Shown: one piece after another, positions 1 to 64,000 of the stretch
Layout: each line of letters opens with the position of its first letter
How positions within the stretch are numbered: position 1 is the stretch's first letter
Source: Pseudomonadota bacterium
GTDB lineage: Bacteria > Pseudomonadota > Gammaproteobacteria > Burkholderiales > SG8-39
Assembly: GCA_027624175.1 (NCBI GenBank)
Contig: JAQBXT010000002.1
Location: forward strand, 32,596-96,595
Direction: 5' to 3'
DNA: 64,000 nt
Notes under the pieces: model-generated
Told to the model about the DNA's origin: nothing
The model's input: the letters and a program-made list of their open reading frames with translations, nothing else
The model's database searches: none
Position numbers and translations under genes: made by a program

Positions 1-2
1 AG

Positions 3-464
3 CTCGCCGCGCCGGGCACCCCGCTCGCCGTGCTGGTGGACGCCGAGCGCATCGAGGTCTCGGCACAAGTGCAGGCGAAGGACGCGCCCTCCCTGGAACG
101 CGCGGCGCAAGTGAGTTTCCTCGGGCCCGGCGGCGCCCGGCCGCTCGCCCTCGAGCGCATCTCGCCGGCCATCGATCTGCAGACGCGCACCATGGACGCG
201 CGGCTGCGCTTCGCCGGTCCCGCCGCGGCGCCGGGCGCCGCCGGGCGCATCGTGTGGCGCGATTCCGACCCGCATGTCCCGCCCGAACTGGTGGTGCGCC
301 GAGCGGGCCGCCTCGGCGTGTTCGTGGAGGACGCGGGCGTGGTGCGCTTTCACGCCCTGCCCGAAGCGCAGGAGGGTCGTCCGGCGCGCGCCGATCTGCC
401 GCCCGGCGCGCGCCTCGTGGTCAAGGGACAGCTTGCGCTGAAGGACGGCCAGCGCCTGCGATGA
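3..464 (+). CDS. RND efflux periplasmic adaptor (HlyD/MFP family), 5'-truncated by window start
   Basis: Open frame from window start to TGA at 464; adaptor-like C-terminal sequence; ATGA overlap with the downstream RND permease. Confidence 0.75.
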   Translation, partial: LAAPGTPLAVLVDAERIEVSAQVQAKDAPSLERAAQVSFLGPGGARPLALERISPAIDLQTRTMDARLRFAGPAAAPGAAGRIVWRDSDPHVPPELVVRRAGRLGVFVEDAGVVRFHALPEAQEGRPARADLPPGARLVVKGQLALKDGQRLR

Positions 465-3400
465 AGTTCGTCGAGCTGCTGCTCAAGAACCACCCGCTCG
501 CGAACATCCTGTTCGCGGTGGTGCTGGTCATGGGCACCCTCTCCTACCTGCAGATGCCGCGGGAGCAGGACCCGGAGATCAATTTCAACTGGGTGAGCAT
601 CGTCACCGCGCTGCCGGGCGCGTCGGCCGAGGACGTGGAAAAGCGCGTCACCCAGCCGCTCGAGGACGCCATCAAGAACGTCACCGACATTCGCTTCGTG
701 CTCTCCTCGAGCCGCGAAAACGTGTCCTCGATCCTGGTGCGATTCCGCGACATTTCCGAACGCGTGTTCGACAAGCGCGTCAACGACCTGCGGCGCGAGA
801 TCCAGAACAAGGCGCAGACCGAGTTGCCGGCGGAGGTACGCGACGACCCGCGCGTGCTTGAGATCACCACCTCGAACGGCTTTCCCACCGCGCAGGTGCT
901 GGTGGGGGGGATCGCGGATGACGAGTCGCTGCGGCGCGTGTCGCGCGAGGTGCGCACCGACCTGGAGCGGCTCGCCGGCGTCGACCAGGTGTTCGCGCTC
1001 GGCCTGCACGACGCCGAGTTGCGCGTCGAATTCGACCCGCGGCGCCTTGCCGCGCGCAGCCTCACTGCCGCCGACGTCGCCGACGCCGTGGGCGCGTGGT
1101 TTCGCGATACTTTTGCCGGCAAGGCGCGCGCCGGCGATGCCGCCTGGCTGGTGCGTGTCATCGGCCAGGACCCGAGCCCCGATTATCTCGCCGGCCTGAC
1201 GCTCGCCGTGCCGCGCACGGGCACGCGCATCTCGCTGGAGGAGGTGGCGCGCGTCGAGCGCGCCCGCGCCACGCCGCGCCACCTGGCCTCGGCCAACGGC
1301 CGCCCGGCGGTGCTGCTCTCGGTCAGCAAGAAGCCCTACACGAACACGCTCGGGCTGGTCGAGCTGATCAGCAGCTACGTCGCTGACAAGAACGCGGTGC
1401 TCGCCCCGCTCGGACTGAAGCTCGCGCTGACCGACGATCAGACCATTCCGACGCGCCAGGCGATTTCCGTCATGGAATCCAACGCGCTGCTCGGCCTCAC
1501 GCTGGTGCTCGCGGTCTGCTGGGTATTCCTCGGCACGCGCGTATCGGCGCTGGTCGCAATCGGCATCCCGTTCTCTCTTGCCGGCGGTTTCGCGGTGCTC
1601 AACGCCGTGGGCTCCACGCTCAACATCTCCGTGCTGCTCGGGGTGGTGATCGTTCTTGGCATGCTGGTGGACGACGCGGTAGTGGTGGTGGAGGCGATCT
1701 ACTACCGCGTGCAGCGCGGCCAGCAGGTGCTCGCCGCAGCGCTCGACGCGCTGCGCGAGACTGCGGCCCCGATCACGTCCTCGGTGCTCACGACCATGGC
1801 CGCCTTCCTGCCGCTGATGCTCCTGCCCGGCCTGGTGGGCAAGTTCATGTTCGTCATCCCCTTCGTGGTCACGCTCACGCTTGCCATCAGTCTGGTCGAG
1901 GCCTTCTGGATGCTGCCGACGCACGTCGTCGCGCTGCAGCTCGACCTGACGCGGCCGTCGCGGCTGCAGCGCCTGCGCCACCGCTTCACGCGCCTGCTGC
2001 GCGTGCGCTACGCGCGCGCGCTGCTGGTGGTCATGCGCTGGCCCAAGGTGTTCGCGGCACTCATCGTGCTGACCTTCGCCGCTGCGCTCGCCTCGGTCGC
2101 GGGCGGACTGGTGCGCATGGAGTTCTTCGCCTTCGACCCGATTCGCCTGTTCTACGTCAACGTGGACATGCCGGCGAGCGCGCCGATCGAGACCACGCTC
2201 GCGCGCGTCGAGCAGATGGAGCGCGCCGTGCGCGCGCGGCTGCGAGACGGCGAGGCGCGCGCGCTCACCGCGCTCGCGGGAATAAAGTTCACCGATACCG
2301 AGCCGCTGTACGGCGACGCCTACGGCCAACTGGTGGTGTCGCTGGAGCCGCGCGGCAATGACGGTCGCGAAGTCGGCGAAATCGTGGCGGCGCTGCGCAA
2401 GGACATCGAGTCGCTCCCGGGACCCGGAAAGGTGAGCTTTCTGATGATGGCGGGCGGGCCGCCGGTGTCCAGGCCCGTGCGCGTGCGCGTGAGGAACGAC
2501 GACGCTGCCGAGTTGCGCGCCGCGGCCAGCGCGGTGCTCGAAATCGTGCGTGCGGTCCCGGGCACGCGGGACGTGACCGACGACGACGTGCCGGGGCGCC
2601 CCGAGCTGCGCCTGCGCCTTGATCCCGAGGCAATCCGCGCGGGCGGCCTCCACCCGGGGCTGGTCGCGCGGCTCCTGCGGCTGCACGTGGACGGCGAGAT
2701 CGTCACGCAGATGCGCGACCAGGGCGAAAAAGTGGAAGTGCGCGTGCGCGCGGCGCCGCGCGCCTCGGGCGATGTCGCACGGCTCCTGGACGACCCGGTG
2801 GCGCTGCCCACGGGCAAGGGCGCCACCACGCTCGGCTCCCTGGTGCGCAGCGAGACGGGGACGGGCAAGGGCGTGATCAAGCACTACAACCTGCGCCGTG
2901 CGATCACAGTCGAAGCCGACCTCGACCGTGAGCGCATCGACACCGTGGCGGCGAACAAGGCGATCCGCCTCGCCTGGGAGAAGGTGAAGGGCCGCTATCC
3001 GTCGACCTCGCTCGATTTCTCCGGAGAGCTCGACGACATCCAGGAGAGCCTGGACGCGATGCCGGTGCTGTTCCTGCTCGGCGTGGGCCTCATCTACCTG
3101 ATCCTCGCGGCGCAATTCCGCAGCTATTGGCAGCCGGCGATGATCCTCGCCACTGTGCCGCTCGCGTTCACCGGCGTGGTGTTCGGCCTGCTCGCCTCGG
3201 GCAATCCGCTGTCGCTGTACACCATGTACGGCGTCATCGCGCTCACCGGCATCGCGGTGAACTCCGCCATCGTGCTGATCGATGCCGCCAATGCGCGCCG
3301 CCGCGCTCGCATGAGCGTTCTGCACGCCGCCGTGTATGCGGCGCGCCGGCGCGTGGTGCCGATCATCATCACCAGCACCACCACCATCGCGGGGCTGTTT

Positions 3401-3571
3401 TCGCTCGCTGTGGGACTGGGCGGGCACTCGCTCATCTGGGGGCCGATGGCGGCCTCCATCGTATGGGGCATCGGTTTTTCGACCGTGCTCACGCTATTCG
3501 CGATGCCGCTGCTCTACTGGGGGCTGATGCCGGAGCACCGGTCGCGGCGCGTCAATACTGCAATGGCTTGA
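461..3571 (+). CDS. RND efflux transporter permease (AcrB/MdtB-like)
   Basis: ATG at 461 (internal to the 254..3571 ORF); MKFVELLLKNHPLANILFAVVLVMGTLSYLQMPREQDPEI; ~1036 aa with typical RND TM and porter segments. Confidence 0.93.
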   Translation: MKFVELLLKNHPLANILFAVVLVMGTLSYLQMPREQDPEINFNWVSIVTALPGASAEDVEKRVTQPLEDAIKNVTDIRFVLSSSRENVSSILVRFRDISERVFDKRVNDLRREIQNKAQTELPAEVRDDPRVLEITTSNGFPTAQVLVGGIADDESLRRVSREVRTDLERLAGVDQVFALGLHDAELRVEFDPRRLAARSLTAADVADAVGAWFRDTFAGKARAGDAAWLVRVIGQDPSPDYLAGLTLAVPRTGTRISLEEVARVERARATPRHLASANGRPAVLLSVSKKPYTNTLGLVELISSYVADKNAVLAPLGLKLALTDDQTIPTRQAISVMESNALLGLTLVLAVCWVFLGTRVSALVAIGIPFSLAGGFAVLNAVGSTLNISVLLGVVIVLGMLVDDAVVVVEAIYYRVQRGQQVLAAALDALRETAAPITSSVLTTMAAFLPLMLLPGLVGKFMFVIPFVVTLTLAISLVEAFWMLPTHVVALQLDLTRPSRLQRLRHRFTRLLRVRYARALLVVMRWPKVFAALIVLTFAAALASVAGGLVRMEFFAFDPIRLFYVNVDMPASAPIETTLARVEQMERAVRARLRDGEARALTALAGIKFTDTEPLYGDAYGQLVVSLEPRGNDGREVGEIVAALRKDIESLPGPGKVSFLMMAGGPPVSRPVRVRVRNDDAAELRAAASAVLEIVRAVPGTRDVTDDDVPGRPELRLRLDPEAIRAGGLHPGLVARLLRLHVDGEIVTQMRDQGEKVEVRVRAAPRASGDVARLLDDPVALPTGKGATTLGSLVRSETGTGKGVIKHYNLRRAITVEADLDRERIDTVAANKAIRLAWEKVKGRYPSTSLDFSGELDDIQESLDAMPVLFLLGVGLIYLILAAQFRSYWQPAMILATVPLAFTGVVFGLLASGNPLSLYTMYGVIALTGIAVNSAIVLIDAANARRRARMSVLHAAVYAARRRVVPIIITSTTTIAGLFSLAVGLGGHSLIWGPMAASIVWGIGFSTVLTLFAMPLLYWGLMPEHRSRRVNTAMA

Positions 3572-3641
3572 ATGAGTTGCCGGCACGGACGAGACGCTTT
3601 GGTAAACTAACCACCCCTTCGCACACCGCTCCCAAAACATC

Positions 3642-4307
3642 GTGAATTTCGAGCTAGCACGCAGCAACATGGTCGAGCAGCAGATCCGCCCCTGGGATGT
3701 GCTCGATCAGGATGTGCTGGACCTGCTCTACGTGGTGCCGCGTGAGGCGTTCGTGCCGCCCGCCTGCCGGGCACTCGCCTTCGTGGACATGGAACTCCCG
3801 CTCGAACCCGGCGACGCCGCGGGCGAGCGCATGTGGGCCCCGAAGATGGAAGCGCGCGTGCTGCAGGAACTCGCAGTACGCAAATCCGACCGGGTGCTGG
3901 AGGTAGGCACCGGCAGTGGCTATCTCACGGCGCTGCTTGCGCACCGCGCAGCCCAGGTGGTCTCGGTCGAATGCAAGCCGGCGCTGGCCGCGTTCGGCCG
4001 CGCAAACCTCGAACGGCACGGCGTCGAGAACGTCACCCTCGAAATTGGCGACGCGGCGCGTGACTGGCCGGGGGGCGCCACCTGGGACGTCATCGTGCTG
4101 ACCGGCTCGGTGCCGGTCGTCCCGCAGGCACTCCTCGCGCGACTCGCCCCGGGCGGGCGACTGTTCGCCGTGCTGGGTGCCCCCCCCATCATGACCGCAA
4201 GACTGTGGGTGGCTGCCGATCAGGGCGCGGTCCATGACAGCCCGCTTTTCGATACGCTGATCGCGCCGCTCGCCAACTGCGAGCGGCCGAGCGGCTTCCG
4301 GTTCTGA
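3642..4307 (+). CDS. pcm: Protein-L-isoaspartate O-methyltransferase
   Basis: MVEQQIRPWDVLD...REAFVP...VLEVGTGSGYLTALLA; GTG start. Confidence 0.9.
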   Translation: MNFELARSNMVEQQIRPWDVLDQDVLDLLYVVPREAFVPPACRALAFVDMELPLEPGDAAGERMWAPKMEARVLQELAVRKSDRVLEVGTGSGYLTALLAHRAAQVVSVECKPALAAFGRANLERHGVENVTLEIGDAARDWPGGATWDVIVLTGSVPVVPQALLARLAPGGRLFAVLGAPPIMTARLWVAADQGAVHDSPLFDTLIAPLANCERPSGFRF

Positions 4308-4313
4308 GCGCGC

Positions 4314-4637
4314 ATGGAACGCCTGAATGCGCCGCAACTGGCTGCCTGGCTCCAGGACGCGAATCGTCCGCGACCGCAGTTGGTCGATGTGCGCGAAGCC
4401 TGGGAGTTGCAGACCTGCCGCATCGATGAGAGCGTGCACCTGCCGCTTCAGGAAATGCCGACGCGCATGAGCGAACTCGACGCCGCGCGCGACATCGTGC
4501 TTATTTGTCATCATGGGGCGCGCAGCCTGCACGCGGCCCTGTTTCTAGAACGCCAGGGATTCGGTTCTGTCTGGAACCTGGACGGGGGCGTTGACGGCTG
4601 GGCGCGCTCGGTCGATCCTGCCATGCCTGTTTACTGA
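4314..4637 (+). CDS. Rhodanese-like domain protein
   Basis: LVDVREAWELQ...DIVLICHHGARSLHAALFLERQGF rhodanese signature. Confidence 0.9.
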   Translation: MERLNAPQLAAWLQDANRPRPQLVDVREAWELQTCRIDESVHLPLQEMPTRMSELDAARDIVLICHHGARSLHAALFLERQGFGSVWNLDGGVDGWARSVDPAMPVY

Positions 4638-4653
4638 CGAAGCGACTCACACC

Positions 4654-5994
4654 ATGAACGCCTTATCCGCATTTCGCGCCGGCCTCGTCCTGCTGCTTTC
4701 GCTGGGCACCGCGGGCGCCTACGCCCAGAACGTCGCGCAGGTCTTTCGCGACGCGAAGGACAATGACGCGACCTATGCCGCCACGCGCTTCGCGCTCGAG
4801 GCCGGGCGCGAGAAGCTGCCGCAGGGGCGCGCGCTGATGCTGCCCTCGCTCAACCTCTCGGCCAATGTCACCGAGGGGCGTATCGAGTCGGACTCGCGCA
4901 ATGTCGCGGTCTCGCCGAGCTTCGTGCGGCGCCCGGGATCCTATGGCTACACGCTGAGCTTCAGCCAGCCCCTGTACCGGCCGCAGAACGCGCTGGTCCG
5001 CGATCAGGCCGAATTCCAGGTGCGACAGTCCGAGGCGGTGTTCGGGCAGGCCGGGCAGGACCTGATCGTCCGCGTCGCCCAGGCCTACTTCGACATCCTT
5101 GCCTCGATCGACACGCTCGGCCTGGTGCGGGCGCAAAAGGCGGCCATCTCCGAGCAACTGGCGCAGGCAAAACGGAATTTCGAAGTGGGCACGGCCACCA
5201 TTACCGACACGCACGAAGCGCAGGCGCGCTATGACCTGATTCTCGCGCAGGAAATCGCCGCGCAGAACGATCGCGAGAACAAGGAACGCGCGCTGCAGCA
5301 GATTACCGGCAAGGAGTATCAGGCGCTCAAGCCGCTGCGTGTGGACGTGCAACTCTCCGGTCCGACGCCGGCGACCCTGCAGGCCTGGGTCGACCTCTCG
5401 AAGAAGCAGGGTTACCCGGTGCGCATTCAGGACGCGGTGTCCGCCATCGCAACCCTCGAAGCACAGCGCGCGCGCGCCGGGCACCGGCCGACACTGGATC
5501 TCGTCGCCTCGCACGGGCAGTCCGGCCAGAACGCATCGATCGTCTCGAGTGTTGGCTCGGACACCACCAGCAGTTCGATCTCGCTGCAGCTGGCCTTGCC
5601 GCTGTACCAGGGGGGCGCGATCAATTCGGGTGAACGAGAAGCGGCCGCCAACGCACAGAAATCGAAGCAGGATCTCGAAGCCGCACGGCGTGCGGCAGCG
5701 CTCTCGGCGCAGCAGTCCTACCTCGCCGTGATCAACGGCATCGCCCAGGTGAAGGCACTGGAGCAGGCGCTGGTGTCCTCGCAAAGCGCGCTCGATTCGA
5801 ACAAGCTCGGCTACGAGGTCGGTGTGCGCATCAACATCGACGTGCTGAACGCGCAACAGCAGCTGTTTTCCACGCGACGCGATCTCGCGCTCGCGCGCTA
5901 CAACACGATCACCAACCACCTCAAGCTGAAGGCCGCCGCCGGCAGCCTGCGCGAGGAAGACCTCGAAGAGGTCAACCGGGCGCTGGCGCCATGA
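4654..5994 (+). CDS. tolC: TolC family outer membrane efflux protein
   Basis: ATG 4654 with signal peptide; FRDAKDNDATYAATRFALEAGREKLPQGRALMLPSLNLSANV and duplicated OEP repeats. Confidence 0.9.
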   Translation: MNALSAFRAGLVLLLSLGTAGAYAQNVAQVFRDAKDNDATYAATRFALEAGREKLPQGRALMLPSLNLSANVTEGRIESDSRNVAVSPSFVRRPGSYGYTLSFSQPLYRPQNALVRDQAEFQVRQSEAVFGQAGQDLIVRVAQAYFDILASIDTLGLVRAQKAAISEQLAQAKRNFEVGTATITDTHEAQARYDLILAQEIAAQNDRENKERALQQITGKEYQALKPLRVDVQLSGPTPATLQAWVDLSKKQGYPVRIQDAVSAIATLEAQRARAGHRPTLDLVASHGQSGQNASIVSSVGSDTTSSSISLQLALPLYQGGAINSGEREAAANAQKSKQDLEAARRAAALSAQQSYLAVINGIAQVKALEQALVSSQSALDSNKLGYEVGVRINIDVLNAQQQLFSTRRDLALARYNTITNHLKLKAAAGSLREEDLEEVNRALAP

Positions 5995-6023
5995 GTACAG
6001 GGGCGCCGTAGGCTCCCCCGTAC
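5995..6023. terminator. Hairpin between convergent tolC and waaA
   Basis: GTACaGGGG...CCCCcGTAC stem between convergent stop codons; no strong T-tract. Confidence 0.4.
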
Positions 6024-6036
6024 CCCCTGGTCGCCC

Positions 6037-7284
6037 TTAATTGGGCAGCAACGATCTACAGACGGCGAGGTGGCGCTCCGCCGCCCCTCGGTGCTGGGCG
6101 CACAGGCGCTTGCCGGCGATCCCCATGTGCGCGCAGCGCCCGGGGTCTTCCAGCAATTCGCGTGCGGCGCGCACCGCCGCCTTCGTGTCGCTTGATTGCA
6201 ATGCCGCCCCGGCTTCGACTGCCAACCGGGTCACATCGGCGAAATTGAACATGTGCGGGCCGGTGACGACCGGGATTCCTGCAGCACAGGCCTCGATCAG
6301 GTTTTGCCCGCCCAGCGGCTCGAAGCTGCCGCCGATCACGGCCACGTCGCACATTGCGTAATAAAAAGCCATCTCGCCCATGGTGTCTCCGAGATACAGG
6401 CGCCGGCCCTGGTGCGGCGCCTCGCCCAGGCTGCGCCGCGCGAGCGTGAACCCCATGCGGGCGGCGAGCGCCGCCACCTCCTCGAAGCGCCGCGGGTGCC
6501 GCGGCACCAGCACGATCAGCGCGCCGTCGTCCTGCGCCCCCAGCTCACCGAGCAGCCGCTCTTCCTCGCCCTCGCGCGTGCTCGCGAGGAGCAGCACCTT
6601 GCGGTGGCGCAAGGCGGCGCGAAACGCCTTGCCCTCTTCGGCCTTCGCTGCATCTGGTTCGATGTCGAACTTGAGATTGCCCGTGACGGCCACGTTGGGC
6701 GCACCCAGACGACTCAGCCGCCGCGCATCCGACGCGCCCTGGGCGCACACCGCCGCCAGGCCGGCGAACGCGGGGCGCGACAGCCAGGACAAGCGCTGGT
6801 AGGCCTGCACCGATTTACGCGACATGCGCGCATTGGCGAGCATCACCGGGACGCCGTGCGCCGCGCAGGCGCGCATCAGGTTCGGCCAGATCTCGGTTTC
6901 CACCAGCACGCCGAACTTCGGCCGGTAGTGCTCGAGGAAGCGCCGCACCGCACCCGGGTAGTCGTAGGGCAGGTAAGCCTGCAGCACCGACTCGCCGAAC
7001 ACCTGCTTCACCGTGTCGCGGCCCGCCGCCGTGAGGCAGGTCACGAGCACATCGTGGTCCGGATACTCGCGCTGCAATCCCCGCACCAGCGGCGCGCAGG
7101 CGCGCACTTCGCCCACCGACACCGCATGCAGCCACAGAAGCCTGGACTTGGGATCGAGGATGGCGTAGCCGAAGCGCTCTGCGATCGCGTCGCGGTAGCC
7201 CGGCTCGCGCCGGCCGCGCCACCACAAGCGCAGCAAGATCCAGGGCAATGCCGCGTAGAGCAGCCAGGTGTAGAGCGTCCTCAA
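6037..7284 (-). CDS. waaA: 3-deoxy-D-manno-octulosonic acid (Kdo) transferase
   Basis: MRTLYTWLLYAALPWILLRLWWRGRREPGYRDAIAERFG...WLHAVSVGEVRA; GGSFEPLGGQNLIEACAAGIPVVTGPHMFNFAD. Confidence 0.95.
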   Translation of the reverse strand: MRTLYTWLLYAALPWILLRLWWRGRREPGYRDAIAERFGYAILDPKSRLLWLHAVSVGEVRACAPLVRGLQREYPDHDVLVTCLTAAGRDTVKQVFGESVLQAYLPYDYPGAVRRFLEHYRPKFGVLVETEIWPNLMRACAAHGVPVMLANARMSRKSVQAYQRLSWLSRPAFAGLAAVCAQGASDARRLSRLGAPNVAVTGNLKFDIEPDAAKAEEGKAFRAALRHRKVLLLASTREGEEERLLGELGAQDDGALIVLVPRHPRRFEEVAALAARMGFTLARRSLGEAPHQGRRLYLGDTMGEMAFYYAMCDVAVIGGSFEPLGGQNLIEACAAGIPVVTGPHMFNFADVTRLAVEAGAALQSSDTKAAVRAARELLEDPGRCAHMGIAGKRLCAQHRGAAERHLAVCRSLLPN

Positions 7285-7435
7285 GGTGCCCTATGATAAG
7301 AGAAACCGATCCAGTTCCCGACGATGCGCGTGCTCCTCATAGGTTGCGCCAGTGTTATCGGCATACATTGCGCGCCGCGCCTGCTCGCGCGCTTCGCTGC
7401 GTGGTTAAAATCGTACCGAAGTGACGCTTGAACCG

Positions 7436-7474
7436 GCCTTGAAAGATAGAAGGCGCCCTTCTGATCTTCAAGGC
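7436..7474. other. Long imperfect hairpin in intergenic region
   Basis: GCCTTGAA-agat-AGAAGG-cgc-CCTTCT-gatc-TTCAAGGC: 8-bp outer and 6-bp inner stems. Confidence 0.55.
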
Positions 7475-7514
7475 TGCTTGGGGTGACGCGCAGGGCCCGG
7501 ACTGGCCCACCTTA

Positions 7515-7765
7515 CGAGGACGGGCCGCCAGAAGACGAATCGCGGCGATCATTCGACGGCTCCAGCGACTCCGCGGCACGCGGACGGCAGCCCAGGCGCT
7601 CGCGGAGGCGCGCGGCGGCCGCGTCGACGAACTCGCGCACGCTGTGCCACACGCCGGTCGCGATCACGAAGTCGGCGGGCCGATTCTGCTGCAGGATGCG
7701 CCACATCGCCTCGACGTAGTCGCGCGCGTGGCCCCAGTCGCCATTCTGGTCGGAGCCCCATTTGT
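7515..7765 (-). pseudogene. Truncated GDP-mannose 4,6-dehydratase remnant
   Basis: [46 protein letters not shown] matches the central Gmd block (compare [46 protein letters not shown] of the intact gmd in this window); both flanks lack Gmd sequence. Confidence 0.85.
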
Positions 7766-7810
7766 CGGATCGGGACCGCGCTACAATGCCGCAGCTAAAA
7801 GGAGACAACA

Positions 7811-8047
7811 GTGGCCACCGTTAGCGTTCGTATTCCCGAATCGCTTCTCAGGCGCGCCCAGGCCGCCACCGGGCAGCGTGACGCCGGGGCGGCAGTGCGC
7901 CGGGCGCTGGAGATCGCCACGCATGACTACGAGTTGAACGCGGCCGCGCGCCGCACGCTGGACTTGTCGCGCCGCGAGGAGCGCGAAGGCAAGGTCCGCC
8001 GCTTCAAGACCGCACGGGATGCCGTCGCGTACCTCAAGCGGCTGTGA
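7811..8047 (+). CDS. RHH/RelB-like antitoxin
   Basis: [36 protein letters not shown], ~78 aa; GTG start after AAAAGGAGA; overlaps the downstream toxin. Confidence 0.7.
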
Positions 8048-8340
8048 AGGAGATCGTTTTCACGCGGCGTTTCGAACGAGATTTCCGCCGTCTGAAGCGA
8101 AAAGTCCCCCGGCACGTTCTAGATTACGAGACGCTCGAATACGTTTTCGCATTGCTTCAGGCTGGCAAGCCGTTGCCCGAGGCTTTCAGAGAACATTCTC
8201 TCGAACGCGATTTCGCCGGATTCACCGAATGCCATATGGATGCGGACTGGCTCCTGATCTACCGCGTCCTGCGCCATCGAATCGTGCTTCACCGGACCGG
8301 AACGCATCGCGATTTGTTCAAGTCCCGGAGAAGGCGCTAG
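8044..8340 (+). CDS. YafQ/RelE superfamily mRNA interferase toxin
   Basis: FTRRFERDFRRLKRKVPRHVL...REHSLERDFAGFTECHMDADWLLIYRVLRHRIVLHRTGTHRDLF: YafQ-like order of motifs; GTGA overlap with antitoxin. Confidence 0.85.
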   Translation: MKEIVFTRRFERDFRRLKRKVPRHVLDYETLEYVFALLQAGKPLPEAFREHSLERDFAGFTECHMDADWLLIYRVLRHRIVLHRTGTHRDLFKSRRRR

Positions 8341-8428
8341 CCGTCAACCTGGCGCGGCGGCTGCGGCGGGCCGAACCGAACGTCAGCCGCACGCTGGGCG
8401 AACTCGCCGCCGCGGGCAAACGCTCGCC

Positions 8429-9442
8429 CTAGCCGGAACTCCTTTCGGGGAGCGCCGGGGCATACTCCGGCACCCAGGCACGCAGGCGCTCGCGCACCGC
8501 CTCGGCGCCGGGATTTTTCTCCGCGGCGATCCAGGCCAGCACCTCCTCGAGCAACGCGCCGTCCGCGTTTGCGTGTGCGCGCGCCACGCGCAGCTTGGGA
8601 TGCGGGGTGGGCAGTGTGTGCTCGGCGTCGGCGAGCAGCTCCTCGAACAGCTTCTCGCCCGGGCGCAGCCCGGTGTACTCGATGCGGATGTCGTTCTCGG
8701 ACAAGCCCGAGAGCCGGATCAACTGGCGCGCGAGATCCGCGATGCGCACCGGTTCGCCCATCTCGAGCACGTAGATCTCGCCGCCCGCGCCCATCAGCGC
8801 CGCCTGCAGCACGAGCTGCGTGGCCTCGGGGATGGACATGAAGTAACGCTGGACCTCGCGATGCGTCACCGTGACCGGGCCGCCGCGCGCGATCTGCTCG
8901 CGAAAACGCGGGATCACGCTGCCGGTGGAGCCGAGCACGTTGCCGAAGCGCACCGTCACGAATTGCGTGCCGCCGGTACCCTGCAAGGCCTGGCAGGCGA
9001 GTTCCGCCAGCCGCTTGGAGGCGCCCATGACGTTGGTGGGATTCACCGCCTTGTCGGTAGAGACCAGCACGAACTTGCGCGCGCCCGCGGCCTGCGCCGG
9101 GCGCAGGAGCACCGCATCGAGACCTTCCAATCGCAGCAAAGCCTGCTCCGCGGCGGACTTGCTGCGGCCGTAGGCGTCGTCCGGATGCGCGGCCTTGATC
9201 GAGCTGAGGTAGACAAAGCGCCGCGCGCCCGACTCGAGCGCGGCCTTGGCCCGCGCGATCGTGCCTTCGACGTTGACGGGGTGCAGGTCCGCGGCGCTCG
9301 CCGACGTGTGCGCGATGTTCGCGAGATGCACGACTGCGTCGCAGCCTTGCACCGACGCGCGCAGTTCATGCCCGGCCGCGGCGAGCGTGGGACACAGATG
9401 GCTGCCGATGAAGCCGGAGGCGCCGGTGACATGAATGCGCAT
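8429..9442 (-). CDS. Chimeric SDR: GalE/WbpP-type epimerase N-terminus joined to WbpM/CapD-type polysaccharide dehydratase C-terminus
   Basis: [16 protein letters not shown]...[11 protein letters not shown]...[13 protein letters not shown] joined to [36 protein letters not shown]...[14 protein letters not shown]. Confidence 0.85.
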
Positions 9443-9485
9443 CGGGGCCGATACTACCGCCAGGACGGGCACCTCTCTCTTCAGG

Positions 9486-9520
9486 CTTGCAAATTAGATA
9501 CGTCGCTTCTAATATGCAAG
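9486..9520. promoter_or_regulatory. AT-rich 13-bp near-perfect inverted repeat before DUF4143 ATPase gene
   Basis: CTTGCAAATTAGA-N9-TCTAATATGCAAG, 12/13 symmetric, ending 2 nt before ATG 9523. Confidence 0.6.
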
Positions 9521-9522
9521 GC

Positions 9523-10677
9523 ATGTATGAACGCCTCTGCGCCGCCCGCCTGCTCGAACTGGCGCGGCGTTTCCCCGCGGTCGCCATCCTGGGCGCGCGC
9601 CAGGTCGGCAAGACCACGCTGGCGCGCAAGGTGTTCGGCGGCCTGCGCTACCTGGACCTCGAGGATCCCCGCACGGCGCAGCGCTTCCGCGACGATGCGC
9701 GGCTCGCGCTCGATGCGCTGCCGGACGGCGCGATCCTCGACGAGGCGCAAGCCGTCCCCGAGCTGTTCGCCGCGCTACGCGGCACCATAGACGCCGAGCG
9801 CCGCCGCACCGGCCGCTTCATCGTGCTTGGCTCCGCACAGCCGGCCCTGGTTCGGGGAATCTCGGAGTCGCTCGGCGGCCGCGTCGCGGTGGTCGAACTC
9901 GACCCCCTCTCGGCCTGCGAGGCTGCGACCGGGGAGCATGCGGCCGGCTGGCGCGCGCTCTGGCTGAAGGGCGGGTTTCCCGACGCGCTCGGCGGCGATT
10001 TCCGGGAATGGTGGGAAGCCTACCTGCGCACCCTGCTGGAGCGCGACCTGCCCCAGTACGGGGTTGCCGCCGATCCGCTGTTCATGCGGCGTCTGCTGAC
10101 CATGCTCGCGCACCAGCACGGCGGACTGTTCAACGCTTCGGCGCTGGGCGCCTCGCTCGGCGTCTCCTATCACACCGTGCAGCGACAGGTGGACGTGCTG
10201 GAGTCGGTGTTCCTCGCACGACGCCTGCCGCCATACTTCCGCAACGTCGGCAAGCGGCTCACCAAGGCGCCGAAGCTGTTCCTGCGCGACACCGGATTGC
10301 TGCACCATCTCCTCAATATCGGCTCGGCCGAGGACCTGGACGCACATCCCGCGCGCGGCGCGAGCTGGGAGGGATTCGTCGCCGAGGATATCCTGCGGCG
10401 CGAGCGCGTCGCTCGTCCCGGCTCGCAGGGCTGCTTCTGGCGCACCTTGGCCGGCGCCGAGATCGACCTGCTGCTCGACCGCGGCGATGCGCGCGTCGCC
10501 ATCGAGATCAAGGCGGGCCGCGGCGACGCGCCGCGCACGGTGCGTGCCCTGCGCGAGGCGCTGCCGGACGTGCGGGCGGAACGCGCCTGGATCGTCGACC
10601 AGGCACCGGGCACGGAACTGCTCGCGCCCCGCATCGCGCGGATCGGGTTCGCAGAGGCGAGCGGCGGAACGCCGTGA
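9523..10677 (+). CDS. ATP-binding protein, AAA_14 plus DUF4143
   Basis: VAILGARQVGKTTLARKVF (Walker A), YLDLEDPRTAQRF, C-terminal WEGFVAEDILRRE...AEIDLLLDRGDARVAIEIKAG typical of DUF4143. Confidence 0.88.
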   Translation: MYERLCAARLLELARRFPAVAILGARQVGKTTLARKVFGGLRYLDLEDPRTAQRFRDDARLALDALPDGAILDEAQAVPELFAALRGTIDAERRRTGRFIVLGSAQPALVRGISESLGGRVAVVELDPLSACEAATGEHAAGWRALWLKGGFPDALGGDFREWWEAYLRTLLERDLPQYGVAADPLFMRRLLTMLAHQHGGLFNASALGASLGVSYHTVQRQVDVLESVFLARRLPPYFRNVGKRLTKAPKLFLRDTGLLHHLLNIGSAEDLDAHPARGASWEGFVAEDILRRERVARPGSQGCFWRTLAGAEIDLLLDRGDARVAIEIKAGRGDAPRTVRALREALPDVRAERAWIVDQAPGTELLAPRIARIGFAEASGGTP

Positions 10678-10694
10678 CACGGGATGCCAGGCAC

Positions 10695-12110
10695 ATGACG
10701 CTTCCCGTCCAGCCCGTGATCCTCGCGGGCGGCTACGGCACGCGGCTCTGGCCAATGTCGCGCAAGCTCCTGCCCAAGCAGTTCCTGCCGCTCGTGTCGG
10801 CACAAACCATGCTGCAAGAAACGGTGGCGCGGGCGCAGTGCCTGCGCAATGCCAGGCCACCCTTGGTGGTGGTGAGCGAGGAGCATCGCTTTCTCGCGGC
10901 CGAGCAGTTGCGCGCGATGGGCGCCGAGGGCGCGACGCTGCTCCTCGAGCCCGCGGGACGCGGCACCGCACCTGCGGCTGCACTGGCGTGCCTGTCCGCC
11001 ATCGAGCATGACCCCAACGCGATTGTCCTGCTGCTTGCGGCAGACCATCTCATCGCAGATGCGAATCGGTTCCTTGAGTGTGTCACGGTGGCCGTCGGCC
11101 TTGCCCAAGACGGAGGTCTCGTCACCTTTGGCATGCAGCCCGACGGGCCAGCGACAGGGTACGGGTACGTCGTTCGCGGTGAGCCGCTCGGCGCCGGATT
11201 CCGCGTCAGGCAGTTCGTCGAAAAACCCGACGCCGCGCGCGCAGCGCAATTGATCGGCGCTGGCGGCGTCTACTGGAACAGCGGCATGTTGGTGTTCGCC
11301 GCCGCCACCTACATGGCGGAACTGGCGAAACATCGCCCCGACATCGCCGCGGCAGTGCGCAAAGCCTGGGACATGCGCAGCAGCGATCTCGATTTCATTC
11401 GGCCGGGCCGCGACGCCTTCCTCGCCTGCCCGCAGGATTCAGTGGATTATGCGGTGATGGAGCGCACTGCGAACGCGGTCGTGGTGCCGGGCGATTTCGG
11501 CTGGAGCGATCTCGGATCCTGGGACACGCTGTGGGAGGCAGGCCGCAAGGATGATCGCGGCAACGTCGCCGTCGGCGATACGCAGCTCCTGGAGACCAGG
11601 GACAGCTATGTGCGAGCGGAAAGCCGCCTGGTGACGGTACTCGGCCTCGACAACGCGGTGGTCGTGGAAACCAGCGACGCGGTACTCGTCGCTTCGCGCG
11701 AACACGCTCAGCGGGTGAAGGAAATCGTGGCGCGGCTCGCCGACGAGAAGCGCAGTGAGTACCTGAGCCACGACCGCGTGTATCGGCCGTGGGGTTACTA
11801 CGAAAGCGTGGACGCGGGCAGCCGGTACCAGGTGAAGCGCATCGTGGTGAACCCCGGCCAGGCGCTTTCGCTACAGATGCATCAACGCCGCGCCGAGCAC
11901 TGGGTGGTGGTGTCGGGCACCGCGCGCGTCACGCGCGGCGAGGAGGTCCTAACGCTTTCCGAAAACCAGTCGACGTTCATCCCCGTGGGCACCAAGCATC
12001 GCCTCGAAAATCCCGGCGGCGCGCCGCTGCAGATCATCGAGGTGCAGTCCGGGGACTACCTGGGCGAGGACGACATCGTGCGCTTCGAAGACGGCTACGG
12101 CCGCCGGTAG
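10695..12110 (+). CDS. manC: Mannose-1-phosphate guanylyltransferase/mannose-6-phosphate isomerase
   Basis: VILAGGYGTRLWPMSRKLLPKQFLPL...; C-terminal cupin RPWGYYESVDAGSRYQVKRIVVNPGQALSLQMHQRRAEHWVVVSG. Confidence 0.95.
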   Translation: MTLPVQPVILAGGYGTRLWPMSRKLLPKQFLPLVSAQTMLQETVARAQCLRNARPPLVVVSEEHRFLAAEQLRAMGAEGATLLLEPAGRGTAPAAALACLSAIEHDPNAIVLLLAADHLIADANRFLECVTVAVGLAQDGGLVTFGMQPDGPATGYGYVVRGEPLGAGFRVRQFVEKPDAARAAQLIGAGGVYWNSGMLVFAAATYMAELAKHRPDIAAAVRKAWDMRSSDLDFIRPGRDAFLACPQDSVDYAVMERTANAVVVPGDFGWSDLGSWDTLWEAGRKDDRGNVAVGDTQLLETRDSYVRAESRLVTVLGLDNAVVVETSDAVLVASREHAQRVKEIVARLADEKRSEYLSHDRVYRPWGYYESVDAGSRYQVKRIVVNPGQALSLQMHQRRAEHWVVVSGTARVTRGEEVLTLSENQSTFIPVGTKHRLENPGGAPLQIIEVQSGDYLGEDDIVRFEDGYGRR

Positions 12111-12117
12111 CACGATT

Positions 12118-13089
12118 TCAGGCTGCCGTCTGCACCTCGCGGCGCTCAAGAAAATCGCGATAAGCCAGTGCAATGCCTGCTTCCACGTTCACCCTCGGCG
12201 CCCAGCCCAGACGGACCACGCGGGAGACGTCGAGCAGCTTGCGCGGGGTGCCGTCGGGCTTGGCGGTATCGAAGTGCAGTCCGCCTTTGAAACCCACGAT
12301 GCGCGCGACCAGCTCGGCCAGCTCGCTGATGGCGAGATCGGATCCTGGGCCGATGTTGATCAAAGGCGGATAGGTCCCGATCGTCGCGTTGTACTTCGCG
12401 TCGTCCAGCCGCAGCAATGCCACGCAGGCGTCCGCCATGTCGTCGCTGTACAAGAACTCGCGCCGCGGCTTCCCCGTTCCCCATACCACCAGGGCTTCGT
12501 CGCCGCGCGCTTTCGCCTCATGCGCCTTGCGGATCAGCGCCGGCAGGACGTGCGAGGTACGCAGATCGTAGTTGTCGCCGGGGCCGTACAGATTCGTCGG
12601 CATGACGGCAAGGAACTGTGTGCCGTATTGACGGTTGTACGCTGAACACATCTCGATGCCGGCAATCTTCGCGAGCGCATACGGGCGGTTGGTCGGCTCG
12701 AGCGGCCCGGTGAGGAGATGCTCCTCCTTCATCGGCTGCGGGCACTCGCGCGGATAGATGCAGGAGGAACCGAGGAACAAGAGCCGCGTCACGCCCGCAC
12801 GCCAGGCCTCATGGATGACATTGGTCTGGATCGCCAGGTTCTCGCGGATCAACTCGGCCGGCAGCGTGTCGTTGGCGAGGATGCCGCCGACCTTCGCCGC
12901 GGCGAGCAGCACGTGCCGCGGCCGCTCGGCCTCGAAGAAGCGGCGTACCGCCACCGCGTCCGCCAGCTCGAGGTCGGCGTGGGTGCGCAACAGCAGGTTC
13001 TCATGACCCGCGGCGCGCAGCCGGCGCACCAGCGCCGAGCCTGCAAGGCCGCTGTGTCCCGCAACGTAGATCTTGTCGGTCCGCTCCAC
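12118..13089 (-). CDS. fcl: GDP-L-fucose synthase
   Basis: KIYVAGHSGLAGSALVRRL...FLGSSCIYPRECPQPMKEEHLLTGPLEPTNRPYALAKIAGI. Confidence 0.95.
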   Translation of the reverse strand: MERTDKIYVAGHSGLAGSALVRRLRAAGHENLLLRTHADLELADAVAVRRFFEAERPRHVLLAAAKVGGILANDTLPAELIRENLAIQTNVIHEAWRAGVTRLLFLGSSCIYPRECPQPMKEEHLLTGPLEPTNRPYALAKIAGIEMCSAYNRQYGTQFLAVMPTNLYGPGDNYDLRTSHVLPALIRKAHEAKARGDEALVVWGTGKPRREFLYSDDMADACVALLRLDDAKYNATIGTYPPLINIGPGSDLAISELAELVARIVGFKGGLHFDTAKPDGTPRKLLDVSRVVRLGWAPRVNVEAGIALAYRDFLERREVQTAA

Positions 13090-13090
13090 G

Positions 13091-14179
13091 CTATTCGTAC
13101 TGCCGATGCACGGTGTGGCCGTGCTTCGTCACGAGCGCGTCGCGCTCGGCCTCGCGCATGTCGGCGTGCGCCATCTCCTCGACCAGTGCGTCGAACGAGG
13201 TCTTCGCCGTCCAGCCCAGCTTCGTCTTCGCCTTGGACGGATCGCCGAGCAGGGTGTCGACCTCAGCCGGGCGGAAGTAGCACCGGTCCACGGCCACGAT
13301 CTTCTTGCCCACGGTATCCGATGCGTGCTCCTCCGCGCCCGCGCCCTTCCACGATAGCTTCATCTCGAGCTTCTGTGCCGCAAGATTGACGAAATCGCGC
13401 ACGCTGTACTGCTTGCCCGTGGCGATAACGTAGTCCTCGGCTTGCTTCTGCTGCAGCATCAGCCACTGCGCCTCGACGTAGTCGCGCGCGTGGCCCCAGT
13501 CGCGCCGTGCATCGAGATTCCCGAGGTAGAGGCACTCCTGCAGCCCAAGCTTGATGCGCGCGAGCGCGCGCGTGATCTTGCGCGACACGAAAGTCTCGCC
13601 GCGGATCGGCGACTCGTGATTGAAGAGAATCCCGTTGCAGGCGTACATGCCGTAGGACTCGCGGTAATTCACCGTGATCCAGTACGCGTAGAGCTTCGCC
13701 ACGCCGTAGGGAGAGCGCGGGTAGAAGGGCGTGGTCTCCTTCTGCGGCGTCTCCACCACCTTGCCGTAGAGCTCCGAGGTCGAGGCCTGGTAGAAGCGCG
13801 TCTTCTTTTCCATGCCGAGGATGCGCACTGCCTCCAGGAGCCGCAGCGTGCCCATGCCGTCCGAATCGGCGGTGTACTCGGGCTCCTCGAACGACACCGC
13901 GACGTGGCTCTGCGCCGCGAGGTTGTAGATCTCGTCGGGCTGGGACTGCTGCACGATGCGCGTCAGGCTCGACGAATCGGTCATGTCGCCGTAGTGCAAG
14001 ATCAGGCGCCGGTCGGGCTCGTGCGGGTCCTGGTACAGATGGTCGATGCGCTGCGTGTTGAAGCTCGAGGCGCGGCGCTTGATGCCGTGCACCTCGTAGC
14101 CCTTGGCGAGCAGGAATTCGGCGAGGTAGGCGCCATCCTGGCCGGTGATGCCGGTGATCAATTCGATTTTCCTGCTCAT
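13091..14179 (-). CDS. gmd: GDP-mannose 4,6-dehydratase
   Basis: [49 protein letters not shown]; full length. Confidence 0.96.
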
Positions 14180-15015
14180 CGTGCGGCCAATGTTACCTCG
14201 GAGAGCTGCTCCTCCCACGACGCCAGCGAAAGACCGAAGTCCTTGCGCAGCCGCGAGCAGTCCAGGCACGAATTTCGCGGCCGCCGTGCGGGTGTGGGGT
14301 AGTCCTCCGTGCGGATCGCCACCACCGGCGTGGCGATGCCCGCACGGGCGAGGATGGCGCGCGCGAAGCCGCACCAGCTCGCCTCGCCTGCCGCGCAAAA
14401 GTGATAGAGCCCGCCAGCCCCGCGTGGCAGCAACTGTGCCGTGGCCCGGGCGATCGCCAGGCTGGAAGTCGGCGCGCCGATCTGGTCATCCACCACGCGC
14501 AGTTCGGGGCGCTCGCGCGCCAGGCGCAGCATGGTGAGCAGAAAATTGCTCCCGCGCGGCCCGTACACCCAGCTGGTGCGCAGGATCAGGTGCCGGCAAC
14601 CCGAGTCAGCAATGGCGCGCTCACCAGCGAGCTTCGAGGCGCCGTAGATATTGAGCGGATTGAGCTCATCGTTTTCGACATAGGGCGAATTCTTGCTGCC
14701 GTCGAAAACGCAGTCGGTGGAGTAGTGCACGAGCAACGCCCCGCTGCGCTTCGCCTCTGCGGCCAACACGCCCGGTGCGACCGCGTTCACCGCGAACGCG
14801 AGATCGCGCTCGGACTCCGCCTTGTCCACCGCAGTGTAGGCCGCAGCATTGACGATCACTTCCGGTTTGGCGGCCCGCACCACTTCGCCGATCCGTTCCG
14901 CGTCGCGCAGATCGAGCTCGGCGCGGCCAAGCGCCGTGACCTCGCCCAGCGCCGCCAGCGTCTTCTGCAACTCCCAACCGACCTGGCCGTCCTTGCCGGT
15001 CAGCAGGATCCTCAA
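14176..15015 (-). CDS. rfbD: dTDP-4-dehydrorhamnose reductase
   Basis: [26 protein letters not shown]...; TTG start overlapping the rfbC stop (TTGA). Confidence 0.93.
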
Positions 15016-15557
15016 GCGAACAGCTCCGCGTCGCGCAATGGCGTGCCGCCTCGGTCCTTTTCCGCCACGATCGGTGCTCCAGCGAGCGGCCATTGAATCC
15101 CCAGCGCCGCATCGCTCCACAGCAGCGTGCGCTCGTGCTCCGGGGCGTAGTAGTCGGTGGCCTTGTAGAGCACGTCGGCGGACTCCGAGGTCACAACAAA
15201 ACCGTGCGCAAAGCCCGGCGGGATCCAGGCCACGCGCTTCGATTCCGCCGACAGCGTGAAACCGGCCCATTTGCCGAAGGTGGGTGAACTCTTGCGCAGG
15301 TCGACCGCCACGTCCCACACCTCGCCCGCGATCACGCGCACGAGTTTCCCCTGCGCCTGGAGAATCTGGTAGTGCAGCCCGCGCAGCACGTTTTTCGTCG
15401 AGCGCGAATGATTGTCCTGCACGAACTCCACGTCCACGCCAGTCGCCTTGTGGAACGCGCGCCGGTGATAGCTCTCGAAGAAGAAGCCGCGAGCGTCGCC
15501 GAATAACTTCGGCTCGAGGAGCAGCACCTCGGGAATGCTGGTGCGCACGACCTGCAT
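15012..15557 (-). CDS. rfbC: dTDP-4-dehydrorhamnose 3,5-epimerase
   Basis: [40 protein letters not shown]. Confidence 0.95.
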   Translation of the reverse strand: MQVVRTSIPEVLLLEPKLFGDARGFFFESYHRRAFHKATGVDVEFVQDNHSRSTKNVLRGLHYQILQAQGKLVRVIAGEVWDVAVDLRKSSPTFGKWAGFTLSAESKRVAWIPPGFAHGFVVTSESADVLYKATDYYAPEHERTLLWSDAALGIQWPLAGAPIVAEKDRGGTPLRDAELFA

Positions 15558-16432
15558 CAGGGCACTTTTTCGGCCAGGATGCGCAGCAGGTACGCGCCGT
15601 AGCCGCTCTTGGCGAGCGGTTGTGCCAGGGCTTTGAGCCGCGCCCTGGTGATCCAATTCTCGCGGTAGGCGATCTCCTCGACGCAGGCGATCTTGAGCCC
15701 CTGGCGCCGCTCGATGGTCTCGATGAAGTGCGAGGCTTCGAGCAGCGACTCATGCGTGCCGGTATCGAGCCAGGCGTGGCCCCGGCCCATGGTCAACACC
15801 TGCAACTCGCCGCGCTTGAGGTACGCCCGGTTCACATCCGTGATCTCGAGCTCGCCGCGGGCTGACGGCTTGAGCCTGGAGGCGATGTCGACCACGCGGT
15901 TGTCGTAGAAGTACAACCCGACGACCGCGAACGGCGATTTCGGGTGCGCGGGCTTTTCTTCGATGCTGGTGGCCTTTCCGCGCCGGTCAAAGGCGACGAC
16001 GCCGTAGCGTTCGGGGTCCGTGACCTGGTAGGCGAATACCGTGGCACCCTTTTTCTGCTTTGCCGCCTGTCTGAACAGCCCGGTGAGGTCGTGCCCGTAG
16101 AACACGTTGTCACCGAGCACCAGTGCGACTGAATCCTTGCCGATGAATTTCCTGCCGATGATGAAGGCCTGCGCCAGGCCTTCGGGCCTCGGTTGCACCG
16201 CATAGCTCAGCTTGATGCCCCACTGGCGCCCGTCGCCCAGCAGCTCCCTGAACCGAGGCGTGTCCTGTTGCGTGGAGATCACCAGGATGTCGCGGATGCC
16301 CGCCATCATCAGCGTGGACAAGGGGTAGTACACCATCGGCTTGTCGTAGACCGGCAGGAGCTGCTTGGACACCACCTGCGTCACCGGGTAGAGACGCGTG
16401 CCCGAGCCGCCGGCGAGGAGGATGCCTTTCAT
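15557..16432 (-). CDS. rfbA: Glucose-1-phosphate thymidylyltransferase
   Basis: [42 protein letters not shown]. Confidence 0.97.
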
Positions 16433-16491
16433 GTTCGCTCGCCCATGGGGTCAACCGGCCAATTCGCGGCCCGAGATCCGCGGCAGAACGC

Positions 16492-16704
16492 TCACCCGTC
16501 TACCTCAACCACCTCCTCGTCGATGGACGGTGGGACCGCCTCCCCCCTCGCCCTCAGGCTCTCAAGATAGGCTTCGATCGCCTCCTGAATGTTCCGCAGC
16601 GCCTCGGCGCGGGTGGCGCCTTGGGAAATGCAGCCCGGGAGCGCGGGAACCTCGGCCACGTTCACCCCATCTTCGTCCTTCTCGATTAGCACACGGTACT
16701 TCAT
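16492..16704 (-). CDS. HicB-family antitoxin-like protein, no HicA seen
   Basis: MKYRVLIEKDEDGVNVAEVPALPGCISQGATRAEALRNIQEAIEAYLES. Confidence 0.85.
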   Translation of the reverse strand: MKYRVLIEKDEDGVNVAEVPALPGCISQGATRAEALRNIQEAIEAYLESLRARGEAVPPSIDEEVVEVDG

Positions 16705-16714
16705 CGCCTGCCTC

Positions 16715-16810
16715 CTAAGGGGTCTGCACCGGGACTCTCGTTCCCGCGAAAACGGGTATGCCGCCCAACCGATCGGGGGACGTGACAATCAGAAGTTCAG
16801 GACCGGACAT
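16715..16810 (-). pseudogene. DUF433 (VapB45-like antitoxin) N-terminal fragment
   Basis: MSGPELLIVTSPDRLGGIPVFAGTRVPVQTP* : DUF433 start ('GGxPVFxGTRVPVQ') then TAG; read by eye, not in the supplied ORF track. Confidence 0.65.
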
Positions 16811-16962
16811 TCTGGTCTACGCGATTGGAGTTGACTGTAGCATGACCCCGGCTTGGCTGGCCGCCCGGCGCGTCCGCGACATAAGGCCGTGCCCCATTCC
16901 CGCTCTTCAGGACGATCTCGCTCCTTCGTCAGCGCGTCGGCGCGCGCCAAACGCGCCGCGCT

Positions 16963-17193
16963 TTACCTGTGCGCACTCTTGCGTGCCCATGCCACTCCGG
17001 CCGCGACGTCCTCTTCTTGAATACCGAGCGAAGCGAGCTTCTCGCGCACGACACCGGCGCGGCCGATCCGCACCGGCGTCAGGACGATGCGGCCTTCCGC
17101 GGATTGGATGTCGAAATAGCGCGTGCCCGGGAAATCCTCGACCACCGCCTTAGGCAGCGTGATCCGGTTCCTGGAAGTCATCTTGGCTAGCAT
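16963..17193 (-). CDS. AbrB/MazE (SpoVT-type) antitoxin-like protein, no PIN partner seen
   Basis: MTSRNRITLPKAVVEDFPGTRYFDIQSAEGRIVLTPV. Confidence 0.78.
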   Translation of the reverse strand: MLAKMTSRNRITLPKAVVEDFPGTRYFDIQSAEGRIVLTPVRIGRAGVVREKLASLGIQEEDVAAGVAWARKSAHR

Positions 17194-17246
17194 GGTAGTG
17201 GTCGACTAAGAGTAAGAAAGTAAGGTTGCCTTGTCGTAGGCGCACT

Positions 17247-17582
17247 TCACACGATCCGGACCGCGCCTTTGAGCACGCTCGCGCGGATTCCGGGCTTCTC
17301 GGACGGCATCGTCGCCACCTCGACCTTCCTGCCGAACAGGTCCGCAAGATCGTTCTCCAGGCCAATGAGATCCAGCAGGCTGCGATCGGGCTCCAACTCG
17401 ACCAGAAAATCGATATCGCTTTCCGGGCGTTCTTCGCCGCGCGCCGCCGAACCGAAAAGCCGCACGCTCCGCGCACCGTGCGTGCGCGCCAGCGCGCCGA
17501 TGCGCTCTTTCATTCGAAGCACTTCCTCGCGCACGCTCCGGTCGCCCTTGGTACTTCCGCTGCGCTTCGGATTGCTCGTCAT
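17247..17582 (-). CDS. MNT-type nucleotidyltransferase (MntA-like), no HEPN partner seen
   Basis: [58 protein letters not shown] overlap with rfbB stop. Confidence 0.88.
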
Positions 17583-18586
17583 TTTGCCAATCCGGCCCGT
17601 CGATCGATATACCAATTCACCGTTTTCCTCAACCCCGACTCGAAGCTCTCCTGCGGCCGCCAGCCGAGCTCGCGCCGGATCTTGCGCGCATCGATGGCGT
17701 AGCGCCGGTCGTGCCCCGGGCGGTCCTTGACGAAGCTGATCAGGCTCGCGTAGCTGCCGCCGGTGCGCGCCTTCGCCTCATCGAGCAGCGCGCACAGGGT
17801 CCGCACCAGCTCGAGGTTCTTCATCTCGGCGCCGCCGCCGATGTTGTAGACCTCGCCCGGGCGGCCGCGCTCGAGCACCGCGCGCAACGCCGCGCAGTGG
17901 TCCATCACGTAGAGCCAGTCGCGCACGTTCTGCCCGTCGCCGTACACCGGCAGCGGCTTGCCCGCGAGCGCCTGGTGGATCATCAGCGGGATCAGCTTCT
18001 CCGGGAACTGGTGCGGCCCGTAGTTGTTCGAGCAGTTGGTGGTCAGCGTCGGCAGCCCGTAGGTGTGCCAATACGCCCGCACCAGGTGGTCGGAAGCCGC
18101 CTTGGAAGCGCTGTAGGGGCTGTTCGGCGCGTAAGGCGTTGCCTCGCTGAAAGCCGGATCCCCCGCCCCGAGCGAGCCGTAGACCTCGTCGGTGGAGACG
18201 TGCAGGAAGCGGAACGCCGCGCGTTCCGGGGCGGCGAGGCTGCCCCAGTAGGCACGCGCCTCCTCGAGCAGCGCAAAGGTGCCGACCACGTTGGTCTGCA
18301 CGAACTCAGCGGGCCCCGCGATGGAGCGATCCACGTGGCTCTCCGCTGCCAGGTGCAGAATGGCGCGCGGCCGGTGCTGCGCCAGGAGCTTTGCCACCAG
18401 CCGGCGGTCGCAGATGTCGCCCTGCACGAAAGTGTGGCGCGCGTCGCCGCGCAGCGCCTCCAGGTTCTGCGGGTTGCCGGCGTAGGTGAGCTTGTCCAGG
18501 TTCACCACCGGCTCGCCCGTGGCGGCGAGCGTCGACAGCACCAGGTTGGAGCCGATGAACCCCGCGCCGCCGGTCACCAGGAGCAT
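17579..18586 (-). CDS. rfbB: dTDP-glucose 4,6-dehydratase
   Basis: [17 protein letters not shown]...[34 protein letters not shown]. Confidence 0.96.
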
Positions 18587-18595
18587 GGCGGGATT

Positions 18596-20371
18596 CTAAG
18601 CCGTCGCGGCGGCCGGCCCGGCCGCGAACTGGATGCGGTGCAACCGCGCGTAGATGCCGCCGCGCGCGAGCAATTCGGCATGGCGCCCCGACTCGACGAT
18701 GCGGCCCTCGGCGAGCACCGCGATGCGATCGGCGCGCTCCACGGTGGACAGCCGATGGGCGATGACGATGGTGGTGCGCCCCTTCATCAGGGCCTCCAGA
18801 GCCGCCTGGACGTGGCGCTCGGACTCGGAATCGAGTGACGAAGTGGCCTCGTCCAGGATCAGCACCGGTGCGTTCTTGAGCAGCGCGCGCGCAATCGCCA
18901 GGCGCTGGCGCTGGCCGCCCGAGAGCCGCAGCCCGTTCTCGCCGATCAGCGTATTCAGCCCCTCGGGCATGCCACGGATGAAATCCATCGCGTGCGCGGC
19001 CTCGGCCGCGGCGGTGACGTCTTTGTCGTTGGTGCCGGCCAGGCGGCCGTAAGCGATATTGGCGTAGACCGTATCGTTGAACAGCACCACGTCCTGCGAC
19101 ACCAGCGCGATGTTGCCGCGCAGGCTGTCGAGCGTCAGGGTCTGGATGTCGTGGCCGTCCAGGGTGATGCGGCCAGCGTCGGGCGCGTAGAACCTGGGCA
19201 GCAGGTTGACCAGCGTGGTCTTGCCGCTGCCCGAAGTGCCCACCAGCGCGAGCGTTTCACCCGGGCGCACGTGCAGCGACACCTCACGCAGCGCGGGCTC
19301 GTTGCGCGTTTCGTAGGTGAAACCGACGCCTTCGTAGACGATGTCGCCGCGCGCGCGCGCCAGCGCCAGCGTGCCGCGTTCCTCCTCTACCGGCGCGTCG
19401 ATCATGCCGAACACGCTTTCGGCGCCCGCCAGGCCGCGCTGCAGGGCGGAATTGACCTGCGTGAGGTGCTTGATCGGCGCGAACAGCATCAGCATCGCAG
19501 TGAAGAACGAGGCGAATGCGCCCACCGTGGTGTGCCCGGCGAGGGACTCCTGCAGCGCCACGTAGACGATCACCGCCATCGCCGAGGCGGCGAGAAAATG
19601 CGTCACCGGGGTGATCAATGCCTCGGGCACCTTCTGGCGCATGTTGAAGCCGCGCAGCGCCGCGATGGCGCGCTGGAAACGCCGCCCTTCGTAGTCCTGC
19701 CCGCCGAACACCTTCACCACGCGATGGCACTCGATGGTCTCCTCGAGCACGTGCACCACGTCGCCCAGCGCCCGCTGGGAAGCGCGCGCCATGGTGCGCA
19801 GGCGGTGCGACAGGGCGCGCACGAACAGCGCCACCAGCGGCGCGACCACCAGCGTGATGAGCGTCAGCTTCCAGTTCAGGTACAGCAGCCACGCCAGCAT
19901 GCCGAGGATCACGATCGAGTCGCGCACCACGACGGTGAGCACCGTGGTCGCCGCCGCGCTGACGTTGGCCACGTCGTAGGCCACGCGCGAGAGCAACGCG
20001 CCCGAACTCTGGTCGTCGAACGTGCGCGTCGGGAAGCGCACCAGCCGCGCGAACATCGCCGCGCGCAAGTCCAGCACCACTTTGTCGGCGACCCAGGCCA
20101 TGCAATAGTGCCCAACGAAGCTGAGTACGCCTCGCACGACGAAGATGGCCACGATGGCGAGCGCGAAGAAGATTGGCGGCGTCGCCGCCTGGCCGGCGGC
20201 GGCGAAGCCGCCGTCCAGCAGCGGCTTCATCAGCATGGGAAACAACGGCTCGGTCGCCGCGGCGGCGATCATGCCGAGCAGCGCGAGCGCGAATACCTTG
20301 GCGTGCGGCCGCACGTAGGACAGCAGGCGCAGGTACAGCTGGCGGCTGCTCTGACTGCGCGTCTGCGGCAT
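18596..20371 (-). CDS. msbA: Lipid A export ABC transporter permease/ATP-binding protein
   Basis: ABC exporter with LVGTSGSGKTTLVNLLPRFYAPDAGRI, LSGGQRQRLAIARALLKNAPVLILDEATSSLDSESE. Confidence 0.93.
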   Translation of the reverse strand: MPQTRSQSSRQLYLRLLSYVRPHAKVFALALLGMIAAAATEPLFPMLMKPLLDGGFAAAGQAATPPIFFALAIVAIFVVRGVLSFVGHYCMAWVADKVVLDLRAAMFARLVRFPTRTFDDQSSGALLSRVAYDVANVSAAATTVLTVVVRDSIVILGMLAWLLYLNWKLTLITLVVAPLVALFVRALSHRLRTMARASQRALGDVVHVLEETIECHRVVKVFGGQDYEGRRFQRAIAALRGFNMRQKVPEALITPVTHFLAASAMAVIVYVALQESLAGHTTVGAFASFFTAMLMLFAPIKHLTQVNSALQRGLAGAESVFGMIDAPVEEERGTLALARARGDIVYEGVGFTYETRNEPALREVSLHVRPGETLALVGTSGSGKTTLVNLLPRFYAPDAGRITLDGHDIQTLTLDSLRGNIALVSQDVVLFNDTVYANIAYGRLAGTNDKDVTAAAEAAHAMDFIRGMPEGLNTLIGENGLRLSGGQRQRLAIARALLKNAPVLILDEATSSLDSESERHVQAALEALMKGRTTIVIAHRLSTVERADRIAVLAEGRIVESGRHAELLARGGIYARLHRIQFAAGPAAATA

Positions 20372-20443
20372 GGACGAATTGTAGCCGCTCGCGCACGCGG
20401 ACCCGAATTGCGCAAGCCCTCGCTTTGCGGTTCAAATGGCGCC

Positions 20444-21670
20444 ATGACGCCGCCATCGGTCTACGCGCAACGCATGCTGGACGCCGCGCGCGCATGCCTG
20501 GTGGTGACGGCCGCCTCGCTGCCGCTGTCTACCGCCGCGACCAATGCTTTCGCGGTGCTCGCCTTCTTGTGCTGGGCGCTTTCCGGACAATGGCGGCCGG
20601 CGTTCGGCGCCATTGCCGCCGAGCCCGTCGCCTGGCTCGGCTACGTGCTTTTCGCAGCTTTGGCGGCGGGGATTGCATGGTCGCGCGTCCCGGCGCAGGA
20701 GGCGGCAGGCGCACTCCTCAAGTACAGGGAACTGCTGCTGTTCGGCATCACCATGTTCCTGTTCGCCGACGCGCGCTGGCGCGCAAGGCTGCTGGGCGCG
20801 TTCTTCGCGGGGACGCTGGTGTTGCTCGTGCTGTCCTATGCGATCCGGTTCGGCCTGCTGCACTACGCCGACGAGCGCGGCTTCTCGAGCGCCGAGAACG
20901 CGGTGCTGCTGAAGAACCCCATCACCCACGGCTTCATCGTGAGCCTGCTTGCCTTCGGCGCCGCCGTCTACGCGCTGCGCTGCGCCGGCTGGCACCGATG
21001 GGCTTTTGCACTGGTCGCGTTTCTCGCAGCAGTCAATGTGTGGTTCGCGGTACAAGGGCGCACGGGCTACGTGGTGATGACGGTGCTGTTCCTGTGGTTC
21101 GCGTACTCGCGCTGGTCGCTGAAAGGCGTCGCCGCAGCGGCAGTGGGCCTCGCCTTGCTGTTGGCCGCGGCATATCAGTGGGCACCTGTGTTCCAAACGC
21201 GCGTCAGCCAGGTCGTGGCAGAAGCACACGACTACCGCTACCAGGCGCATCCGGGCGAGACCTCCATCGGTTCGCGGCTGCATTTCTGGAACAGATCGGC
21301 GCAGTGGATGGCACGGCATCCGCTTCTTGGCGCGGGAACAGGCGGCTGGAGCGAGGCCTTTTACGAAGCCACCGAAGGCGAGGACGGATTCATGCACAAC
21401 CGCGATCGCAATCACCCCCACAACGAGTACGTCCACCTCGCGGTGCAGTTGGGACCGTCCGGGCTGGCACTGTTTATCGCCTTGCTCGTCGTTGCGTTTC
21501 GCCGCGCTGGCCGCCTGTCCGGAGAATACGCCGTGCTAGCGCAAGGATTCATTCTCGCTTTTGCGGTGGGATCACTGTTCAACGACCTACTCTTCGACAC
21601 TACCGAAGGCCACATGTGGGCGGTGCTGGGCGGAGCGCTGTTCGGCGCCGCGCCGCGCAAGGAAAGTTGA
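20444..21670 (+). CDS. waaL: O-antigen ligase family protein
   Basis: Polytopic; NRSAQWMARHPLLGAGTGGWSEAF...RNHPHNEYVHLAVQLGPSGLALFIALL. Confidence 0.85.
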   Translation: MTPPSVYAQRMLDAARACLVVTAASLPLSTAATNAFAVLAFLCWALSGQWRPAFGAIAAEPVAWLGYVLFAALAAGIAWSRVPAQEAAGALLKYRELLLFGITMFLFADARWRARLLGAFFAGTLVLLVLSYAIRFGLLHYADERGFSSAENAVLLKNPITHGFIVSLLAFGAAVYALRCAGWHRWAFALVAFLAAVNVWFAVQGRTGYVVMTVLFLWFAYSRWSLKGVAAAAVGLALLLAAAYQWAPVFQTRVSQVVAEAHDYRYQAHPGETSIGSRLHFWNRSAQWMARHPLLGAGTGGWSEAFYEATEGEDGFMHNRDRNHPHNEYVHLAVQLGPSGLALFIALLVVAFRRAGRLSGEYAVLAQGFILAFAVGSLFNDLLFDTTEGHMWAVLGGALFGAAPRKES

Positions 21671-21672
21671 TC

Positions 21673-22524
21673 ATGCCGGCCTTCTCCATCCTGATCCCGA
21701 GCTGGAACAACCTGCCCTACCTGCAGCTGTGCGTGGAGAGCCTGCGCCGGCATTCCGCGCGCCAGCACCAGATTCTCGTACACGCCAACGACGGCAGCGA
21801 CGGCACGCGCGCCTGGCTGCGCGAGCAGGGCATCGAGCACACGGCGAGCGACGCCAACATCGGCATCTGCCACGCCGTGAATCTCATCGGCGAAAAGGCG
21901 CGCGGCGACTACGTGCTCTACCTGAACGACGACATGGTCGTCGCGCCGGGCTGGGACAGCGCGCTCGAGCGCGCCATCGCGCGGGTCGAGCGCCACGGCA
22001 TGTTCCTGCTCTCGGGCACCATGATCGAGCCCGCGGGATCGGGCAACGCCTGCGTGGTGCTCTCCGACTTCGGCCGCCACCCGGCGCAGTTCGACCTCGC
22101 GCGCTTTGCGCGCGAGGCGCCGGCGCTGGCGCGCGCCGACTGGCTGGGCGCCACCTGGCCGCCGACGCTCGTCGCGCGATCGCTCTGGCACCAGGTCGGC
22201 GGCTACAGCATCGAATTCTCCCCCGGCATGAGCAGCGACAACGATTTCTCCATGAAGCTCTGGCGCGCCGGCTGCCGCGTGTACCTCGGCGTCGGCGACA
22301 GCCTGATCTATCACTTCTCCAAGACCTCCACGGACCGCATCCGCAAGAACGACGGCCGCCGCCAGTTCCTGATGAAATGGGGCATGACGCAGTCCGGATT
22401 CGACCGCTACTACCTGCGACGCGGCCAGGCTGCGCCCGCGGACCCGCTCCTGCCGGAACCGCAAGCCTCCTGGGGCCTGCGCTGGCAGACGATCAAGAGC
22501 GGGCTGCGGCGGCGCCTCGGCTGA
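21673..22524 (+). CDS. Glycosyltransferase family 2
   Basis: FSILIPSWNNLPYLQLCVESLRRHS...DYVLYLNDDMVVAPGWDSALE. Confidence 0.92.
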   Translation: MPAFSILIPSWNNLPYLQLCVESLRRHSARQHQILVHANDGSDGTRAWLREQGIEHTASDANIGICHAVNLIGEKARGDYVLYLNDDMVVAPGWDSALERAIARVERHGMFLLSGTMIEPAGSGNACVVLSDFGRHPAQFDLARFAREAPALARADWLGATWPPTLVARSLWHQVGGYSIEFSPGMSSDNDFSMKLWRAGCRVYLGVGDSLIYHFSKTSTDRIRKNDGRRQFLMKWGMTQSGFDRYYLRRGQAAPADPLLPEPQASWGLRWQTIKSGLRRRLG

Positions 22525-23584
22525 GCGCCTCGCGCGCCGCGTCGATGACGCGCGCCGCGCTCATGCGATCCAGGCACTCGCTGGCGCTTTCGCGATGGTT
22601 CTCGCAGCCCTCTTCCTGGCAGGGGACACAGGCAAGCGTCGGCTCCTGCAGCAGCGCGACGTTGCCGCGCCGCTGCAGCGCCACAACCTTTTCGTAGGGG
22701 CGCTCGAGGCCGCTCTTGGGCAGCGGTCCCCACAGGCACGGATCGGTCGGGCCGAACAGCGCCAGCGTCGGCGTGGCACAGGCCGCGGCGAGGTGCGTGG
22801 TCGCCGTGTCCGGACCGACGAACAGCGCGGCCCCGCGCAGCAGGTCCGCAGTCTGCGCGAAGCGCAGCCGCTCGCAAACGTCGGTAACCGGCGCTTTCGC
22901 CCCGGCCAGCACCTGCTGCACGTACACGCGCTCGTCCTCCCCGGGCCCGCCGGTGATCACCACGCGCAGGCCTTCGCCATGCAGCCACGCGATCAGCGCA
23001 TGCCAGCCCGCGGTATGCCAGCGCTTGTATCGGAAGCGCGGCGCCAGGTGCAGCACGGCATAGCGTTCGCGCGCGGCGTCGAATCCCAGCACGTCGCGCC
23101 AGGCGATCGCCGGCATGCCGGCGGAGGGCGCGACGATCTCCGGCGCCCATGGAATGCCCATCGCTTGCGCGAGCGCCTGGTAGCCGAGCGGCCGCGCGAG
23201 CTCGGGCGGCGACACCACGCCGCGCTCCACCGAAAGCCGCTTCCACCAGCGCTTGTCCCACTGGGGCGGCAGGAGCCCCACGCGCCGCCTCGCCGCCAGC
23301 CAGCCAAAGATGTGCGGCCGGTCGGCGGTTTCCGCGACCACCGCCAGGTCGTACCGGCGCCACAGCCGGCGCCGCAGCGCCGCCTGCGGGCCTCGCGGTT
23401 CCGCGGTGATGACCCGGCGCAGGTCGGGATTGCCCTCCAGCACGCCCTCGGTGCCCGCGAACACCAGGGCGTCGATGGCCGCACGCGGATACGCGTTGCG
23501 CAGGGAACGGATAAGCGGCGTGGTGAGCAGCACGTCGCCCATGAAGCGCAGCGAGATGACGAGGATCGAGCCGGGCTCAGTCAA
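22493..23584 (-). CDS. Glycosyltransferase family 9 (heptosyltransferase-like)
   Basis: ILVISLRFMGDVLLTTPLIRSLRNAYPRAAIDALVF...FVGPDTATTHLAAACATPTLALFGPTDPCLWGP; 3' end overlaps the convergent GT2 by 32 bp. Confidence 0.9.
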   Translation of the reverse strand: MTEPGSILVISLRFMGDVLLTTPLIRSLRNAYPRAAIDALVFAGTEGVLEGNPDLRRVITAEPRGPQAALRRRLWRRYDLAVVAETADRPHIFGWLAARRRVGLLPPQWDKRWWKRLSVERGVVSPPELARPLGYQALAQAMGIPWAPEIVAPSAGMPAIAWRDVLGFDAARERYAVLHLAPRFRYKRWHTAGWHALIAWLHGEGLRVVITGGPGEDERVYVQQVLAGAKAPVTDVCERLRFAQTADLLRGAALFVGPDTATTHLAAACATPTLALFGPTDPCLWGPLPKSGLERPYEKVVALQRRGNVALLQEPTLACVPCQEEGCENHRESASECLDRMSAARVIDAAREALSRGAAAARS

Positions 23585-25646
23585 TCCTGAATTCCGCCGT
23601 GAAGCTCAGCGAGCGCCCAGGCAACGGGTACACGTTGTACCGATCGGGCGTGAAGTTGCTGCGCACCGCGTAAGTGTAGTACGCCTCATCCAGCAGGTTG
23701 TTCACTGCCAAGGCGAGGCGGCCCCAGCCGAAGTCGCGCGCGAGTTTCAGGTCCAGCAGGGCGTAGGCCGGAATCTTCGCGCCCAGCGTGTTGGGCTCGT
23801 CGTTGTCCATGCGCTGCTCGCTCACCGCGGTCAGCGCCGCGGACAGGAGCATGCGTTCCCCCAGGTCCCAGGCGAGGCCGAGGTTCAGTTTGTGCTCGGG
23901 CACCAGGGGAACGCGCCTGCCCGAAATGTCCACGTTGGTGCCGAAAGACACGTTGCCGGGCAGCACGCCGCCACGAAAGCGCGCATCGGTATAGCCGTAG
24001 GCCGCGCTCAGGCGCAGCGCTTTCGCGACTTGCCACCAGGACTCGATCTCGAGGCCACGCCGGCGCGAGGGCGGCAGGTTGGTGTTGCCGATCCCGGCGG
24101 AAAATGGATCGAGGTGAATTTCGTCCGTGATATCGGCCTGGAACAGCGAGCCGCGCATCGATGCGGCTTGCACGCGCCATTCGGCGCCTGCCTCGTGCGT
24201 ACGCGCGTGCTGCGGGCGCAGGATCTGGAACTGCGCGTTGAACGCCGCGTCGCTCTCGTAGATCTCCTCCGCGTTCACGAAGCGGTAGCTGCGCCCGGCG
24301 CGTGCGAACCAGGCCCAGGCCGGCGACAGCGCCTGGCGCAGTCCGAGCTCCCAGGCATGCTGGCGCTGCGTTGCCTGCACCGCCGGCGCCTGCGAGCCGA
24401 ATCCCGGGTAACCCGGTGAGGCGGGATCGAACGCGTCGCCCGCCCGGTACTTCACCTGTTCTTCGCGCCAGCCAAGCGTGAGCAGGCTCGAGGGCGACAG
24501 CTCGACGCCATCCTGCAGGTAGATCGCCTGCGCGTCCTGGTTCACCCGCACGCGGTTCACCGGCCGCGCTAGATTCTGCTGCCGGTCGGCGCGGCGCGAG
24601 TCGTAGCGCCAGGCGTTGCTGTCGGCGCCGACGATCAGCCGGTGACGCACGCCGCCGAGTTGCAGCGGCAGGCGCACACGCGGGCCGATCGAACTCCACT
24701 CCAGGCGGTCGTCACGCGCCACCGGCCCCTGCTGGTCGAAATAGGAGCGCTGCGCCTTGTCGCGCCAGTCGAGATCGAGCTTGAACTCCGCGCTGCCCGC
24801 GAAATACACGAGCGTCGCGCCGGCGCGATTGCCGTCGCGCTCGGACCAGTCGTTCGGCGTCTGCGCGCCGCGCGGGTCCGTCACGTACTCGTTCAGACCG
24901 ATGGACGGCTGCACGGCACGCGCCCCGGGCAGGCGCATGTCCTGGTGGTCACTGCCAAAGCGCAGGTCTACGTAGCTCTCGCCCGGACCCCAGCGCATGT
25001 TCATCGCCAGGTTTTCCTGCTGGTTGCGGTTGTTGCGCCGGTAACCGTCGGCGTCGTATGCGTAGACCGAGGCGTTGATGCCGAAGGCCTCGCCGGCGAG
25101 GCTGCCGTAGAGTTGTCCCTCCGCCGTGCCGTAGCTCGCCATCCGGCCGAGCGTTTCGGCGCGCCGGCCCTGCATGAGCGGCGAGCGCGTGATGATGTTG
25201 ACCACGCCCGCCGTGGCGCCGTCGCCGTAGAGCACCGCGCCGGTGCCGCGCAGGATCTCGATGCGCTCGATGGCGGCGAGCGGGATCGCAGCCCACTGCA
25301 CGCCCGAGAGGTCGAAATCGCTCAGGCGCCGGCCATCCACCAGCACCAGCGTGTTCTGCGCCCCGGTGATGCCGAATCCGCGCAGGTCGACGGCGGCGCC
25401 GGCCGCGTTGTTGCCGAAATAATCGCGCATCGCCAGCCCGGCCTGCGCGGACAGCAATTCCGGCAGCGTGCGCGCCGCGCTGCGCTCGATGTCCTCAGTG
25501 TCGAGCACCGTGACGCGCGCCGGCAGGCGGCGCGTATCCTCCGGGAAGCGTGTGGCCTGAATGATGACCGCGTCGCCGTTCGAACCCGGCTGTGCGAGTG
25601 CCGCCGGCGCGAGCGCGGCGAGCAGCGCGAGTGTTGCCATGCGCAT
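23577..25646 (-). CDS. btuB: TonB-dependent receptor, BtuB-like
   Basis: Signal peptide, plug LPARVTVLDTEDIERSAARTLPELLSAQAGLAMRDYFG, C-terminal barrel; downstream of cobalamin riboswitch. Alternative start 25676. Confidence 0.85.
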   Translation of the reverse strand: MRMATLALLAALAPAALAQPGSNGDAVIIQATRFPEDTRRLPARVTVLDTEDIERSAARTLPELLSAQAGLAMRDYFGNNAAGAAVDLRGFGITGAQNTLVLVDGRRLSDFDLSGVQWAAIPLAAIERIEILRGTGAVLYGDGATAGVVNIITRSPLMQGRRAETLGRMASYGTAEGQLYGSLAGEAFGINASVYAYDADGYRRNNRNQQENLAMNMRWGPGESYVDLRFGSDHQDMRLPGARAVQPSIGLNEYVTDPRGAQTPNDWSERDGNRAGATLVYFAGSAEFKLDLDWRDKAQRSYFDQQGPVARDDRLEWSSIGPRVRLPLQLGGVRHRLIVGADSNAWRYDSRRADRQQNLARPVNRVRVNQDAQAIYLQDGVELSPSSLLTLGWREEQVKYRAGDAFDPASPGYPGFGSQAPAVQATQRQHAWELGLRQALSPAWAWFARAGRSYRFVNAEEIYESDAAFNAQFQILRPQHARTHEAGAEWRVQAASMRGSLFQADITDEIHLDPFSAGIGNTNLPPSRRRGLEIESWWQVAKALRLSAAYGYTDARFRGGVLPGNVSFGTNVDISGRRVPLVPEHKLNLGLAWDLGERMLLSAALTAVSEQRMDNDEPNTLGAKIPAYALLDLKLARDFGWGRLALAVNNLLDEAYYTYAVRSNFTPDRYNVYPLPGRSLSFTAEFRID

Positions 25647-25705
25647 GATGAGACCCAAGACCCTTCCTGGCGTCATCCCCGACGCCGCAAAGCGGTTGCC
25701 GTGAA

Positions 25706-25915
25706 CTGCAAGGCCGGTCTCCGGACTCGCGAGCAGGCGCTGGACGACGCGCCGGGCATGCCGCCTTCCCGTGGAACCAGCATCCACAGTGGCTGGGAGG
25801 CACGCCCCCTCGCTTACCGTTGCGGGGGCAGTACAGGGATCGCGGCCCGGCAAACATCGGGTCGCGCACCTGTTTCCCGTTTCATCCCCGCGGAGCGAAT
25901 CTCCGCGAAGACACC
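25706..25915 (-). promoter_or_regulatory. Cobalamin riboswitch
   Basis: Minus strand: GATGAAACGGGAAACAGGTGCG...CTGCCCCCGCAACGGTAAGCGAG...GCCACTGTGG...GGGAAGGCGGC...GAGTCCGGAGACCGGCC. Confidence 0.92.
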
Positions 25916-25951
25916 TTGCAGCTGACTACGCGAGCGATTATACAAACCGGC

Positions 25952-26830
25952 ATGGCGCGCGCAATGTTCCTCGTGTTGCTGCTGGCGGCCGCAGGCGCCG
26001 GCGCCGAAGTACGCGTGACGGACGACTACGGCCGCGAGGTGCGCCTCCCGGCGCCGGCCCGGCGCGTGGTCAGCCTCGCGCCGCACCTCACCGAGCTGAT
26101 GTATGCCGCGGGTGCCGGCGCGCGCCTGGTCGGCGCGCTCCAGTACAGCGACTTTCCGCCCGCAGCGAAGCGCCTGCCGCGCGTGGGCAGCGAGGCCCAG
26201 ATCGACCTCGAAGCGCTGGTCGCGCTGCAGCCCGACCTGGTCGTCGCGTGGCCGAACGCCGGCAGCGCCGCGGCCGTGGAGCGCATCGCCGCACTGGGCA
26301 TTGCGGTATTCCGTTCCGAGCCGCGCGAACTGGAGGACATCGCGCGTACGCTGGAGACGCTGGGGCGCCTGGCGGGCACCGAGGCCGCGGCGCTGGCGGC
26401 GTCCCGGGTGTTCCGCGCGCGCGCCGCGCGCATCGAGCGCCACTACGCCGCGAAACCGCGCGTGCGGGTCTTCTACCAGGTGTGGAACAAGCCGCTGATC
26501 ACCGTGAACGGCGAACACGTGATCAGCAAGGCAATGCGCCTGTGCGGCGGCGAAAACGTGATGGCGGGACTGCCCGGCCTGGCCCCCGAGATCGATCGCG
26601 AACGGGTGCTGCGCGCCGATCCCGAAGTCATTCTGGCGAGCGGCGCCGGCGGCGGCCGGCCGGCCTGGCTGGACGAGTGGCGCGCCTTTGCGACCCTGGC
26701 CGCGGCGCGGGGCGACAACCTCTACGCCATCCGGCCCGAACTGCTGCAGCAGCACACCCCCCGGTTGCTGGAGGGCGCGGAGCTGTTGTGTGGCATTCTC
26801 GAGCAGGTTCGGGCCAAACGGACCCGCTGA
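25952..26830 (+). CDS. btuF: Cobalamin ABC transporter substrate-binding protein (BtuF-like)
   Basis: VTDDYGREVRLPAPARRVVSLAPHLTELMYAAGAGARLVGALQYSDFP; divergent from riboswitch-controlled receptor. Confidence 0.85.
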   Translation: MARAMFLVLLLAAAGAGAEVRVTDDYGREVRLPAPARRVVSLAPHLTELMYAAGAGARLVGALQYSDFPPAAKRLPRVGSEAQIDLEALVALQPDLVVAWPNAGSAAAVERIAALGIAVFRSEPRELEDIARTLETLGRLAGTEAAALAASRVFRARAARIERHYAAKPRVRVFYQVWNKPLITVNGEHVISKAMRLCGGENVMAGLPGLAPEIDRERVLRADPEVILASGAGGGRPAWLDEWRAFATLAAARGDNLYAIRPELLQQHTPRLLEGAELLCGILEQVRAKRTR

Positions 26831-26906
26831 CACATTCTGAGAAATCACATTCAGAACCGCTCCTTATTTCTTGACGCAGTAGCGATTTTGAAACATAGTG
26901 TGCCGC

Positions 26907-27098
26907 GTGGAGGCGGAGTTCAACTCGCTCGAGTCCAAGGTCGCGCAGTTCGTCGGACTGTGCGAGCGCCTGCGCGCCGAGAATATTTCGCTGCGCCAGG
27001 AACTGGCGAGCGCCCGCAATGACGCCAAGCGCCTGAAAGACAAGATCGAGGGCGCCCGCAGCAAAGTCGAGCATCTGCTGTCGCGCCTGCCCGAGTGA
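26907..27098 (+). CDS. TIGR02449/ZapB-like coiled-coil protein
   Basis: MEAEFNSLESKVAQFVGLCERLRAENISLRQELASARNDAKRLKDKIEGARSKVEHLLSRLPE immediately upstream of zapA. Confidence 0.75.
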   Translation: MEAEFNSLESKVAQFVGLCERLRAENISLRQELASARNDAKRLKDKIEGARSKVEHLLSRLPE

Positions 27099-27427
27099 GC
27101 GCGAACGACCGGCGTCCGGCGGACGGCGCCAAGACCATCGAAGTCAATCTGCTGGGGCGCAGCTACCGCGTCGCCTGCAGCGACAGCGAGCGCGAGGCGC
27201 TGCTGCAGGCGGTCGCCTACCTCGAAGGAAAGATGGGCGAGATCAAGAAAGCCGGCAAAGTCGCGGGCACCGAGCGCATCGCCATGATGGCGGCGCTCAA
27301 CGTTGCGCACGAACTGTTGTCGATGCGCCTGGGCGAGGGCTTTGACCTCGGCGCAGCCCGGCGTAGAATCGGCGGCATCGAGGCGATGCTGGAAGCGGCG
27401 CTCGCCAAGCAGGAGAAGTTGTTCTAG
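27095..27427 (+). CDS. zapA: Cell division protein ZapA
   Basis: IEVNLLGRSYRVACSDSEREALLQAVAYLEGKMGEIKKAGKVAGTERIAMMAALNVAHELL. Confidence 0.92.
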   Translation: MSANDRRPADGAKTIEVNLLGRSYRVACSDSEREALLQAVAYLEGKMGEIKKAGKVAGTERIAMMAALNVAHELLSMRLGEGFDLGAARRRIGGIEAMLEAALAKQEKLF

Positions 27428-27440
27428 GCTTTGCTCCGAC

Positions 27441-27625
27441 GTTCCCTGCTGTGTTCGACCGGGCTCTAATTTTCCGAACCGATAGCTTCCTTGGGTTGCG
27501 GACCCAGTGTCACTGTTGCGATCGTCCCTCCTTCGGGTGCCGGACGAACCTGAGGTGACCGGTAAGCGACCACCCTGATTAAGCACAGGGTTCGGGAGCA
27601 GAGCCCACCGGCATGCGCGGGGGAC
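27441..27625 (+). ncRNA. ssrS: 6S RNA
   Basis: Position just downstream of zapA (conserved synteny); long-range pairing GGGCTCT/AGAGCCC and CCGAACC/GGTTCGG plus terminal CCCTGCTGTG/CATGCGCGGGG. Confidence 0.85.
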
Positions 27626-27632
27626 TCCACCA

Positions 27633-28091
27633 ATGCAGTTCTGGCTGATGAAGACGGAGCCCGACGAGTGCTCGATCGACGACGCGCTCGCCGCGCCGCG
27701 CCGCATCACGCCCTGGAGCGGGGTGCGCAATTACCAGTCGCGCAACACCATGCGCGATCCGATGCGCGTGGGCGACGGCGTGCTGTTCTACCACTCGAAC
27801 TGCGCTGAGCCGGGCATCGCGGGCCTGGCCGAAGTGGCGTCCGGCAGCCGCCCGGACCCCACGCAGTTCGACCGCAAGGGCGGCTATTACGATCCGCAAT
27901 CGAAGCGCGAGGCGCCGCGCTGGGTGCTGGTGGACATACGTGCGCTGAAGAAAACCCGCCTGGTGCCGATCGCCGAACTGAAGGCACACAAAGCGCTGGC
28001 GAATATGCTCACGCTGCGCCCCGGCAACCGGCTCTCGATCACGCCGGTGAGCGGCGCCGAGTGGCGCTACATCACCGGGAAACTGCTTTGA
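27633..28091 (+). CDS. EVE domain protein
   Basis: [57 protein letters not shown]. Confidence 0.94.
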
Positions 28092-29161
28092 ACAACGACA
28101 GCCTGCTGCGCGCCCTGGCGCGCGAGCCCACCAGCCATACCCCGGTCTGGCTGATGCGCCAGGCCGGGCGCTACCTGCCGGAATACAACGCGACGCGCGC
28201 GCGCGCGGGCAGCTTTCTCGCCCTCGCCAAGTCGCCGGCGTTCGCCACCGAGGTGACCCTGCAACCTCTGGAGCGCTTTGCGCTCGATGCCGCGATCCTT
28301 TTCTCCGACATCCTGACGGTGCCCGACGCGATGGGGCTCGGCCTGTACTTCGCGGAGGGTGAAGGCCCGCGTTTCGAGCGGCCGCTGCGCGACGAGGCGG
28401 CGATTCGCGCCCTCGCCGCGCCCGACCCGACGGACCGGCTGCGTTATGTGCTCGACGCGGTGCGCGAGATCCGCAAGGCGCTCGCCGGCCGGGTGCCGCT
28501 GATCGGCTTTTCCGGCAGCCCGTTCACTCTCGCCTGTTACATGGTGGAAGGTTCCGGCAGCGACGATTGGCGCGCGCTGAAGACCATGCTCTACGCGCGG
28601 CCGGAGTTGCTGCACCGCATACTGGAAGTGAACGCGCGTGCAGTGACCGACTACCTCAACGCACAGATCGAAGCGGGCGCGCAGGCCGTGATGATTTTCG
28701 ACACCTGGGGCGGCCAGCTCAGCCATGCGGCCTACGAAGAGTTCTCACTCGCCTACTCGCGCCGCGTGATTGCGGCGCTGACCAAGGAAAGCGGCGGGCG
28801 CCGCGTGCCCTCGATCCTGTTCACCAAGGGCGGTGGCGTGTGGCTCGAGGCCATCGCTGCCAGCGGCTGCGACGCGGTGGGTGTCGATTGGACCGTGGAT
28901 CTGGCTGCCGCACGCACGCGCGTCGGGACGCGCGTTGCGTTGCAGGGCAATCTCGATCCGGCCGCGCTGTTTGCGCCGCCCGAGCGCGTGCGCGCGCACG
29001 TGCGACGCGTACTCGATGCCTTCGGCAGCGCACCGGGTCATGTCTTCAATCTCGGGCATGGCATCGCGCCGAAAACTCCGGTGGAAAGCGTCGCCGCGCT
29101 CGTGGACGAAGTGCGCGCTTACAGCGCGAAGATGCGCGCCGCTGCGCAAACAAAGACTTGA
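28088..29161 (+). CDS. hemE: Uroporphyrinogen decarboxylase
   Basis: TTG start overlapping EVE stop; [27 protein letters not shown]...[16 protein letters not shown]. Confidence 0.96.
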
Positions 29162-29162
29162 C

Positions 29163-29347
29163 TTATGCACAAAGAGACGTTCTCCCCGGGCAAATTGCGC
29201 TTTCGTGTCGATACTTCCGGGGCATGGGAGTAAGCTATTGAATCACCGGCACAATTACTGATCTCTGCCAGGGCGCACCCGGGGCGGCCTGATGCGGCCG
29301 CCCCGCATGGCGCCCTCATGACTGATTTATTCACAGTCTTATCCACA
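29163..29347 (+). promoter_or_regulatory. Three DnaA-box matches (TTATNCACA) in hemE-priA intergenic region
   Basis: TTATGCACA 29163-29171; TTATTCACA 29327-29335; TTATCCACA 29339-29347; same strand, the last two 12 bp apart start-to-start. Confidence 0.6.
29281..29304. terminator. GC-rich hairpin downstream of hemE
   Basis: GGGGCGGCC-TGATGC-GGCCGCCCC perfect 9-bp stem, no T-tract. Confidence 0.45.
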
Positions 29348-29485
29348 CCCTTGGCGCACAACGAAAAAAGCCTTTGCGCGGCAAGTGTTACCGGCGTAAT
29401 CGCGAAGTTTCGGATCAACTCAAATAAGTAACGCTTTGCCGCTCTTCTGCTTTCCGGCCACGAAAAAATCGGCTTCCCTCTGGCG

Positions 29486-31477
29486 ATGAGAATCCTGCGG
29501 GTCGCGCTCGACGTTCCGCTGGCCACGTTGTTCGACTACCTCGCGCCCGATGGGCTCGACGCGCAGCCCGGCGACCGCGTGGTGGTGCCGTTCGGCGCGC
29601 GTTCGCGCGTCGGCATCGTCGTCGAAGCATCCACCGGCAGCACCGTTCCGGCCGCAAAGCTCAAGCCGGTGTCGCGCGTGCTGGACGACGCACCGCGCAT
29701 GCCGGCCCCCTGGCTGGAACTGATGCGCTTTCTTGCGTCCTACTACCAGCGTCCGCTGGGGGAAACGGTGATCGGCGCCCTGCCACCGCGACTGCGCTCC
29801 TTGAAACCCCTGCCGAAGACGATCCGCGATGCGGCCGCGCCGCCGCCGGCGTCGGCGCGCTTCGTGCCGAACCATGCGCCCACCGCCGACCAGTCCCGTG
29901 CCATCGAGCGCATCGGCGGCACGCTGGGAGGATTCCAGCCGTTCCTGCTGCACGGGGTCACCGGCAGCGGCAAGACCGAGATCTACCTGTGGCTGATCTC
30001 GCGCGTGCTGCAGAGCGGCGCGCAGGCATTGGTGATGGTCCCGGAGATCAGCCTGACGCCGCAACTGGAAACGCGCTTTCGCCTCGCGTTTCCCGAGGCG
30101 CGCATCGCGGTGCTGCACAGCGCCCTGCAGGATGTGCCGCGCACCGCGGCCTGGCTCTCTGCGGCGCGCGGCGAGGCCGGGATCGTGCTGGGAACGCGGC
30201 TCGCCGCGCTCACCCCCCTGCCGCGCCTGGCGCTCGTGGTGGTCGATGAAGAGCACGACACCTCCTTCAAGCAGCAGGAGGGCCTGCGTTACTCGGGCCG
30301 CGATGCCGCGGTGATCCGCGCGAAGCTCGCCGGCTGCCCGGTGGTGCTGGGCACCGCAACGCCGTCGCTGGAAACCTGGCACAACACGCTCGCCGGGCGC
30401 TATGAACGCCTGGCGCTTCCCGATCGCGCGGTGCCCGGCGCGCGCATGCCGGCGGTGCGCATGCTCGACTTGCGCCAAGAAGGCGCCGAGCACGGCTTCG
30501 CGCCGGGCCTGCTGGCGGCGATCGGCGAGCGGCTGTCGCGGCGCGAGCAGAGCCTGGTGTTCATCAACCGGCGCGGCTACGCCCCGGTGCTGGCCTGCCA
30601 CGCCTGCGGCTGGACCTCGGGCTGCGAGCGCTGCACCGCGCGCATGGTGCTGCACAAGGTCGACCGGCGGCTGCGCTGCCACCACTGCGGCGACGAGAAT
30701 CCCATCCCGCGCGCCTGCCCGACCTGCGGCAACGTCGACCTGAAGGCCATGGGCCGGGGCACGCAGCGCGTGGAGGAAACGCTGGCGGCGCGTTTTCCCG
30801 GTGCGCGCATCGTGCGCATCGACCGCGACAGCGCGCGCCGGCGCGCCGATCTGGTGCGCACGCTGGAAGGCATCGGGCGCGGCGAGGCCGACATCCTGGT
30901 CGGCACCCAACTGCTCGCCAAGGGCCACGACTTCCCGCTGCTGACCCTGGTCGGCGTGCTGGACGCGGACGGCGGACTGCTGTCCACGGACTACCGCTCC
31001 GCGGAACGCCTGTACGCGACACTCGCGCAAGTCGCGGGCCGCGCGGGGCGGCGCGAGCAACCGGGCGAGGTGCTGGTGCAGACCTTCTACCCCCGGCACC
31101 CACTGTATGCCGCGCTCGCGCGCCACGACTTCGAGGCCTTTGCGGCCTCGCAGCTCGCCGAGCGCGAAGCCGCCGGGTTCCCGCCCTACGTGCACGAGGC
31201 CGCGTTGCGCGCCGAGGCCGGCAAGCTCGCGCAGGCGATGGACTTCCTGCGCGCTGCGACGCGCCTGGTGCCCGTGCCGGACGAAGTGCGGGTCTACGAC
31301 CCCGTGCCGCACGTGATCACGCGACGCGCCGATCTCGAGCGCGCCCAGCTGCTGGTGCAATCGGCCTCGCGACCCGCGCTGCAGGAGTTCCTGCGCGCCT
31401 GGAGCGCACGCCTGTTCGCCACCGCCCCGCGCAACCTGCGCTGGCACCTCGACGTCGATCCCATCGAGTTCGACTGA
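29486..31477 (+). CDS. priA: Primosomal replication protein N' (PriA helicase)
   Basis: LLHGVTGSGKTEIYL, VVDEEHDTSFKQQEGLRYSGRD, zinc-binding CHACGWTSGCERC/CHHCGDENPIPRACPTCG. Confidence 0.96.
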   Translation: MRILRVALDVPLATLFDYLAPDGLDAQPGDRVVVPFGARSRVGIVVEASTGSTVPAAKLKPVSRVLDDAPRMPAPWLELMRFLASYYQRPLGETVIGALPPRLRSLKPLPKTIRDAAAPPPASARFVPNHAPTADQSRAIERIGGTLGGFQPFLLHGVTGSGKTEIYLWLISRVLQSGAQALVMVPEISLTPQLETRFRLAFPEARIAVLHSALQDVPRTAAWLSAARGEAGIVLGTRLAALTPLPRLALVVVDEEHDTSFKQQEGLRYSGRDAAVIRAKLAGCPVVLGTATPSLETWHNTLAGRYERLALPDRAVPGARMPAVRMLDLRQEGAEHGFAPGLLAAIGERLSRREQSLVFINRRGYAPVLACHACGWTSGCERCTARMVLHKVDRRLRCHHCGDENPIPRACPTCGNVDLKAMGRGTQRVEETLAARFPGARIVRIDRDSARRRADLVRTLEGIGRGEADILVGTQLLAKGHDFPLLTLVGVLDADGGLLSTDYRSAERLYATLAQVAGRAGRREQPGEVLVQTFYPRHPLYAALARHDFEAFAASQLAEREAAGFPPYVHEAALRAEAGKLAQAMDFLRAATRLVPVPDEVRVYDPVPHVITRRADLERAQLLVQSASRPALQEFLRAWSARLFATAPRNLRWHLDVDPIEFD

Positions 31478-31503
31478 AGCCTGCTGCCGTCGTGAAACGA
31501 GGT

Positions 31504-31566
31504 TTATACTACGATTTGTAGTGTTTAGTATAAGTGTTATACTAAACGGCGAAAAACGTAGTATAA
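31504..31566. promoter_or_regulatory. 63-bp nested palindrome with four TTATACTA half-sites
   Basis: TTATACTACG (31504-31513), TAGTATAA (31526-31533), TTATACTA (31537-31544), CGTAGTATAA (31557-31566), all symmetric about 31535; inner perfect 11-bp arms GTTTAGTATAA-GTG-TTATACTAAAC. Confidence 0.85.
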
Positions 31567-31568
31567 GC

Positions 31569-32630
31569 ATGCAAAGACTCGATCTGCAGGCACAAACGCT
31601 CTACGCGGAACTGCTCCAGCGAGTTCTGTCGGACACCATTGCCGCACCGATGGAGAAACTCGGGCGCTCCTTCGTCTCGAAGAAAATCGGCAGGAAGATC
31701 TACTGGTACCTGCAGCACCGCCAAGCCACGGGAATGAAGCAGACCTACCTCGGACCCGAGACGCCCGAGCTTCTCCGGGTCATCGAGTCAAGCAGGGCAG
31801 CAGGCAAGTCCCTCGAACCGGACATCGCCCGCCGCAAGGAACTCTGTACTGCGATCAGGGCCATGGGATTCCCGAGATGGCCGAGGCCCATGATTTCAAC
31901 GCTCGAGACGCTCGCAAACTCCGGCGTCTTTCACCTTGGCGCGATCCTCATCGGGACCCCGGCCTATGCGGCCTGCATCGTGACGCTGGGATTTCGCTCC
32001 ACCATCGGTACGGCATTGACGGGCGATATCGATCTGCAAATAGAACCCGCATCGCAGTCGTCTCTGCCGGACGCTGCGGCGATCAACGTCGGCAGCGTGC
32101 TGGACCGCGTCAAGCTCGGATTCTTTCCCGTGCCCGGCCTCGACCCGAGCAGTCCCACCACGACCTTCAAGGTACGCGATGGAGATCTGATGGTTCAGTT
32201 TCTGACCGCCGACACGCGCGGTGACGGCAAAGCCGTATTTGTAGAGCAGCTTGGGACGGCCGCGCAGCCCATGCCATTCATGGAATACCTCACCCCGGAA
32301 CCGATGAAGGCCGTGCTGCCATTCGATGCGGGCATCCTGGTCAACGTTCCAAACCCGGCGCGGTTCTCCTGGCACAAGCTCATCGTGGCAAGCAACAGGC
32401 CTGCGCACGAACGCGCCAAGGCCCGTAAGGATGTCGAGCAGGCCGCGGACCTGATCTACGCGGTTTTCCAAACCGATTCCGATTCGATAGAGGAAGCATT
32501 CACCGACGCCTACGCGCGCGGCGGACCCTGGGTCAGGAAGCTGAGCAGTGGTATCGCGCGATTGAAATCCCAGCGCGCCGGCGAGTACGAATTGATTCGC
32601 CACGTCGTCGAGAAGCACGCGCCGAACTGA
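31569..32630 (+). CDS. GSU2403-type nucleotidyltransferase-fold protein (NTP_transf_8-like)
   Basis: FHLGAILIGTPAYAACIVTLGFRSTIGTALTGDIDLQIEP NTase core; ATG 31569 chosen over upstream GTG 31521. Confidence 0.75.
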   Translation: MQRLDLQAQTLYAELLQRVLSDTIAAPMEKLGRSFVSKKIGRKIYWYLQHRQATGMKQTYLGPETPELLRVIESSRAAGKSLEPDIARRKELCTAIRAMGFPRWPRPMISTLETLANSGVFHLGAILIGTPAYAACIVTLGFRSTIGTALTGDIDLQIEPASQSSLPDAAAINVGSVLDRVKLGFFPVPGLDPSSPTTTFKVRDGDLMVQFLTADTRGDGKAVFVEQLGTAAQPMPFMEYLTPEPMKAVLPFDAGILVNVPNPARFSWHKLIVASNRPAHERAKARKDVEQAADLIYAVFQTDSDSIEEAFTDAYARGGPWVRKLSSGIARLKSQRAGEYELIRHVVEKHAPN

Positions 32631-32663
32631 TTCGCGGCAACGTATAATTCGCGCCCTCTCTCG

Positions 32664-34310
32664 ATGGCTTCCGACCCCAAATCCGAGATCGAACGCATCC
32701 TTACCGAGGGTGTGAAAAAACTGTCATCCGAGCCGATCGAGTTCCATGTGGAACTCGAGAAGCCCCGTAGAGCAGAGCATGGCGACTACTCGAGTTCGGC
32801 GGCACTTCAGCTGGCCAAGATTCTGGCGATGCCGCCGCGCAAGATTGCGGAAAACCTGCAGAAGCTGACTGCTGAAAGCATCGCCAATTCGGGATTGAGC
32901 GAGCCGCTCGAACTGGCGGGTGCAGGATTCCTCAATATCCGCCTGAAGAAGTCGATCAAGCAGAAGACGGTCGCTCGAATCCTCGAGCAGGGCGGCAAGT
33001 ACGGCCACGCAACTGTTCCGGGCGCGGAGAAAGTGATGGTCGAGTTCGTCTCGGCGAACCCCACCGGGCCGCTGCACGTGGGCCACGGCCGCCAGGCGGC
33101 GCTGGGAGATGCGCTCGCCGCGCTGCTCGAAGCGCAAGGCCATGCCGTAACGCGCGAGTTCTACTACAACGACGCCGGCGCACAGATCCAGAACCTCGCG
33201 CTGTCGGTGCAGGCGCGCGCCAGCGGCATGACGCCGGAGGACTCCGGCTGGCCAGCGGACGGTTACCGCGGCGAGTACATCGAGGAGATCGCGCGCAGTT
33301 TCGCCGCGGCCGGCGGCAAGGCGGGGGACCTCGAGGCGGCGCGCCAGTTCGCGGTGGCCGCGCTGCGCAAGGAACAGGATGCGGACCTGCAGGCCTTCGG
33401 CGTGGCGTTCGACGTCTATTACCTCGAATCGAGCCTGTACACCGACGGCAGGGTCGAGTCCGCGGTCAAGGCGCTCGTCGCCAGCGGCAAGACCTACGAG
33501 CGGGACGGTGCGCTGTGGCTGCGCACCACCGAGTACGGCGACGACAAGGATCGCGTGGTGCGCAAGTCCGACGGCAGCTACACCTACTTCGTGCCCGACG
33601 TCGCCTACCACCTCACCAAGTGGGAACGCGGCTTCCGCAAAGTGGTCAACGTACAAGGCACCGATCACCACAGCACCGTAACGCGCGTGCGCGCCGGGCT
33701 GCAGGCGCTCGGCCTGGGCATCCCGCCGGGATACCCCGACTACGTCCTGCACAACCTGGTGAAGGTGGTGCGCGGCGGCGAGGAGGTGAAGATTTCCAAG
33801 CGCGCGGGCAGCTACGTCACGTTGCGCGACCTGATCGACTGGGTCGGGCGAGACGCGGTGCGCTTCTTTCTGGTGTCGCGCCGCGCTGACGCGGATTTCG
33901 TGTTTGATGTCGACCTGGCGCGCTCGCAATCCGACGAGAACCCCGTGTACTACGTGCAGTACGCGCACGCCCGGGTGTGCAGCGTGTTCTCGCAGTGGGG
34001 CGGCGACACCGGCGGGCTCGCCGCCGCGCCGCTCGATTCACTCGCCGGGCCGCGCGAATCGGCGTTGCTGCAGCGATTGGCGGAGTTCCCGGAACTGGTG
34101 GCCACCGCCGCACACGAGCTGGCGCCGCACTCCATCGCGTTCTACCTGCGCGAACTCGCGGGCGAGTTCCACAGCTACTATAATGCCGAGCGCATCCTCG
34201 TCGACGACGAGGCGGCACGCAGGGCGCGCCTGGCGCTGTGCGCAGCGGTCCGCCAGGTGCTTGCCAATGGACTTGCGCTGCTGGGCGTGAGCGCCCCGGA
34301 AAGGATGTGA
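32664..34310 (+). CDS. argS: Arginyl-tRNA synthetase
   Basis: [55 protein letters not shown]. Confidence 0.97.
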
Positions 34311-34960
34311 TGATGGCGGCAATACCGCACGCAACGGCACGCAGTGGCACGGGAGGCGGCTTCCTGCTCGGCATGTTCATCGGCCTGTTGATCGGGCTCG
34401 CCGTCGCGCTGGCCATCGCGCTGTACCTGAACAAGACGCCGATTCCGTTCATGAGCCGCGGCAAGACCAGCACCGAAGACGGCAAGTCCGCGACCGGCAA
34501 GCCGCCCGCGATCTCCGGGCTGGCGCAGGGCGGGCAGGCCGAGGCGAAGGCTGTGATCCCCCCGGTCGCCGCCAGGGCAGCGGAGAAACCGCGCTTCGAT
34601 TTCTACAAGATCCTGCCGGGTGGCGAGGAACCCGTGAGCGACCGGGAATTGCGCGAGCAACTGCGCGCCGCCGCAAAAAGCAGCGAAGCTGCCGTGCCCA
34701 AGGATACGTACTTCATCCAGGCCGGCGCATTCCAGAACCCGGCGGACGCCGACAACCAGAAGGCAAGGCTCGCGATCCTGGGGTTCGAGTCCAACGTCGA
34801 ACCCACCACCCTGCCCGACAAAGGCACGTTCTACCGTGTGCGCCTCGGTCCGTATACGAAGGTTGACGAGCTGAACAAGGTGCGGCAGGCGCTGGCGCAG
34901 AACGGAATCGACGCCAACCTGGTCAAACTCAAGTCTCCCGATACGGCAAAGGCAAACTGA
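34310..34960 (+). CDS. SPOR domain membrane protein
   Basis: TM FLLGMFIGLLIGLAVALAIALY; C-terminal YFIQAGAFQNPADADNQKARLAILG...FYRVRLGPYTKVDELN. Confidence 0.9.
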   Translation: MMAAIPHATARSGTGGGFLLGMFIGLLIGLAVALAIALYLNKTPIPFMSRGKTSTEDGKSATGKPPAISGLAQGGQAEAKAVIPPVAARAAEKPRFDFYKILPGGEEPVSDRELREQLRAAAKSSEAAVPKDTYFIQAGAFQNPADADNQKARLAILGFESNVEPTTLPDKGTFYRVRLGPYTKVDELNKVRQALAQNGIDANLVKLKSPDTAKAN

Positions 34961-34961
34961 C

Positions 34962-35606
34962 ATGAATCTGCGTCGTCGCACCCTGTTGCTCGCCCTTGGC
35001 CTCGCGCCGCTGAGCAGCCTCGCCCAGCAGCGCCGGCTCGTGCCGGGCGTGGACTACACCGAACTCAAGCCCGGCCAACTCGTGGACGCGCAAGGCAAAG
35101 TCGAAGTGCTCGAATTCTTCTGGTACGGCTGCCCGCACTGCTACACGCTGGAGCCGCTGCTGGAGAAGTGGATCGCCAAGCTGCCCGCCGATGTGCAGTT
35201 CCGCCGCGTCCCGGCGGTGTTCAACGAGGTATGGGCACGCGACGCGGCAGTGTTCTTCACCTTCGAGGCGCTCGGTGTGCTGGAGAAGATGCACCGGCCG
35301 TATTACGACGCCATCCACCGCGATCGTCTGAACACGCGCAGTCCCGCGGCCCTCGCCCAGTGGCTGGAGAAAAGCGGCGTGGACACGACAAAGTTCGACG
35401 AAGTGATGAAATCCTTCGGTGTGCTAAGCAAGGTGCGCCGCGCGACGCAGCAGTCCGCGGCCTACCGCATGGACGGCACCCCCGCGTTCGCGGTGCACGG
35501 CCGCTACACGGTCAGCGCCGAACAGGGGCGCACGCAAGCCGGCATGCTCGCCATCACCGAGAACCTGATCAGCGTCGCGCGCCAGGGCCTCGCGGGCGCG
35601 AAGTAG
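34962..35606 (+). CDS. dsbA: Thiol:disulfide interchange protein DsbA
   Basis: VLEFFWYGCPHCYTLEPLLEKW CxxC. Confidence 0.93.
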   Translation: MNLRRRTLLLALGLAPLSSLAQQRRLVPGVDYTELKPGQLVDAQGKVEVLEFFWYGCPHCYTLEPLLEKWIAKLPADVQFRRVPAVFNEVWARDAAVFFTFEALGVLEKMHRPYYDAIHRDRLNTRSPAALAQWLEKSGVDTTKFDEVMKSFGVLSKVRRATQQSAAYRMDGTPAFAVHGRYTVSAEQGRTQAGMLAITENLISVARQGLAGAK

Positions 35607-35619
35607 CGCACACTGCACG

Positions 35620-36381
35620 ATTAACGCGCCGCAGCGCAGCCCCGGGCGCCGCATCGTTTCGCTGGTGCCCTCGCTCACCGAGCTGGTGTGCGAGCTCGGT
35701 CTGGCCGGGCAGCTGGTCGGCCGTACCGGCTTTTGCGTCCACCCGACCGCGATGGTCAGGCGCATCCCAAAGCTCGGCGGCACCAAGGATGTCAACCTGG
35801 CGAAACTGCGCGCGCTCGAGCCGACGCACGTGATTCTCAACATGGACGAGAACCGCATGGAAACGGCGCGTGCGCTCGCGAAGTTCGTGCCCAACGTCAT
35901 CATCACCCACCCGCTCGCGCCGCTCGATAACCTCGCGCTGTACCGCCAGTTCGGCGCAGCGTTCGGCCGCGAGCGCGAGGCCGAGGCGCTGTGCGCCCGG
36001 TTCCAGTCGGCCTACGACGCGATTGCAACCGAGCGCTTTGCACCGCGGCGCGTGCTGTACCTGATCTGGAAGGATCCCTGGATGACAGTGGCGCGCGACA
36101 CCTATATCTCGCGCACCTTGCGATTGTTCGGGCTGCAGACGCTGCCGGAGGTGGCCAGCGAGCGCTACCCGAGGCTGGACAAATTGAATATGCACGGCGT
36201 TGACCTGGTCCTGCTCTCGTCCGAGCCTTTTCGATTTGGCGAGAAGCACTTGGCGGAAGTCGCGGCGCTGTCGGGCAAGCCAGCGCTGCTGGTGGATGGC
36301 GAGATGACCTCGTGGTACGGGCCACGCGCCATCGCCGGTCTTACCTACCTTGACGGCTTCGCGAGGCGCTGCAGCACGTAG
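35620..36381 (+). CDS. Cobalamin-binding/helical-backbone metal receptor (BtuF-like); start codon uncertain
   Basis: RRIVSLVPSLTELVCELGLAGQLVGRTGFCVHP; family N-terminus lies upstream of the first canonical start (GTG 35665); ATT at 35620 is a possible start. Confidence 0.8.
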   Translation: MNAPQRSPGRRIVSLVPSLTELVCELGLAGQLVGRTGFCVHPTAMVRRIPKLGGTKDVNLAKLRALEPTHVILNMDENRMETARALAKFVPNVIITHPLAPLDNLALYRQFGAAFGREREAEALCARFQSAYDAIATERFAPRRVLYLIWKDPWMTVARDTYISRTLRLFGLQTLPEVASERYPRLDKLNMHGVDLVLLSSEPFRFGEKHLAEVAALSGKPALLVDGEMTSWYGPRAIAGLTYLDGFARRCST

Positions 36382-38135
36382 GAGCCGGGCGCATCCTCGA
36401 TGGCATTGGAGGGGATGCGCGCCGGCACCTTGTCGCCGCCGTTCTGCTGGTCCATCCAGCGCTGCCAGTCCTCCCACCAGGATCCCGGGTGCTGGGTGGC
36501 GCCTTGCAGCCAGGCCTCGGGCGTCGGCGCGAGGGATTCGCTGGTCCAGTAGTGGTACTTCTTTGCTGCCGGCGGATTGACGATGCCGGCGATGTGGCCC
36601 GAGCCGCCGAGGACGAAGCGCAGCGGGCCTCCCAGGTACCTGGCCCCCAGGTAGGTGCTTTTCCACGGCGCGATATGGTCCTCCACCGTTGAAATGAAGT
36701 AGGCCGGCACCTTGACCTTCGACAGGTCGATCGGCACGCCCGCGAGTTCGATCGCGCCCGGCACGCCGAGCAGGTTCTTCAGGTACATGTTGCGCAGGTA
36801 AAAACTGTGCATCTTCGCCGGCATGCGCGTGGCGTCTGAATTCCAGTACAGCAGATCGAACGGGAAAGGATCCTTGCCCATCAGGTAATTGTTGATGACG
36901 AAGGACCACACCAGGTCATTGGCACGCAGCAGATTGAAGGTCGAGGCCATCTCCGAGCCCTCCAGGTAGCCGCGCTCGTTCATCCTGCGCTCGAGGTTCT
37001 GCACCTGCGCCTCGTCGATGAACACGCCGAGCTCCCCGGGCTGCGAAAAATCGAGCAGGGACACGAAGAAGGTGGCGCAAGCGACCCGCTCGTCGCCCTT
37101 GGCGGCGAGCCACGCGAGCGCGCTGCCCAGCAGCGTGCCGCCCAGGCAATAGCCGATGACATTGAGCTTGTCTTCGCCGGTGGCCTTCAGCGCGGCCTGC
37201 ATCGCCTCGAGCGCGCCCTCGGTGAGGTAGTCGGCGAAGGTCTTTTCGGCCAGCGCCTGATCCGGATTCACCCAGGACACCACGAATACCGTATGGCCCT
37301 GGTCCACCGCCCACTTGATGAAGCTGTTCTTCTCGCGCAGGTCGAGGATGTAGTACTTGTTGATCCAGGGCGGGATGATGAGCAGCGGCCGGCGATAGAC
37401 CTGCGAGGTGGACGGCTGGTACTGGATGAGCTGCATCAGCGCGTTCTGATGCACCACCTTGCCCGGCGTGGTCGCCACGTTCCTGCCCAGCTGGAAGGCG
37501 CTCTCGTCGGTCATGCTGATGCGCAACTGGCCTTCGCCCTTCTCGATGTCGGCGAGCAGATTGTTCAGGCCCTTGAGCAGGTTCTGGCCGCCCGAGGCCA
37601 TGGTTTCGCGCAGCACCTGCGGGTTGGTGGCGGCGAAATTGGAGGGCGCCAGCGCGTCCACGTACTGGCGCGTAAAGAAGGCGATCTTCTTCTGCGAGTC
37701 CTCCGGCAGGCCCTCGACGCCGGCTACCGCATCCTGGAGATGGCGCGCCGCGATCAGGTAGGACTGCTTGATGTAGTCGAAGACGAAATTGCCCGACCAG
37801 TCCTGGTCCTTGAACCGCGCGTCGCCCTTGGCCGGTACGGCGACCGGCGCCGTTTCGTGCCCGAGCATCTTCATCCAGGCCGACTGCCACAGCCGCGCCG
37901 CATCGATCCAGTAGTTCACCGACGCCGCGGCAAAGGAACTGGGGTCCATCAGCACGCGTGAATACATGTCCATGTAGGCATGGGCGATCCCCAGCTCGTC
38001 CTTCACCGCGGCGGACATGCTCTGCTCCAGGTTTTTCTGCCCGAACTCCTTCAGGATGTGCGAGGTGCGCTCGGCAATCTCCTGCAGCATGTGCGCCGTC
38101 TGTGCGCGGCTCACGTCGTCATCGCGTTCTGCCAT
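36345..38135 (-). CDS. phaC: Class I poly(R)-hydroxyalkanoate synthase
   Basis: ATG 38135 after GGAGGAGGC; VIGYCLGGTLLGSALAWLAAKGDERV lipase-like box; PPWINKYYILDLREKNSFIKWAVDQGHTVFVVSWVNP. Confidence 0.96.
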   Translation of the reverse strand: MAERDDDVSRAQTAHMLQEIAERTSHILKEFGQKNLEQSMSAAVKDELGIAHAYMDMYSRVLMDPSSFAAASVNYWIDAARLWQSAWMKMLGHETAPVAVPAKGDARFKDQDWSGNFVFDYIKQSYLIAARHLQDAVAGVEGLPEDSQKKIAFFTRQYVDALAPSNFAATNPQVLRETMASGGQNLLKGLNNLLADIEKGEGQLRISMTDESAFQLGRNVATTPGKVVHQNALMQLIQYQPSTSQVYRRPLLIIPPWINKYYILDLREKNSFIKWAVDQGHTVFVVSWVNPDQALAEKTFADYLTEGALEAMQAALKATGEDKLNVIGYCLGGTLLGSALAWLAAKGDERVACATFFVSLLDFSQPGELGVFIDEAQVQNLERRMNERGYLEGSEMASTFNLLRANDLVWSFVINNYLMGKDPFPFDLLYWNSDATRMPAKMHSFYLRNMYLKNLLGVPGAIELAGVPIDLSKVKVPAYFISTVEDHIAPWKSTYLGARYLGGPLRFVLGGSGHIAGIVNPPAAKKYHYWTSESLAPTPEAWLQGATQHPGSWWEDWQRWMDQQNGGDKVPARIPSNAIEDAPGSYVLQRLAKPSR

Positions 38136-39169
38136 GCCTCCTCCTTTGCGGGCGCGAAGCGCACCACGCCGTCGTCTCCCATCGCACGCCGCAGCCTCCC
38201 GGCGCGCTCGAGGTAATGCAGGTGGGCGATCGCCTCGCCCATGGCGAAGAACATCTGCTGCGTATCGAGCGGCCGCCGGAAGATCAGTGCCAGCACGTCG
38301 GCGGCGCTGCACGGGGCTTCGCCGCAGGCCTGCAGGAGCTCGGCCAGGCGCACCTCGTGGTGCGCCTCCAGCTGCGCCACGCGCGCGTGCGCGCCGCGAA
38401 ACGGCAGGCCATGCGAGGGCAGCACCAGCACATCGGCTGGCAACTCGCGGTAGCGGCGGATCGAGCTCAGGAAGTAGCCCAGCGGGTCGCCTTCGGGATC
38501 GGTCGGCCAGACACCGACGTGCGTGGATATGGTCGGCAGCAGCATGTCGCCGGAGATGACCAGGCCCAGCGCTTCGCAATAGAGCGAGGCGTGCTCGGGC
38601 GCATGACCGTAGCCCGTGATGACGCGCCAGGCGCGCCCGCCCACGGCGATCGACTCCCCGTCGATGATGCGCCGGTAACTCGTCGGCAGTTCGCCCACCA
38701 GGCGCCGGTACAGGTTGCCGCGCATGCCGAGCTGCCCGAGGCGCGCCTCGCCGAGCCCGTGCGCGCGGAACAGGACGAGCGTCGCCTCCGCCACGAAGCC
38801 GGCGGCGCCCGCGCGTACCGCGTGCGCGGTCAGGTACTCGCCCTGCGTGATCCAGAGCGGCGCCGCGAAGCGCTCGCACAGCCAGCCCGCGTTGCCCGCG
38901 TGATCCGGATGGAAGTGCGTGACGAGGATGCGCCGCACCGTGCGCGCGCCGAGCATCGCGGAAAAGATCTGGTCCCACTGCGCGCGCGTCGGCGCGTCGG
39001 CGAGGCCGGTGTCCACCAGCGTCCAGCCCTCTCCGTCCTCCAGCAGCCACAGGTTGATGTGATCGAGCGAGAACGGCAGCGCCATGCGCAGCCAGTGCAC
39101 GCCCGGCGCGACCTGCCTGACTTCGGCGGGCGCGGGTGCATCGCGGAACGGAAATTCGAGGGAAGACAC
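38111..39169 (-). CDS. MBL-fold metallo-hydrolase
   Basis: WTLVDTGLADAPTRAQWD...RRILVTHFHPDHAGNAGWL. Confidence 0.9.
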   Translation of the reverse strand: MSSLEFPFRDAPAPAEVRQVAPGVHWLRMALPFSLDHINLWLLEDGEGWTLVDTGLADAPTRAQWDQIFSAMLGARTVRRILVTHFHPDHAGNAGWLCERFAAPLWITQGEYLTAHAVRAGAAGFVAEATLVLFRAHGLGEARLGQLGMRGNLYRRLVGELPTSYRRIIDGESIAVGGRAWRVITGYGHAPEHASLYCEALGLVISGDMLLPTISTHVGVWPTDPEGDPLGYFLSSIRRYRELPADVLVLPSHGLPFRGAHARVAQLEAHHEVRLAELLQACGEAPCSAADVLALIFRRPLDTQQMFFAMGEAIAHLHYLERAGRLRRAMGDDGVVRFAPAKEEAWQNAMTT

Positions 39170-39205
39170 GCGGGGAACCTGGGCTAGAATCAACCGCACC
39201 CTACC

Positions 39206-39616
39206 ATGCTGGAAATCGAAAAGGAACGCGCCGACGCGGTGTACTCGATCGGCGAGCTGGCCAGCGAGTTCGACGTCACGCCGCGCGCCATCCGCTTCTA
39301 CGAGACCGAAGGCCTGCTCGCGCCGCGGCGCGAAGGCCAGCGCCGCATCTACTCGCCGCGCGAGCGCACGCGCCTCAAGCTCACGCTGCGCGGCAAGCGC
39401 CTGGGGCTCACGCTGTCGGAAATCCGCGACCTGATCGACATGTACGAACCCGGCCGCGACGCGCGGCCGCAACTGGAGCGCTTCCTCGCCGTGCTGGAGA
39501 CGCACAAGGCGGCGCTCGAGCGCCAGCGCGAGGACATCGCGGCGCAGTACGCCGAGATCGCCGCCTTCGAGAAGCGCGTGCGCAAGCAGCTGGGCGGGGG
39601 GAAGAAGCGCGGTTGA
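39206..39616 (+). CDS. liuR: MerR-family regulator, LiuR-like
   Basis: YSIGELASEFDVTPRAIRFYETEGLLAPRREGQRRIYSPRERTRLKLTLRGKRLGLTLSEIRDLIDMY; first gene of the leucine catabolic cluster. Confidence 0.88.
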   Translation: MLEIEKERADAVYSIGELASEFDVTPRAIRFYETEGLLAPRREGQRRIYSPRERTRLKLTLRGKRLGLTLSEIRDLIDMYEPGRDARPQLERFLAVLETHKAALERQREDIAAQYAEIAAFEKRVRKQLGGGKKRG

Positions 39617-39633
39617 CGTTTACGTAAACGTCA
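39614..39633. promoter_or_regulatory. Perfect 20-bp palindrome, probable LiuR operator
   Basis: TGACGTTTACGTAAACGTCA overlapping the liuR stop codon, upstream of the next CDS. Confidence 0.8.
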
Positions 39634-39648
39634 CGTAGCCTGCCGACG

Positions 39649-40104
39649 ATGCACGCGCAACACACCCAGTTCCAGCCCAAGGATCCGGCCTACGCCGCGC
39701 GCGTGCGCGCCAGTTTCGCGCGCCAGAAGGCGATGAACCTGATCGGCGCCCGCCTGACCGTGGTCGAGCCGGGCTATACCGAGATCGCGCTGGCGTATCG
39801 CGACGACCTCACGCAGCAGAAGGGGTTTGTCCACGGCGGCATCCTCGGCATGATCGCCGACTCGGCCTGCGGCTACGCCGCCTATTCGCTCATGCCGGCG
39901 ACGAGTTCGCTGGTCACGGTCGAGTACAAGATCAACATCCTCGCGCCGGCGCAAGGCGATCTGGTGGCGCGCGGCCAGGTGATCCGCCCGGGGCGCACGC
40001 TGACGGTGACGCGCGGCGAGATTTACATGCCGGACGGCACGCACGTGGCGAGCATGCAGCAGACGCTGATGATGCTCGCCGGCACCCCGAATACTCCGGC
40101 GTAG
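39649..40104 (+). CDS. PaaI-family hotdog thioesterase
   Basis: GFVHGGILGMIADSACGYAAYSLMPATSSLVTVEYKINILAPAQG. Confidence 0.9.
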   Translation: MHAQHTQFQPKDPAYAARVRASFARQKAMNLIGARLTVVEPGYTEIALAYRDDLTQQKGFVHGGILGMIADSACGYAAYSLMPATSSLVTVEYKINILAPAQGDLVARGQVIRPGRTLTVTRGEIYMPDGTHVASMQQTLMMLAGTPNTPA

Positions 40105-40107
40105 CCC

Positions 40108-41259
40108 GTGGAAATCCCCGCCCTGCGCTTCGAGCACGGCGAAACCCTCGACATGCTGCGCGCCAGCGTGCGCGAGTTCGCACGCAAGGAGATCGCGCCG
40201 CGCGCGGCGGAAATCGACCGCGCGAACGAGTTCCCCGCCGACCTGTGGAAGAAGCTCGGCGCGCTCGGGCTGCTCGGCATCACGGCGGAGGAGGAATACG
40301 GCGGCACGATGATGGGGTATCTGGCGCACATCATCGCCATGGAGGAGATTTCGCGCGCCTCGGCGGCGGTGGGGCTGTCCTACGGCGCGCACTCCAACCT
40401 GTGCGTCAACCAGATCCGCAGGAACGGCAGCGAGGCGCAGAAAAAGCAATACCTGCCGAAGCTCGTTTCCGGCGAGCACGTCGGCGCCCTCGCGATGAGC
40501 GAGCCCGGCGCGGGCTCGGACGTGGTGGGCATGCGCCTGCGCGCGGAACGCCGTGGTGATCGCTATGTCCTGAATGGCAACAAGATGTGGATCACCAATG
40601 GCCCGGACGCCAACGTGCTCGTGATCTACGGCAAGACGAGCGACCAGGGGCTCAGCGCGTTCCTCGTCGAGAAGGGCATGAAGGGCTTTTCCACGGCGCA
40701 GAAGCTCGACAAGCTCGGCATGCGCGGCTCGAACACCTGCGAACTGGTGTTTCGCGACTGCGAGGTGCCGGCGCAAAACGTCCTTGGCCAGGACGGCCAC
40801 GGCGTGAAGGTGCTGATGAGCGGCCTCGACTACGAGCGTGCGGTGCTCGCGGGCGGGGCCCTGGGTGTGATGGCCGCCTGCCTCGACGTAGTGGTGCCCT
40901 ACGTGCACGAGAGAAAGCAGTTCGGCCAGCCGATCGGCGAGTTCCAGCTCATGCAGGGCAAGCTCGCCGACATGTACACCACGTTTTCCGCCTGCCGCGC
41001 TTACGTGTATGCGGTAGGCCAGGCCCTGGATCGCGGCGAAACCACACGCAAGGATGCGGCCGGCGCGATCCTCTACGCCGCGGAGAAGGCCACCTGGATG
41101 GCGGGTGAGGCGATCCAGGCGCTGGGGGGCATGGGCTACATCAACGAGTCGCCCACCGGGCGCCTGTGGCGCGACGCCAAGCTCTACGAGATCGGCGCCG
41201 GCACCTCGGAAATCCGGCGCTGGCTGATCGGACGCGAACTTTTTTCGGAGACCGCCTGA
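40108..41259 (+). CDS. ivd: Isovaleryl-CoA dehydrogenase
   Basis: ACAD family, [54 protein letters not shown]; in Liu cluster. Confidence 0.9.
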
Positions 41260-42440
<1,181 letters not shown>

Positions 42441-42444
<4 letters not shown>

Positions 42445-42848
42445 GCAAGGCGAGCAAGCGCGCGCTGCAGCAACTGTTGAGCAAGGCGCGGTTCGTCGGC
42501 GGCTACGGCATGCGCCTGGTTGCGGTGGACGACAAGGCCTGCACCATTGCGATGCCTTTTCGCCGGTCGCTCGAGCGCCCGGGCGGCACGGTGAACGGCC
42601 CCGCCTTCATGGCGGCCGCGGACTGTGCCATGTGGCTCGCGATCAAGCGCCATATCGGCGTGGAGCACGACGCGGTCACCTCCGAGCTCAACACTGCGTT
42701 CCTCAACGCGGCGCGGCGCCAGACGGTGTATTGCACCGCGCGCGTGCTGAAAATGGGCAAGCGCATCATCTACGGCACCGCCGAATGCCACGACGGCAAG
42801 GGGCGGTTGTTCACGCACCACACCGTGACCTACGCGCGCGTCACCTGA
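42441..42848 (+). CDS. Second hotdog-fold thioesterase
   Basis: [52 protein letters not shown] start overlapping thiolase stop. Confidence 0.82.
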
Positions 42849-42849
42849 G

Positions 42850-43983
42850 ATGAGCCTCGCCTCCCACCACGAGCAGCTGCGCGACGCGGTGCGCCGCTAC
42901 GCCGCCGAACAGCTCGCGCCCAACGCGCCCGCCTGGGATCGCGACAAACATTTCCCGCGCGAGCAGCTCAAGGGCCTGGCGGAAATGGGGCTGATGGGCG
43001 TGGCAATTCCCGAGGCGTGGGACGGCGCGGGCATGGACTACACGGCGCTGGCCATCGCCTGCGAAGAGATCTCGGCAGGCGACGGCTCGACCTGCACCAT
43101 CGTCATGGTCACCAACCTGGTGGCCAACATCCTGCAGGGCTACGGCAGCAAGGCGCAGAAGGAGGCGTTCCTGCGCCCGGTGGCCAAAGGCACCATGTTT
43201 GGCGCCTTCCTGCTGACCGAACCGCAGGGCGGCTCCGACGCCGCGGCGATCACCATGCGCGCCGAGAAGAACGGCGCGCATTACGTGCTGAACGGGGTGA
43301 AGCAGTTCATCACTTCGGGCAAGACCGCCGAACTGGCGGTGGTATTCGCCGTCACCGACAAGGCGGCCGGCAAGAAGGGCATCAGCGCCTTCGTCGTGCC
43401 GACCGCCACGCCCGGCTACACGGTGGCGCGGATCGAGGACAAGACCGGCCAGCGCGCTTCCGATACGGCGCAGATCGTGCTCGAGAACTGCAAGGTTCCC
43501 GCCGCCAACCGGCTCGCCGAGGAGGGCGTGGGCTATCGCATCGCGCTGGCGAACCTCGAATCGGGGCGCATCAATGTCGCGGCGCAAGCCACCGGCATGG
43601 CGCGCACCGCCTTCGAGGCTGCGCTCGCCTACGCGCAGGAGCGCAAGAGCATGGGCAAGACGCTGTTCGAGCACCAGGCGGTGAACTTTCGCCTGGCCGA
43701 CATGGCCACGCAGATCGAAGCCGCGCGTCAGCTGTACCTGCACGCCGGCCGGCTGCGCGATGCGGGCCAGCCCTGCCTGAAGGAGGCGTCGATGGCGAAA
43801 CTGTTCGCCTCCGAGATGGCCGAGAAGGTCTGCTCGGATGCGATGCAGATCCACGGCGGCTACGGCTACGTGGCGGATTTCCCGGTGGAGCGCATCTGGC
43901 GCGACGTGCGCGTGTGCAAGATCTACGAAGGCGCGAGCGACATCCAGCGCCTGGTGATCGGCAGGTCCCTGGGAAGCGGCTGA
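42850..43983 (+). CDS. Acyl-CoA dehydrogenase
   Basis: [73 protein letters not shown]. Confidence 0.93.
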
Positions 43984-45569
43984 TGCCGGTGATCAAGACG
44001 CAGCTCAATCCCAGGTCGGAAGAGTTCCGTGCCAACGCCGCGCGCATGCAGAAGCTGGTCGCCGACCTGCGCGGCAAGGTGGCGCAGGCCGCCGCGGGCG
44101 GGCCGGAGGAAGCTCGCGCCAAGCACGCCGCGCGCGGCAAGCTCCTGCCGCGCGAGCGGGTGCGCACGCTGCTCGATCCCGGCGCGCCGTTCCTGGAAGT
44201 CGGCCAGCTGGCGGCCTACGGCATGTACGGTGGCGACGTGCATTCGGGGTCGATGATCTGCGGCGTGGGCCGCGTCTCGGGGCGCGAATGCGTGATCGTC
44301 GCCAATGACGCCACCATCAAGGGCGGCACCTACTACCCGATGACGGTGAAAAAGCACCTGCGCGCGCAGGAGATCGCGGCGCAAAACCGCCTGCCCTGCA
44401 TCTACCTGGTGGATTCGGGCGGCGGCTTCCTCCCCGAGCAGGACAACGTGTTTCCCGACCGCGAGCATTTCGGGCGCATCTTCTTCAACATCGCCAACAT
44501 GTCCGCCGCGGCGATCCCGCAGATCGCCGTGGTGATGGGCTCTTGCACCGCGGGCGGCGCCTACGTGCCCGCGATGTCGGACGAGTCGATCATCGTCAAG
44601 GGCCAGGGCACCATCTTCCTGGGCGGCCCGCCGCTGGTGAAGGCGGCGACCGGCGAAGTGGTGACGCCGGAGGAGCTCGGCGGCGCGGAGGTGCACACCA
44701 GGGTGTCCGGCGTAGCCGACCATTACGCGCAGAACGACGCGCACGCGCTCGTCATCTGCCGCCGCATCGTCGCCAACCTGAATTACCGCAAACAGGTGTC
44801 CATGGACCTGCGCGCGCCGCGCGCGCCACTGTACCCCGCCGAGGAAATCTACGGCGTGATTCCGGCCGAAGTGCGCAAGCCCTACGATGTGCGCGAGGTG
44901 ATCGCGCGCATCGTCGACGGCTCGGAGCTGGACGAGTTCAAGCAGAACTACGGCACCACGCTGGTCACCGGGTTCGCGCACCTGCACGGCTACCCGGTGG
45001 CGATCCTCGGCAACAACGGCATCCTGTACTCCGAGAGCTCGCTCAAGGCGGCGCACTTCATCGAGCTCGCGAGCCAGCGCGGCATCCCGCTCCTCTTTCT
45101 GCAGAACATCGCCGGCTACATGGTGGGGAAGAAGTACGAAGCTGGCGGCATCGCCAAGGACGGGGCGAAGATGGTGACCGCGGTGGCCACCGCCCGCGTG
45201 CCGAAGTTCACCATGATCCTCGGCGGATCCTTCGGCGCGGGCAACTACGGCATGTGCGGCCGCGCCTACTCGCCGCGTTTTCTCTGGATGTGGCCCAACG
45301 CACGCATCTCGATCATGGGCGGGGAGCAGGCGGCGAGCGTGCTCGCCACGGTGCGCGGGGAATTCAAGTCCAAGGCGGACGAAGAGGTCTTCATGGCGCC
45401 GATCCGCGAGCAGTACGAGCGCCAGGGCCATCCCTATTACTCCAGCGCGCGCCTGTGGGACGACGGCGTGGTGGATCCGGCCGACACGCGGCGCCTGCTG
45501 GCCCTCGCCCTGTCCGCTTCGCTCAACGCGCCGGTCGAAGAAACGAAGTTCGGCGTGTTCCGGATGTAG
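43983..45569 (+). CDS. liuB: Methylcrotonoyl-CoA carboxylase, carboxyltransferase subunit
   Basis: [86 protein letters not shown]. Confidence 0.94.
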
Positions 45570-45574
45570 CCGGC

Positions 45575-46344
45575 ATGCTCAAACTCCAAAAAAGCGGCGG
45601 CGTGGCACGGGTGACGCTCGACCGGCCGGAGATCCGCAATGCCTTCGACGATGCGCTGATTGCTGCGCTGACCAAGGCTCTGCGCGAACTCGACGCCGAC
45701 GACAAGGTGCGAGCGGTCGTGCTGGCGGGCAACGGCCCGGCATTTTGCGCCGGAGGCGACCTCAACTGGATGAAGCGCATGGCCGGCTACGGCTACGACC
45801 AGAACCTGTCGGATGCGCAGGCGCTCGCGGACTTGATGAAAACGATCGATCGCATGCGCAAGCCGACGATTGCGCGCGTCCACGGCCCGGCGTACGCGGG
45901 CGGCGTGGGCCTGGTTGCCGCCTGCGACATCGCCGTCGGCGTGCCGGAAGCGAAGTTCTGCCTGTCCGAGGCCAAGATCGGGCTTTCGCCGGCGACCATC
46001 AGTCCTTACGTAGTAAGGGCGATGGGTGAGCGGATGGCGCGGCGGTATTTTTTGAGCGCGGAAGTCTTCGACGGGATCGAGGCGCATCGCATTGGGTTGT
46101 TGTCGCATGTCTCGCCGTCCGAAAAACTGGACGGCGAGATCGATGAAATTCTAAGAAACCTCATGGCGGGCGGGCCGCAGTCGATGGCGAAGATCAAGGA
46201 CCTGATCCGCTTCGTCGCTTCCGGCACCGTGGACGACGCCATGATCGCCGACACCGCCAAGCGCATCGCCGAGATCCGCGCCACGCCCGAAGGCAAGGAA
46301 GGCGTCGCGTCGTTCCTCGAGAAGCGCAAGCCTTCGTGGCACAA

Positions 46345-46348
<4 letters not shown>
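45575..46348 (+). CDS. liuC: Enoyl-CoA hydratase, probable methylglutaconyl-CoA hydratase
   Basis: VTLDRPEIRNAFDDALIAALTKAL...AGNGPAFCAGGDLNWMKRM. Confidence 0.9.
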
Positions 46349-48336
<1,988 letters not shown>

Positions 48337-48338
48337 CC

Positions 48339-49256
48339 ATGGCCGCTCTGCCGAAGAAGGTGCGCATCGTGGAAGTTGGCCCGCGCGATGGTCTGCAGAA
48401 CGAGAAGGCGGAGGTGCCGACGAAAGTGAAGCTCGAGCTGATCGGGCGCCTCGCCGACGCGGGCCTGCGGGCGATCGAGGCCACGGCCTTCGTGTCGCCG
48501 AAATGGATCCCGCAGATGGCCGACCACACCGAGGTGCTGGAGGGCATCAGGAGGAAACCCGGCGTGTCCTACCCGGTGCTCACGCCCAACCTGAAAGGCT
48601 TTCAGGCTGCGCTGGCCGCCGGGGCGACCGAGGTCGCGATCTTCGGCGCCGCCTCCGAGGCGTTCTCGAAGAAGAACATCAATTGCTCGATCGCGGAGAG
48701 CCTGGAACGCTTCCGGCCGGTGGCCGAGGCTGCGCGTGCCGCCAAGGTGAAGCTGCGCGGCTACATCTCCTGCGTCCTGGGCTGTCCTTATGAAGGCGAC
48801 GTGGCGCCGGAGAAAGTGGCGGAAGTCGCGCGGGCGCTCTACGACCTGGGCTGCTACGAGGTGTCGCTCGGCGACACCATCGGCACCGGCACGCCTGGCA
48901 AGACGAAGGCGATGCTCGAGGCCTGCGCGCGCCGCGTGCCGGTAGAGCGCCTGGCCGGCCACTACCACGACACCTACGGCCAAGCGCTCGCCAACATCTA
49001 TGCCTCGATGGAACTCGGCGTGGCGACGTTCGATTCCTCCGTCGCCGGCTTGGGGGGCTGCCCCTATGCCAAGGGCGCTTCCGGCAACGTGGCGACCGAG
49101 GACGTGGTCTACATGCTGGACGGACTGGGCATTGAAACAGGCGTCGACCTCGGGAAACTGGTCGACACCGGGCAATGGATTTGCGGCGTGATCGGCAAGG
49201 AGCCGCAGTCCAAGGCGGGCAAGGCGATCGCCGCCAAGAGAACGAAAGCCGCTTGA
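48339..49256 (+). CDS. liuE: Hydroxymethylglutaryl-CoA lyase
   Basis: [61 protein letters not shown]. Confidence 0.95.
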
Positions 49257-49429
49257 TCGCTTCGCCCTGCAACAAGGTGTGCGTGATGGGCGCCGGGCAG
49301 CGCTACTGCCTCGGCTGCCAGCGAACCCTGGAGGAGATTACGCGCTGGAGCCAGCTGAGCGACACGGAACGCGACGCGGTGCTGCGCCAGCTGGCGGCGC
49401 GCAAGGAGGAGCAGGCATGCGCCAAGTGA
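49253..49429 (+). CDS. DUF1289 protein
   Basis: [47 protein letters not shown] start overlapping liuE stop. Confidence 0.85.
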
Positions 49430-50043
49430 CCTTGTACTTCGATTTTGTCTCGCCCTTCTCCTACATCGCGTTCAAGCGATTGCACGAGTTGCCGCGCAGC
49501 CATGCGGTGGAGCTGAAGCCAGTGCTGTTCGCCGCGCTGCTCAATCATTTCGGGCAGAAAGGTCCCGCCGAGATCGCCGGGAAGCGGCGCTGGACCTACC
49601 GCTGGTGCACCTGGTGGGCGCAGAGCCTGGGGATTCCGTTCCGCTTCCCGGCCGCCCACCCGTTCAATCCCCTGCACCACCTGCGCCTGGCGATCGCGGC
49701 CGGCACCACGCCGCAAAATGTGGGACGGATCTTCGATGCGATCTGGACCACTGGTGCCGAGGCCTCAGACCCCGGGGCGTTGAAGGCGCTGGCACTGGCG
49801 CTGGGCGTCGACGACGCACGCCTGGCCGCGACGGAAGTCAAAGACGCCCTGCGGAAGAATACCGAGGACGCGATCGCGCGCGGCGTGTTCGGCGTGCCGA
49901 CCTACGAGGTGGAGGGCGAACTGTTCTGGGGCGCCGATTCCATCGGCTTTCTCAACGCGTTCCTCGCCGATCCGGCCGTGCTGAACAACGAGGAAATGCG
50001 CCGCGCCGACGGCTTGCCCGTCGGCGCGGCGCGCAAGGCCTAG
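49417..50043 (+). CDS. 2-hydroxychromene-2-carboxylate isomerase/DsbA-family oxidoreductase
   Basis: [22 protein letters not shown]...FGVPTYEVEGELFWGADSIGFL. Confidence 0.9.
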   Translation: MRQVTLYFDFVSPFSYIAFKRLHELPRSHAVELKPVLFAALLNHFGQKGPAEIAGKRRWTYRWCTWWAQSLGIPFRFPAAHPFNPLHHLRLAIAAGTTPQNVGRIFDAIWTTGAEASDPGALKALALALGVDDARLAATEVKDALRKNTEDAIARGVFGVPTYEVEGELFWGADSIGFLNAFLADPAVLNNEEMRRADGLPVGAARKA

Positions 50044-50044
50044 C

Positions 50045-50860
50045 TCAGAACTCGACCTTTTCACCGGGCTGCATAACGATCACCCGGGTCCGCGAATTGC
50101 CGAGGGCCCTGCTGTATTCCTCGGGCGTACCGGCAAGTATCGGGAAGGTGCCGTAGTGCATCGGGACGACAAAGCGTGCCTTGAAGTAGCGGTTGGTGGC
50201 GAGCGCCGCGTCCTCCGGGCCCATCGTGAAATGGCCCCCGATCGGCAACAGCAACAGGTCGGGCTTGTAGAGCTCGCCGATCAGCGCCATGTCGCCGAAG
50301 ATTCCAGTGTCGCCGGCGTGGTAAATCTTGAAACCGTTCTCCATCTCGATGACGTAGCCGACCGGCTCGCCGCCAAAGTGCGTCTCGTTCTTCCCGGTCG
50401 CCGGATTCTTTCACACCAACTCAGATGCATGTTCGGCGTGGGTCGCCGTGATCTTCACGCCTTGCGGGCCGAACGGCATGATGGTGCCGCCCTTGCCAAA
50501 GCGCGGCGCCAGCTTCGCCGGAAGGATATCGAGCGTGACCACCGTGTTGCCCAATCCGGAGGCCGTGTGCACCGGCGCGTCGTGCATTTTCGCCAGGTCC
50601 GGCGCGTCGGCGAAGTGATCGAAGTGCGCGTGCGTGACCAGGATCAGGTCCACCTTGCCGACCGAATGCAGTTCCTTGAACTGGGCCGGCGTCTTCGGGT
50701 TGGTCCGCATCCAAGGATCGATCATGATCACCTTGCCGCCCGGCGTGGTGATGCGGAACGCCGCCTGGCCAAGCCACAGCACCTCGGTCTTGCCCGACTG
50801 GGCAAAGGCCGCCCCGGTGACCGTGGCCAGCAGTAGAGCAAACAGGAACTTCTTCATCAT
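50045..50860 (-). pseudogene. UPF0173-like metal-dependent hydrolase interrupted by one in-frame UGA (50411-50413)
   Basis: Both halves lie in one frame: GKTEVLWLGQAAFRITTPGGKVIMIDPWM...VTHAHFDHFADAPD...[50 protein letters not shown]...PIGGHFTMGPEDAA. Confidence 0.85.
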
Positions 50861-50869
50861 CTCCTCCCT

Positions 50870-50940
50870 GGGTTGTACGCGGGCGTATCGTCCATCACCT
50901 TGCCGTCATTCGGCAAGCCCCACGGCAATGGCAGGCTGGA
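50870..50940 (-). pseudogene. C-terminal tail remnant of an acyl-CoA/phenylacetate-CoA ligase paralogue
   Basis: Minus-strand frame PWGLPNDGKVMDDTPAY resembles the intact ligase C-terminus GTLPNDGKVIEDARKYG*; 23/24-bp DNA match. Confidence 0.6.
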
Positions 50941-50993
50941 CGGGAATAGAGTCGGAGCGCGCCTGTTTACCTGACCAACAACAGGAGAACACC

Positions 50994-51638
50994 ATGAGCA
51001 CACGACTTGTCGCAGTTCTTATCCTTTTCTCCGGCCTGGTCGCGGGCGCACATGCGCAGCAGGGCAGCGTGTCGTTCTTCGTTACCAGCGCCGGGCCCGG
51101 CAATGGCGCCGACCTCGGCGGCCTGGCCGGCGCCGACAAGCATTGCCAGGCGCTCGCCCGGGCGGCCGGTTCGAAGAAGACCTGGCATGCCTACCTCAGC
51201 ACCAGCGAAGGCGGCGGCGGGAAGGCCGTCAACGCGCGCGATCGCATCGGCAAGGGCCCCAGGCGGAACGCAAAGGGCGCCGTGATCGCGAAGGATCTGG
51301 GCGACCTGCACGCGAACCCGAACATCAACAAGCAGACCGCGCTCACCGAGAAGGGCGAGCCGGTGAATGGGCGTGGCGATTCACCGAACATGCACGACAT
51401 CCTCACCGGCACGCAAGCCGACGGCAAAGCGTTCCCGGCGGGGGACGACAAGACCTGCGGCAACTGGACCAAGAGCGGCGACGGATCCGCGGTCCTCGGC
51501 CATCACGACCGCATGGGCCTGCGCGACGACGATGCCTCGAAGTCCTGGAATTCCTCGCATGGCTCGCGCGGCTGCAGCCAGGACGCGCTGCGCGGCACCG
51601 GCGGGAACGGACTGCTGTACTGCTTCGCCGCCGACTGA
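50994..51638 (+). CDS. Secreted lectin-like/endostatin-fold-like protein, function unknown
   Basis: Signal peptide MSTRLVAVLILFSGLVAGAHAQ; VSFFVTSAGPGNGADLGGLAGADKHCQALARAAGSKKTWHAYLST...CSQDALRGTGGNGLLYCFA. Confidence 0.7.
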   Translation: MSTRLVAVLILFSGLVAGAHAQQGSVSFFVTSAGPGNGADLGGLAGADKHCQALARAAGSKKTWHAYLSTSEGGGGKAVNARDRIGKGPRRNAKGAVIAKDLGDLHANPNINKQTALTEKGEPVNGRGDSPNMHDILTGTQADGKAFPAGDDKTCGNWTKSGDGSAVLGHHDRMGLRDDDASKSWNSSHGSRGCSQDALRGTGGNGLLYCFAAD

Positions 51639-51648
51639 GCGACCGGCC

Positions 51649-52905
51649 TCAGCCGTACTTTCGCGCGTCCTCGATCACCTTGCCGTCGTTCGGCAAGGTC
51701 CCCGGCGCCACCAGCTCCACTTCGCCGCGCAGCTTGGTGACGTCGCGGATCGAGGCCACGATGGCCTCGGCGAGACCCCCGGGCCGCTCCCTGACCTCGC
51801 ATTTGAGGGTCATGCGATCGTTGCCGGTCTCGCCCTCGACCACCAGGCGCGCCTTGAGCACTTCCTGGTGCCGGCGCAGCACCTCGCCCACCTGTTTGGG
51901 CGTGACGAACATGGCGCGCACCTTGGTGGTCTGATCGGCGCGCCCCAACCAGCCCTTGATGCGCGTGTTGGTGCGGCCGCAGGGACTGGCGCCCGCCAGG
52001 ATGGCGGACAGATCGCCCGTGCCGAAGCGGATCAGCGGGTAGTCCGGGTTCATTGAAGTCACCACCACCTCGCCGACTTCGCCCTCGGGCACCGGCTGAC
52101 CGGTACCGGGACGCACGATCTCCAGGATCAGCGCCTCGTCGAGGATCATGCCCTCGGTGAGCGCGCCCTGCGGCGTGGCGCTTTCATAGGCCAGCAGGCC
52201 GATGTCGGCGGTCGCGTAGAGCTGCAGGACGCGGATGCCGCGCGCCGCCATCGCCTGGCGCAGCACCGGCGGCAGGTACTCCGCGCCGACGATCGCCTTC
52301 TTCAGCGGTGAGATGTCGATCTTCAGCTCGTCGGCCTTCTCGACGATCAGCTTGAGGAACGAAGGCGTGCCACCGAAGGCATTGACGCGCAGATCGCGGA
52401 TCACCGCCGCCTGTATCTCGGTCTGCCCGGTGCCGCCCGGCACCACGGTGCAGCCGATGGCGAGCGCGCCCTGCTCGACCATCGAGGCCGCGGGCGTGAA
52501 GTGGTAGGCGAAACTGTTCAGCACCAGGTCGCCGGCACGAAGACCCGCGGCGTACAGGGAGCGCGCGGTTCGCCACCAGTCCTTGCCTTGCCCTTCGGGG
52601 TCGTACACCGGGCCGGGAGAAACGAACAGCTTGGCCATCTTCTCGACTGGCGTCGCGTTAAGGCCTCCGAGCGGCGGCAGGGCTTTCTGCAGCTCGGGAA
52701 GGTCCGACTTGCGCGTGACCGGCAACTTCGCCAGTGCGGCGCGCGAAACGATGCTCGCCGCGTCGACGTCCTTCAGGATGCGCGCCCAGCCGGGCGCGTT
52801 CTGCTTCGCGTGGGCGAGCTGCCGGGGCAGCGCCGCCATCAATGCCGCCTCGCGCTCCTGCGGCGCGCGCGTCTCCAGCGCGTCGTAGTGCGCGCTCAGA
52901 GCCAA
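51649..52905 (-). CDS. Phenylacetate-CoA ligase-like AMP-binding enzyme
   Basis: AMP-ligase core; YATADIGLLAYES, GEVGEVVVTSMNPDYPLIRFGTGDLSA; TTG start at 52905 inferred. Confidence 0.85.
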   Translation of the reverse strand: MALSAHYDALETRAPQEREAALMAALPRQLAHAKQNAPGWARILKDVDAASIVSRAALAKLPVTRKSDLPELQKALPPLGGLNATPVEKMAKLFVSPGPVYDPEGQGKDWWRTARSLYAAGLRAGDLVLNSFAYHFTPAASMVEQGALAIGCTVVPGGTGQTEIQAAVIRDLRVNAFGGTPSFLKLIVEKADELKIDISPLKKAIVGAEYLPPVLRQAMAARGIRVLQLYATADIGLLAYESATPQGALTEGMILDEALILEIVRPGTGQPVPEGEVGEVVVTSMNPDYPLIRFGTGDLSAILAGASPCGRTNTRIKGWLGRADQTTKVRAMFVTPKQVGEVLRRHQEVLKARLVVEGETGNDRMTLKCEVRERPGGLAEAIVASIRDVTKLRGEVELVAPGTLPNDGKVIEDARKYG

Positions 52906-53699
52906 CGTTTCCGGCGCCGGTAGGACTTCACGTCGCGAAAGCTCTTGCGCCCGGCAGTGGAAAAGCCGAGGTAGAACTCCTTCACGTCCTCGTTCTCGGC
53001 GAGCGACTTGCCCTCGCCGTCCATCACCACGCGGCCGTTCTCCAGGATGTAGCCGTAATCGGCGTACTTGAGCGCCATGTTGGTGTTTTGCTCGGCCAGC
53101 AGGAAGCTCACCTTTTCTTTCTGGTTGAGCTCCTGCACGATCTCGAAGATCTCCTTCACCAGCTGCGGCGCGAGGCCCATCGAGGGCTCGTCCAGCAGGA
53201 TCATCTTCGGGCGCGCCATCAGCGCGCGGCCAACGGCGGTCATCTGCTGCTCGCCGCCCGAGGTGTAGCCCGACTGCGACTTGCGCCGCTCCTTCAGGCG
53301 CGGGAAGTAGCGGTACACCTTCTCCAGGTCCTCGCTCAGGTCGGCGCCGCCGCGCGTGTAGGCGCCGGTGAGCAGGTTTTCCTCCACCGTCAGGTGCTGA
53401 AAGCAATGCCGCCCCTCCATCACCTGGCAGATGCCACGCTTCACCAGCTCCGACGGGTTGAGCTGGTCGATGCGCTGGCCCATGAACTCGATGTGGCCCT
53501 TGGTGACGTCGCCGCGCTCGGCGCGCAGCAGGTTCGAGATCGCCTTCAGCGTGGTGGTCTTGCCGGCGCCGTTGGCGCCGAGCAGCGCCACGATCTGGCC
53601 TTCCTGCACCTGCAGCGACACGCCGCGCAGCACCAGGATCACGTGGTCGTAGATCACCTCGACGTTGCTGACGGACAGGTAGGCGGCGGATGCGGTCAT
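52896..53699 (-). CDS. livF: Branched-chain-type ABC transporter ATP-binding protein (LivF-like)
   Basis: LLGANGAGKTTTLKAISNLLRAERGDV; SGGEQQMTAVGRALMARPKMILLDEPSMGLAP. Confidence 0.9.
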   Translation of the reverse strand: MTASAAYLSVSNVEVIYDHVILVLRGVSLQVQEGQIVALLGANGAGKTTTLKAISNLLRAERGDVTKGHIEFMGQRIDQLNPSELVKRGICQVMEGRHCFQHLTVEENLLTGAYTRGGADLSEDLEKVYRYFPRLKERRKSQSGYTSGGEQQMTAVGRALMARPKMILLDEPSMGLAPQLVKEIFEIVQELNQKEKVSFLLAEQNTNMALKYADYGYILENGRVVMDGEGKSLAENEDVKEFYLGFSTAGRKSFRDVKSYRRRKRWL

Positions 53700-53709
53700 G
53701 GATGTGAAA

Positions 53710-53731
53710 ACGGCCGCCCGCAGGCGGCCGT
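53710..53731 (-). terminator. Rho-independent terminator/attenuator between substrate-binding-protein gene and livF-like gene
   Basis: ACGGCCGCC-TGCG-GGCGGCCGT followed by TTTTC on the minus strand. Confidence 0.75.
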
Positions 53732-53750
53732 CGGTTGCGTGAAGTCTAGT

Positions 53751-55073
53751 TTACTTTTCCTTGGAGCAGTCGCGCAGGGTGATGCCCTTTTCCTTCGCGT
53801 ACTGCGCCGCGGAGGCCTCGATCATCGGTCGCACCAGGCTCTGGTCGGACGCGATCCAGTCGGTGATCACGTTCCACTTTGTGCCGTCCCACTGCTGGAA
53901 CTTGACCTGGCCGCCGCCCTCGTGGTCCATGCAGCTCAGCTTGAGCGGTTGCATGAAACCGGTGGCGCCGAGTTTTTTCAGGTAGCCCTCGTTGAGGTCC
54001 AGGTTTTCCAGGCCCCAGCGCACCTGCTCGCCGGTCATCGACTTGCCCTTGCCGTAGCGCTCCTGCGCCTTGCGCACGGCCTCCACGGTGACGATCCCGA
54101 ACACCACGCCGCGGTTGTAGTAGATCGAGCCGACGCGCGACTTGTCGTTCATTTCGCCATTGCCCTTGGCGTACACGTGCTTCTCGATGTCCTTCACCAC
54201 CGCGTAGTTGGAGCCCGACACGTTGAAGCCTGCCGCGATGTAGCCCTTGGCCGCGTCGCCCGCGGGGATCACGTCCTCCTCGGCGCCCGACCACCACACG
54301 CCGATGATCTGCTCGCGCGGATAGCCGGCGCGCTGCGCCGACTTGAGCGCCGTCGGATTCATCACGCCCCAGCCGCGCAGGATCACCCAGTCCGGCCGGA
54401 TCTGGCGGATCTGCAGCCATTGCGCCTGCTGCTCATTGCCCGGGTGCGGCACGGCGAGGTGCGTGACCTGGAAGCCGTAGATCTTGGCCTGCGCGTCGAG
54501 CACCGGGATGGTTTCCTTGCCGTAGGCCGAGTCGTGATACAGGTTCACGATCTTCTTGCCCTTCAGCTTGTCCATGCCGCCCGCCTTCATGCCCATGAAC
54601 TTGATCTTGGCGGTGTTCTGGCTCCAGTACGTGGTGATCATCGGGAAGATGTACGGGAACACGCGGCCATCGGCAGCGTCCGTCCTGCCGTAGCCGACCG
54701 AAACGATGGGTATCTTGTCCGCGGTGCCCTTCTCGATCAGCGAGTAGGTGATGCCCGTGGACAGCGGATGGATCAGCGTCGCGCCGGTGGGCGGGTGCTT
54801 CTTGGAGCGCTCGTAGCATTCCACGCCGCGCGCATTGTTGTATTCCGTTTCGCACTTCTCCCAGGTGAACTTGACGCCGTTCACGCCGCCGTCGCGCGCG
54901 TTGATCATCTTGAAGTAGTCGATCATGCCGCCGGCGATGCCCGAGCCGCCCGGCGCATAAGGGCCGACCCAGTAGAAGTTGGCGGGGACGAACTGTTCTT
55001 TGGCCTGCGCGAACGCGCCGCCGGAGAACCCGACCGCTGCCGCCAGGGTAATTGCGAGTGTGGTTCTATTCAT
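53751..55073 (-). CDS. Branched-chain-type ABC transporter substrate-binding protein
   Basis: Signal peptide; GIAGGMIDYFKMINARDGGVNGVKFTWEKCETEYNNARGVECYERS (periplasmic binding protein type I). Confidence 0.92.
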   Translation of the reverse strand: MNRTTLAITLAAAVGFSGGAFAQAKEQFVPANFYWVGPYAPGGSGIAGGMIDYFKMINARDGGVNGVKFTWEKCETEYNNARGVECYERSKKHPPTGATLIHPLSTGITYSLIEKGTADKIPIVSVGYGRTDAADGRVFPYIFPMITTYWSQNTAKIKFMGMKAGGMDKLKGKKIVNLYHDSAYGKETIPVLDAQAKIYGFQVTHLAVPHPGNEQQAQWLQIRQIRPDWVILRGWGVMNPTALKSAQRAGYPREQIIGVWWSGAEEDVIPAGDAAKGYIAAGFNVSGSNYAVVKDIEKHVYAKGNGEMNDKSRVGSIYYNRGVVFGIVTVEAVRKAQERYGKGKSMTGEQVRWGLENLDLNEGYLKKLGATGFMQPLKLSCMDHEGGGQVKFQQWDGTKWNVITDWIASDQSLVRPMIEASAAQYAKEKGITLRDCSKEK

Positions 55074-55156
55074 GTGCGTGTCTCCTTGGGTTCAGCCCTC
55101 TGTGGGGCCTGTTTCATATAGCGGAACGGCCAGTATAGCCAATCTATTCCGAGTGT

Positions 55157-56233
55157 CTAGTGCGGGAAGGGCCACAGGCGGAGCTTTTCCTTCGCGATCT
55201 GCCACTGCCGCGCCAGTCCGTGGGGCTCCACGATCAGGAAGAAGATGATCAGCCCGCCGAAAATGATCAATTCGAGGTTGGAAATAACGGAGTGCGGAAT
55301 CTGCATGCCCGTGGCGTGCGAGAGTGCGCCGAACAAAATACTGAGGAAGATCGGCAGCAGGATGATGAATCCGGCGCCCAGAAAGGACCCGAGGATGGAA
55401 CCCACGCCCCCGATGATGATCATGAACAGGATGCGGAAAGAAAGGTCGAGCGTGAACGCCTCCGGCTCGACCGTGCCGAGGTAGGTGTAGGCGTACAGGG
55501 CCCCGGCCACGCCGCAGTAGAACGAGCTGATGGCGAACGCCAGGAGCTTGGTTTTCATCATCGGGATGCCGATCACGCTCGCCGCCACGTCCATGTCGCG
55601 CACCGCCATGAAAGCGCGCCCCGTCTCGCTGCGCATCAGGTTCTTTGCCAGCAGCGCCAACACCGCGACGATCGACAGCGTGAGCAGGTATTTCCTCTGC
55701 GGCGTATCGAACACGTAACCGAGGATTTCGACTTTCTGCGCCGCAATCACGCCCGATGGGCTGTTGTTGGTGATCCAGCCCCAGCGCTGGATCGCCCACA
55801 GCACGAAGAACTGGCAGGCGAGCGTCGCCACCGCGAGGTAGAAGCCCTTGATGCGCAGGCTCGGCAGCCCGAACACGATTCCCACGCCCGCGGCGCACAG
55901 CCCTGCCAGGATGAAGCTGGGGATCACGCCCAGCCACGGCATGCGCAGGACGAAGTTGTAGGCCATGAACGCGCCGACGGCCATGAACGCCGCGGTGCCG
56001 AGCGACAACTGGCCCGCGTAGCCGGTGAGGATGTTCAGGCCGAGCGCGGCGAGCGAAAAGATCAGGAACGGGATCAGGATCGCCGACAGCCAGTACTGGT
56101 TGGCGAACAGCGGCACGGCGACGAACGCGACCGCCAGCAGCAATGCCACCGCCACGCGATCCTGCCGGATGGGGAAGATCTGCTGGTCTTCGGCGTAGGT
56201 GGATTTGAACTGCCCGGCTTCGCGGTAGAGCAC
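55157..56233 (-). CDS. livM: Branched-chain-type ABC transporter permease (LivM-like)
   Basis: LGLNILTGYAGQLSLGTAAFMAVGAFMAYNF; GTG start. Confidence 0.92.
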   Translation of the reverse strand: MLYREAGQFKSTYAEDQQIFPIRQDRVAVALLLAVAFVAVPLFANQYWLSAILIPFLIFSLAALGLNILTGYAGQLSLGTAAFMAVGAFMAYNFVLRMPWLGVIPSFILAGLCAAGVGIVFGLPSLRIKGFYLAVATLACQFFVLWAIQRWGWITNNSPSGVIAAQKVEILGYVFDTPQRKYLLTLSIVAVLALLAKNLMRSETGRAFMAVRDMDVAASVIGIPMMKTKLLAFAISSFYCGVAGALYAYTYLGTVEPEAFTLDLSFRILFMIIIGGVGSILGSFLGAGFIILLPIFLSILFGALSHATGMQIPHSVISNLELIIFGGLIIFFLIVEPHGLARQWQIAKEKLRLWPFPH

Positions 56234-56235
56234 GG

Positions 56236-57138
56236 CTAGACCCTGTCGATGATTTTCTCGCCGAACAGCCCCTGCGGGCGCACCAGCAGGAACAGCAGCG
56301 CAATGACGTAAGCGAACCAGGACTCGATGCCGCCGCCGACCATCGGGCCGATGTACACCTCGGCCAGCTTCTCCGAGGCACCGATGATCAGGCCGCCGAC
56401 GATCGCGCCGAGCACCGAATCGAAGCCCCCGAGGATCAGCACCGGCAGCGCCTTGAGCGCGATGAAGGTCAGGGCGTACTGCACGCCGTTCCTCGCGCCC
56501 CACATCAAGCCGGCGACCAGGGCGACGAAACCGGCCACCGCCCAGACGATGGCCCAGATGTTCTTCAGCGGGATTCCCACCGCCTGCGCCGCCTGATGGT
56601 CGTCGGCCACCGCGCGCAGCGCGCGGCCGATGCGCGTGTACTGGAAAAACAGCGCCAGCGAGGCCACCAGCACGGCGGCGATGCCCGACGCGAACAGGTC
56701 GAATTGGCTGATGAACATGCCCGTGGACTGCGCGAGCCACTCCATGGGCACGTCCTTGATGCCCAGGTCCAGTCCGTGCGGCTGCGAGCCCCAGGCGAGC
56801 TGCGACAGGCCCTCGAGCACGAAGGTCAGGCCGATGGTCGCCATGAACAGCGTGATCGGCGGCTGGTTGACCAGCGGCCGCAGCACGACTTTCTCGATCG
56901 CCATCCCGAGCACCACCATCACCGCCAGCGTGATGAGCAGCGCGAGCCAGAAATTTACGCCCCGCTCGACCAGCGACACGAAAGTCAGCGCGGCAAAGAA
57001 CACCATCGCCCCCTGGGCGAAATTAAACACGCCCGAGGCCTTGTAGATCAGCACGAAGCCCAGCGCCACCAGCGAGTACATGATTCCCGCCAGCAGACCG
57101 CCGATCAATACTTCGAAAAAGAACGAAAGGTTGGTCAG
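56236..57138 (-). CDS. livH: Branched-chain-type ABC transporter permease (LivH-like)
   Basis: LIGGLLAGIMYSLVALGFVLIYKASGVFNFAQGAMVFFAAL; possible CTG start overlapping livG stop. Confidence 0.9.
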   Translation of the reverse strand: MTNLSFFFEVLIGGLLAGIMYSLVALGFVLIYKASGVFNFAQGAMVFFAALTFVSLVERGVNFWLALLITLAVMVVLGMAIEKVVLRPLVNQPPITLFMATIGLTFVLEGLSQLAWGSQPHGLDLGIKDVPMEWLAQSTGMFISQFDLFASGIAAVLVASLALFFQYTRIGRALRAVADDHQAAQAVGIPLKNIWAIVWAVAGFVALVAGLMWGARNGVQYALTFIALKALPVLILGGFDSVLGAIVGGLIIGASEKLAEVYIGPMVGGGIESWFAYVIALLFLLVRPQGLFGEKIIDRV

Positions 57139-57935
57139 TGTGCGACTCCCAGGTAGGCGTCGATCACGGCCTGGTTGGCGCGTACCTCTTCGGGCGTGCC
57201 GTCGCCGATCTTGCGGCCGTAATCGAGCACCACCACGCGATCGGAGATGTCCATCACCACCCCCATGTCGTGCTCGATCAGCACGACGGTGGTGCCGTAA
57301 TGGTCGTTGACATCGAGCACGAAGCGGCACATGTCCTGCTTCTCCTCCAGGTTCATGCCCGACATCGGCTCATCGAGCAGCAGCAGCGTCGGCTCCGCGG
57401 CGAGCGCGCGCGCCAGCTCCACGCGTTTCTGCAGCCCGTAGGGCAGCTTTCCCACCGGGGTCTTGCGGATGTGCTGGATCTCGAGGAAGTCGATGACCTC
57501 CTCCACCGCGCGCCGGTGCTCGAGCTCCTCGCGCCGCGCGCGGCCGACCCAGATCGCCTGCTCCAGGAATGAGCAGCGCATCTTCAGGTTGCGCCCGGTC
57601 ATCACGTTGTCCAGCACCGTCATGCCCTTGAACAGCGCGATGTTCTGGAAGGTGCGCGCGATACCCAGCGAGGCCGCCTCATGCGAGTCCATGTCGTGAA
57701 ACTCTTTCCACGCGCCGTTGGCGCGCAGCTTGATGGTGCCCTGCTGCGGGTGGTACACGCCGTTGAGCACGTTGAGCATCGAGCTCTTGCCCGCGCCGTT
57801 GGGGCCGATGATGGCGCGGATCTCGTGCTCGCGCACATCGAAGCTCACCTCCTGCAGCGCCTTCACGCCGCCGAAGGCGAGCGATACGCCTTCCACGGAG
57901 AGGATCTTGTCCCCGATCTGCTGCGCCCGGTTCAT
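57135..57935 (-). CDS. livG: Branched-chain-type ABC transporter ATP-binding protein (LivG-like)
   Basis: VSLAFGGVKALQEVSFDVREHEIRAIIGPNGAGKSSMLNVLNGVY. Confidence 0.93.
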   Translation of the reverse strand: MNRAQQIGDKILSVEGVSLAFGGVKALQEVSFDVREHEIRAIIGPNGAGKSSMLNVLNGVYHPQQGTIKLRANGAWKEFHDMDSHEAASLGIARTFQNIALFKGMTVLDNVMTGRNLKMRCSFLEQAIWVGRARREELEHRRAVEEVIDFLEIQHIRKTPVGKLPYGLQKRVELARALAAEPTLLLLDEPMSGMNLEEKQDMCRFVLDVNDHYGTTVVLIEHDMGVVMDISDRVVVLDYGRKIGDGTPEEVRANQAVIDAYLGVAH

Positions 57936-57948
57936 GCCGCCCCGCGGC

Positions 57949-59907
57949 TCACGCCGCCCTTTTTGCCGCGTCGGGCGAATACACCTTCGCGTCGCGAATC
58001 GCGAGGTCGGCCGCCACCATGCCGGTGCGCCCGTCCTCGTACTTGACCTGCATCTCGACGTGCACGCTGTCCTTGCCGCCGTAGAGCGCGTCCAGCAGCG
58101 CCCGGTAGCGGTCGGCGATGAACGCACGGCGCACCTTGCGCGTGCGCGTGAGCTCGCCGTCGTCGGCGTCGAGCTCCTTGTGCAAAATGAGGAAGCGCCG
58201 GATCTGGGAATTGGCGATCTCGGGCTCCTCGGCCAGGTCGGCGTTCACCCGTTCGATGCACTCGCGCACCAGCGAGAGCACCGCCTCGCGCGAGGCGAGG
58301 TCGGTGTAGCCGGTGTAGGCAATGCCGCGCTTCTCGGCCCAGTTGGCCACGGCCTCGAAGTCGAAGTTGATGAACGCGCATACCTGGTCGCGGCCATCGC
58401 CAAAAGCCACCGCCTCCTTGATGTAGGAGAAGAACTTGAGCTTGTTCTCGAGGTACTTGGGCGCGAACAGGGTGCCGTCGACGAGCTTGCCCACGTCCTT
58501 CACGCGATCGATGATCTTGAGGTGGCCGTCGGGGTCGAAGTAGCCCGCATCGCCGGTATGGAACCAGCCTTCATGGTCCTTCGCTTCCGCGGTCGCCTGG
58601 GCATTCTTGTAGTACTCCTTGAACAGCCCGGGCGAGCGGATCAGCAGTTCGCGCTGCGGCGTGAATTTCAGCTCCACGCCCGGCACCGCTGGCCCCACCG
58701 TGTCGGCCTTGACCTGGCCGTCGGGCTGGATGCACACGAACACGCTCGTTTCGGTCGAGCCATAGAGCTGCTTCAGGTTGATGCCGATGGAGCGGTAGAA
58801 CCTGAACAGGTCGGGGCCGATGGCCTCGCCCGCAGTGTAGGCAACGCGCACGCGGCTCATGCCGAGGACATTGCGCAGCGGCCCGTACACCAGCAGGTCG
58901 CCAAGACGATAAAGCAGCCGGTCGGCAATGCCCACCGGTTTGCCGTCGAGCAGCGCGCCGCCCACACGCTGCGCGATGCCCATGAAGGCCTTGTACAGCC
59001 GGCGCTTGAGGCTGCTTGCGTCCTCCATGCGGATCGACACCTGCGTGAGCAGGGCTTCGAGCACGCGCGGCGGCGCGAAGTAATACGTCGGCCCGATTTC
59101 GCGCATGTCGGTCATCACCGTTTCGGCCGACTCAGGGCAGCAGATGCAGTAGCCGGTGACAAAGGGCTGCGCGTAGGAAAACACGTTCTGCCCGATCCAG
59201 GCCGGCGGCAGGTAGGCGAGCACCACGTCACGTTCGCCCAGGCCTTCGAGGTCGGCTGCGACCTTCGCCCTGTCGATCAAGGCATGGTGCGTCAGCACCA
59301 CGCCCTTCGGTGTGCCGGTGGTGCCGGAAGTGAAAAACATCGCCGCGGTATCGCCGCCCGAGCCCTTGGCGATCTCGACTTCCAGGAATTCCGGGTCGCG
59401 CGCGCGCGTTTCGCGCCCCAACTCGAGCAGCGTGTCGTAGCTGGCGAGCTGCGCCTGCGCGTAGTGCCGCATGCCCCGCGGTTCGTCGTAATAGATGTGC
59501 TTGAGCGTCGGGCACTGCGGCAGGATTTCGAGCAGCTTGTCCACCTGCTCCTGGTCTTCGGCCACCGCATACGCGATCTCGGCGTTCTGGATCGGGAAAG
59601 CCATTTCCGCAGCGGCCGCGTCCTGGTACATCGGCACCGGAATGCCGCCCAGGCACTGCGCGGCGCACATCGCGGCATAGATGCGCGGCCGGTTGTCGCC
59701 GACCAGCGCGAGGTGGTCTCCGCGCTTGAAGCCCTGCGCGGCGAGGCCGCAGGCCAGCGCGCGCACCTCGTCGGCGAACTGCTGCCAGGTCCAGGTCTGC
59801 CAGATGCCCAGGTCCTTTTCGCGGATCGCAGGCAGTGCGCCGCGCACGCGCGCGTGGTGCACCAGCAGCTTGGGGAACGTGTCGCACGTTCCGATGTCGA
59901 TACTCAT
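57949..59907 (-). CDS. Long-chain acyl-CoA synthetase-like AMP-binding protein
   Basis: AAMFFTSGTTGTPKGVVLTHHALID; GWFHTGDAGYFDPDGHLKIIDRVKDVGKLVDGTLFAPKYLENKLK. Confidence 0.92.
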   Translation of the reverse strand: MSIDIGTCDTFPKLLVHHARVRGALPAIREKDLGIWQTWTWQQFADEVRALACGLAAQGFKRGDHLALVGDNRPRIYAAMCAAQCLGGIPVPMYQDAAAAEMAFPIQNAEIAYAVAEDQEQVDKLLEILPQCPTLKHIYYDEPRGMRHYAQAQLASYDTLLELGRETRARDPEFLEVEIAKGSGGDTAAMFFTSGTTGTPKGVVLTHHALIDRAKVAADLEGLGERDVVLAYLPPAWIGQNVFSYAQPFVTGYCICCPESAETVMTDMREIGPTYYFAPPRVLEALLTQVSIRMEDASSLKRRLYKAFMGIAQRVGGALLDGKPVGIADRLLYRLGDLLVYGPLRNVLGMSRVRVAYTAGEAIGPDLFRFYRSIGINLKQLYGSTETSVFVCIQPDGQVKADTVGPAVPGVELKFTPQRELLIRSPGLFKEYYKNAQATAEAKDHEGWFHTGDAGYFDPDGHLKIIDRVKDVGKLVDGTLFAPKYLENKLKFFSYIKEAVAFGDGRDQVCAFINFDFEAVANWAEKRGIAYTGYTDLASREAVLSLVRECIERVNADLAEEPEIANSQIRRFLILHKELDADDGELTRTRKVRRAFIADRYRALLDALYGGKDSVHVEMQVKYEDGRTGMVAADLAIRDAKVYSPDAAKRAA

Positions 59908-60010
59908 CGAGCCACGCCCTCCTCCGAGAACGGGGGAATTCTTACACAGATCCCCCGCCTTGCGCAGTGCAGCAAACTCGGACCCTACGCGGACCCTAGA
60001 ATGCGGGGCC

Positions 60011-61750
60011 GTGCGCCGACGTCTCCGACCGCTTGCCTTTCTCCTCGCAACGCTGTGCGCCTCCAGCGGCGCGTCCGCGCTCGAGTACCGCGTCGACATC
60101 GAGGCGCCGGAAGAGATGGCGGCGCCGCTGCGCAAGGGATTGAACCTGATTCGCTGGCAGGAGGACGCGCAGATGACGGCGGGCCTGCTGCGGCGCCTGG
60201 CCGATGAAGCCGCCGCGGACGCACGCGCGCTGGCCGCGGCGGAGGGCTACTTTTCGCCGCGGGTGAGCGTCGCGGTCGACGAAGCCGCCGAGCCCTGGCG
60301 CGTGCGGCTGACGCTCGAGCCCGGCGAGCGTACCAACGTGGCTGCGGTCGACATTCAGTTCATCGGACCCGCGGCCTCGGACCCGCAGGCCCGCGATCTG
60401 CTCGGGCAGGTGCGCAAATTCTGGCCGCTACCGCCCGGGCAGCCGTTCCGGCAGGAAGACTGGGAGGCGGCGAAGCGCAAGGCGGTGAGCGAGCTTTCGC
60501 GCTGGCGCTACGCCGCGGCGCGCATTGCCGCGAGCGAAGCGCGCATCGATCCCGAGCGGCGCCAGGCGCACCTGGCGGTCGAACTGGACAGCGGCCCGCC
60601 GTTTCGCTTCGGGCCGGTCGAGGTCTCCGGCACGCAGCGCTATGCGCCGGAAATCGTGCGCAACCTGAGCCCCGTTCGCCCGGGGGATGACTACGATCGC
60701 ACCGAGCTCGATGTCTACCAGCGGCGACTGACGGAAACCGGCTACTTCGCCAGCGTGCGGACCAACATCGACGCGCGCGCGGCAAACGCGGCGCAGGCGC
60801 CGCTGCGCGTGGCGGTGCTCGAAGCGCCCTCTCGTCAGGTGGAGAGCGGCGTGAGCTACAACACCGACGTCGGCCCGCGCTTTCAGCTGCGCTACAGCGA
60901 CCACGACGTGCTCGACTCGGCGTGGCGGTTTCGCAGCGCGCTCGCGCTGGATCGCAAGATCCAGGAACTCAAGCTCGATCTCGATGCGCCGCCGCGCGAC
61001 GGTGCGCGCTGGAACAACTACTTCGCGCGGGTGGCGCAGAAAGACATCCAGAACGAACTCGCGCGCACGTTTGCAGTCGGCATCGCGCACAATTTCGGCA
61101 CGGACGTCGCGCGCTCGGCGGCGATCCTGTCGTGGCATCTTGAAGACCAGCGCGCCGGCAGCGTCGTCACCGACGGCCGCCACGCGGTTTACGTTGGCCT
61201 GCGGCGCGGCTTTCGCCATACGGACGACGTGATCGCGCCGCGCGCAGGCACCTTCGGCAATGTGGAGGTCGGCGGCGGCCTACCCGGGTTGTCCACCGAA
61301 AGGTTCCTGCGCGCTACGGCGCAGGCAAACTGGCTTCTGCCGGTGGGCCGCGGCGGCGAACTGCTGCTGCGCGGGCAGGCCGGGGTGGTGATTTCCGAGG
61401 TGCGGCAGGGCATCCCGTCGGAGTTCCTGTTTCGCACCGGCGGCGACTGGACGGTGCGCGGCTACGCCTACGAGAGCCTGGGGGTCCCGGAGGGCGATGC
61501 CATCGTCGGCGGCCGGCGCCTGTTCGTGACGAGCGCCGAGTACACGCACTGGGTCGGCGAGAATTGGGGCCTGGCAGCGTTCGTCGACGCCGGCGACGCC
61601 TGGGACCAGGGCGAACGCTACAACGCGGCGCTCGGCTACGGCCTGGGCGTGCGGCTGCGCACGCCCATCGGTCCGGCGCGCATCGACCTCGCCTACGGCA
61701 TGGAAACGCGGGAGCTCGGGCTGCACATTTCGATCGGCTACGTCTTCTGA
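60011..61750 (+). CDS. tamA: Autotransporter assembly complex protein TamA
   Basis: BamA/TamA family: POTRA segments, FRTGGDWTVRGYAYESLG, C-terminal RTPIGPARIDLAYGMETRELGLHISIGYVF. Confidence 0.92.
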   Translation: MRRRLRPLAFLLATLCASSGASALEYRVDIEAPEEMAAPLRKGLNLIRWQEDAQMTAGLLRRLADEAAADARALAAAEGYFSPRVSVAVDEAAEPWRVRLTLEPGERTNVAAVDIQFIGPAASDPQARDLLGQVRKFWPLPPGQPFRQEDWEAAKRKAVSELSRWRYAAARIAASEARIDPERRQAHLAVELDSGPPFRFGPVEVSGTQRYAPEIVRNLSPVRPGDDYDRTELDVYQRRLTETGYFASVRTNIDARAANAAQAPLRVAVLEAPSRQVESGVSYNTDVGPRFQLRYSDHDVLDSAWRFRSALALDRKIQELKLDLDAPPRDGARWNNYFARVAQKDIQNELARTFAVGIAHNFGTDVARSAAILSWHLEDQRAGSVVTDGRHAVYVGLRRGFRHTDDVIAPRAGTFGNVEVGGGLPGLSTERFLRATAQANWLLPVGRGGELLLRGQAGVVISEVRQGIPSEFLFRTGGDWTVRGYAYESLGVPEGDAIVGGRRLFVTSAEYTHWVGENWGLAAFVDAGDAWDQGERYNAALGYGLGVRLRTPIGPARIDLAYGMETRELGLHISIGYVF

Positions 61751-64000
61751 TGAAGCGCGTCGCGCTCGCCCTCGTCCTGCTGCCGCTGCTCGCCGTGGCC
61801 GCCGCGCTCGCCTGGCTGATCGCCACCGAACCGGGCCTGCACTGGGCAGTGGCGCGCGCCGAAACTGCGAGCGGTGGCAGCTTGAAGATCGACGGCGTGC
61901 GCGGCACGCTGGCTTCGGTCGTGAGCATCGAGCAGCTGTCCTTTGCCGAAGGCGGCGTGAAGCTCGAAGCCCGGCAGTTGCAGGGCGAAGGCGATGTGCT
62001 CTCGCTAATGCGCGGGCAGATCGGCATCGAGCCATTGCGCATCGAATCGCTGCAGGTGGCGCTGGCGGACAGCGGCAAGACGCCGTCGCCCCCGCCTGGA
62101 ACAGCGTTGCCGGTGGGCGTACGGCTCGCGCAGGTCGCGATCGCGCGCTTCGAGCTTCGCACCGGGGCGCAGCGCGAGGTATTGACCGACGTACGCTTCG
62201 CGCACGCCGCCCTCGGCCCGCGCGCGCTGTCGGCGGCGGGGTCGTTCACACGACCGGACGCGCGCTTTCCCGCCCAGGTGCGCCTCGAGCTGCACGGCAC
62301 GCTCGAACTCATGCGGGTTACGCTTGCCGCGACCGTCGCCGGTATTCCCGCCGAGGGGCAGATCGAGATCGCGCCGTTCGCCGCCCGGCCGCTGCGCTCG
62401 CTCGAGGCGCGCGCCGGCCCGGTGAATCTTTCCCGTTTCGACGGCGCGGCGCCGAACACCGAGCTCAACGCGGTGCTCAAGGCAAAGGGGGCCGACGCCG
62501 GCTATGAGGGCACGCTCTCCCTGGTCAACGCGACGCCCGGCCCGCTTGATGCCGGCAAGTTGCCGGTCGCTGCGCTGACGACACGCTTCGCGTCGCCGGA
62601 TCTGGCGAGCGCCCGCCTCGAGCAGTTGCACATCGAGGTTCCGGGCGGCGGGTTGCTCGAAGGCAGGGGCGAGGTCGATGCGAGCCGCGCGCATGTGGTG
62701 CTCGGCGTGCGCGGGCTCGACCTGCGCTCGCTGCGCGCCAGCCTGCTGAGCACGGCGCTGAAGGGTGAGCTCGACCTGGTGATCGCCGGTGACGAGCAAT
62801 CGGTGCGCGGCACGCTCGCGCAGGAGGGCATGCGTCTCGAGGCGCATGTCGTGCGTAACGGCGCAGTGCTCGAGGTGCGTGCGCTGCGCGCGACAGCGGC
62901 AGGCGGCGAAATCAGCGGCACGGGCAAGGTCACGCTCGGCGAGCTGCTCGCCGCGCAAGCGCAGCTGCGGTTCGAGAAGTTCAATCCCGCCGCCTTTGGC
63001 GCCTATCCCGCCGGCTCGATCAACGGGCGCGCCGAGGTCGATGGGCGCGCCGGCAAGGCGCCGCTCGTCGATGTAAGCTGGACGCTCGATCACAGCACGC
63101 TGCGCGGCAGGCTGCTGGAGAGCCGCGGCCGCGCGCAGATCGCGCTCGAGCGCATTGCCGACGTCCGGGCCGAAGCGAAATTCGGCGCGAGCCGCATCAC
63201 GGTGCGCGGCGGCTTTGGCCGCGACGGCGACCGACTCGCCTGGACACTCGCCATCCCGCGGCTGCAGGAGATCGATCCCGGCCTCGCGGGCGCCCTGCAG
63301 GCTGAAGGCGTCCTTGCTGGTGCGTGGGACGCGCACGAGCTGCAGTTCTCGACGCGCTCGCCGACGGCGCGGATCGATGCCCGGCTCGCGGGCGGCATGC
63401 AAGCCGATGGTGCCTGGCGGGGCACGCTGCTGGAGCTGACGAACGCCGGCGACTATCCCCTGCGCATGCTCGGTGCGACGGCGCTGATGTTCGCGCGCGA
63501 TCGCGCCGAACTTGGACCGTTCACCGCCGAGCTCGACGCGGGCCGCTTGCAGGTCCGCGAAGCGAGGTGGGCCGCGGGCCGCCTGCAAACAAGCGGGGAA
63601 TTCAGCGCGCTGCCGGCGCGCTGGCTGGTGCTCGCCGCCGGCGCCGCGGCGCCGGTGCGCACCAACCTGCTCCTCGACGGCTCGTGGGACCTCGCCACCA
63701 CGCCCCGGCTCCAGGGCACGCTGCAGCTGCGACGCCGCAGCGGCGACCTCGCGATCGTGCGCGACGAGGAACCGTACGCGCTCCGCCTGGGCGAAGCCAC
63801 GCTCGATGCCCGATTCGCCAATGGCGGCGTCGCCCTCAAGTTCGACGCCGCGTCGCGTTACGGCAAGCTCGCGCTCGAAGGCAGCGTGGCGGCATCGCCC
63901 GCGGCAAGCGGCGCGCTCGCCCTCGGCCCGCGCGCGCTGTCGGCGGCGGGGTCGTTCACACGACCGGACGCGCGCTTTCCCGCCCAGGTGCGCCTCGAGC
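61750..64000 (+). CDS. tamB: Translocation/assembly module TamB, truncated by window end
   Basis: ATG overlapping the tamA stop; MKRVALALVLLPLLAVAAALAWLIATEPGLHWAVARAETASGGSLKIDGVRGTL; open to 64000. Confidence 0.9.
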   Translation, partial: MKRVALALVLLPLLAVAAALAWLIATEPGLHWAVARAETASGGSLKIDGVRGTLASVVSIEQLSFAEGGVKLEARQLQGEGDVLSLMRGQIGIEPLRIESLQVALADSGKTPSPPPGTALPVGVRLAQVAIARFELRTGAQREVLTDVRFAHAALGPRALSAAGSFTRPDARFPAQVRLELHGTLELMRVTLAATVAGIPAEGQIEIAPFAARPLRSLEARAGPVNLSRFDGAAPNTELNAVLKAKGADAGYEGTLSLVNATPGPLDAGKLPVAALTTRFASPDLASARLEQLHIEVPGGGLLEGRGEVDASRAHVVLGVRGLDLRSLRASLLSTALKGELDLVIAGDEQSVRGTLAQEGMRLEAHVVRNGAVLEVRALRATAAGGEISGTGKVTLGELLAAQAQLRFEKFNPAAFGAYPAGSINGRAEVDGRAGKAPLVDVSWTLDHSTLRGRLLESRGRAQIALERIADVRAEAKFGASRITVRGGFGRDGDRLAWTLAIPRLQEIDPGLAGALQAEGVLAGAWDAHELQFSTRSPTARIDARLAGGMQADGAWRGTLLELTNAGDYPLRMLGATALMFARDRAELGPFTAELDAGRLQVREARWAAGRLQTSGEFSALPARWLVLAAGAAAPVRTNLLLDGSWDLATTPRLQGTLQLRRRSGDLAIVRDEEPYALRLGEATLDARFANGGVALKFDAASRYGKLALEGSVAASPAASGALALGPRALSAAGSFTRPDARFPAQVRLE
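62208..62290 (+). repeat. Copy 1 of exact 83-bp in-frame direct repeat in tamB
   Basis: Identical by eye to 63918-64000, offset 1710 bp. Confidence 0.95.
63918..64000 (+). repeat. Copy 2 of exact 83-bp in-frame direct repeat in tamB, runs into window end
   Basis: CGCCCTCGGCCCGCGCGCGCTGTCGGCGGCGGGGTCGTTCACACGACCGGACGCGC... identical to 62208-62290. Confidence 0.95.

Follow-up and report, generated by a model that had tools for sequence, protein, structure and literature searches.

Two tandem palindromic dyads lie immediately 5' of a nucleotidyltransferase (NTase) gene and are in all likelihood read by the enzyme itself: its unnamed N-terminal domain (N-domain) would bind the dyads and control the gene that encodes it, making one protein both autorepressor and enzyme. 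Jointly with binding and autorepression, we consider it very probable that operator and gene form a self-contained, horizontally acquired one-gene module. Binding, dimerisation and repression are inferred here from sequence comparison and structure prediction. The window referred to below is the whole stretch of DNA that was analysed, 64,000 nucleotides in length.

Two tandem dyads precede a GSU2403-family nucleotidyltransferase gene

The initial annotation had described the element at 31504-31566 as a 63-bp nested palindrome with four phased half-sites. The half-sites are exact, with TTATACTA at 31504-31511 and 31537-31544 and TAGTATAA at 31526-31533 and 31559-31566, and both their start spacings of 22-11-22 and their symmetry about 31535 were confirmed. 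Around a central GTG, the inner arms pair without mismatch for 11 bp (31523-31533 with 31537-31547); for the outer arms the perfect match extends over 10 bp, and 2 nt separate the element from the ATG of the NTase gene. The repeats therefore stand, but their nesting as a unit does not, since comparison with relatives showed two tandem dyads of 30 bp each with TTATAC at their outer ends (Table 1). Read in this way, the back-to-back inner palindrome would be a product of the mirror arrangement of the two dyads.

Within the window, TTATACTA-N14-TAGTATAA with up to three mismatches occurs only as dyads 1 and 2 (0 expected from 100 shuffles), and at the same tolerance no further copy was found in the whole 2.33-Mb assembly. 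A chance repeat is ruled out by the shuffles, by this genome-wide uniqueness and by the conservation at homologues described below. An Rfam search gave no match. The exact pattern was also present in 21 viral-contig stretches, which is about chance level for so large a collection.

PF12281 was the only family to match the open reading frame, its score lying above the gathering score of 26.3, and no DUF1814/AbiEii-type NTase was recognised. Homologues elsewhere carry the plasmid annotation "GSU2403 family nucleotidyltransferase fold protein", and the start codon at 31569 agrees with that of relatives. The AlphaFold2 model was confident (pLDDT 91.9) and consisted of an N-terminal domain followed by the NTase fold. 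In this model, the N-domain comprises a helix (residues 6-23), a three-stranded antiparallel sheet spanning 33-63 (strands 33-40, 43-52 and 55-63) and a long helix (66-98). Searches of Pfam and NCBIfam assigned the N-domain to no family, neither sequence nor fold comparison gave a convincing PDB chain, and Foldseek returned no similar solved DNA-binding domain for it. The one PHROG match, to a single divergent relative only, was weak (E 0.0018).

The catalytic residues G129, A132, D153 and D155 are present, and the third acidic position is occupied by glutamine (codon 32196-32198). As relatives carry D or E at this position (71 of 73 family sequences, with S in one, L080), the window copy may be impaired or weak as an enzyme, its N-domain and operator being intact. 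The literature searched contained no paper on GSU2403, PF12281 or COG5397, and neither a function nor an operator nor a DNA-binding domain was described there for the family.

Table 1. Features of the nucleotidyltransferase locus (window coordinates; a dot marks features without strand)
Feature	Position	Strand	Details and basis
Insertion of ~1.16 kb, dyads and gene together	31478..32642 (right end approximate)	+	priA/argS adjacency in relatives; lower GC
Dyad 1, upstream operator dyad	31504..31533	.	TTATACTA-N14-TAGTATAA; counterpart family-wide
Dyad 1 half-sites	31504-31513; 31523-31533	+; -	TTATACTACG; TTATACTAAAC
Dyad 2, mirror image of dyad 1	31537..31566	.	22 relatives likewise with four half-sites
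Dyad 2 half-sites	31537-31547; 31556-31566	+; -	TTATACTAAAC; TTATACTACGT
Predicted promoter nested in the dyads	31516..31543	+	Best sigma70-like; weak -35; absent from stricter scan
Promoter elements (predicted)	31516-31521; 31538-31543	+	-35-like TTGTAG; 16-nt spacer; -10-like TATACT
NTP_transf_8 (PF12281) nucleotidyltransferase, 353 aa	31569..32630	+	Profile match 2.5e-42, 145.7 bits
N-terminal domain, aa 1-103, predicted DNA reader	31569..31877	+	AlphaFold2, covariation, co-occurrence with dyad
Nucleotidyltransferase domain	31878..32630	+	G129-T-x-A132, D153-x-D155; third carboxylate position Q210

The dyad is conserved upstream of homologous genes

Homologues were collected from whole genomes, named GTDB genomes, viral contigs and plasmids; among the named GTDB genomes, four closer homologues used as queries yielded 54 loci and the single window protein yielded none. 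The family is patchily distributed (13/387 genomes in the class and 46/399 in the phylum) and is carried on plasmids (442 PLSDB records); phage records contained no NTase homologue.

Conservation of the palindrome next to homologues, on which the initial annotation had made its interpretation depend, was clear. At a cut-off score of 9 or more, a dyad was found no more than 100 nt from the start in 66 of 78 NTase genes, compared with 9 of 139 control genes taken from the same loci (Fisher 6e-33), and in nearly all full-length members it stood just 5' of the start. This supports the earlier proposal of an operator, possibly an autoregulatory one; the cooperative binding that was also proposed, by a tetramer or two dimers, is an inference from the sequence alone. 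Two half-sites were present in 40 loci and four in 22 (about a third), with parallels to the tandem arrangement of the window at L075, L102, L049, L037-L039, L055 and L080. The commonest arm form was GTTATAC...GTATAAC with clade-specific inner bases (CGCAGT, CGGAG, CCGCAA, CGCC, CTCA, CCTTTT). The arms of other relatives were quite different (AGACAGA, TTCAACAA, CACACAAA and TGTACATGTAA), and TTATACGCAGT is an example from a relative whose operator has other arms than that of the window. Dyads were also present in 13 loci fetched later, mostly from a distant N-domain subfamily, with L175 and L179 weak. In this subfamily they span ~40 bp, about one helical turn more, and usually end 0-8 nt before the ATG.

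Two variants of this layout were seen. L085 and L091 have a second dyad with identical arms ~112 bp upstream of the first, at about -160 from the start codon, which possibly serves looping or a divergent gene. The two close paralogues L065 and L133, both in genome G420, share an identical dyad core (GTTATACTGTTTTTGAAAAACAGTATAAC) with differing flanks.

The specific dyad occurred only at the NTase promoter in six genomes, namely the window's own and G654, G509, G262, G384 and G145; in G654 and G509, which are complete, the search matched this promoter alone, twice in each. Matches to a generic TTATAC..GTATAA elsewhere in the AT-richer genomes G318 and G197 were noise, as a reversed control matched even more often.

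The dyad accompanies the N-terminal domain

In a prospective set of genomes sampled from two other phyla, the dyad was found in 23 of 32 genes with the N-domain and in none of 19 without it, whose proteins are the NTase domain alone (Fisher 1.4e-7), from which we infer that the dyad goes with the N-domain rather than with the enzyme. Nine of the 32 lacked a dyad at the cut-off, some of them probably through wrong start calls. Members of ~225 aa that have no N-domain showed no dyad (L200-L204, L222, L227 and L229).

Relatives with more similar N-domains had more similar half-sites (Mantel r 0.50, 0/1000 permutations). In partial Mantel tests the N-domain retained 0.34 given the C-domain, and the C-domain -0.08 given the N-domain. 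When each 55%-identity cluster was reduced to one representative, the two domains gave similar, smaller values (0.18 and 0.17, respectively), and part of the raw correlation is therefore due to shared descent. Host family had no positive effect on half-site similarity. Residues 58, 38, 49, 40, 56 and 36, which are six of the nine most covarying, are alternate residues with their side chains on a single face of the predicted sheet. The contrast between faces A and B held with cluster representatives (0/500 permutations); the faces had been defined after the ranking was seen.

The NTase itself had been named earlier among several candidate binders. Covariation and co-occurrence point to its N-domain as the reader, in the absence of binding data. 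An autoregulatory operator should be conserved at its gene and tied to a putative binding domain, and the dyad satisfies both.

A model of negative autoregulation

Of 73 loci across the family, 61 had their best sigma70-like promoter overlapping the dyad, where 34 would be expected, and in 61 it scored above shuffles. For the window, dyad 1 contains the predicted -35, and the left arm of dyad 2 contains the predicted -10. This placement is tentative because a stricter promoter scan of the window found none at its threshold.

Negative autoregulation by the NTase itself is the most economical reading and the most likely one, with binding and repression inferred. The N-domain would contact the half-sites through one face of its three-stranded sheet, with two protomers on each dyad, at half-sites separated by some two helical turns. 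Placed in series, the two dyads would cover the predicted -35, the -10 and the would-be ribosome-binding-site region. We propose that, with these regions covered, the accumulating protein would shut off its own synthesis, and the enzyme would be kept low.

The reason for such tight control is probably that the enzyme is a toxin-like or defence NTase. This is an inference without toxicity or other test data, suggested by patchy presence, plasmid carriage and control of a single target. With confidence only a little better than even, we also make a general proposal: an undescribed DNA-binding domain joined to an NTase would constitute a mobile module of a single gene, self-repressing and toxin-like, that occurs in several phyla. 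Its half-site code would depend on a few residues of one sheet face and be readable from sequence.

Gene and operator entered together

The window NTase is flanked by priA and argS, without a separate AbiEi antitoxin gene adjacent to it, and the insertion that contains it reaches from 26 nt upstream of dyad 1 to 12 nt past the stop codon. In relatives of the same genus (G766 and G768) and the same family (G774 and G769), priA and argS are adjacent, a few tens of nt apart, without the NTase; priA of G766 is 97.5% identical over the aligned part. These empty sites lack the dyads, indicating that operator and gene entered together. The GC content of the insertion is 0.54-0.63 versus 0.70-0.74 on the priA side. 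No DNA-level relatives of the insert were found on plasmids. The right end of the insertion (32631-32656) has two copies of the motif ATTCGCG (GATTCGCGGCAACG then TATAATTCGCGCCC), possibly a trace of the insertion event.

Plasmid copies of the gene lie in unrelated surroundings with no conserved neighbour gene, which does not exclude a distant one. Known defence families had no match at the window locus. One homologue, L129 on a plasmid of Agrobacterium sp. MA01, has a HipA-family toxin operon on one side and a Fic-family gene on the other.

Alternative explanations

Inverted repeats adjoining a start codon could also act in the transcript, as a 5' leader stem-loop that the NTase modifies or binds, resulting in translational autocontrol or an RNA antitoxin. 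Predicted transcript folding is indeed strong (z -4.6), and NTase-fold proteins such as MenT and poly(A) polymerases act on RNA elsewhere. However, mismatches between the arms (7 GT, 6 AC and 4 other) showed no wobble bias, and at most loci the dyad encloses or overlaps the predicted promoter, so that the full stem would often go untranscribed. The separated double dyads and the half-site spacings of ~2 or 3 turns fit DNA instead, and we regard the hairpin as improbable. Marginally lower still is our estimate for an operator that serves not the NTase but some other, trans-acting regulator of the host, or an antitoxin since lost. Such dyads are used by many transcription factors, and the lack of a conserved neighbour leaves room for a distant regulator gene. 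Against this, arm sequence follows the N-domain without any positive effect of host family, none of the 19 members lacking the N-domain has a dyad, and in the genomes checked the specific dyad stands at no other gene.

The least probable explanation, and one largely refuted, is that the gene was brought in by a mobile element, of foldback or transposon-like type, whose end the dyads represent. The initial annotation had kept a foldback element as an alternative and had linked it to many unrelated genomic copies. Gene and dyad do form an insertion between priA and argS, in a family that is patchy and often plasmid-borne. Yet no other copies exist in the genome, no matching repeat lies 3' of the gene in the window, the insert contains no transposase, and half-sites across the family number only 14 on the 3' side against 203 on the 5' side.

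Relation to known systems

An operator bound by the N-domain of the NTase itself would provide the first functional clue for a large, apparently unstudied NTase family, most of whose N-domain members carry an operator of their own. The N-domain is a candidate new DNA-binding domain, and the family offers dozens of natural protein-operator pairs, from which a recognition code could be derived. A further implication is that certain NTase genes may be regulated without any antitoxin gene, their regulator being part of the enzyme itself. The window gene is a member of the GSU2403 family (PF12281, NTP_transf_8), in which members without the N-domain lack the dyad.

Enzymes that carry an operator-binding domain in the same chain and repress their own genes are known as trigger enzymes, among them BirA, NadR and PutA. 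Their DNA-binding domains are of the helix-turn-helix or ribbon-helix-helix type and they control metabolic genes, whereas in the window system only the enzyme's own gene has a site. NTase toxins of the MenT and MNT types have the NTase fold and are paired with antitoxins; a toxin-like lifestyle, suspected here without toxicity data, would be common to both, but the window has no antitoxin gene.

In the type IV toxin-antitoxin system AbiE (AbiEi/AbiEii; Rv2827c/Rv2826c in M. tuberculosis), inverted repeats, two or four in number, lie over the NTase promoter, as the window dyads do over a predicted one. At the promoter of the NTase toxin, AbiEi occupies a pair of 23-bp inverted repeats and Rv2827c four repeats, resulting in negative autoregulation (PMC7319586). 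The AbiE regulator is a separate two-domain antitoxin, whereas in the window the proposed regulator domain and the NTase are one protein with no second gene. The domains differ as well, with a predicted helix-sheet-helix N-domain and a PF12281 NTase in the window as opposed to DUF1814 in AbiE. By analogy, AbiE is the nearest proven parallel to the autoregulation proposed here.
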